NCBI GenBank assembly: GCA_021805735.1
Contig: JAJZEE010000037.1
Coordinates: 1-33,161 of the forward strand
From: Bacillota bacterium
GTDB taxonomy: Bacteria; Bacillota; Bacilli; Alicyclobacillales; SLC66
Length of the DNA: 33,161 nt
Reading direction: 5' to 3'
Below the pieces are notes generated by a model. The model saw only the letters and a program-made list of their open reading frames with translations, was not told the origin of the DNA and searched no databases. Positions within the stretch are counted from its first letter, which is position 1; the number at the start of each line of letters is the position of its first letter. Shown one piece after another: positions 1 to 33,161 of this stretch. The position numbers and the translations under genes are program-made.

Positions 1-2
1 AG

Positions 3-95
3 GCGACAAGGAGTCCGTCCTTCGAATTTTTGAACGATCCGTCAGAAGATATCTACACGTTAAACGATGGGCGGCGGATCGATGATTCGAAATAA
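3..95 (+). CDS. C-terminal end of a type II antitoxin (5' end outside window)
   Basis: Frame 3 is open from the window edge to a TAA at 93-95 and encodes about 30 residues, including FEFLNDPSEDIYTLNDG. Acidic tails with an 'FLNDP.EDIYTL.DG' pattern are, as I recall them, typical of the small antitoxin-like proteins encoded just upstream of MazF/PemK toxins. The stop lies inside the next gene, giving a 14-nt overlap with the toxin start at 82, as expected for a co-translated toxin-antitoxin pair. The DNA-binding N-terminus is outside the window, so the antitoxin class cannot be assigned. Confidence 0.65.
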   Translation, partial: ATRSPSFEFLNDPSEDIYTLNDGRRIDDSK

Positions 96-423
96 AGTGG
101 TGTTAGTTCCATTTCCGTTTGATGATCTGTCTGCGAGCAAGGTCCGACCTGCGGTCTGCTTGACAGAATCGATTGGTCCTCATGGCCATGTGATTCTGGC
201 GTTCATCACGAGCAAGGTTCCGGATGACCTCTTGTATAGTGATATTGTATTGAAATCGGATTCCCCTGAATTTACTGAGACCGGCTTGAAGGTGACATCT
301 ACCATACGGTTGCATCGTCTTCTCACGGTTTCGACCAACTCCCTACAAAGGCAGCTTGGGAAATTGACGGTATCCACTGAGCAAATTATCGCGGAACGGT
401 TACGGCAGTTGTTTTCCTGGTGA
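82..423 (+). CDS. MazF/PemK-family toxin (endoribonuclease)
   Basis: This 113-residue protein begins MIRNKVVLVPFPFDDLSASK followed by RPAV. It matches the MazF/PemK beta-barrel start ('G.ivlv.fPf.d....K.RPavv'), which in known members forms an mRNA-cleaving toxin. The downstream 'TSTIRLHRLLTVS' matches the family's 'S.ir...l.tv' strand. I chose the ATG at 82 over the in-frame ATG at 67 because homologues start with the hydrophobic strand and because 82 gives the normal short overlap with the upstream antitoxin. Length is normal for the family and the frame is intact. The conserved 'P..sGL' region is only weakly visible ('SDSPEFTETGLK'). Activity cannot be judged from sequence. Confidence 0.8.
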   Translation: MIRNKVVLVPFPFDDLSASKVRPAVCLTESIGPHGHVILAFITSKVPDDLLYSDIVLKSDSPEFTETGLKVTSTIRLHRLLTVSTNSLQRQLGKLTVSTEQIIAERLRQLFSW

Positions 424-431
424 GATGGATT

Positions 432-587
432 TCACAGAAAGTACTCATTATTCGCTATGTCATCTGGTTCATGCTGCTCTTCGGTGTCGGTCTGTGGAGC
501 TACTTTCTGACGCACCAGTGGCGACAAATGATCATAGGCATGCCGGCATATTTCACAGTAGTTGTAGTTGTTGTCCTGACGATGTGA
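432..587 (+). pseudogene. Truncated duplicate of the membrane/helical-repeat gene at 4391
   Basis: The frame reads VLIIRYVIWFMLLFGVGLWS followed by YFLTHQWRQMIIGMPAYFTVVVVV and then a TGA at 585-587. It is nearly identical at DNA and protein level to the first ~50 codons of the 220-residue gene at 4391-5050 (LIIRYIIWFVLLFGVGLWSY...). Only the two transmembrane segments remain and the soluble domain is gone. Similarity starts abruptly in both copies at the 'ctcattattcgct' sequence. The fragment starts just after the MazF stop and ends where a histidine-phosphatase fragment begins on the other strand. It is best read as a decayed duplication remnant; a GTG at 420 could in principle still start a short membrane peptide. 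Confidence 0.8.
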
Positions 588-593
588 GGAACA

Positions 594-624
594 TGCCGTG
601 ACGGATCACGTAGATCTGCCTCAT
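594..624 (-). pseudogene. 5'-terminal fragment of a histidine phosphatase gene
   Basis: On the minus strand a perfect GGAGGTG (about 630-636) is followed by ATG at 624 and the codons MRQIYVIRHG. That is the N-terminal strand and RHG catalytic signature of the histidine phosphatase/phosphoglycerate mutase superfamily. After RHG the frame continues only as MFLTSSGQQLQLL and stops. The sequence from about 590 downward belongs to the duplicated membrane-gene fragment on the other strand. The gene has therefore lost everything after its first ~10 codons. It sits directly downstream of the broken minus-strand gene 639-988, suggesting an original two-gene operon. Confidence 0.7.
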
Positions 625-638
625 GGTTGCACCTCCTA

Positions 639-988
639 TCACACATGCCACGCGGACTTTTCCGCGACAGTCAAGCGGTTCAACATATCCGAATCGACGG
701 TCAGGCCGTGCTCCAGTTCGGCCGGGACGACTTCCAGCCGAGGATCGTCAAGAATCGCCTCAATGCAACGCTTGGAACCCCTGACCATGCGGCGATGTCC
801 GACCATCGCACTTCTTCCCCGCGATCGTTGAACACGGGGTGGAGAATGCGGACGTACGCCTCGTAGTTTGGCGGCGCCACGGAACCGGCTAAGAAAGTGC
901 GAAAGGGATACAATCGTTCGACCATCCAATTTGCTGCCGATAGGTCATCTGAAGCGAAGATTTCCACGGCTAGCACCACCTCAGTCAT
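639..988 (-). pseudogene. Frameshifted gene, unknown function
   Basis: Two overlapping minus-strand frames join into one plausible protein if a single G is added to a GGGG run (plus-strand C run at about 778-781). The first part begins MTEVVLAVEIFASDDLSAAN at the ATG at 988 and runs through 'GSVAPPNYEAYVRILHPVF' and 'VRWSDIAAWSG'. The second continues 'SKRCIEAILDDPRLEVVPAE' to a TGA at 639-641. Neither frame alone looks like a full protein. It resembles, from memory, uncharacterised proteins encoded next to histidine phosphatases, which fits the fragment immediately downstream. It could be a true frameshift mutation or a sequencing error in the homopolymer. No function is assigned. Confidence 0.6.
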
Positions 989-1016
989 GCTTCTTGATAT
1001 GATGCCGTCAGGTCTC

Positions 1017-1157
1017 TCACGGGGACTCGCCCCCGCCCAGGGTGTCCTCGAAATTTTTCTTGTTCCCGCTGTAGGTGCGATACCCATGATACGGTTGAAT
1101 GTCGGCCAAGGTTTTGTACAAGAGCGTACCTTTTTCCGTCGTGACGGCCGCCTTCAC
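1017..1157 (-). pseudogene. Short ORF, probable C-terminal gene remnant
   Basis: An open minus-strand frame encodes 46 residues with a normal-looking composition (VKAAVTTEKGTLLYKTLADI, then QPYHGYRTYSGNKKNF...GGGESP). It opens just after a TAA and has no ATG. A GTG at 1157 is preceded by a G-rich stretch that could act as a ribosome-binding site. I do not recognise it. In this eroded region it is more likely the tail of a deleted gene than an intact small gene. Confidence 0.3.
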
Positions 1158-1203
1158 ATCCGGCCCCCAGTAGCGTTATGCGGATTGGCGCAGTGGCTAA
1201 AGA

Positions 1204-2691
1204 CTAGCGCTTTTCAAAGAGCACTTCAGGGTACTGTTTTGCCGGGTCGGCAAGCAGCGCTGCCGGACTGCCCTCCAGATACCGGTTGAAGAACGCAAGC
1301 GAGTAAGCGTTGACGATGTCGAACGCCCGCTGCGCATGAATCGGTCCCGCAAAGCCAAGCTGAGGCGCCAGCGGGGAAAAGTAAGGAATATCGGTAAAGT
1401 TGAGGTGGAACATACCGGGCACCTGCACATAGTACCCGTCTCCCGGCGGACTCTCATTGAACGCTTCCCGCATGGTGGTCAGGGTTTGGGCGATGTCCGC
1501 CTCTGCCCAGCCGCCGGCCCGCTGTCTTTCGAGCCGCATGGTGTCAGCATCCCGGGTGATCCACATACTCGGTTTCCGCAATCCAGCCTGAAGTACATCG
1601 GCAGGCATGGCAGCGTCCATCATCAGGCCAGCCTTTATGCGTGGATCCATGTGGAGGGCTTCACCGGCGACCATGGCACCCAGCGAAATCCCGAAAATGC
1701 CCACGCGTTGCAGGTCTAGCCGTCCGGTCAAAATACCATTCGGATCAGTTTTGTCCAGAGCGGTGAACTGATCCAGGGTGAAGCTGACGTCCTGCGCAAA
1801 ATAAGGGATATTACCATTTTTGAGAGTTTGGCCGTTCACTATTGGCGCTTTTTCTGCCGGGTTGATGCTCTGTTGGGTGAGAGGTTCCATCTGATCTTTC
1901 GTCCATCCGGTTACCTGATGTCCGTCCGGAAAAACTATCGACGCAGCAGCATACGGATGATCGATGGCCACGACGATGTAGCCGTGCGAAACCAACTCCT
2001 CAACCTGGAAGGTATTCATCTGACGAAAGCCGTTTAACCCCTCCAAGAAAATCAGCACCGGGTAGGTGGGCTTATCAGTTGCCATGGGTACGGACGCAAC
2101 GGCATTTGTGGTGACGTATTTGAAGTGATCGAAGGTGAACCCCGGCAAATGCGCCAGCCGCGCCAACTCGGGCGATAGTGCGCCAACACCCTGCACGTAG
2201 GGAGCACGCGCGGATGATGAGTTTTTCTTAGCCGGGTACCAGACCTGCGCCATCAATTCACGATGGGCATTCGGATCAGCGCTAAAGATCTCGTGACGAC
2301 TCGTATCTACCCAATGATAGGTCAAAGTGCCGATCCAGTATGGTCCACTTGGACGCGGAAAGCGGAATATGGGCAGCACTATCGGCAAAACGACAGAAAC
2401 TGCCAGTGCGAGCACGCCCAGCCCAACACCCGGATCTGCAATTAATCGATTGACATGTATGCCGCCTGGCATGACAATACCGACTGACCAGATTAGGAAG
2501 AAGATTAGCGCCAATGAGTAGGCCGGAACCATCTGCCAGCGGCGGCCCTCAACCAGAATCTGTATACCGACTGTCAGCACCGTGATCAGTGCCAAATAAC
2601 CCATCCAGTGTATCGCCTGGAGCCACGGAATCGCTAAAATGCAAAATGTCAGTAGATTTGCAAGGGTCAACAGGAATTCAAGACGTCGCAT
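1204..2691 (-). CDS. Membrane-anchored alpha/beta hydrolase, PAF-acetylhydrolase-like
   Basis: This 495-residue protein has an N-terminal membrane region of three to four hydrophobic helices (residues ~3-110) followed by an alpha/beta-hydrolase domain. The catalytic triad is visible: nucleophile Ser ~336 in the GISLG elbow, Asp ~359 in LMMDAAM and His ~429 in PGMFHLNFTDIPYF. The 'HLNFTD' context and the 'LIFLEGLNGFRQMN' oxyanion region are characteristic of the platelet-activating-factor acetylhydrolase p-II family, which releases short or oxidised acyl chains from phospholipids. I chose the ATG at 2691, with TGGAGG six bases upstream, over an earlier in-frame ATG at 2865 that has no site and would add an unrelated arginine-rich stretch. 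The substrate is unknown. It appears monocistronic. Confidence 0.85.
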   Translation of the reverse strand: MRRLEFLLTLANLLTFCILAIPWLQAIHWMGYLALITVLTVGIQILVEGRRWQMVPAYSLALIFFLIWSVGIVMPGGIHVNRLIADPGVGLGVLALAVSVVLPIVLPIFRFPRPSGPYWIGTLTYHWVDTSRHEIFSADPNAHRELMAQVWYPAKKNSSSARAPYVQGVGALSPELARLAHLPGFTFDHFKYVTTNAVASVPMATDKPTYPVLIFLEGLNGFRQMNTFQVEELVSHGYIVVAIDHPYAAASIVFPDGHQVTGWTKDQMEPLTQQSINPAEKAPIVNGQTLKNGNIPYFAQDVSFTLDQFTALDKTDPNGILTGRLDLQRVGIFGISLGAMVAGEALHMDPRIKAGLMMDAAMPADVLQAGLRKPSMWITRDADTMRLERQRAGGWAEADIAQTLTTMREAFNESPPGDGYYVQVPGMFHLNFTDIPYFSPLAPQLGFAGPIHAQRAFDIVNAYSLAFFNRYLEGSPAALLADPAKQYPEVLFEKR

Positions 2692-3136
2692 CGTCTGCCT
2701 CCACAGTATCTTCGAGCTCTTCACTTCAATAGCCTGTTTAATGCTGAATATGTGGGTGGTGGATCTGCCAGGGATGGTTTGTGTTGCCCTGGTGCGTATT
2801 CCGGTGAATCCCGCCACCCAATCCAGTCCATTTCCCGGCCGCGCAATCCGGTCTTTATCGGCCACTTTCGATCAGACACTACGAGTCTCTATTTACATAT
2901 CATTCTCGCCCTTGATTTACAAGGAATTTCATAATTTTCGCATGAATTTGGATGTCCCCTGCATCTGGATCTTGTGAGCGGTGTGGATCAGTCGATCCGA
3001 GACGACATCGGCCGCCCTCGAATCGGCAATATGTATGAACCAAGAATGGCAAGAGAACATCCACCTACACAACGTCGCTGGAATGGCGGAAGTGTTCTTG
3101 GCGTATACTGGCCTAAATAATAACGTTAAAAGGGGC
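2692..3136. other. Intergenic region with no convincing gene
   Basis: This 445-base stretch separates the lipase (leftward) from the TacA/TacT operon (rightward). Short open frames on both strands have no ribosome-binding site or recognisable composition. The promoters of both flanking units must lie here or just beyond; only the rightward one (3137-3165) is clear. Confidence 0.5.
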
Positions 3137-3165
3137 TTGGTATGTGTGGCAAAACGCCGTACAAT
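3137..3165 (+). promoter_or_regulatory. Sigma-A-type promoter for the tacA-tacT operon
   Basis: TTGGTA (3137-3142) and TACAAT (3160-3165) are separated by exactly 17 bases. The -10 differs from consensus at one position and the -35 at two. The ATG of tacA follows 34 bases later. TacA-type antitoxins normally repress their own promoter; no clear palindrome was identified here. Confidence 0.65.
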
Positions 3166-3199
3166 TAGAGAGGAGAATCGCAGAGAGGAGAGACACAAT

Positions 3200-3487
3200 A
3201 TGTCGTCCACCCCACCATTGGCGAAAACAGAACGCATTGAGGCACGCGTCAATCCAGAAGTCAAGATGCTTATTGAAGAAGCGGCGAACGTACTCGGTGT
3301 GAGCGTGTCCAATTTCATTATCGGGAGTGCGCAGGCGCGCGCGAATGAAGTCATTCGAAGCCGATATGTCATCGACTTAACCATGCAGCAAAGCAGGGCT
3401 TTTGTTGAGGCTCTTCTCTCCCCGCCCGGCCCGAATGAGGCTTTACAACGCGCGAAGGCGCTTTTCGATGAAAGCGTGGAACCGTGA
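3200..3487 (+). CDS. tacA: DUF1778-type ribbon-helix-helix antitoxin (TacA-like)
   Basis: This 95-residue protein has an N-terminal ribbon-helix-helix (TERIEARVNPEVKMLIEEAA, then NVLGVSVSNFIIGSA). It matches the DUF1778/TacA pattern 'R...R..pe.k.li..AA...G.s.s.F....a'. The C-terminal tail (FVEALLSPPGPNEALQRAKA) matches the toxin-neutralising segment of this family. I chose the ATG at 3200 because AGGAG lies nine bases upstream; the longer frame reaching 2981 has no site. Its TGA overlaps the toxin GTG start (GTGA), implying translational coupling. Predicted role: neutralise TacT and repress the operon. Confidence 0.88.
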   Translation: MSSTPPLAKTERIEARVNPEVKMLIEEAANVLGVSVSNFIIGSAQARANEVIRSRYVIDLTMQQSRAFVEALLSPPGPNEALQRAKALFDESVEP

Positions 3488-4032
3488 CCGTGTATGGAAC
3501 GGAACGCTTGACCAAAACTCATGATCGATTATCTTTCAATTGCGGTGACGAAATCCTGAATCTGTACTTGCGGGAAATCGCCGGACAGGATGCAAAACGC
3601 CATGCTGCCGTCGTGTTCGTCCTGATAACCCGCGATGAACCGCAGAGAATTCGTGGATTTTACACCCTTTCGGCCAGCAGTGTGAATCTGGTCGATCTAC
3701 CTGATCGACTGAGAAAACACCTGCCCCGATATCCCGAGGTTCCCGTGACGTTGTTGGGGCGCTCGGCGGTCGATCTCGCATTCCAAGGCCAGGGAATAGG
3801 AAAACTCTTATTAGTGGACGCGCTCCAACGTTCCTATGTACACAGCGCCAGCATCGCAGCGGCAGCCGTAGTCGTGGATGCAAAGAGTGCTGACGCAGAA
3901 CGGTTCTATCGTCACTTTGGTTTTCAATCCCTGTGCAATGCGCGGCTCTTTTTGCCAATGAAAACCGTGGCGCAGATAGAGCGAGAGTCAGGGGCTCAGA
4001 CGCACGAAGAGATTGGCACCTGGCGCGGGTGA
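3484..4032 (+). CDS. tacT: TacT-like GNAT acetyltransferase toxin
   Basis: This 182-residue GNAT-fold protein carries the acetyl-CoA pyrophosphate loop QGQGIG (residues 101-106) and the C-terminal FYRHFGF motif (141-147), whose Tyr is the proposed catalytic residue in TacT toxins. Known TacT enzymes acetylate the amino group of charged tRNAs and block translation. The N-terminal 'F.CGDEILNLYL...A' is the typical TacT opening. The start is a GTG at 3484 overlapping the antitoxin stop; a second GTG at 3490 is possible. The module appears intact, unlike the other toxin-antitoxin loci in the window. Confidence 0.88.
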   Translation: MTVYGTERLTKTHDRLSFNCGDEILNLYLREIAGQDAKRHAAVVFVLITRDEPQRIRGFYTLSASSVNLVDLPDRLRKHLPRYPEVPVTLLGRSAVDLAFQGQGIGKLLLVDALQRSYVHSASIAAAAVVVDAKSADAERFYRHFGFQSLCNARLFLPMKTVAQIERESGAQTHEEIGTWRG

Positions 4033-4033
4033 C

Positions 4034-4057
4034 AAAAAGCGCCCTCGAAGGAGCGCC
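4034..4057 (-). terminator. Rho-independent terminator, minus strand
   Basis: On the minus strand a G+C-rich stem (GCGC plus CCT/AGG, with one bulged base, loop CGA) is followed directly by TTTTT (complement of 4034-4038). No intact minus-strand gene ends here. It is probably the original terminator of the minus-strand genes whose remnants lie at 4072-4370. It starts right after the tacT stop. Confidence 0.6.
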
Positions 4058-4071
4058 AATCCCGATCTCGT

Positions 4072-4158
4072 TTATTCCGTTGCTTCGGTTCTTTCCACGA
4101 TCTTGCCATTAATAACCGTTGCGATCGGTTTTCCGTATTTGGTTCTACATAAGTTGGG
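4072..4158 (-). pseudogene. C-terminal remnant of an unidentified gene
   Basis: A minus-strand frame encodes TKYGKPIATVINGKIVERTE and then ATE, stopping with TAA at 4072-4074, 15 bases before the terminator. The composition is protein-like and the position (last codons, then a terminator) fits the end of a gene. There is no start codon and the frame is closed upstream by TAG at about 4159. I do not recognise the family. Confidence 0.35.
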
Positions 4159-4172
4159 CTAAAGATTCCCCT

Positions 4173-4370
4173 CTACATCTGAATACAGAGCTGATCCACG
4201 TTTTTGGTTGGCATCTTGTTGATTTTGCGGATGAAACCCTGGACGGCAGCTCGAATTTGAGTGACGGTCGTGCCCCCCGGTCCAGTAAGATGGATCTCGT
4301 TGTCGCATCCAAGATTTCCCAGACATTGAATTACTTCCCTTGTAGACGGAGATGCTAACTGCGCTACGAC
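4173..4370 (-). pseudogene. Start-less ORF remnant, unknown function
   Basis: The minus-strand frame is open from about 4400 to a TAG at 4173-4175. It reads VVAQLASPSTREVIQCLGNL, then GCDNEIHLTGPGGTTVTQIR and AAVQGFIRKINKMPTKNVDQ LCIQM. It has convincing protein character but no usable start codon. Its 5' part runs into the promoter and start of the plus-strand gene at 4391. That plus-strand gene exists in a second, truncated copy at 432, so an insertion or duplication event may have removed the N-terminus. Function unknown. Confidence 0.4.
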
Positions 4371-4390
4371 AGTGTGTCGAGGGGGCCGCG

Positions 4391-5050
4391 ATGAAATTCC
4401 TCATTATTCGCTACATCATCTGGTTCGTGCTGCTTTTCGGCGTCGGTCTGTGGAGCTATTTTCTGACGCGCCAGTGGCGCCAAATGATCATCGGCATGAC
4501 GGTATACTTCACGATAGTTGTGGTTGTAGCAGGGTGGACCTGGTACAACTACCGCATTTTCAAGTTTTCTCCGAGCGTCGAACGGATTGATCGCTACTTA
4601 CGCCGGCGCAAGAAGCGCATCTTTCCGGGATACATTTACGCAATGACCCACGGTGATTATGAAGTGGCGCGCAAATTGGCCGTGAAACGAAGAAATGCAG
4701 ATCGGCGCGCACAATACCTTGCTGGTGTCGCGTCCGCAGAAGAAAAGTGGAACGAAGCCGCCGAGTGGATCAGTCAAATTCGCAATCCTGCAGTCAAACC
4801 GTATTTTCTGGCGCTTAAGACTCTTCGAGAGCGCAACTGGAACGCGTTTTTCGAAGCGAAGGCGGCCGTAAAGGATAAGGTCAGCCTGCTCGTGCTGGAC
4901 GTCGAAGAAGCGTATGCGCGCGGCGATATTCAAATGGCGGAGAAACTGGGACAGCAGGCAATTGACAGCGCCAAGGGAGTACAGAAATACGTTCTGGTAA
5001 AAGAGCTGGAGTTGAGCGAGCATAATCCGAATCGCACTTCGTACTTTTGA
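4391..5050 (+). CDS. Two-TM membrane protein with a helical-repeat cytoplasmic domain
   Basis: This 220-residue protein has two transmembrane helices (residues ~5-25 and ~34-53). A basic stretch (RYLRRRKKR, ~70-78) marks the cytoplasmic side. An all-helical domain (~80-210) follows, with TPR-like spacing of small and aromatic residues (DYEVARKLAVKRRN, 'AAEWISQIRNPAVKPYFLAL', 'EEAYARGDIQMAEKLGQQAI'). The start at 4391 is supported by GAGGGGG six bases upstream; an in-frame ATG at 4352 has none. I do not recognise a named family. The design suggests a scaffold holding a soluble partner at the membrane. A truncated copy of its first 50 codons lies at 432-587. Confidence 0.75.
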   Translation: MKFLIIRYIIWFVLLFGVGLWSYFLTRQWRQMIIGMTVYFTIVVVVAGWTWYNYRIFKFSPSVERIDRYLRRRKKRIFPGYIYAMTHGDYEVARKLAVKRRNADRRAQYLAGVASAEEKWNEAAEWISQIRNPAVKPYFLALKTLRERNWNAFFEAKAAVKDKVSLLVLDVEEAYARGDIQMAEKLGQQAIDSAKGVQKYVLVKELELSEHNPNRTSYF

Positions 5051-5172
5051 AATACGTGTTTGCTCTGAGTTCGTCTGCCCGCTATCGCGCTGTGATCAGC
5101 CTTTCCAGGCACGATCAAGGGTATGTTGCTTTGAGATGATTGGGTTGTTCGTTATGCGCCAGCGATGGAAAC

Positions 5173-5628
5173 CTACTCGTGACTGAGCAATCGACGAAAG
5201 AGAGCAACGATTTGCGCGGATTCCGCGCCCAACCCGGCGAAGAAATCCCGGTCCACCTTTTCGACGAGCGTAATGGCGCGTTCCAGAACGTCATGCCCCG
5301 CCTCCGTCACCTTCAGGACCTTTGCGCGCGTGTCCACGGGATGTTCCTCGCGGGTCAGCAACCCCTTCACGGCAAGTGTTCTCAGCACCTGGGACGTCAT
5401 CATGACGTCCGTTTTGGCGAATTGTGACAAGACAACTTGCGTCGCCTCCTGACCTTCTTGAGTCAGCCAGGCCAGAGTGGCCAGCAGAACAAACTGGACG
5501 TGGGTCAAGTCGACTTCCTTGAGCGCAGCCCGTTGCTTTCGCTGCCATATATTTGTCACTTGCCACAGCAAAAATCCCGGACTGTCGGACGGCATTTCAA
5601 AACTGGTCTGTAATTTCCGCTCTTTCAA
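5173..5628 (-). CDS. MarR-family transcriptional regulator
   Basis: A winged-helix protein of about 151 residues with the MarR layout: dimerisation helix (FLLWQVTNIWQRKQRAALK), recognition region (SQFAKTDVMMTSQVLRTLAV), then 'KGLLTREEHPVDTRAKVLKV', containing the diagnostic wing motif (D.R.k...lT..G). A TTG start at 5628 has AAAGGGAG nine bases upstream; in-frame ATGs at 5676 and 5595 lack a ribosome-binding site. It lies downstream of the SRPBCC gene on the same strand and is probably in its operon. It therefore may autoregulate through the palindrome in the promoter at 6178-6207. The effector is unknown. Confidence 0.88.
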   Translation of the reverse strand: MKERKLQTSFEMPSDSPGFLLWQVTNIWQRKQRAALKEVDLTHVQFVLLATLAWLTQEGQEATQVVLSQFAKTDVMMTSQVLRTLAVKGLLTREEHPVDTRAKVLKVTEAGHDVLERAITLVEKVDRDFFAGLGAESAQIVALFRRLLSHE

Positions 5629-5716
5629 AAGCAAGGACTCCCTTTGCACACTCGGCACACTTGGCATTGATGGCATCAGCGATGGTCTGAAAATCGCCTA
5701 TGCACGGCTTGATCAA

Positions 5717-6148
5717 TCATAGACCAACGTGGAGAGCATGGCGTACAAGCGAGTCCATGGTTTCTGGAATGCCCTCCGTCATGGACTGGCCGATCTGAGG
5801 GCCGAGTGTGTCCGCCGCGGAACCGTCGATTTCGACGCGGTGCGTCACCTTCGTCTTCCCAGATGGGGCTTCGCCCAAGGTGTGAATAAAGCGAATGACG
5901 ACCCCTGCTCCCGGTATTTCAGTCTCGTCTGAAAACCCTTTGCCAGGGGTGGCGCTGAGGATGCGGAAACGGAGAGCGTCCTGCCCCATGGGGGTGATTG
6001 TTCCCGTTGAGCCGGCAGCAAATGGTCCGTCCAATTCTATGGCAGAGATGCCGGCATCCCAGACCGGCCAAGTGGTCACATCGCTGTACAGCTTCCAGAT
6101 CGCCGCTGAGGACGCTGTCGTTTCAACCGAATGCTCAAAACTCCACAT
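5717..6148 (-). CDS. SRPBCC (START-like) domain protein
   Basis: This 143-residue protein matches the polyketide-cyclase/dehydrase SRPBCC pattern. It begins 'WSFEHSVETTASSAAIWKLY', then 'SDVTTWPVWDAGI', then the 'F..GS.G...P' and 'TKVTHRVEIDG' strands, and ends with a long C-terminal helix. Such proteins bind hydrophobic small molecules in a deep pocket. No catalytic residues can be named. The ATG at 6148 is preceded by AAGGAGG and a good promoter. It is the first gene of an operon with the MarR regulator, a common pairing in which SRPBCC and MarR respond to the same compound. Confidence 0.85.
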   Translation of the reverse strand: MWSFEHSVETTASSAAIWKLYSDVTTWPVWDAGISAIELDGPFAAGSTGTITPMGQDALRFRILSATPGKGFSDETEIPGAGVVIRFIHTLGEAPSGKTKVTHRVEIDGSAADTLGPQIGQSMTEGIPETMDSLVRHALHVGL

Positions 6149-6177
6149 ATCGATGCCTCCTTAATATACTCGCACAT

Positions 6178-6207
6178 ATTATATATGCGCATACTATATA
6201 GAGTCAA
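6178..6207 (-). promoter_or_regulatory. Promoter of the SRPBCC-marR operon with embedded palindrome
   Basis: On the minus strand TTGACT (6207-6202) is followed after 18 bases by a consensus TATAAT (6183-6178). The spacer contains a perfect 10-base palindrome, TATGCGCATA (6184-6193). It also contains AT-rich flanking halves related to each other (TATAGTATGCGCATAT and TATACTCGCACATAT). This is where a MarR dimer would block RNA polymerase. The -35 lies within 15 bases of the glycerate kinase stop. Confidence 0.7.
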
Positions 6208-6214
6208 GCACATG

Positions 6215-7336
6215 TCAGATGAACAGCCGCAGGATATTTTCCGCCGCGTCCGTAACCAGAGCGTACGCGTTGGCCATGGCGAACTCCTCGCTGACCGGCC
6301 CCGGACAAATGCTGAACAGACTGTCCACGCCCAGTTCATACAACAGTTCCCGTCCGACGCCGAGAGCGCCGGACAGACACACCACGGTCTTGCCGCACGC
6401 CTTCGCACGCCGGGCGACTCCGGCCACCGCTTTCCCGTACGCGGTTTGCGCGTCTGTCCTGCCCTCCCCGGTGATGACGAGATCGGCGTCGCGCACCGCC
6501 TCTTCAAAATGAAACAGGTCGAGCATCACCGTGATGCCGGAATCCAAACTGGCGCCGCAGAAAGCTGCCAACGCCGCGCCAACGCCCCCCGCCGCGCCCC
6601 CGCCCGGCAACTCAGACACGTCGATCCCGAGGGTGCGGTGAATCTGCCGCGCGAGGTGTCTCAAATTGCCGTCCAACAGTTCAACCATTTCGAGAGTCGC
6701 GCCCTTTTGCGGGCCATACACGGCGGTCGCTCCTTGGCGACCGTAGAGCGGATTGGAGACATCGCACATGACCCGAATGGACACTTCCTTTATTCTCGGA
6801 TGGAGACCCTGTGTATCCAGTTGGACTATCTCCCCGACATGAATCCCGCCAAACAGCGCCTGCTCCCCGTCCGCGTCAAGCGCACGCAACCCCAACGCCT
6901 GAGCCATCCCGACGCCGCCGTCATTGGTCGCGCTACCTCCGATTCCCACGATGATGGTCTCGACCTCGGGACGGTCCAGCGCGCAGCGAATCACTTCCCC
7001 CAACCCATACGAAGTTGTGTAGAGGGGGTTGCGTTCCTCCGCGGTCAATAGAGTCAGTCCGGAGCAACGCGCCATCTCAATAATCGCAGTGTGCCCGGCC
7101 AGTCCATACTCCGCAGAGATCTTCCTCCCCAGCGGGTCTGTTACCTCGCACTCCATCCGCTCGCCATGCAGCGGTCCGAGGATCGCATCAAGAACGCCTT
7201 CGCCGCCATCGGCGATGGGAATTCCCCTCACGGTCACGTTACCGCAACGCGCTGCGGCTTCCTGAACGGCCCGAATGAAGTCGCCGGACGAGAGGCTGCC
7301 TTTATAGGAATCTGCGGCGACAAGAACATTCAGCAT
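6215..7336 (-). CDS. glxK: Glycerate 2-kinase (GarK/GlxK family)
   Basis: This 373-residue protein, of normal family length, phosphorylates D-glycerate with ATP, giving 2-phosphoglycerate. The family's landmarks are present: ADSYKGSLSS near the N-terminus, IPIADGGEGVLDA (~40-52), VGIGGSATNDGGVGMAQALG (~150-170), GGGAAGGVGAALAAFCGA (~265-283) and VITGEGRTDAQTAYGKAVAG (~300-320). Its ATG overlaps the glcD stop by seven bases, so it is the last gene of the glc operon. In glycolate breakdown it takes the glycerate formed from glyoxylate into glycolysis; carboligase and tartronate-semialdehyde reductase are not in the window. Confidence 0.93.
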   Translation of the reverse strand: MLNVLVAADSYKGSLSSGDFIRAVQEAAARCGNVTVRGIPIADGGEGVLDAILGPLHGERMECEVTDPLGRKISAEYGLAGHTAIIEMARCSGLTLLTAEERNPLYTTSYGLGEVIRCALDRPEVETIIVGIGGSATNDGGVGMAQALGLRALDADGEQALFGGIHVGEIVQLDTQGLHPRIKEVSIRVMCDVSNPLYGRQGATAVYGPQKGATLEMVELLDGNLRHLARQIHRTLGIDVSELPGGGAAGGVGAALAAFCGASLDSGITVMLDLFHFEEAVRDADLVITGEGRTDAQTAYGKAVAGVARRAKACGKTVVCLSGALGVGRELLYELGVDSLFSICPGPVSEEFAMANAYALVTDAAENILRLFI

Positions 7337-8814
7337 GACTCATGCGCCTCCTCCCGGAAAATGTTCCTGCCAGTTGGATTCATATGCTGCGCGGCAGACT
7401 TCCGCGCGTCGCGAAACTCTGCGCACCGCGCGGGATGTGGGATGAGCTTGCCCGAATTGCACAGATCGCGCGGGTTGAACACCTCGCGCAACCGCCGCTG
7501 CGCCTTCAAGTCCGTTGCCGAAAACATATACGCCATCTGCCCGATCTTCTCCAAACCGACGCCGTGTTCGCCGGTGATGCTGCCGCCGGCATCCACGCAC
7601 TGTTCCAGGATGCGTTCCCCGAGCTTCATGGCCTGCTCGCGTTGCCCCGGAATTCGCGCATCATAGCAGATGAGTGGATGGAGATTCCCGTCGCCCGCAT
7701 GGAAAACGTTCGCCACCCGCAATCCATGCTCGCGACTCAGCTCCGCGATGCGCCGCAGGACCTCCGTCAGCTTCGTGCGGGGAATCACGCCATCCTGAAC
7801 GAGGTAGTCCGGAGAAATCCGTCCGATCGCCGGAAACGCCATTTTGCGGCTGCTCCACCACAGGGCGCGCTCCGCATCGTCCTTCGCAATCTGCACCCTG
7901 CGCACGTGGTTTTGCTCACAGATTTCCATCACCCGCCGCGCCGTGTCTTCGACTCCGGCCGACAGACCGTCCACTTCGACCAGCAACGCCGCCTCGATGT
8001 CCAGCGGATAACCCACATGATAATGACTCTTGTCGACCGCCTGCATCATGAGTTGGTCCATCATCTCCACCGCTGCCGGAATGATCCCCGAGGAAATGAT
8101 GTCCGACACCGTTCTGGACGCGTCGTCCACATGATCAAAATAGGCCAGCACCGTCTTCACGGCTTCCGGACGCTTCAGGATCTTCACCGTGATCTCGGTG
8201 GCGATGCCAAGCGTTCCCTCCGACCCAACGATCACCCCGAGTACATCATAACCGACCGGATCGCCGAATGGGTGTCCGAAATCTGCGATCTCCCCGGACG
8301 GCAGCACCACCTTGGCCGCCACGACGTGGTTGGTGGTGACGCCGTATTTGAGACAATGCGACCCTCCCGCATTCTCCGCCAGGTTGCCGCCAATCGTGCA
8401 CACCGATTGACTGGAGGGATCGGGCGCATAATAGAATCCGCGTTCCGCGATTGTTTTCGTGAGCACAAGGTTCACAAAACCGGGCTGCACGACCGCGCGC
8501 TGATTGTCAAAATCCACGGCGAGCAACTTGTCCATCCTGGCGAGGCTGATGACCAAGTCGTTGTTTCGCGGCGTCGCCCCGCCGCTCAGGCCCGTACCCG
8601 CACCCCTGGGCAAAAACGGAATCGACTCCTGGTTGCACAGTTTCACGACCCTCGCCACCTGATCCGTCGATTCGGGAAATACGACGGCGCCAGGCAGCGA
8701 TTTTTCGGCGACATACGCGTCGCAATCGTAGGCCTTCACCTGATTGGCTTCAGACAGCACATTCTGCGCCGAGACAATCTCGCGCAATGCCGCAATGATG
8801 CGCTCCGCAAGCAT
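7330..8814 (-). CDS. glcD: Glycolate oxidase, FAD-binding subunit GlcD
   Basis: This 494-residue FAD-linked oxidase has a PCMH-type FAD domain (LPRGAGTGLSGGA ~68-80, GGNLAENAGGSHCLKYG ~145-161, GSEGTLGI ~200) and the C-terminal oxidase domain with HAGDGNLHP, ITGEHGVG and the final 'FNPRDLCNSGKLIP'. It oxidises glycolate (or a related 2-hydroxy acid such as D-lactate) to the 2-oxo acid, passing electrons to the GlcF Fe-S subunit. I chose the ATG at 8814 over the upstream frame to 8967 because GAGGAGG lies nine bases upstream and the extra residues overlap glcF. The start lies one base after the glcF stop (TGAtATG). Confidence 0.93.
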   Translation of the reverse strand: MLAERIIAALREIVSAQNVLSEANQVKAYDCDAYVAEKSLPGAVVFPESTDQVARVVKLCNQESIPFLPRGAGTGLSGGATPRNNDLVISLARMDKLLAVDFDNQRAVVQPGFVNLVLTKTIAERGFYYAPDPSSQSVCTIGGNLAENAGGSHCLKYGVTTNHVVAAKVVLPSGEIADFGHPFGDPVGYDVLGVIVGSEGTLGIATEITVKILKRPEAVKTVLAYFDHVDDASRTVSDIISSGIIPAAVEMMDQLMMQAVDKSHYHVGYPLDIEAALLVEVDGLSAGVEDTARRVMEICEQNHVRRVQIAKDDAERALWWSSRKMAFPAIGRISPDYLVQDGVIPRTKLTEVLRRIAELSREHGLRVANVFHAGDGNLHPLICYDARIPGQREQAMKLGERILEQCVDAGGSITGEHGVGLEKIGQMAYMFSATDLKAQRRLREVFNPRDLCNSGKLIPHPARCAEFRDARKSAAQHMNPTGRNIFREEAHESC

Positions 8815-8815
8815 A

Positions 8816-10141
8816 TCAACGCGCCTCCTCTGCATAGGCCATATCAAGCAGTTCGACGGTGTGCAGCACGTCGACGTCCTGGTGGCGGCGGTGCGCGCCA
8901 ACCCTGATCTGCAGCATGCACCCTGGATTCCCCATGGCGATGGCGTTGACACCCTCGGGCACGTCATCCATCTTCCGTTCGAGAAGCTGCCCGGCCATCT
9001 GCGGGTGTATCAGATTGTAGATCCCGGCGCTGCCGCAACACCGCTCCGAATCCTGCATCTCCACGACTTTCAGCCCAGGTATCGAACGCAAAATACGGCG
9101 CGGTTGATCGCGGATGTTCTGCGCATGGCAGAGATGGCAGGCATCGTGGTACGTGATCGTGCGCTCCACCCGGCCCGTCGGAGCTTCGAACCCCACTTCG
9201 ACGAGCAATTCGCTGATATCGCGCACCCGTCCGGAAAACTCTTCCGCTTTGCTGTGATACTCCGGGTCATCGCGAAACAGTTCCGGGTATTCCTTCAACG
9301 CCGCGCCGCAACCCGCCGCGTTGATGATCACGTACTCGGCTCCCGTCGCCAGGAACGCGTCGATGTTTTGACGCGCCAGGTCGCGCGCCTGTTGACGGTC
9401 GCCCGCATGAATCTGCAAGGCGCCGCAACACAGTTGCTGCTTGGGCACCACGACCTCCAGACCATTGCGGACCGCCACACGCGCTGTCGCTTCATTGATA
9501 GAAGCAAACAATACATCCATCACGCAGCCCGTGAACAGCGCCGCAGTGGCTTTGCGCACACCTTGGGCGGCCATGCGCGGCGGCAGGGTCTGCAGCGCCG
9601 GGCGCGCCTTGACGGCAGGAAGCACCGCTTCCATCTCCCGCAAGTGTGGCGGCAGGATGCGCAACAGGCCAAGTCTGCGTACAAGCCATCGCAGCCCTGC
9701 CCTCTGGTAAACTTTCAATAGCCCGCCGATCGCATACAGCCGTACTGGATACGGGAAAATATGCCGCAAGACGAGTTTCTCCAGCCCTCGGTTGATTCCG
9801 CGCGGCAATTGCTCCGCATGTACTTGTCCGCGCGCTTCTTCAATCAACGCGCCCACCTGGACGCCGGAAGGACACACTGTCTCGCAAGCCCGACAGTCCA
9901 AACAGGTGAATACGGGATCAATCACGGCGGCATCAAGCGACAGGCGGCCCTCTGCGGCTTCCTTGATGAGATAGACTCGTCCTCGCGGCGACTGGTTTTC
10001 ATCAAACAACTCCTGGTATGTCGGACAAACCTCCAGGCAAAACCCGCAATGGACGCAAACTGAATACTTGTCGGCGTCAGGTGTATCGGCAATCATAGAG
10101 GACAGGCTTGGCACTGGCGTTTCAGCTGCCATGTACGCCAT
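8816..10141 (-). CDS. glcF: Glycolate oxidase, iron-sulfur subunit GlcF
   Basis: This protein of about 441 residues has two 4Fe-4S ferredoxin motifs near the N-terminus (CVHCGFCLEVCP and CLDCRACETVCP). Two CCG-type cysteine-rich domains follow (KQQLCCGALQ...AAGCGAALKEY and DACHLCH...ERCCGSAGIYN), the layout of GlcF/LutA/GlpC electron carriers. It transfers electrons from GlcD to the quinone pool at the membrane face. I prefer the ATG at 10141 (GGGAGGG seven bases upstream, one base after the glcE stop); an in-frame ATG at 10159 would lie inside glcE. Confidence 0.92.
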   Translation of the reverse strand: MAYMAAETPVPSLSSMIADTPDADKYSVCVHCGFCLEVCPTYQELFDENQSPRGRVYLIKEAAEGRLSLDAAVIDPVFTCLDCRACETVCPSGVQVGALIEEARGQVHAEQLPRGINRGLEKLVLRHIFPYPVRLYAIGGLLKVYQRAGLRWLVRRLGLLRILPPHLREMEAVLPAVKARPALQTLPPRMAAQGVRKATAALFTGCVMDVLFASINEATARVAVRNGLEVVVPKQQLCCGALQIHAGDRQQARDLARQNIDAFLATGAEYVIINAAGCGAALKEYPELFRDDPEYHSKAEEFSGRVRDISELLVEVGFEAPTGRVERTITYHDACHLCHAQNIRDQPRRILRSIPGLKVVEMQDSERCCGSAGIYNLIHPQMAGQLLERKMDDVPEGVNAIAMGNPGCMLQIRVGAHRRHQDVDVLHTVELLDMAYAEEAR

Positions 10142-10142
10142 C

Positions 10143-11477
10143 TCATATCCCTCCCGCATATTTGCTTGGCGTCAACACATTGCGCGGGTCAAAGGCCTGC
10201 TTGATCGACCGCATCACGGCAAGCTCCCCCTCGCCGACCCGACTGCCATGGAAACAGTCGTGGTGACGACGGACCTCAAGCGGAGCGCGTTCGATGACGC
10301 TCACGCAAGCAAGTTCACTGCACCGCTGGCGCACAGCGCTGATTAAGTCAAGGATCGCGGCGACATCAGACACTTTCGCGAAGACACGGCCCGTTCCGCT
10401 GGACAGGGAGAACGAATGGAACGCCCTGACCTCATGCGCAGCGGCCAACGCGGCAATATCTCCAGCCAATGACGCCAGTTGCGTCGGAGGCGCCTGAATC
10501 CGCAACACAAGTCCTGACGGCTCCAGTGTCTTGCGATAGCGCTCCCAAAATTGTACGACTTCCGCTTGCCGCAACACGGTGAACGACGCGCCGACAACCG
10601 ATGCCATCTGTTGCAGAGACCTGGTCTGAAATGCGGATGCCTGCTCGCCTTCGTCACAACCAACGGCGAGCATCCACTGAGTTGAACTATGGTCTCCCGC
10701 ATTCCCGGCCTGTTCCGTCGCCAAAAGCTCCAGACTACTCGGAATCAGGTTTGAATCCATCACCTGTTTGCGGAGCGCGTCGACTTGCGTGATCGACCCG
10801 CCGAGCAGGCACAACTCCCGATATAGAGGAAGCGGTTTCAGCTTGAACGTGCACTCCGTCAAAATGCCCAAGGTGCCTAGAGAACCGATAAATAATTTGG
10901 ACAGGTCGTATCCGGCGACATTTTTAACCACCTTGGCTCCCGTTCGCACGAGATCTCCATCGGCAAACGCGATACGCGTTCCGATGAGCATGTCGCGCAG
11001 CGTTCCGTACAAGACCCGCGCCGGCCCGGAAACTCCTGTTGCAACCAATCCGCCGACAGTAGCCGCCGGGCTGCATACCGGATCGATGCCGAGCATCTGT
11101 CCATGACTGGCCAATAGTTGTTGCAAGTCCGCGAAACGCATGCCGCTCTGCACGGTGACAACCATATCGGCTGGAGAATAATCGACGACCTGACACAGTC
11201 GCTCCGTGCGCACGGCGACGGCGATCGGTTGCGCGATATTGCCGAAACCGAGTTGCGTTCCCGCCCCAACAGGCGCCACCTTCCAGCCATTCTCGCTGGC
11301 CAGCCTTAAAACGGCGGCCATCTCATCGGCGGCGCCGGGAAACACGCTGACAACCGGTTCCCGCTGTCCGCTAATACGGGCGGCCAACTGGGAATCGACG
11401 CGCACATAATCTGAACCTGCGCAGGTCATGAGCGCGTCCTGTATGCGCTGCTCAGGAACTTGAAAACTCTCCTCCAT
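10143..11477 (-). CDS. glcE: Glycolate oxidase, FAD-binding subunit GlcE
   Basis: This 444-residue PCMH-type FAD protein has PVGAGTQLGFG (~70), 'TVQSGMRFADLQQLLASHGQ' (~105-125), 'PAATVGGLVATGVSGPARVLYG' and GSLGTLGILTECTFKLKPLP. It lacks the long C-terminal oxidase domain of GlcD, as GlcE does. It is the first gene of the operon glcE-glcF-glcD-glycerate kinase, whose members lie one base apart or overlap. The ATG at 11477 has GAGGG seven bases upstream; a GTG directly before it (11480) is less likely. Confidence 0.9.
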   Translation of the reverse strand: MEESFQVPEQRIQDALMTCAGSDYVRVDSQLAARISGQREPVVSVFPGAADEMAAVLRLASENGWKVAPVGAGTQLGFGNIAQPIAVAVRTERLCQVVDYSPADMVVTVQSGMRFADLQQLLASHGQMLGIDPVCSPAATVGGLVATGVSGPARVLYGTLRDMLIGTRIAFADGDLVRTGAKVVKNVAGYDLSKLFIGSLGTLGILTECTFKLKPLPLYRELCLLGGSITQVDALRKQVMDSNLIPSSLELLATEQAGNAGDHSSTQWMLAVGCDEGEQASAFQTRSLQQMASVVGASFTVLRQAEVVQFWERYRKTLEPSGLVLRIQAPPTQLASLAGDIAALAAAHEVRAFHSFSLSSGTGRVFAKVSDVAAILDLISAVRQRCSELACVSVIERAPLEVRRHHDCFHGSRVGEGELAVMRSIKQAFDPRNVLTPSKYAGGI

Positions 11478-11848
11478 CACTTCACCCTCTTACCCGAAAA
11501 ATGTCGCCGCCATTCAGAGTAATACTCGTTTCACCTTTGAGTCTGAATACTACTATTCTATGACGAGTTTGTCTCAACATCACACAGGACTCCCCATCAT
11601 CTACGTCCATACGGTTTTCAGAGAAGCGCGGCCTCCCGTCTCCCGTCGCTCAGATTTTTCCGAATTCTCTCATGTATCTTCGTCCGACATGTGATAACGT
11701 AGAAATTGGATGCGTTGTATATCTTCACAACATGTGTATACCCGTTATGGAAAGCCAGGCAAATCCAGTCTGCTTCCGCCATACTAGCGGCAGTGGTATT
11801 CAGTAATTCTATCACCAATACCGCGCCGACCAAATGGGGTGAATCCCT
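11478..11848. promoter_or_regulatory. Divergent control region of the glc operon and the c-di-GMP gene
   Basis: This 371-base non-coding region drives glcE leftward and the EAL-globin-GGDEF gene rightward. On the glc side, about 11514-11553, there are nested inverted repeats: ATTCAG...CTGAAT arms enclosing ACTC...GAGT, with GAATA-ctac-TATTC next to them. These are plausible regulator sites. A weak minus-strand promoter (TTCAGA, 17 bases, TATTAC) overlaps them. No regulator gene for the operon is seen in the window, and no riboswitch could be recognised. Confidence 0.4.
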
Positions 11849-13525
11849 GTGGTTCAATCTGACCATGGCGATCTGTACGTGGAACCAAGCATCGTGTATC
11901 AACCCATCGTAGATATTATGACAGGCAGCGTGATTGGCTATGAAGCTCTCTCGCGGTTGGCAGGTCGCGAGGAGGACGGGTTCCGGCCGCTTCATGCGCT
12001 GGCCAGGAAGCGAAAATGCCTGCCCGCCACTCTATGCCGAGCGCAGGAACTGGCTCTTGAGTTGGCCCACGAAAGACCCGCGCGGACGATCCTGTTCGTC
12101 AACGCAACATCGGCCTCGCTTCAGGATTCCGCGCGGACCGCGGCGCCGGATGAGCGGCCGCTCCAGGATATCGTGTTCGAACTGCCCGAGCGCACGGGAT
12201 CATCCGCCAATTGGGATGCGCTGTTGGCGCCCGCCCGCGCTTCGGGAGCGATGGTGGCGATTGACGACTGGGGAATCGGTGAAGCAGACCCCCTGCGCAT
12301 GATCCGATTGAAACCGGATTGGCTCAAAATAGATCGGTCTCTCGTCATCCATATCAACGAGGACCCAGATGTAGCCAAATTGATCGAGGTGCTCGTGCAA
12401 TGGGTCGACGTTCGGGGCGTGCGCATTATTGCGGAGGGATGCGAGACGTGGGAGCAGGTGGAACGCCTGCGATCGCTCGGCGTTCGTTACGCGCAGGGGT
12501 TTGTGTTGGCCCGCCCAGGCCGCGAATGGATAACAACCGTGTACATGCCCGCCCCGGGACTGCGACTGGGACAATTGCATGGAGTTCCCCTAGCTTTGGC
12601 GCGCGCGGCCGAACTGACGGACGCGCATCTGGAGATCATCGAAAATGAGCAACGCCGCATAGAGAATCTTCTTTCCGCCGCCACGATCGCCACCGTGTCC
12701 TGGATTCGCCGCTCAGCGGCAGGAGTCCATCTGGAGGATCCGGACGCCATGAAGCGATACGGTGCGGCGCTGACAAAGCATCTGCAGACCCTGACGCGCG
12801 GCCGCCTGAGTTTGCTTGACGTGGATCGCGCCCGCACCATTGTGCATGTGCATCAACGGTTGGGTCTGGATCTTTCCTGGTATGTCATGGCCTATCGGGA
12901 ACTCCAGGCGTTCGTCGCCAAGAGGTTGCGCAGGAACCGCCAGACGAACCTTGCCGAAGCCATTCGCGGCCTCTTCGCGTGGGACATGGCGATTACGATG
13001 GAAGCGTATCAATCGATGCTGGACCATGACGCGCTGACAGGCATCCTGACGCGCAGGGCGTTTTGGACCAAGGGAGAGTATCTTCTGCACGCAGGGATGT
13101 CGCGCAATCAAGTGTGGGCGTTTGTCATCCTCGACGTCGACGAGTTCAAAGCGATCAATGATACCCTGGGCCACGTGGCGGGCGACAGCGTTCTCGGGCA
13201 GATCGGGAGTGTGCTGCATGACTTTATGTCCCCCGATTTCCTCGTCGCCCGCCTCGGAGGCGACGAATTCGCCGTGTTGCTTCGCTATCGCTCCGCGGCG
13301 CGATTGCAAACAACGGTGCAGGCGGTCCGGAGCGCAATCAGGCGATCTGTGAAAGGGGTGCGTCTCACGGCGGGAATCGCCGTCTTGGGCCGTGACGGCG
13401 CCTCACTCGATGCTCTCTACCAAGCGGCGGACGTACAACTGTACGCCGCCCGGCGGAAACAGAGGGGCGCAAAAGGGTTGTCGCAGCCAGACGTTCCACA
13501 GCTCCCTTCGACACTCCACTGCTAG
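11849..13525 (+). CDS. EAL - globin-like sensor - GGDEF cyclic-di-GMP protein
   Basis: This 558-residue protein starts at a GTG with GGGGTGA six bases upstream. Residues ~15-235 form an EAL phosphodiesterase with all main catalytic residues visible: EALSR (32-36), Asn 85, Glu 111, Asp139-Asp140 (DDWG), Lys160 in LKIDRS, Glu196 in AEGCE, Gln216 in AQGF. Residues ~255-395 resemble a globin-coupled-sensor/protoglobin domain; 'HVHQRLGLDLSWYVMAYREL' matches the proximal-histidine helix region 'vH.riGl.p.WYl.aY', with His335 (or 333) the candidate haem ligand. Residues ~395-545 are a GGDEF cyclase with intact GGDEF (470-474) but no RxxD inhibitory site. It probably adjusts c-di-GMP in response to O2 or another gas. 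The domain order is unusual. Confidence 0.88.
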   Translation: MVQSDHGDLYVEPSIVYQPIVDIMTGSVIGYEALSRLAGREEDGFRPLHALARKRKCLPATLCRAQELALELAHERPARTILFVNATSASLQDSARTAAPDERPLQDIVFELPERTGSSANWDALLAPARASGAMVAIDDWGIGEADPLRMIRLKPDWLKIDRSLVIHINEDPDVAKLIEVLVQWVDVRGVRIIAEGCETWEQVERLRSLGVRYAQGFVLARPGREWITTVYMPAPGLRLGQLHGVPLALARAAELTDAHLEIIENEQRRIENLLSAATIATVSWIRRSAAGVHLEDPDAMKRYGAALTKHLQTLTRGRLSLLDVDRARTIVHVHQRLGLDLSWYVMAYRELQAFVAKRLRRNRQTNLAEAIRGLFAWDMAITMEAYQSMLDHDALTGILTRRAFWTKGEYLLHAGMSRNQVWAFVILDVDEFKAINDTLGHVAGDSVLGQIGSVLHDFMSPDFLVARLGGDEFAVLLRYRSAARLQTTVQAVRSAIRRSVKGVRLTAGIAVLGRDGASLDALYQAADVQLYAARRKQRGAKGLSQPDVPQLPSTLHC

Positions 13526-13573
13526 AAGCAAAATCTGCAGGATGAAAACAACAGCGCCTGGACGGACCGTGCG

Positions 13574-13603
13574 CAGACACAGACCAGGCGGTAACTTTAT
13601 AAT
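13574..13603 (+). promoter_or_regulatory. Promoter of the vapB-vapC remnant
   Basis: CAGACA (13574-13579) and a perfect TATAAT (13598-13603) are separated by 18 bases, 30 bases before the vapB ATG at 13634. The -35 matches consensus at four of six positions. The perfect -10 is the main support. Confidence 0.5.
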
Positions 13604-13633
13604 GTATATAGATGATGTCGCGGAGGTACGCAA

Positions 13634-13849
13634 ATGGATCTTATTCGAAAGCAAACTTACATCACACCGGATCAGGATCGGGCGCTGAAGCAACTGGCGA
13701 AGGAATACCAACTCAGTGAAGCGGAACTGGTGCGACGCGCTTTGGAGTATTGGCTGGCCACTCAGGAGACAAAGAACGACCCGTTTCAAGATTTGATTGG
13801 GTGTTTTGACGGACCTGCACAAGGCGAACATGACGACATCTATCAGTGA
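13634..13849 (+). CDS. Ribbon-helix-helix antitoxin (CopG/VapB type)
   Basis: This 71-residue protein reads 'MDLIRKQTYITPDQDRALKQ', then 'LAKEYQLSEAELVRRALEYW'. This is a ribbon-helix-helix: a beta strand carrying R/K-Q-T-Y-I, followed by two helices with the 'S.aelvR.Al' signature. It ends in an acidic tail (GPAQGEHDDIYQ), as toxin-binding tails do. GCGGAGG precedes the ATG. The downstream PIN toxin gene overlaps its end but is broken, so this is now an orphan antitoxin that may still bind its own promoter. Confidence 0.85.
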   Translation: MDLIRKQTYITPDQDRALKQLAKEYQLSEAELVRRALEYWLATQETKNDPFQDLIGCFDGPAQGEHDDIYQ

Positions 13850-13985
13850 ATTTCGTCGAATCCTGGTGGTTACCTCGGTGTGGATCGCATTGATGAATCG
13901 AAAAGACCGTGCGCACGACGCATTTTCGATTCATGTAATTCGATCCAGCAAAGATCTGGACGCCGCCTTTGCGTTTGTGGAATAA
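13830..13985 (+). pseudogene. VapC (PIN) toxin with internal deletion and mutated active site
   Basis: The frame starts at an ATG overlapping the antitoxin end and reads 'SEFRRILVVTSVWIALMNRK' then 'DRAHDAFSIHVIRSSKDLDA AFAFVE', stopping at 13983. The first half matches the PIN N-terminus (...ILVDTSVWIALLNR.D..H), but the first catalytic Asp is Val (GTT for GAT). The second half matches the PIN C-terminus ('DAFSF.V...I..AFAFD.HF'). About 60-70 central residues are missing in frame and the end is truncated. The remnant should have no nuclease activity. Confidence 0.75.
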
Positions 13986-13989
13986 GGTT

Positions 13990-14011
13990 CAGGGGCGCAA
14001 ACGCGCCCCTG
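13990..14011. terminator. Strong hairpin between convergent units
   Basis: A 9-bp perfect stem CAGGGGCGC/GCGCCCCTG with AAAC loop sits between the rightward vapB/vapC remnant and the leftward symporter gene, whose stop is 100 bases away. There is no T-run on either side, so it is a weak candidate for a bidirectional terminator based mainly on position. Confidence 0.4.
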
Positions 14012-14110
14012 ATTGCCTGCTGCATGCACCCACAGCAACGAATCTGTTCGACCGCCAAGCCAACCGGGCCAGACCATTTCGGTTCGCGTCACTGGTCATC
14101 CCAGATAGAA

Positions 14111-15631
14111 TCAGACAGACGCGACCGACGTTCCCTCATAATCCGCGGGCGCCGTGCTATCATTCCCTTTCGCCACGCCCATTGCATTGAATATCACCGT
14201 GAAGACTGCCGCCACCGCGAAGTTCGCGATGAGCGCCCATACGGCCGCGTAACCGGGAATCACCAACCCGCCAAAGTGCAGCGGATAGACGGAGGTCTTA
14301 AACGCTTCCGCCCACGCCATCCCAGTGCCAACGATCATTCCCACGAGCCAGCCGAGCAACAGTCCTGCACGATGAAACCAGCGCGAATAGAGACCGACCA
14401 CAACAGCCGGAAGCGTCTGCAGAATCCAGATGCCGCCGAGCGTTTGCAGGTAGATCGCCATCGTGGCCGGCAGCCATAAGACAAACGCGAGCGCGCCAAA
14501 TTTGACCACGAGGCTCGTGATTTTCGCCACACGCGCCTGGTCCTGATCCGTGCAGTCCGGGCGAATATATTCACGATAGATGTTGCGCGTAAACAGATTG
14601 GAGGCTGCGATTGACATAATGGCCGCCGGTACAAGGGCGCCAATGGCGATAGCGGCAAAAGCAAAGCCAACGAACCAGGACGGAAACTCTTTCATCAAAA
14701 GCATGGGCACCGCGTCCGTCGGCGAGCTTGGATGAATGCCGGCCGCAAGCGCCATATACCCGAGAAGGGCCAGAAATCCCAGCATGATCGAATAGACGGG
14801 CAACAGGGCCGCGTTACGCTTGATCACATTGCGACCGCTCGAACTGAGAATCCCCGTAATCGAATGCGGATACAGCAGCAGCGCGAGCGCTGAACCAAGG
14901 GCTAGCGTTGCGTAGGCCGTATACGCCTTGGGTCCGACAATCAGCGTTCCGGGCGGCGTGTGCGTGGGCAATACCGCGCCGGCCACCTGGAAGATGTGAG
15001 AGAACCCGCCTAGCCGGGCAGGAATCACAATGACGGCCGCAATCACCGTGACGTAAATGAGCGTATCCTTGACCACCGCAATCAGCGCCGGGGCGCGCAG
15101 GCCGCTCTTGTAATCGTACGCCGCCAGGATGACAAAGGCGATGATCAGGGGCAAGCTGCCCTGCAGGCCCATGGACCCAAGCACCGCCTGCATGCCGATC
15201 AACTGCAGCGCGATATAAGGCATGGTCGCGAGTACGCCCGTAATGGCCATCGCCAGCGCCAGGCCCCCTGATTCGTACCGTCCCTTGACAAAGTCAGCGG
15301 CAGTGATGTAGCCGTGTCTTTTCGCCACCGACCAAAGTCGGGGAAACACCAAAAACAGGATTGGAAAAACCATCAGCGTGTACGGCAGCGCGAAAAATCC
15401 CAACGCTCCGGAAGCAAACACCAGAGCCGGAACCGCAATAAACGTATACGCCGTGTACAGATCACCGCCGAGTAAAAACCACGTGATCACAGTTCCGAAA
15501 CGACGACCGCCGAGCCCCCATTCACTCAGCAATCCCATGTCTCCCTGCCGCCACCTGGACGCCACAAAACCCACGACAGTCACGAATATGAATAAGACAG
15601 TAAACACAACCAGAGCAGTCCAATGGATCAT
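14111..15631 (-). CDS. Sodium:solute symporter (SSS family)
   Basis: This 506-residue integral membrane protein has about 13 hydrophobic helices. It carries SSS-family features: 'EWGLGGRRFGTVITWFLLGG' (the 'f.lggR..g....w...'), 'YITAADFVKGRYES' (the '.t..dfl..RYgs') and 'SIAASNLFTRNIYREY' (the 's.a.s...sRDiy...'). It probably co-transports Na+ (or H+) with a monocarboxylate or related acid; the substrate cannot be told. I chose the ATG at 15631 (GGGGAGGG six bases upstream) over the ATG at 15637, which abuts that site. It is downstream of the small DUF3311 gene, the usual partner of this symporter subgroup. A link to glycolate uptake for the glc operon is possible but only inferred. Confidence 0.9.
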   Translation of the reverse strand: MIHWTALVVFTVLFIFVTVVGFVASRWRQGDMGLLSEWGLGGRRFGTVITWFLLGGDLYTAYTFIAVPALVFASGALGFFALPYTLMVFPILFLVFPRLWSVAKRHGYITAADFVKGRYESGGLALAMAITGVLATMPYIALQLIGMQAVLGSMGLQGSLPLIIAFVILAAYDYKSGLRAPALIAVVKDTLIYVTVIAAVIVIPARLGGFSHIFQVAGAVLPTHTPPGTLIVGPKAYTAYATLALGSALALLLYPHSITGILSSSGRNVIKRNAALLPVYSIMLGFLALLGYMALAAGIHPSSPTDAVPMLLMKEFPSWFVGFAFAAIAIGALVPAAIMSIAASNLFTRNIYREYIRPDCTDQDQARVAKITSLVVKFGALAFVLWLPATMAIYLQTLGGIWILQTLPAVVVGLYSRWFHRAGLLLGWLVGMIVGTGMAWAEAFKTSVYPLHFGGLVIPGYAAVWALIANFAVAAVFTVIFNAMGVAKGNDSTAPADYEGTSVASV

Positions 15632-15713
15632 AATCATCCCTCCCCACAAGTTCCCCGGGCATCAGACGACGCGGCGCGCCGCAATGACAACGCTTTCATC
15701 GACGCCAAAAGAG

Positions 15714-15911
15714 TTACTTAAACATCCAGTACACGGTGGCGGTCAGCACCGCCGAGATCACAATCCAGATGAATTGATAGAAATAAAAGTACGGAAAACC
15801 CGCGATGTTTGGCGTCGCCGAAGCGTAAAACGGCGGCCACAGCACGGCTACCCAAGGTATGAAAAGCAACAGATTCCACCAACGGCTGCGCTTGTTGGCA
15901 GTCTCCCCCAT
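15714..15911 (-). CDS. DUF3311 small membrane protein, symporter partner
   Basis: This 65-residue protein has two transmembrane helices (NLLLFIPWVAVLWPPFYA and QFIWIVISAVLTATVYWMF). The 'P...l..P.......P...f..PfFY.yQ..wi' pattern defines DUF3311. Such proteins are regularly encoded just before SSS-type symporters and are thought to be an accessory subunit. GAGGAGG lies upstream of the ATG at 15911. The symporter start follows after about 80 bases on the same transcript. Confidence 0.88.
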   Translation of the reverse strand: MGETANKRSRWWNLLLFIPWVAVLWPPFYASATPNIAGFPYFYFYQFIWIVISAVLTATVYWMFK

Positions 15912-15967
15912 GATCGATTCCTCCTCTCAACACATACTGCCAAGCCTAGAGCTTCTTAGTAGGTTGA

Positions 15968-15996
15968 ATTATGCCATAATTACGCCTGTAAGGCAA
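15968..15996 (-). promoter_or_regulatory. Promoter of the DUF3311-symporter operon
   Basis: On the minus strand TTGCCT (15996-15991) and CATAAT (15973-15968) are 17 bases apart. The -10 matches at five of six positions and the -35 at four of six. The start codon follows at 15911. Confidence 0.55.
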
Positions 15997-16047
15997 GCAT
16001 CTGTTCGCAGTCTCAGAGATCTCGCAGCGCCGTCCAGAAGTTAGCAT

Positions 16048-16084
16048 GGCCCGAAGCGCGCGCTCGCATGCGTGTCTTCGGGCC
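16048..16084 (-). terminator. Hairpin downstream of the PepSY/SLH-like gene
   Basis: Nine-base arms GGCCCGAAG/CTTCGGGCC enclose a GC-rich loop with further partial pairing. It lies 16 bases past the stop of the minus-strand gene at 16100. No U-run follows, so termination is inferred from position and stem strength. Confidence 0.5.
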
Positions 16085-16099
16085 AAGAGCGGAGCAGGA

Positions 16100-18394
16100 T
16101 CAGTACCCCATCCCAGGCTGCATGAGCTGATGTTGCCCCTGCGCCAGCGCGTCGACGCCATACACGACAGATACGGCAGCCTGGGCCACCGTCAGGCCGG
16201 AAGACGCGTCAAAGTTCCCATTGATCAGAGAAAGCAGACCCAGTGAGTAGCAGATCGCGGCTGCCGCATACTCCGACTGGGGAATGGAAGCCGCGTCTTT
16301 CGCGGGCAAGCGAAACGCCTGTGGATGTGCCAGGATCGCGCCATAACCCAGCGCCCGCGCCAGTACATCAGCCGCAAATCCACGAGACGCGGGGCGATTT
16401 GGCTGAAACAACGGACCCGCGGGGAGAATGCCGCTCTCATAGGCAGACAGGATCGCCGAGAATGCCGGCGAGCGCGAAGACACGTCAGCCATGGAACCCT
16501 GAATTTTACTGGAGGAGTAAATCAAAGGCTGTGGACCGCCCTGACCGATATTGAGCGCTCCAGTCACAAGCTGAATAAATTGCGAACGAGTCATGACGCG
16601 GTTGGGATGTACGTCGCCGGCAGCGCTGACCGTGAGCAGACCATGGTTGACAAGGAGTCGAATCTCAGGCGCCGCAGACGAATTGCCGATGTCCCTGATC
16701 ACCCCGGTATATACGGATGGAGTCAGCCCACCGAGCATCTTCCCGGTCAACGCGTCCACCATACCGCCGTTCGCATACTGACCCACGGGCGCGTAGACAA
16801 GTACGACATGAGCGGGCGGGTACTGTTTCGGCTTTTGCCCCGGAGGTTGTCCCGGTGTATTGTTTTGCGGCGGATTTGTCTGCAGATACATCAGTTGCAA
16901 CGGCTCCGCCTGCAGCCACGCCCGCTTGGCGGCAGTCAGGGAGATCGCCTTGGATGGCGACGGAAACGGTCCGGTTTCACCCTGCTGAAGTGGAGAATAG
17001 AAATTGCTGACCTGGCCAGTGATGGCATTGGCGGAGATATTGCCCGCGTTCGCCCCATCCGGAAGTCCGTTGATCAGGAATTGCAAGGAGTAACTCTGCA
17101 CCACACTGGCAGGAAGTTTCTTGAAGGCAAAGGCAGTGACCGAGATAGCGCCTGTATCTTGCGGAAACAGGCGTTCCAGAAACTGCTTGACCACGGCTGT
17201 CATGTGCGCCTGAGAATACCTTGCCTTGCCGGTGTACGGTCCGTTGCCCATGTAGGAGTTTTGCAAGAATCCGTATGTCGCGTCCACTTGCGCGTTGTAT
17301 TGTGACGTTTTAGCCTTGTCAGTCCACGTAAAGCTCCAGTTTACGTCGCCGTTGGGGAGAGTTCGGTTTTGGATTTGAGACGTCAAGCTGAAACCTGCCG
17401 GAATGTGTTCCACACGGGTGGCATAGGCGAGGGACTGCGCCTGTGTCCAATTGACTTTGTGCGTCAAAAATGGCGCCTGCGGACCACCGGGAACCAGCGG
17501 CGCAGGTTGTTTTGCGGGAGTGAGTGGATGCGCGACTCCATTGGCGTCGATGACTTTCCCTGTCTGCGCGTCAATGACCGGGACTCCGACGCCGTTTCCT
17601 TGATTGATGAACTGTCCGCCGACCCAAAACTGCGGATACGGCGCCATTGGCAGTGAGTAGGCGAGCACAAGCGCTGGACCACTGGACGCCTGCCAGTTGT
17701 TTTGATAGGACAGTTCCAGCGGCAAACCGTCCGCGTAAGCCGTGTTGGCCTGCGTGAGCGACAGCGCTGGGTGAGCGGACGGGAATTTCACGGTTGACCA
17801 TGTCTCGTTGACGCTTGTGAGATGCCCGTTTTGGTCGATGGTAACGGCAATACCGTTGAATGGCGCCTGCACTCCGCCGACCATGCGCACGAAGTTGAAA
17901 TTGTACTGGACCGCCTGTGTGAGCGGCCCCATCTGCGGTGACAGGGGTTGAATCTGGACCTGGGAGTACAGATTGGGGTACAGTTTCTTGACCCATGCTA
18001 TGGCCTTGGCTTTTGCCTGGCTCTCTGACACAGGCAACGGGTACACGAACGTATTTTGCAGCGATGAACGGTTGTAGTTGAGAATCGCCCCCGTCGTCGC
18101 GTCCACCGTAACATTGATGAACTGTTGCTGCTGTGTAGGGGTCGTGAAGCCATACGTGAGCCCATACGAGACCGGGTTACCCTGTCCTCCGGAATCGTAC
18201 GACTCCTGGGTTATCTTGTAATAGGATGGAATGTTGAACGTGTGCACGGCAATTTGCTCTGCCTGTGTGAGTGTCACCGTTGCTCGCGCAGCAGCACCGT
18301 TCGGCGATGCGGCCAACGTTGCCGTCGCCGTCGCCGGCGCCATCGCCAGCAGCAGCGAGGCAGCCATGGGCCACGCATGTTTCCTTTGAATCAT
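16100..18394 (-). CDS. Exported PepSY/YcdB-repeat protein with SLH-like C-terminus
   Basis: A large exported protein of 764 residues. A signal peptide (MIQRKHAWPMAASLLLAMAP..., cleavage near ATLAAS) is followed by tandem YcdB/PepSY-type units. Each has a 'lt..qA...a' helix and a 'v.vDA.TG.i..y' strand (VDATTGAILNYN ~105, VIDAQTGKVID ~280, QVDATYGFLQN ~375, ISANAITGQVSNFY ~455, GGMVDALTGKMLGG ~555). The last ~180 residues resemble S-layer-homology repeats (HPNRVMTRSQFIQLVTGALN, 'RPASRGFAADVLARALGYGA', 'GLTVAQAAVSVVYGVDALA'). It probably sits in the cell envelope; PepSY modules are thought to regulate proteases or bind ligands. I chose the ATG at 18394 because GGAGGAGG lies eight bases upstream; the ATG at 18412 overlaps that site. 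Confidence 0.8.
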   Translation of the reverse strand: MIQRKHAWPMAASLLLAMAPATATATLAASPNGAAARATVTLTQAEQIAVHTFNIPSYYKITQESYDSGGQGNPVSYGLTYGFTTPTQQQQFINVTVDATTGAILNYNRSSLQNTFVYPLPVSESQAKAKAIAWVKKLYPNLYSQVQIQPLSPQMGPLTQAVQYNFNFVRMVGGVQAPFNGIAVTIDQNGHLTSVNETWSTVKFPSAHPALSLTQANTAYADGLPLELSYQNNWQASSGPALVLAYSLPMAPYPQFWVGGQFINQGNGVGVPVIDAQTGKVIDANGVAHPLTPAKQPAPLVPGGPQAPFLTHKVNWTQAQSLAYATRVEHIPAGFSLTSQIQNRTLPNGDVNWSFTWTDKAKTSQYNAQVDATYGFLQNSYMGNGPYTGKARYSQAHMTAVVKQFLERLFPQDTGAISVTAFAFKKLPASVVQSYSLQFLINGLPDGANAGNISANAITGQVSNFYSPLQQGETGPFPSPSKAISLTAAKRAWLQAEPLQLMYLQTNPPQNNTPGQPPGQKPKQYPPAHVVLVYAPVGQYANGGMVDALTGKMLGGLTPSVYTGVIRDIGNSSAAPEIRLLVNHGLLTVSAAGDVHPNRVMTRSQFIQLVTGALNIGQGGPQPLIYSSSKIQGSMADVSSRSPAFSAILSAYESGILPAGPLFQPNRPASRGFAADVLARALGYGAILAHPQAFRLPAKDAASIPQSEYAAAAICYSLGLLSLINGNFDASSGLTVAQAAVSVVYGVDALAQGQHQLMQPGMGY

Positions 18395-18533
18395 GAGCGA
18401 TGCCTCCTCCATGAGTTTCTCCGTTTTGAGAAACAGTCGCCATATAGACGAATCAGCGTGAAAAAGGTTTCATCGCGAGAAGGTTTGTTTCAAGCTCAGG
18501 GGCAATCAGTGCATCTCTCCATACACAAGCGGA

Positions 18534-18574
18534 ATGGGAGAGAACACGACCGCAGCGACCGTGTTCTCTCCCAT
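18534..18574. terminator. 15-bp perfect inverted repeat downstream of the thioredoxin
   Basis: Arms of 15 bases (18534-18548 and 18560-18574) pair perfectly around an 11-base loop. It lies about 50 bases past the stop of the minus-strand thioredoxin and about 140 bases upstream of the PepSY/SLH-like gene. No U-run follows on either strand. It probably ends thioredoxin transcription, but a protein site or a processing hairpin is equally possible. Confidence 0.5.
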
Positions 18575-18621
18575 CCTGAAACGATAGCGCACCTTTGACC
18601 ATAAGTCTGCGCCAAGGTTGT

Positions 18622-18924
18622 CTAAGATCCTACAAACGCACGGACTTGGGGCTCGGGCCGGAAGCCAACGAGCTGATTGGCCACCTTCCCCTTCTTGAAC
18701 AGGAGCATAGTGGGCAATCCCATGACGCCATACGGCTGCGCAATGCCAGGATGTTTGTCCGTGTCCACATATAAGAACTGCACTCCGGTTGTCTCTTTTT
18801 CAACCTTTTCAACGACTGGACCCAGCCGCCTGCAATACGGTCACCAGTCAGCTGTAAAAAATGCCACGACCGAACCGCCGGCAGACACGATTTGTTTAAA
18901 TTCCGATTCATTCACGACCTTCAT
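18622..18924 (-). CDS. trxA: Thioredoxin with in-frame TGA at the active site (candidate selenoprotein)
   Basis: From the ATG at 18924 (GGGG eight bases upstream) to TAG at 18622-18624 the frame encodes 100 residues with one internal stop, TGA at 18841-18843. Around it the protein reads FFTADW-[TGA]-PYCRRLGP. This is the thioredoxin active site W-C-x-x-C with the TGA exactly at the first, nucleophilic cysteine (codon 28). The rest is a normal thioredoxin: 'FLYVDTDKHPGIAQPYGVMG', cis-Pro71 in GLPTMLLF, KKGK turn, 'GFRPEPQVRAFVG' helix. No frameshift or other stop occurs. Read with selenocysteine (UxxC) it would be a selenoprotein thioredoxin reducing disulfides or peroxides. The alternative is a recent Cys-to-stop mutation. 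Ordinary gene callers would miss it. Confidence 0.8.
18811..18830 (-). promoter_or_regulatory. Candidate bacterial SECIS hairpin
   Basis: Ten bases after the UGA (18841-18843) the mRNA can form an 8-bp stem: 5' arm GGCGGCUG (18830-18823), tetraloop GGUC (18822-18819), 3' arm CAGUCGUU (18818-18811), with three G-U pairs. The GGUC loop begins 18 nt after the UGA. In the E. coli fdhF SECIS, as I remember it, a GGUC apical loop also begins 18 nt after the UGA and is the SelB contact. The bulged U of fdhF is not evident here. The pairing is seen in sequence; the function is inferred. Confidence 0.5.
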
Positions 18925-19003
18925 TACACGATCCCCTTTCAAGACAAGTATGGAACTTTCCCTGTTCCAGTATATCACTTTGGGGGAATGCACTGCCCTT
19001 GCG

Positions 19004-19031
19004 CAGCGTGTGCGACGATCCGCACACGCTG
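19004..19031 (-). terminator. Hairpin downstream of the cupredoxin-like gene
   Basis: A perfect 11-bp stem CAGCGTGTGCG/CGCACACGCTG with a six-base loop begins 10 bases after the stop of the minus-strand gene at 19042, before the thioredoxin start. No U-run follows. It is probably a terminator or attenuator separating the two genes. Confidence 0.5.
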
Positions 19032-19041
19032 TTCTGTGGGG

Positions 19042-19824
19042 CTATTTGACCACGACCGTCATCTGGACATAGCTCATATCCTTCATCTGCACATGGTAGG
19101 TTCCCGGTTTATTGAACGTGTACGTCCAGGATTGACCCATGTGGACCAATGGCGATGTCGTTACGCCGCGAACCACAAAGTGGTCGGTTCCCATTCCATC
19201 AAACAAAAACTGCAAGCGTTGTCCTGTTTGCAGATGCACGATGCCGGGATTGAATTTCCCGTTTTTAACGACCACTTCCATTGCGCTGCTCGCCTGCATC
19301 ATGGCAGGGGTCGTGATGACCCAGCCGACAGGAGCGCCGAGGTTGCCGTGCGTGAGCGTATGACCCGCAATTTTCGGTTTTAGGGGATTCGCGAGAAGCT
19401 TGCCGGTGGGGGCCACATTCCAATATTCACTGTGCGCCGTAATCGCCGGATTCGTGAATGAAACGACAACCGGTTTCTGGAATTTCCCGATCAACGTTCC
19501 TGTCTTCGTGTTCGTCACCTTGAACGCAAAGTCGATCAGCGCATTCTCTCCTTTGGGAGCCCTCATGGCAAACTGTTGAACCGGACCCTCAAGCAATTCA
19601 AATTGAACTTGCGAAGAAAATGCGCCTGCCGGCACATGAACGACAAGCTCCCCGTATTTGAGAGTCGCCGCATGGCCTGTACGGATTATTGTTGTCGCCG
19701 CCACTTTCGGAAACCCAAGATGTTGAAAATCAGGCGCGCTTGCAGCAAATACAGACCCCACAGTCATAGCGAACGTTGCCGCTGACACCACCGCCGTTGC
19801 AGCGAATCTCTGCATCTTATTCAT
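19042..19824 (-). CDS. Exported cupredoxin-fold protein lacking the copper-ligand Cys
   Basis: This 260-residue protein has a signal peptide (RFAATAVVSAATFAMTVGSV, cleavage after FAASA). A beta-rich middle follows (residues ~40-165; LKYGELVVHVPAGAF, 'PVVVSFTNPAITAHSEYW'). The C-terminal ~90 residues have a cupredoxin outline ('EVVVKNGKFNPGIVHLQTGQ', 'TDHFVVRG', 'KPGTYHVQMKDMSYVQMTVV'). In blue-copper proteins the last segment is 'PGtY...C...H..M'; here 'YHVQMKDMSYVQM' has His and Met but no Cys, so a type 1 copper site is unlikely and a Met/His site is possible. AAGGAGGT lies eight bases before the ATG at 19824. It is upstream of, and co-oriented with, the thioredoxin. Confidence 0.75.
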   Translation of the reverse strand: MNKMQRFAATAVVSAATFAMTVGSVFAASAPDFQHLGFPKVAATTIIRTGHAATLKYGELVVHVPAGAFSSQVQFELLEGPVQQFAMRAPKGENALIDFAFKVTNTKTGTLIGKFQKPVVVSFTNPAITAHSEYWNVAPTGKLLANPLKPKIAGHTLTHGNLGAPVGWVITTPAMMQASSAMEVVVKNGKFNPGIVHLQTGQRLQFLFDGMGTDHFVVRGVTTSPLVHMGQSWTYTFNKPGTYHVQMKDMSYVQMTVVVK

Positions 19825-20267
19825 CTATTGTGACCTCCTTGTATGTCGTTCAACTGATATAACGAAGGAAAGTCACTATTGGTTTTTATAAATCTGTTTG
19901 CCCTATGTATGGCGATTGGCAATAGCGGGGACATCTGTTGAACTCTCGGAGTTGATCATGAGGAGAAAAGCTACATGCTCTTACATTGGGTGGAGCGGGG
20001 AGTCTCCCCCAATGTAAGAGCAAGACCAATTTCAGGTAACCTCGATGATGTGACTCGACTATAACGCCGCACTCTTGAAAATACCTTAAATCTATCCATC
20101 GGCTTATGTCGTATTACTGAACTGATCATCGTCGTGTGATTTTGCTCTCCCCTCTTTAAAGGGCATTTCAAGAAAGCTCCCTCAGAATTCCAGGCAGGGG
20201 TTAGGTCACATGAAAGGAGCTAGACCCTAGTCACTAAATGGATACGCAATCATGTATCATAGTATCC
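19825..20267. other. Intergenic region upstream of the IS607-type element
   Basis: No convincing gene. It carries the promoter region of the cupredoxin gene (leftward), a long perfect hairpin at 19977-20021, and the unresolved left boundary of the insertion element. Near 20237-20270 an 8-base inverted repeat ATGGATAC...GTATCCAT may belong to the element's left end or its promoter. Confidence 0.45.
19977..20021. repeat. 45-base near-perfect hairpin
   Basis: Arms of 14 bases (GCTCTTACATTGGG / CCCAATGTAAGAGC) are followed inward by another 4-bp GGAG/CTCC stem, with one unpaired T and an 8-base loop. There is no flanking gene end it would terminate and no U-run. It lies about 250 bases upstream of the tnpA remnant and could be an element-end structure, a REP-like unit or a small-RNA hairpin. 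Confidence 0.6.
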
Positions 20268-20580
20268 ATGAAGAACATGGTTAGCAACGGCATCTCAGAT
20301 TCAGGAGTTCCCTGGGTTGCGTCGATACGGCGCGTCCACTAGTCCAACCAGACAGGTCGCCTATTGTCGTATATCGAGCGCGGCACAAAGGCCCGATTGG
20401 CAGAATCAGCGTCGCATGAAGGGTCGGCTCACGCGGTTTGGCTTCGGGTGGTTTGGACATGATGCATGTGCCGATCTCTTTCGCCCAGCTCGGCATTGCA
20501 ATCCGAACACATGTTCGATATACTGATCTTGAGACCCTTTCTCACAAGCATCCCGATCCGAAACAAGCTCGATGAAGCCC
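20268..20580 (+). pseudogene. Decayed IS607-family TnpA (serine recombinase)
   Basis: The frame through 20317-20526 contains 'RQVAYCRISSAAQRPDWQNQ RR', matching the catalytic start of IS607 serine recombinases ('..iaYaRVSs.dQ..DLe.Q'), with the nucleophilic Ser in RISS. It jumps directly to 'RLTRFGFGWF', which in intact TnpA comes ~60 residues later, so the centre is deleted. A further frameshift moves the end ('SLSPSSALQSEHMFDILI', compare 'sLSPeqEMVqDLl.I') to another frame. There is no usable start codon. The remnant leads straight into tnpB, the usual IS607 gene order. Confidence 0.7.
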
Positions 20581-20598
20581 CGAGGGGAGATGCGGCGA

Positions 20599-21951
20599 AT
20601 GGAACTGGCGCACAAGATCCAGCTTCGTCCGACCGCTCCGCAGGAGGCGTATTTTCGTCAGGCGGCCGGATGCGCCAGATTCACATGGAATTGGGCGGTG
20701 GCGCATTGGACAGAGGACTTTGAATCGGGTCATGCGCCTACATGGTCGCAATTGAAGAAGCGGTTCAACGCGATCAAGTATGAAGCCTTTCCATGGATGA
20801 GAGAGGTGCATCGGGACGCCCATGCGCAACCCTTCGCCAACCTCGGCAAAACGGTCAAGCAGTTCTTCTCGGAGGTTAAGGCGGGCAAGAACGTGCACAA
20901 GCCTCAGTTCAAGAAGAAAGGCCAGTGCCTGGATTCGTTCTATGTGGCCAATGACAAGTTTGCCGTGAAGGGAACACGCATCCAGTTACCCAAAATCGGT
21001 TGGGTGGACATGACGGAATCGCTGCGGTTCACGGGGAAGATTCTGAGTGCCACGGTGTCGCGGACAGCCGATCGGTGGTTTGTATCGATTCAGGTGGATG
21101 TACCGAAGGGAGCGGCGAAGAGAAAGCGGATTTCGCATCATGTGGAAGGTGTGGATCTCGGCGTGAAGACGGCCGTGGTTCTCTCTACGGGCGAAGGGAT
21201 CGACTCACCCAAGCCGCTGAAGAAAGCGCTGCGCCGCCTGAACATTCGGCAGCGACGACTGAGCAGGAAGCTGGAAGCGGCGAAACGGGAAGCAAAGATA
21301 GAAGGCAAGATCCCCAAAGGCATGAAACTGTCCGTCTCGAACAACCGGCGACAAGATGCGGCGGCCTTGGCAAGACTCCACGCACGCATCGCGAATATCC
21401 GTTCCGACTTTACGCACAAACTCACCACTCGACTGGTGCGCGAAAACCAAGCCATCGGCATCGAGGATCTGTGCGTGCAGGGGATGGTCAAGAATCACCG
21501 ATTGGCCCTGGCCGTATCGGATATCGGGTTCGGCGAGATACGCAGGCAACTGGAGTACAAATCCGTTCTATACGGCACGAAGGTCGTGGTGGCCGATCGC
21601 TTTTTCCCATCCTCCAAACGGTGCTCATGCTGTGGCTATATCCTGCCGGAGCTTTCGTTGTCCGTTCGAGAGTGGACCTGCCCGCAGTGCGGCGCGTATC
21701 ATGATCGGGACGTGAATGCAGCGCAAAATCTCAAGAGGCTCGCAACCTGTTCGATTCACTTTGTGAATGAACAACCTGCGCTACCTGTGGCGAATCAGGC
21801 GGCAACGTCTGATACAGGCGTCGGTGTCAGAGCAAGACCGACAAATGGCGGGAAAGTCACGCCTGTCAGATACGAAGCGGGCCTTCAAGGGGCTTCGGGG
21901 CAGGAACAGAATGCTGCGCACTTTTGCGCACATTTTGGACAGCAGAGGTGA
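20599..21951 (+). CDS. tnpB: TnpB, RNA-guided nuclease of an IS607-type element
   Basis: This protein of about 450 residues has an N-terminal helix-turn-helix-like region (IQLRPTAPQEAYFRQAAGCA, 'RFTWNWAVAHW'). Its RuvC nuclease has three acidic residues in place: Asp ~186 in GVDLGVKTAVV, Glu ~289 in AIGIEDLCVQGM, Asp ~371 in YHDRDVNAAQN. A four-Cys zinc finger (CSCCG...CPQCG, ~342-364) interrupts RuvC. The frame is intact and the usual TnpB tail (TPVRYEAG...AHFCAHFG) is present. TnpB proteins are guided by an omega-RNA usually made from the tnpB 3' end and the element's right end, so that RNA should lie near 21750-21980. The ATG at 20599 has GGGGAG nine bases upstream; ATGs at 20572 and 20590 are alternatives. 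Confidence 0.9.
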   Translation: MELAHKIQLRPTAPQEAYFRQAAGCARFTWNWAVAHWTEDFESGHAPTWSQLKKRFNAIKYEAFPWMREVHRDAHAQPFANLGKTVKQFFSEVKAGKNVHKPQFKKKGQCLDSFYVANDKFAVKGTRIQLPKIGWVDMTESLRFTGKILSATVSRTADRWFVSIQVDVPKGAAKRKRISHHVEGVDLGVKTAVVLSTGEGIDSPKPLKKALRRLNIRQRRLSRKLEAAKREAKIEGKIPKGMKLSVSNNRRQDAAALARLHARIANIRSDFTHKLTTRLVRENQAIGIEDLCVQGMVKNHRLALAVSDIGFGEIRRQLEYKSVLYGTKVVVADRFFPSSKRCSCCGYILPELSLSVREWTCPQCGAYHDRDVNAAQNLKRLATCSIHFVNEQPALPVANQAATSDTGVGVRARPTNGGKVTPVRYEAGLQGASGQEQNAAHFCAHFGQQR

Positions 21952-21953
21952 CT

Positions 21954-22220
21954 TTGAAACAAGCACACAAGCTTTGGGTGATGGGAGCAGTAACGGCGGT
22001 GATCGCGGCCAGCCCTCGGACCGCAGGGTTCGCATTCGCTGATACCACAGAGAACAGCGCATTCACCGTTTCTTACGAACATAACGTCGGTATCGAATCG
22101 GGATTGATGCAACAAGCACAGGCTGGCATGACCACAAGTGCGACCGCGCAGGAACAGGCGGCGCAGACTGCAGTGCAAATGATGGTTGCGCAAGTGACGA
22201 CTCTCTATGGGGCACAGTAG
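21954..22220 (+). CDS. Small secreted protein, possibly interrupted by an in-frame TAG
   Basis: A TTG start at 21954, preceded by AGAGGTGA, gives 88 residues. A signal peptide (MKQAHKLWVMGAVTAVIAAS..., cleavage near GFAFA) precedes a short Gln/Ala-rich helical domain (QQAQAGMTTSATAQEQAAQT, AVQMMVAQVTTLYGAQ). It stops at TAG (22218-22220), but the same frame stays open for 43 further codons of similar character (ALAGSASTLTTINTASNPRI SGSIAYM...) to TAA at 22350-22352. It may therefore be a longer gene broken by a CAG-to-TAG change. It begins two bases after the tnpB stop, so the element may have replaced its original 5' end. No family is recognised. Confidence 0.5.
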   Translation: MKQAHKLWVMGAVTAVIAASPRTAGFAFADTTENSAFTVSYEHNVGIESGLMQQAQAGMTTSATAQEQAAQTAVQMMVAQVTTLYGAQ

Positions 22221-22381
22221 GCTCTTGCGGGAAGTGCGTCCACTTTGACAACCATCAATACCGCCAGCAACCCGCGCATCTCCGGTTCAATCGCATACAT
22301 GTCCCGCCGGCGTGCAAATTTGCTCAATGCGGCGGATCGCCGGACAACATAAAGGCGCGATGCGGCCATCCCTGCCAGCCG

Positions 22382-22449
22382 GATTCATATGCTGCGCCCA
22401 TGCTCAGACACGGCCGCGTCGAACTCGCGACGGGCACAGCATATGAATC
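22382..22449. repeat. 68-base inverted repeat
   Basis: Perfect 13-base arms GATTCATATGCTG (22382-22394) and CAGCATATGAATC (22437-22449) are followed inward by GCCC/GGGC. The spacer is GC-rich. It lies just before the 3' end of the minus-strand hydrolase at 22477 and after the secreted-protein frame. It could act as a terminator for either side ('ctttaca' follows on the plus strand). The left arm and the bases before it also match part of the glcD 3' end. Confidence 0.6.
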
Positions 22450-22476
22450 TTTACAGGCAGAATTTGAAACGAAAGG

Positions 22477-23121
22477 TCACAGCAGCGAATCGCAGAATGT
22501 CTTGCACAGATGCGTGACGCGATGCAAAATGTCCAGGGATGCTGTAATGTCACCTTCGATTTCCAGACTATGGTCGCCGCCCGCCACAACCTCCAGCTTG
22601 ACATTAGGAAATCCAGAGATCTGTTCGACATCCGCTGCGCCAAACAGCGGATCACGGTCACCAACGATTACGATTGCATTCTCCGCCTGCCGAATGAACG
22701 AAATGGTTGCGCGCAACGGAGTCAAAAAAATGTGATTTTTAACGGGGAGAACTAGTCTCTCTGAGACTTCGCACAAAATCGCCGTTCCCATACTCTTGCC
22801 GATAAAGACACAGCGCTTGTATTGATCTGGAGGCGCCAGTCGCTCCAATGCACCAGCCACTTCGTCGACGATTGCCGGAAAATCCCCGGAAACAATAGAG
22901 GAGCGGTTGGACTGAAACCCGTATTCCACTCCCAACACGTCACACCCGGCCTCCAGTGCTGCCCGCTCTGCATAATGCAGCAACGGCGCATCCAGAGTAT
23001 ATCCCTGCCCTGGAAGCAAGATGGCCAATTCTTCGTTGCCGCCTGCGCGTTTGGCAAACGAGTACCTGGCTGGTCGACCCCACCGCGATTGCACTTCATG
23101 ATTCGAGTATTCAATCGGCAC
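22477..23121 (-). CDS. Alpha/beta-hydrolase family protein
   Basis: This 214-residue protein has an alpha/beta-hydrolase outline: 'LAILLPGQGYTLDAPLLHYA' (strand and oxyanion loop), nucleophile elbow GKSMGT, acid in 'VIVGDRDPLFG' and base in 'VVAGGDHSLEIEGD'. The Ser-Asp-His order and spacing are those of small intracellular esterases or acyl hydrolases of the dienelactone-hydrolase type. I chose the GTG start at 23121 because AGGAGGTG lies directly upstream; the ATG at 23169 has no site and adds residues that encode that site. The substrate is unknown. Confidence 0.8.
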   Translation of the reverse strand: MPIEYSNHEVQSRWGRPARYSFAKRAGGNEELAILLPGQGYTLDAPLLHYAERAALEAGCDVLGVEYGFQSNRSSIVSGDFPAIVDEVAGALERLAPPDQYKRCVFIGKSMGTAILCEVSERLVLPVKNHIFLTPLRATISFIRQAENAIVIVGDRDPLFGAADVEQISGFPNVKLEVVAGGDHSLEIEGDITASLDILHRVTHLCKTFCDSLL

Positions 23122-23279
23122 TCGAACACCTCCTATTGCCCAATATATCACACAACCCGCCATGGTCACAGCGACTCTGACCGCATGATCGCATTACCTT
23201 TCCCATGGAATCCGTTTCAGCGACCGGCCATTATCGTGCTTATGGAGGAGATGGACGCGCCTATCAGCGGAACCTCTTC

Positions 23280-24332
23280 TTAAAGGATTTTGCACATGAA
23301 AAGATCGTCCACATACACCCCGTTCAGAAAGAACTCCTTACGCAGCCGTCCTTCCTCCATATAACCGAGTCGGCGGTACAGAGAGACGGCGCCCGGATTC
23401 GAGGACAGCACGCGCAGCGCAACCTTGGTCTTGCCCTGTGCGCGGGCCTCTGCCTCGACCGCTCGCAGCAAGGCGGTTGCAATACCCCTGCGCTGAAACC
23501 TGGGATGCACGGCGATATCCAGCATCAACACGTGCTGCTGACTGGGCAATGAAGGGGTGTTGACTCCCGCGTATCCGCAAACCTGTCCATCCAGAACTGC
23601 CACAAGCCCCCGCCAATGTTGACGATACATCCGATACTTCTCCAACGGTTCCGGCGGCGCTGGCGCTGGTGAATTGTTCGGCGCCCACGTCAGCAGGTCA
23701 ACTTCCCGAATGCTTTCCAGGTCTTCGTCCGTGCGTTCCCGAATCAGGAGGCGTGGGTGATCCACCGCGCGGTCAGGCTGCAGGCCGATCCGCGATTCGC
23801 CATACCACTCCTGGTCCAGCATGCCAAAAGTCAGAGTATCCCGCCACCCATCCCGTACTCGGCGTTCGTCGCGCGCCCATCCTTCCTGCGTCATCCCAAT
23901 CCGGCGCAGCACACTCGCGGACGCGTGGTTGCGGGGATCGCAGGTTGCAAATATGCGGTGGACATCGAGGTTCTCAAACCCGAAGCGCAGGATGCCCTGC
24001 GCCGCCTCCTGCGCGAACCCTCGACCCCAATGCTCGGGATGCAGGATGTATCCAATCTCTGCGATGCGAAAATGCTGTCCCCGCACATCCAACTCGATCG
24101 TACCCATCAAAAGCCCACTGTCCAGTCCGACGATCGCTAACGCATATCGGCGTCTGGGTATTTGCCTGGCCGCCTCTATGGCTTCCTGAACGAACTCTTT
24201 CGTCTCCGTCTCTGTGTTGGGGCCCCATTGCTGATATCGACACACATCATCAAGCGTTGCGTATCGATGAACTGCTGTCCAATCCTCGGAGACAAATTCC
24301 CGGAGCACCAGCCGGGGCGTATGTATGATCAC
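23280..24332 (-). CDS. Double GNAT acetyltransferase
   Basis: About 350 residues in two acetyltransferase domains. Domain 1 (~1-185) is RimJ/RimL-like: 'IIHTPRLVLREFVSEDWTAV', 'EIGYILHPEHWGRGFAQEAA', 'NHASASVLRRIGMTQEG'. Domain 2 (~195-350) is a general GNAT: 'LDIAVHPRFQRRGIATALLR', 'LRVLSSNPGAVSLYRRLGYM'. Both pyrophosphate-binding loops (WGRGFA, RRGIAT) are present, so both may bind acetyl-CoA. I prefer a GTG start at 24332 (GAGAGG nine bases upstream; the protein then begins MIIHTPRLVLRE as homologues do) over the ATG at 24392. Targets are unknown. Confidence 0.85.
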   Translation of the reverse strand: MIIHTPRLVLREFVSEDWTAVHRYATLDDVCRYQQWGPNTETETKEFVQEAIEAARQIPRRRYALAIVGLDSGLLMGTIELDVRGQHFRIAEIGYILHPEHWGRGFAQEAAQGILRFGFENLDVHRIFATCDPRNHASASVLRRIGMTQEGWARDERRVRDGWRDTLTFGMLDQEWYGESRIGLQPDRAVDHPRLLIRERTDEDLESIREVDLLTWAPNNSPAPAPPEPLEKYRMYRQHWRGLVAVLDGQVCGYAGVNTPSLPSQQHVLMLDIAVHPRFQRRGIATALLRAVEAEARAQGKTKVALRVLSSNPGAVSLYRRLGYMEEGRLRKEFFLNGVYVDDLFMCKIL

Positions 24333-24679
24333 CTCACGCACCCTCTCGTATCGTACGACTGCTGCCGCTGTCCACTGTCGTATGTCCGCCATGTCCAGCT
24401 ACGCAGGACCTGCCACTGTCCTTGAGCAAACGGTCTCTCTGCAAATGTACAGGAACCATCAGCCGCCGTCCATCGTGTCGCATGAACCATGGTTGCAACG
24501 GGTGTCGTCCTGACTCTGTCACTGGTTGCGAACATCTACGCACGGCATCGCCAAACTCAGACGGCTTTTCTCGGTGAACGAGCGATCGCTTCCGGTGCTT
24601 GCGAACATCTATGCATGACACCGCCAAACTCAGACCTGCAACCACGCGGAATTGGCTCTGTTCTCAGCCTCCACGGATT
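24333..24679. other. Intergenic region with a pair of direct repeats
   Basis: This 347-base region lies between the GNAT gene start and the 3' end of the ABC operon, both on the minus strand. No gene is evident. Two 37-base imperfect direct repeats (24526-24562 and 24599-24635) are its main feature. It should hold the GNAT promoter and the ABC operon terminator, neither clearly recognised. Confidence 0.45.
24526..24635. repeat. Two 37-base direct repeats, 73-base period
   Basis: Copies at 24526-24562 and 24599-24635 share TTGCGAACATCTA and CGCCAAACTCAGAC, with four or five mismatches between. The intervening 36 bases are unrelated. They may be tandem protein-binding sites or a remnant duplication; no function is known. 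Confidence 0.65.
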
Positions 24680-25489
24680 TCAAAATCCCCCAAGACCAGC
24701 ACTTCGGGCGCGTTGTTCAAGTCTGACAAAGGATATCCACCCGATTATGGGGAGCAATATCCCCATAGCAATAATAAGGGCCATTTCCCAAGGGAAAGGT
24801 ATCAAAGTTCGACTGCCCACGATCAATCCACGTATGACATCAGCGCCGTAGGTAAAGGGAAAGGCATACCCGAGAACTCGTATCGGCAATGGCAACATAG
24901 TTATCGGAAAAATTACTCCGCCTAACAAAGGTGCTGCGTTTCCAAGCATGCTCACTATCGAACCATCATCTTTGTATCGGAGTGATAATCCTGCTAGAAA
25001 AAAGGCAAACCCATATGCGGCCATGAGAGAGATTACTAAAACAACGATCGCACTCAACCACGACACTATTGGTAAAGGAGGTGTTAAAATGACCAAGATT
25101 ACTACCGCTACGGCCGAATTGGCAGTAATTCCGATTAGCCTTCCCAGGGACCACCCCATTATAAGAGAAATTCTAGAAGCTTGAGTTACCCAAAGCGCCT
25201 CCAAGGTTCCGGCAAGAAAATTCTGGCGGACGCTTAGCGCCACGCTCCATACACCTTCAACGTAGTTCCAATATAGACCGCCAATGAACAAATATGATAG
25301 AGCAAGACGGGGATCGAGCCCGGTTGCATTTGTGAACCCGTTTTCCAGTCCACTTCTGTTCGCATACTGAATAAGAAGAAGAGTAGGGATCGCCCATAGG
25401 AAAGGCCCCACACTTCCGCTGAGATATTGTGTTGGATAGCGGCTCAATGTGCGAAAAGTGGTATACAGCATGGCCCACACTGCCTTCAT
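24680..25489 (-). CDS. ABC-2 type transporter permease (second)
   Basis: A 269-residue membrane protein with six hydrophobic segments and the ABC-2 permease pattern: 'WSVALSVRQNFLAGTLEALW' near the first cytoplasmic loop ('R.e...GTle.l..tP'), then 'NAAPLLGGVIFPITMLPLPI' ('..gg..fP...lP..l'), then 'YAFPFTYGADVIRGLI'. Its ATG overlaps the stop of the preceding permease (TAATG), so it is translationally coupled. Together with 25489-26247 it would form the membrane channel of an exporter powered by the ATPase at 26244. Sequence here is richer in A+T than the neighbouring operons. Confidence 0.87.
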   Translation of the reverse strand: MKAVWAMLYTTFRTLSRYPTQYLSGSVGPFLWAIPTLLLIQYANRSGLENGFTNATGLDPRLALSYLFIGGLYWNYVEGVWSVALSVRQNFLAGTLEALWVTQASRISLIMGWSLGRLIGITANSAVAVVILVILTPPLPIVSWLSAIVVLVISLMAAYGFAFFLAGLSLRYKDDGSIVSMLGNAAPLLGGVIFPITMLPLPIRVLGYAFPFTYGADVIRGLIVGSRTLIPFPWEMALIIAMGILLPIIGWISFVRLEQRARSAGLGGF

Positions 25490-26247
25490 TAGAATTCCCC
25501 CAAAGTACCGGCCACTCGTAATCTATGATCAGCATGAGAAAACAGGAACAAACCGATCGCGAATAAAGATACAGAGAAAACCACAAGAATCGCGATGTCA
25601 AAAGTGGGGAATCGCCCTGTAAAAGCCTCTCTGGCCCCTCGAATTGCATAGGTTAGGGGCAGAATGCTGCTCAACCAGCGCACGGCTCGCGGGAGAATAG
25701 AGGTGGGGGCTGTCATCCCACTGACAATACCGATAATTTCCTGCGTCAGATTGCCCAATTGCGAGGCTTGTTTTGTCAGCAGGACAAGGCCGGAATACAA
25801 GATTCCCAAGCCAGTGAACGATAGTGCCGCCATTAGAAAAACAATTACTATACCGAAGTTAATTGACGGAAAACTCACTTTTGCGAACAAATAAAGCCAA
25901 AGGACAGTCGAACTCGTGATGTACAGACTCACAACTAAACTATCCACGGCTTTTGCGTAGAGCAACACGCGCAACGGAGTAGGCGTTACGGCTATACTTT
26001 CGAGGACGCCCTCCTCCATTTCATCCCTAATCCCAAAACCGACCCCCCAAAAGAAGGTTGACAACCAGTACCATAATATCAGTCCGATGGCCACGGCGTT
26101 TCGCAGATACTCGGCCGAATACATCTTGGCGACAAACACATACGGTCCGATAATGAAGAAGGGTCCGACCGCGAGATTCACCAAGCCAAACGGGTAGGCA
26201 AAGCGATACTTTATCTGTCTCATAAATAGTGCTGACGTCGCTCTCAT
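25489..26247 (-). CDS. ABC-2 type transporter permease (first)
   Basis: A 252-residue membrane protein with six hydrophobic segments and the ABC-2 outline: 'GVGFGIRDEMEEGVLESIAV TPTPL' (the ABC-2 cytoplasmic motif) and 'EIIGIVSGMTAPTSILPRAV'-'LPLTYAIRGAREAF' (the P-rich motif and 'PlTya..a.R'). Its ATG overlaps the ATPase TGA (ATGA). Paralogous to the next permease, it forms a heterodimeric exporter. The transported substrate cannot be told from sequence; the small ORF at the operon start is a candidate. Confidence 0.87.
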   Translation of the reverse strand: MRATSALFMRQIKYRFAYPFGLVNLAVGPFFIIGPYVFVAKMYSAEYLRNAVAIGLILWYWLSTFFWGVGFGIRDEMEEGVLESIAVTPTPLRVLLYAKAVDSLVVSLYITSSTVLWLYLFAKVSFPSINFGIVIVFLMAALSFTGLGILYSGLVLLTKQASQLGNLTQEIIGIVSGMTAPTSILPRAVRWLSSILPLTYAIRGAREAFTGRFPTFDIAILVVFSVSLFAIGLFLFSHADHRLRVAGTLGEF

Positions 26248-27197
26248 GTTTCATCCTCCAGTGAGGCTCCTGTTAGCGCGAGAAAAGCCTCTGCTAAGGT
26301 GGGGTCTCGGCGTTCCACTCTGATCGCTGACGGAAGCCTGCGCAGTAATGTTGGAAGGACCTGTTCTGGGTCAAGTGTACGATATTCCACACGAAATCCG
26401 CCTACAATGGGGTTCGCATTAAATCCTGAATCCGGAGCAGGTCGCTCAGTCAAGTCAATTCGAATTATACTTTCGCGACCCGCAGCCTTCAGGAGGTCTT
26501 GGGGCGTTCCGTCTGCATGCAACACCCCGTCATGAACTAGCAACAATCGCTCGGGAACTGCTTCGGCTTCCTCCATGTCGTGCGTGGCGAGAAGGGTGGT
26601 TACCTGTTCTGTGCGAGCCAACTGTTTCAAAAGCGTCCAGAGATCGTGTTTACCCTGAATATCGAGGCCAGAAGTGGGTTCATCCAAAATAAGCACCTCT
26701 GGTTTGTGAATCAGGGCTCGCGCAATCATCAGGCGCTTGCGCATTCCTGTAGAGTACTTCTCGATGGGCACGTTTACGAACTCGAAGAGGTTCACAGATT
26801 TAAGAAGATCCAAACTCCTCTTGCGAATGTCTGAGAGGGATAAACCATAGAGCGCGCCATAAACATTGAGGTTTTCTTGCCCAGTCAACTTCCAGTACAG
26901 ACTGCGGTCACTCGCGAGTACTACGCCAATTCTTTTGCGAACAGATTTGGGAGAATACAGTGCATTGGTATCAGCGATTTGCACATCTCCTGAATCCGGC
27001 AGCAAGAGCGTGCAGAGAATCTTCAAGAGCGTAGTTTTACCCGCCCCGTTCGGCCCCAAGAGTCCTACAATCTGACCTTTTGGGATAGAAAAGGTCACAC
27101 CACGAAGGGCTGAAACATTTCGTATTTCCGATCGTTTAAGAAAACCTTTGCGTTCGCGGACGCGATATGTCTTAAGAAGATCGCGGCACTCTATCAT
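26244..27197 (-). CDS. ABC transporter ATP-binding protein (DrrA/NatA-like)
   Basis: This 317-residue nucleotide-binding subunit has Walker A GPNGAGKTT (48-56), signature YSTGMRKR (148-155), Walker B LILDEPTSGLD (169-179) and switch His206 in ATHDMEEAE. The C-terminal ~100 residues (RPAPDSGFNANPIVGGFRVE...LAEAFLALTG) are the usual DrrA-type extension. Family members drive export of lipids, drugs or peptides. The ATG at 27197 overlaps the stop of a 54-residue ORF upstream (ATGA) and its own stop overlaps permease 1, so all four genes are coupled. Confidence 0.92.
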   Translation of the reverse strand: MIECRDLLKTYRVRERKGFLKRSEIRNVSALRGVTFSIPKGQIVGLLGPNGAGKTTLLKILCTLLLPDSGDVQIADTNALYSPKSVRKRIGVVLASDRSLYWKLTGQENLNVYGALYGLSLSDIRKRSLDLLKSVNLFEFVNVPIEKYSTGMRKRLMIARALIHKPEVLILDEPTSGLDIQGKHDLWTLLKQLARTEQVTTLLATHDMEEAEAVPERLLLVHDGVLHADGTPQDLLKAAGRESIIRIDLTERPAPDSGFNANPIVGGFRVEYRTLDPEQVLPTLLRRLPSAIRVERRDPTLAEAFLALTGASLEDET

Positions 27198-27358
27198 GAT
27201 TGATTCATGCTGCGGTGGTGTTTGCGTATGGGTCTTGTCTGACCGAACTTAGCCCAGCCCATCGTGATACAGTGCCGGGAACCATTAATACAGGCTACCA
27301 GAGGAGAAGAGCTACCCGTCGCATAATTTGTTGCCAACACGGAATTAGCTAGTCTCAT
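27194..27358 (-). CDS. Small peptide ORF coupled to the ABC exporter
   Basis: An ORF of 54 residues begins at ATG 27358 with GGTGG six bases upstream; an in-frame ATG at 27409 would add 17 residues. It reads MRLANSVLATNYATGSSSPL, then VACINGSRHCITMGWAKFGQ TRPIRKHHRSMNQS. Its TGA overlaps the ATPase ATG by four bases, the same junction type used later in the operon. It is rich in Ser, Thr, Asn and Gly, with two Cys and a basic C-terminus, and has no signal peptide. It could be a leader peptide that only couples translation, or a precursor of an exported peptide. No modification enzyme is seen nearby. The upstream sequence is AT-rich, with promoter-like elements near 27420-27470. Confidence 0.45.
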   Translation of the reverse strand: MRLANSVLATNYATGSSSPLVACINGSRHCITMGWAKFGQTRPIRKHHRSMNQS

Positions 27359-27646
27359 GGTAATCCACCGCCCTTTCGTGATAAAGGATACTCGGAGGCT
27401 GGAAAACATCCTTTTGCCTGTATAATTTTAGATCTATCATGCATGCGAGTATATAGTTAATTTGTACTATAAGAGAAATTACCCCGTCCCCGCTCAACGA
27501 AGTTCATCCTCACCCAATGGGTCTCAAGACATGGTCATGCAAGGAGTTCATGGCCGAAGGTGGACTGGGGAGAGTGGTCCGGCTCCGCTGTCTGCGAAAC
27601 CGGTGCGGCTCACTCCCAGGTCATCGCGCCGGGCTGCCGCCGCCGG

Positions 27647-28486
27647 CTATTTCAGTCCAGTCGTGGTGACGCCCCGCACGAAGAACCGCTGAAACACCAG
27701 AAACAGGATGGCGATGGGCAGAGTGGCCAGGACGCTGCCCGCCATGAGATAGGGCCAATTGACGAAGTACTCCTGTTGAAACATCACGATGCCAAGAGGC
27801 ACCGTCCACAGATGGGATCTGTTCGCAACCAACAGCGGCAACAGGAAATTATTCCAGGATCCCATAAAGATCATCAGCGCCAAAGTCATAAGACTCGGCG
27901 TGACCATGGGCAGGGAAATTTGCCAAAACATCCGCAAACGACCCGCCCCATCGATCATCGCAGCATCTTCCAATTCCTGCGGAACGGTCAAAAACGCCTG
28001 TCTCATAAGAAATACACCCATCGCAGACACGAGCACGGGAACGATCATTCCACCATAATTGTCTAACAGTCCGAGCCACCTCAGCAAAATGTAAACGGGC
28101 AGCATGACCGACTGAAACGGAATCATCAGCATCGAAACGATCCCCAGGTGAAGAACGTTTCTCCCCCGAAATGGAATCCGTGCGAGCGCGTATCCCGCCA
28201 GGGAATCAATAATCAGATTCCCGATCGTGACGCTCACCGCCACTATGGCGCTGTTGAGAAACCAGCGCGCGAGCGGCACCATGGTCCAGATGACGGTAAA
28301 ATTGCTCCAGTCAAAGGGATGCGGCCACCAAACAGGAGGATAGGCCATGGATTCGCCCAGCGGCTTTAGGGAAGTCGAGAGACTCCAGGCAAAAGGAATC
28401 AGCATCGCCAAAGCGCCCACCGTTAGAATCAGGAGATATATGACGCGCACCAGCCTGTAGGAAAACGTTTTGCGGGCGCCAACCAC
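27647..28486 (-). CDS. Carbohydrate ABC transporter permease (MalG-like)
   Basis: About 280 residues, six transmembrane helices and the binding-protein-dependent permease EAA loop 'ELEDAAMIDGAGRLRMFWQI SLP', which docks the ATPase. The C-terminus 'FFVRGVTTTGLK' (F..G...GavK) is typical of MalG-type CUT1 permeases. A GTG at 28486 has GGGGGTGA five bases upstream; the GTG at 28495 directly abuts that site and is less likely. It is the last gene of the sugar operon; the upstream permease ends within 15 bases. The ATPase is not in the window; a shared MsmX-like ATPase is common in Bacillota. Confidence 0.9.
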   Translation of the reverse strand: MVGARKTFSYRLVRVIYLLILTVGALAMLIPFAWSLSTSLKPLGESMAYPPVWWPHPFDWSNFTVIWTMVPLARWFLNSAIVAVSVTIGNLIIDSLAGYALARIPFRGRNVLHLGIVSMLMIPFQSVMLPVYILLRWLGLLDNYGGMIVPVLVSAMGVFLMRQAFLTVPQELEDAAMIDGAGRLRMFWQISLPMVTPSLMTLALMIFMGSWNNFLLPLLVANRSHLWTVPLGIVMFQQEYFVNWPYLMAGSVLATLPIAILFLVFQRFFVRGVTTTGLK

Positions 28487-28498
28487 AAGCTTCACCCC

Positions 28499-29440
28499 CT
28501 ATAAGTAATCGAGCTTCCGCTTGAACCACCAGTTTGTCGCCAACGTGGCGAGTAAAATAAGCAGGAACAACAGTACTGTAGCAGCAGCGCCATATCCGAC
28601 TTGTCCATAAGAGAAAATAAATTGGTATATCAATAACACAATGGTGGTCGTTGAGTTGAGTGGACCACCTGTACCCTGAGACATAATGAAAGACTGATCA
28701 AACATTTGCAGTGTGCCAACAATTCCCATCACCACGATGAAGAAGGTTGATGGGCTCAGCAGGGGAACCGTGATTCGCGAGAAGCTTCTCCACCGACCCG
28801 CTCCGTCGATGGCCGCCGCTTCGTACATCTCCGCAGGAATTGCCTGCAGCCCCGCCAGGAATACGACCATAAAATATCCCGATGTCGTCCAGATATTCAA
28901 AAGCATGATGGACGACAAGGCAAACGATGGATTGCCCAGCCAGTCCGGTCCGACAATGCCGAAGACAGATAGAAACCCGTTGAGAAGACCAAATTTGTTG
29001 TAGATCCACATGAAGATGATCGATATCACAGCCGATGAACTCACCGCCGGAAAGAAGAACGCCAAACGGAAAAAACCGCGCGCCGGAAGATTTTGATTGA
29101 GAATCGCCGCCAATAATAGCGCCACCACGGTTTGCGTGGGCACCACAACTAACGCAAATACAACGGAATTACGAACCGAGATCCAGAACAGGGGCATCTG
29201 AAAGAGTTGTACAAAGTTTTGCCAGCCGACAAAATGCATGTGATTCAGCAGCGACCATGAAAAAAAACTGAGATACAGCGAGTACAGCGCCGGACCCAAA
29301 GTAAACAGAAAGAGAAGCAAGACTGAGGGCAGGGTAAACATATACCCCACCCCTAACTCACGACGGGCCCGACGGCGAAATGCGTTACCCTTAGGGAACG
29401 CCGGGAGTGAAGAACTCCCGGCGCCTTCTATGCTAGCCAT
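28499..29440 (-). CDS. Carbohydrate ABC transporter permease (MalF-like)
   Basis: This 313-residue protein begins with a cytoplasmic stretch (~30 residues, RRRARRE) and then six transmembrane helices (first at ~35-55). The EAA loop is 'MYEAAAIDGAGRWRSFSRIT VPLLSP'. It pairs with the MalG-like permease downstream and the sugar-binding protein upstream as a CUT1-family importer for an oligosaccharide. The start at 29440 has GGGAG upstream, which overlaps the 3' end of the binding-protein gene. Confidence 0.9.
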   Translation of the reverse strand: MASIEGAGSSSLPAFPKGNAFRRRARRELGVGYMFTLPSVLLLFLFTLGPALYSLYLSFFSWSLLNHMHFVGWQNFVQLFQMPLFWISVRNSVVFALVVVPTQTVVALLLAAILNQNLPARGFFRLAFFFPAVSSSAVISIIFMWIYNKFGLLNGFLSVFGIVGPDWLGNPSFALSSIMLLNIWTTSGYFMVVFLAGLQAIPAEMYEAAAIDGAGRWRSFSRITVPLLSPSTFFIVVMGIVGTLQMFDQSFIMSQGTGGPLNSTTTIVLLIYQFIFSYGQVGYGAAATVLLFLLILLATLATNWWFKRKLDYL

Positions 29441-29446
29441 TCGAAG

Positions 29447-30730
29447 TCAGCTCCCTGAATGCAATATGGCCATACCGCCTTGCTGCATATTGGCCAAAGC
29501 CTGGGCGGGCGTCTCTTTGCCCATGATGGCCAGCGTGGTCTCATTGGTCATCGTGGTGCTTGACAATTGAGAGAACCCGGCCGGAAAAGTCCACGGAACT
29601 GAGACGGACAGGTCTGCGAGCAACCCTTTCAGGACCGGATGTTGCTTGTAGTACGGCAAAGCCAGCAGGGATTTGCGCGAGGGCAATGCGAGCCCCAGAT
29701 TCATCCATTTGGTCATGCCTTGCCGACTTGTCAGATAGCGAATCAGATCCCAGGAAGCTTGTGGATTTGTAGAATCCCTGGTAATCCCATAGGCGACGGG
29801 GAAGGTGAGCGTTTCCGCATTCTTCGGACCCTTAGGCATCGGTACGACGGCAAAGGGCGTCTTGGGATACGTCTGTTCCAGGAACGGCACCAGCCAGTTT
29901 CCGGACAACGTCATCGCGGCGCGCTGCATGCCAAACGCCTGCCCTCCCCAGGGAGCTCCGACGGTTCCAGGCAGAGCCGCCGATCCGTTCCGATAGAGAT
30001 TCACGAAGAAGCTGAATCCTTGCAGCGCCGCTTTGGTGTTGAGCGTCATCTTGGTCATCGCGGGGTTCATCACGCTTCCGCCCGCCTCATAGACAAATTC
30101 TGCCCAGCGCGGCTCCTGCGCGGAATTGATCAAGCCATAGCGATGCACTTTAACATCCGTCAACCGATGCGCATCGGCCGCCAGTTGGGCCCATGTGGTC
30201 GGAGGAGATTTGATCCCCGCCTGGCGGAACATCACCGGGTTATAGAAGAGTGAAAGCGGAGACTGATCCTTGGGAATCCCGTACACGCTTCCATGATAGC
30301 GAAACAGATTCAGGGCGCCAGGGAAGAAATCCTGCAGCGGAAAGTGCGACGCCTTAATGTATTTGTTTAGCGGCAACAAATCCCCATTTTTCATGAAAGA
30401 ACTGGATTGCCCACCGTTGTTCACGTAGATGACGTCAGGAGCGTCTCCCGCCACAAAACGGGTCTTCAAAATCGCCTCATAGTTGCCGCTGATCGGGCGA
30501 TAGTTGACGTGGATCCATGGGTACGCCTTTTCGAAGTACGTGAGTTCCTTAGCCATCAATGTCGCTTCCACTGGCGATGATGTCCATCCGCCAAGCGTGA
30601 TGGTGACCTGAGCATGAGTTGCCTTCGCGGCAGCCTGTTCAGGCAAGCCAAAGCCGACCAGAGCGGTTCCGAGCACGACACAGGCTCCGCCAGCGACCAC
30701 AGTTGTCCACTTTTTATTGACCTGCTTCAT
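29447..30730 (-). CDS. Extracellular sugar-binding protein of the ABC importer
   Basis: This 427-residue protein has a signal peptide (KKWTTVVAGGACVVLGTALV...) and a family 1 solute-binding fold: 'VTITLGGWTSSPVEATLMAK', 'FVAGDAPDVIYVNNGG' (the 'gd.PDv......'), 'SVYGIPKDQSPLSLFYN' and 'SSTTMTNETTLAIMGKETPA QALANMQ' near the end. No clear lipobox Cys is placed after the signal peptide, so how it is held at the cell surface is uncertain. I chose the ATG at 30730 (GGAGGT nine bases upstream); an earlier ATG at 30895 would put an unrelated Cys-rich stretch before the signal peptide. Substrate is probably an oligosaccharide, given the debranching-type enzyme upstream. Confidence 0.9.
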   Translation of the reverse strand: MKQVNKKWTTVVAGGACVVLGTALVGFGLPEQAAAKATHAQVTITLGGWTSSPVEATLMAKELTYFEKAYPWIHVNYRPISGNYEAILKTRFVAGDAPDVIYVNNGGQSSSFMKNGDLLPLNKYIKASHFPLQDFFPGALNLFRYHGSVYGIPKDQSPLSLFYNPVMFRQAGIKSPPTTWAQLAADAHRLTDVKVHRYGLINSAQEPRWAEFVYEAGGSVMNPAMTKMTLNTKAALQGFSFFVNLYRNGSAALPGTVGAPWGGQAFGMQRAAMTLSGNWLVPFLEQTYPKTPFAVVPMPKGPKNAETLTFPVAYGITRDSTNPQASWDLIRYLTSRQGMTKWMNLGLALPSRKSLLALPYYKQHPVLKGLLADLSVSVPWTFPAGFSQLSSTTMTNETTLAIMGKETPAQALANMQQGGMAILHSGS

Positions 30731-30849
30731 GAATGTTTGACCTCCCCCATATGAATCGAACATGTGACGCATTGACCCTTGTTGCGATGAAACCGCTGCC
30801 ACTAAGGGCGGGCAGAAACGGCAGTTGCACGATATTCTCTCTGGTCGCA

Positions 30850-33066
30850 TCACCCCCTTGATAACGTCAACTCTTCGGCTTTTACATACTTCCATCCGGT
30901 TGTATTGTTGATCACGGACACCGACAGCCCCTCTGAGGTCGCGCGTTCCACTATAATGTCAACCGTTCCTTCTCCCAGAGCAAGACCTGTCACGGTCAGA
31001 TGGTTCATACCGGGCAACAGCGAGGGATCGCATGTAAAAGCCGGCCGATCCGGATACACCTTCACGCCCAGCAACGCGCGCAACGTGAGCAGTGGCGCCG
31101 CCGACGCCCATGCTTGCGGCGAACATGACACCCGATACGGTACGGGCGCCTCGTCCGGTTCGGCCGCATATCCGCCAAACAGTTCCGGGAGACGCATCTG
31201 TGGAAAATGTCCTGCAGCGCGCAATAGTCCCTGCGCAACCTGCGCCGTGGCATCGACGTATCCATATTGCGACATGCCAAACAGGATGAACGCGTTGTCA
31301 TGCGGCCAAACGGATCCGTTATGATAACTGAGCGGGTGGTAGGCGGTTTCCAGCGTCGACAACGTCCGCACTCCAAATCCCGAAAACAGATCGGGTTGAA
31401 GAAGTCTGGCGGCCAGCTTTCCAGCCAAATCGTCAGGCAGAATTCCACTCCACAAGACCTGGCCCATGTTGGATGTCACGACGCGCAGCGGTATTTTGTG
31501 GCCGTCCAGGGCAAGAGCAACGATCGAATCATCAGCAATCCAAAACGTTTCGACAAATCGTTCCTGCAGTCTCTGCGCCTTCTGTTCGCAGTGTTGCGCC
31601 TCCACAGGCCGCTCCAGGCGCCGGTACAAATGCGCCCAGCTCCGATAGGCCTTATACACATACCCCTGCACTTCACACAAGGCGATCGGGCCCGCAGCCA
31701 ACCGACCATCTTTATGCATGATCGAGTCGCCTGAATCCTTCCATCCCTGATTGGCGATTCCTCCATCGGCCTGTTGATGATATTCAACGAACCCGTCTCC
31801 ATCCCGGTCCCCATAAATTTCAATCCACTCAAATGCCCGCCTTACGTGCTCCAAAAGACCCCTGACAAATGGCTGATCCCCCGTCCAATCTGCGTATTCG
31901 GCGGCAAGCACGAGGAACAGCGGCGTTGCGTCGATCGAACCGTAATACGGTCCAAACGGAACCTTCCCGGTGCGCGTCATCTCTCCCATGCGCAGTTCAT
32001 GCATCATTTTGCCTGGTTCTTCGTCACGTCCGACATTGAGTTGCTGTCCTTGAAACGCCGCCATGGTAGCGAGCGTTCCCCTGACCAGTTGCGGTTGAAT
32101 GTGAAGCGCTTCAAACGCGGTCAATAAACTGTCCCGCCCAAAGGGTACAGCAAACCAGGGAACCCCAGCGACAGGGAAGGGTCCATACCCGATATCGGTC
32201 ACCAGCATGCGCAGATCTCGCAACCCTTGTCCATACCACCGCTCAAAATCCACCTGCGTTTTAATCTGAGGCGCCGTTGCGCTCCAATCGGCGTAGCTTC
32301 TCTGCAGTTCCCGCTCAAGAACAGCAAACGGCACTGCCGCTCCTATCGCGAGCGACGCCGCTCCCGGGGCAACTCCGCCGGCCTCCGCGTTGACCATAAC
32401 GCGCATCCGCCACGTCGTCGATTGCCTGGCGCCCACGCGAAGTTTACCAAGCATCCGGACACCTGAATTCACTGCAGGCACGCCGGGCGCGGATGATTCT
32501 TCGGCGGGAACAATGATGTCCACCTCGCCTCCCTCGCCGCACTCCAGACGGACCATGGTGGTCATCACCTGTCCGTCGGACGCCTCATAAGAAAATACGG
32601 CGGCTCCGTCAACAGTAGATACCCGAATCGTTTTGGAAAGCGACGCGGACGAATATCCCCTGACCTCAAACATATCGCTGAAATCAGCGTCCACCAGGTA
32701 ACTCAGTGCCAGTTCCATATCCTGCTCGCCATAGTTTTCACAGACCGTTTCCTCGACTAGCCCGCCGTGGCCGTCGACCAGCTGACGCCTGCTAAGGATC
32801 AGCGTGTCCCCGTTTAGCGAGGTTCCCGTTCCTGACGTTGACACGTCATTGCCATATCGGTATATACCTTCATAATTGCGACTGGTATCGGCGCCCAACA
32901 GGTGAAAAGACACACCGTCGATGAACCAGTAAAACCGGGACAGAACGCGCGTATCCTTTGTAAACAAGCCGTAGGCAAAATCGTTGCGTTGCGGATGCCC
33001 TACGTCTCCCTGATTGTCCGTGACGAGAAACAGATCGTCTTCCTTGATCACCCGGAACCAATTCAT
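30850..33066 (-). CDS. Amylo-alpha-1,6-glucosidase-like (glycogen-debranching family) enzyme
   Basis: This 738-residue cytoplasmic enzyme has an N-terminal beta domain (~1-225; 'FLVTDNQGDVGHPQRNDFAY GLFTKDTRVLS', the bacterial GDE N-terminal signature) and an (alpha/alpha)6 catalytic barrel (~260-660). The barrel shows 'FGRDSLLTAFEAL', 'DGFVEYHQQADGGIANQGWK DSGDS', 'YHNGSVWPHDNAF' and 'SCSPQAWASAAPLLTLRA'. The acidic residues in GWKDSGDS and the later E/D regions fit glucoamylase-like inverting hydrolases. It likely cleaves alpha-1,6 or related glucosidic bonds in imported oligosaccharides. I chose the ATG at 33066 because homologues start there; the site upstream is weak (GAAGAGA). It is the first gene of the sugar operon in this window. 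Confidence 0.85.
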   Translation of the reverse strand: MNWFRVIKEDDLFLVTDNQGDVGHPQRNDFAYGLFTKDTRVLSRFYWFIDGVSFHLLGADTSRNYEGIYRYGNDVSTSGTGTSLNGDTLILSRRQLVDGHGGLVEETVCENYGEQDMELALSYLVDADFSDMFEVRGYSSASLSKTIRVSTVDGAAVFSYEASDGQVMTTMVRLECGEGGEVDIIVPAEESSAPGVPAVNSGVRMLGKLRVGARQSTTWRMRVMVNAEAGGVAPGAASLAIGAAVPFAVLERELQRSYADWSATAPQIKTQVDFERWYGQGLRDLRMLVTDIGYGPFPVAGVPWFAVPFGRDSLLTAFEALHIQPQLVRGTLATMAAFQGQQLNVGRDEEPGKMMHELRMGEMTRTGKVPFGPYYGSIDATPLFLVLAAEYADWTGDQPFVRGLLEHVRRAFEWIEIYGDRDGDGFVEYHQQADGGIANQGWKDSGDSIMHKDGRLAAGPIALCEVQGYVYKAYRSWAHLYRRLERPVEAQHCEQKAQRLQERFVETFWIADDSIVALALDGHKIPLRVVTSNMGQVLWSGILPDDLAGKLAARLLQPDLFSGFGVRTLSTLETAYHPLSYHNGSVWPHDNAFILFGMSQYGYVDATAQVAQGLLRAAGHFPQMRLPELFGGYAAEPDEAPVPYRVSCSPQAWASAAPLLTLRALLGVKVYPDRPAFTCDPSLLPGMNHLTVTGLALGEGTVDIIVERATSEGLSVSVINNTTGWKYVKAEELTLSRG

Positions 33067-33161
33067 CGCGTTCTCTTCTTTCCAAAACCTTTTGGATTTT
33101 TGTCGTGGTGTATGGTCATTTTCGATCCTCAACGGACTCAACGGACCTTAGAACTCTTCAA

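Follow-up and report, generated by a model that had tools for sequence, protein, structure and literature searches.

Positions 18622 to 18924 of the window (the whole stretch of DNA analysed here, 33,161 nucleotides) raise the question of whether a thioredoxin gene interrupted by a TGA at its active site is a working selenoprotein gene. From the sequence comparisons below we consider it very probable that this gene encodes a selenocysteine (Sec, U)-containing thioredoxin. The original prediction of a candidate UxxC selenoprotein is supported by the Sec gene set of the host, the conserved TGA, purifying selection and a SECIS-like hairpin that the prediction had not looked for.

Frame, fold and conservation

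The gene lies on the minus strand (18622..18924), running from an ATG at 18922-18924 to a TAG at 18622-18624, with a Shine-Dalgarno-like AGGGG (within AAAGGGG; 18933..18937, minus strand) 8 nt 5′ of the ATG; similar AGGGG or GGGG sequences are found in relatives. Its 100-residue translation is MKVVNESEFKQIVSAGGSVVAFFTADW-U-PYCRRLGPVVEKVEKETTGVQFLYVDTDKHPGIAQPYGVMGLPTMLLFKKGKVANQLVGFRPEPQVRAFVGS, then TAG. The single in-frame stop is a TGA, and the remaining two frames of the strand have several stops each. This TGA is codon 28 (18841..18843, minus strand), read here as selenocysteine; it is the first position of U-P-Y-C in the context F-F-T-A-D-W-U-P-Y-C-R, and so stands where CxxC has its first Cys, as had been predicted. 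The protein matches Pfam Thioredoxin PF00085 with 77.7 bits (cut-off 23.5) over residues 2-98, spanning both sides of the TGA; this match and the renewed reading of the frame bear out the earlier description of a complete 100-codon thioredoxin frame with one TGA only. With TIGR01068 (the NCBIfam TrxA equivalog) it scores 80.3 bits, below the cut-off of 96.8, and W-U-P-Y-C stands where the canonical active site is W-C-G-P-C. The AlphaFold2 model has the thioredoxin fold (mean pLDDT 92.7; TM-score ~0.9 to many solved thioredoxins, e.g., 3hhv and 2trx), with the active site at residues 28-31, before helix 2, and P71 of the cis-Pro loop (G-L-P-T) conserved. In G021, a genome of the order from another family than the window genome, one thioredoxin matches PDB 1quw, the Bacillus (Alicyclobacillus) acidocaldarius thioredoxin, without a difference over 105 residues; this places the window in the order of Alicyclobacillus.

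The comparison set consisted of the window genome (G000) and 60 relatives (61 in all), covering 59 genomes of the order plus two from elsewhere in the class. Ten of the 61, from several genera and two families, have a thioredoxin with TGA at codon 28; the nine besides the window genome are G001, G002, G008, G006, G007, G014, G010, G038 and G051. The family of the window genome contributes two congeners (98% and 96% identical) together with G006, G007, G008, G010 and G014, while G038 and G051 belong to the second family. Protein identity of these orthologues to the window protein goes down to ~38-43%, and the Sec motif is always U-P-x-C in the ten genomes (UPYC, UPHC, UPGC, UPSC, UPAC, UPMC). 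The G000 and G002 genes are separated by 18 synonymous and 3 non-synonymous codon differences, and dN/dS is ~0.03-0.04 within the genus; judged by such changes, purifying selection acts strongly on the thioredoxin frame on both sides of the TGA. Homologues with disabling mutations had been named as evidence that would count against a working gene, and none was found: the two congeneric species differ from the window gene mostly at synonymous sites, and all nine other genomes keep the TGA and an intact frame.

These data bear on two other explanations. The gene could be a pseudogene made by a chance nonsense mutation at the catalytic Cys codon, for which one TGC/TGT to TGA change suffices, with an intact Cys thioredoxin in the genome as back-up; against it stand the TGA at this codon in ten genomes that span several genera and two families, the strong purifying selection flanking the TGA on both sides, and the complete thioredoxin profile 3′ of it. 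The conserved TGA refutes this reading, which we hold to be extremely improbable. A sequencing or assembly error at the TGA base might be suspected in a draft like the window genome (3.76 Mb in 170 contigs, 97% complete), yet nine genomes assembled independently of it, and differing from it at many nearby sites, have the TGA too; these assemblies refute this reading, whose probability is vanishingly small.

The exact pattern GAYTGGTGACC... matched the window genome alone in ~400 genomes of the phylum, a strict pattern by which absence is not proven. The order yielded no Cys version of the orthologous UPxC proteins, and those Cys homologues that exist are more distant: F-x-A-D-W-C-P-x-C proteins are present in other phyla and other Bacilli, according to a scan whose Cys pattern by design finds Cys forms only. 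Two marks of a selenoprotein are present, an in-frame UGA at a redox-active site that is Cys in homologues, and retention of the TGA in orthologues under purifying selection.

The gene is flanked upstream by an exported protein of unknown role (19042..19824, minus strand), kept in the congeneric G001 and not beyond the genus, and downstream by a large exported protein (16100..18412, minus strand), likewise not conserved beyond the genus, so that no operon-based function can be read for the thioredoxin. Other features of the window include an ORF at 20572-21951 (plus strand) whose product resembles TnpB-type transposon proteins and contains CxxC...CxxC towards its end, and a very stable hairpin of -17.1 kcal/mol at ~29384-29449 (minus strand) directly after the TGA of a substrate-binding protein gene, which probably terminates transcription or serves in mRNA processing between transporter genes. 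Long open frames at 6131-7051 and 7342-8907 (both plus strand), antisense to genes 6215-7336 and 7330-8967, are probably mere shadow frames of GC-rich coding DNA.

Selenocysteine genes of the host

The original prediction had called for a search for selA, selB, selD and a selC tRNA, and all are present in the window genome: selA (592 bits), selB (388 bits, full length with positions 1-577 of 581), two selD (401 and 356 bits) and a tRNA-Sec(UCA) (61 bits; ARAGORN also says tRNA-SeC). Absence of the Sec machinery, named beforehand as an outcome that would tell against a selenoprotein, was thus not what we found; the host encodes SelA, SelB, SelD and tRNA-Sec, the set that marks a bacterial selenoprotein producer. 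Each selD gene (G000:C112:41758-42681 and G000:C6:17888-18805) itself has one in-frame TGA, at the catalytic position. selA adjoins selD on C112; a short way upstream of selA, on its strand, is the gene for a Cys-type TrxA. selA scored above cut-off in all ten TGA-thioredoxin genomes vs. 30 of the 61 overall; a random draw would give this with a probability of ~3 in 10,000, a figure that ignores the kinship of the genomes, the counts not being independent because the genomes are related.

The frame is open whichever residue UGA encodes, as it would be if UGA had been reassigned to Trp, Gly or Cys in this organism, without selenocysteine. TGA, however, ends 14 of the 23 main genes of the window and is its commonest gene-ending stop, which excludes a code change; tRNA-Sec, SelA, SelB and SelD are encoded, and internal TGAs fall at catalytic positions of known selenoprotein families. 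We give reassignment hardly any credence. Pseudogene, sequencing error and code reassignment were all rejected on the conserved TGA, selection, the Sec genes and TGA stop usage.

At least four other genes of the window genome have an in-frame TGA, namely both selD and two peroxiredoxins. The latter have it at the peroxidatic Cys: L162 (G000:C79:307-693, minus strand) reads ...KDDTPG-U-TKEA... (TPGU) and L163 (G000:C150:34717-35091, plus strand) reads ...LDWTPV-U-GAQM... (TPVU). A hairpin meeting the bSECIS model was found after the UGA of neither. Among the matches listed, nine of the ten Sec-thioredoxin genomes have a peroxiredoxin with one in-frame TGA, its position having been checked only in the sequences read; the tenth, G010, is 73% complete and had no matches listed. 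The formate dehydrogenase alpha subunit of the window genome (G000:C132:33471-35477) is the Cys form (RYCQSP) despite the Sec machinery. Given this Cys form and the TGA in thioredoxin and peroxiredoxins, the Sec machinery seems to serve mainly the latter two, and not formate dehydrogenase, among the genes examined.

One relative, G041, lacks selA. Its G041:C47 locus is syntenic with G035:C1:1008000-1021000 (L169 vs. L170) at ~90-94% identity, with ~1.57 kb holding selA replaced by ~43 bases. The G041 peroxiredoxin L166 (G041:C46:439300-441000) is 98.7% identical to that of G035 and has TGA at the catalytic position; a TGA peroxiredoxin without selA is possibly a selenoprotein fossil, or a sign that Sec use was lost very recently. 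Members of the order with selA, and at least one that lost it, make a natural comparison for the keeping and losing of Sec use.

The hairpin 3′ of the UGA

The bSECIS model specifies a loop of 3-9 nt with G in the first two positions, a stem of 4-16 bp, a UGA-to-loop distance of 16-37 nt and an energy of at most -7.5 kcal/mol (PMC13188914). At 18811..18830 (minus strand) the window gene has a SECIS-like hairpin, GGCGGCUG-[GGUC]-CAGUCGUU, with loop GGUC, a stem of 8 bp, 18 nt from UGA to apical loop and -9.0 kcal/mol. An equally good hairpin follows 1.1% of the 1117 TGA triplets of the window, and just one of the 14 gene-ending TGAs there is followed by a strong hairpin, which was taken as a terminator.

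All ten TGA thioredoxins conform to the bSECIS loop, stem and spacing rules, and they have a GGU apical loop in common. In four of the ten the hairpin alone reaches -7.0 to -7.1 kcal/mol, narrowly missing the -7.5 threshold, and is embedded in a more stable fold. G008 (60% protein identity) has the same hairpin at the same position as the window gene, while six others (G006, G007, G014, G010, G038, G051) have GAGACC-[GGU]-GGUCUC or variants 23 nt 3′ of the UGA. No covariation could be counted across clades, because the hairpin registers differ (18 vs. 23 nt). The selD of the window genome has AGGUCC-[GGC]-GGACCU, 17 nt from its UGA.

Codon usage under the hairpin is constrained. G000 and G008 agree in every codon from +6 to +10, whereas codons for other shared residues differ in 33 of 52 cases (one-sided p 0.01); among the six others, 6/6 use the same P-V-V codons, whereas one codon is kept at 0 of 26 other shared residues (p 0.002), the codon range under the hairpin having been picked after the hairpin was seen. 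Such conservation of codons within the hairpin speaks further against a pseudogene. The hairpin is more stable than in synonymous recodings (combined p 0.0018; one sequence per genus, seven genera); the window gene taken alone is modestly better than its recodings (p 0.11). Twenty Cys thioredoxins gave no hairpin signal after the Cys codon, with one of the 20 below p 0.05. Long RNA stretches around the UGA folded no better than shuffles did, and the short hairpin alone, judged against the bSECIS model and synonymous recodings, was informative.

Proposed function and known relatives

We infer the following mechanism from what is established for thioredoxins and for Sec insertion in bacteria, combined with the sequence features above. 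SelA would turn Ser-tRNA-Sec into Sec-tRNA with selenophosphate from SelD; SelB, bound to the hairpin 18 nt 3′ of the UGA, would bring the tRNA-Sec, whose UCA anticodon would decode the UGA of codon 28. The selenol of Sec28 would then be the attacking nucleophile on target disulfides and Cys31 the resolving thiol, as in ordinary thioredoxins. The likeliest clients would be the cell's own pair of Sec peroxiredoxins, with the Sec thioredoxin acting beside the housekeeping Cys TrxA next to selA-selD; that it reduces them is our guess, from co-occurrence only.

Because a separate Cys TrxA is kept beside selA-selD, basic thioredoxin work does not depend on the Sec form. This arrangement would suit a selenium-dependent switch instead of a constitutive enzyme, in which Sec is inserted at UGA only under ample selenium, and translation otherwise mostly stops there or continues with Cys. 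Such a switch is speculation, compatible with the main explanation, and we think it very unlikely. The UPxC proteins of the Alicyclobacillus order might be a separate, Sec-obligate subfamily whose dedicated task is to recycle the Sec peroxiredoxins present in those cells, a proposal that we offer tentatively and with more doubt than belief. If true, it would describe a peroxide defence chain with selenium in both the peroxidase and its reductant.

Confirmation of the Sec thioredoxin would add a conserved clade for the order of Alicyclobacillus, for which the literature searched yielded no selenoprotein reports, and would make a two-step selenium-based peroxide pathway directly testable. The case also illustrates that reading the bare sequence can bring to light a genuine selenoprotein whose frame standard gene callers would truncate at the stop codon.

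Sec thioredoxins are already a known kind, as the original prediction had stated; less expected here are a UPxC motif, a host from this order and a pairing with Sec-containing peroxiredoxins. Seven UxxC thioredoxins have been listed, including those of Geobacter, Anaeromyxobacter, Carboxydothermus and Treponema (PMC1794560, Table 3), and thioredoxin is counted among characterised selenoproteins (PMC13188914, where Kim et al., 2015 is cited on Sec thioredoxin). The window protein resembles those of Geobacter, Anaeromyxobacter, Carboxydothermus hydrogenoformans and Treponema denticola in its thioredoxin fold and length of ~100 residues, in having Sec for the first Cys of CxxC, and in the SECIS after the UGA and the Sec genes of the host; it may differ in its U-P-x-C motif and differs in belonging to a clade conserved in the Alicyclobacillus order, the published proteins being compared by description only. 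With the TrxA of its own genome (TIGR01068, WCGPC; C112:45882-46181) it shares the fold, the cis-Pro (G-L-P-T in the window protein), the resolving Cys and the size, but the two are 36% identical and TrxA has Cys, not Sec, and CGPC, not UPYC; given this motif, the window protein is no simple Cys-to-Sec copy of the housekeeping TrxA. Closest in motif are the F-x-A-D-W-C-P-x-C thioredoxins of Streptomyces, Bacillus, Lactobacillus relatives and others (31-46% identity), which have the same pre-motif and Pro after the first Cys, but have Cys at the Sec position, mostly as WCPPC or WCPDC, and belong to other phyla or other orders of Bacilli.
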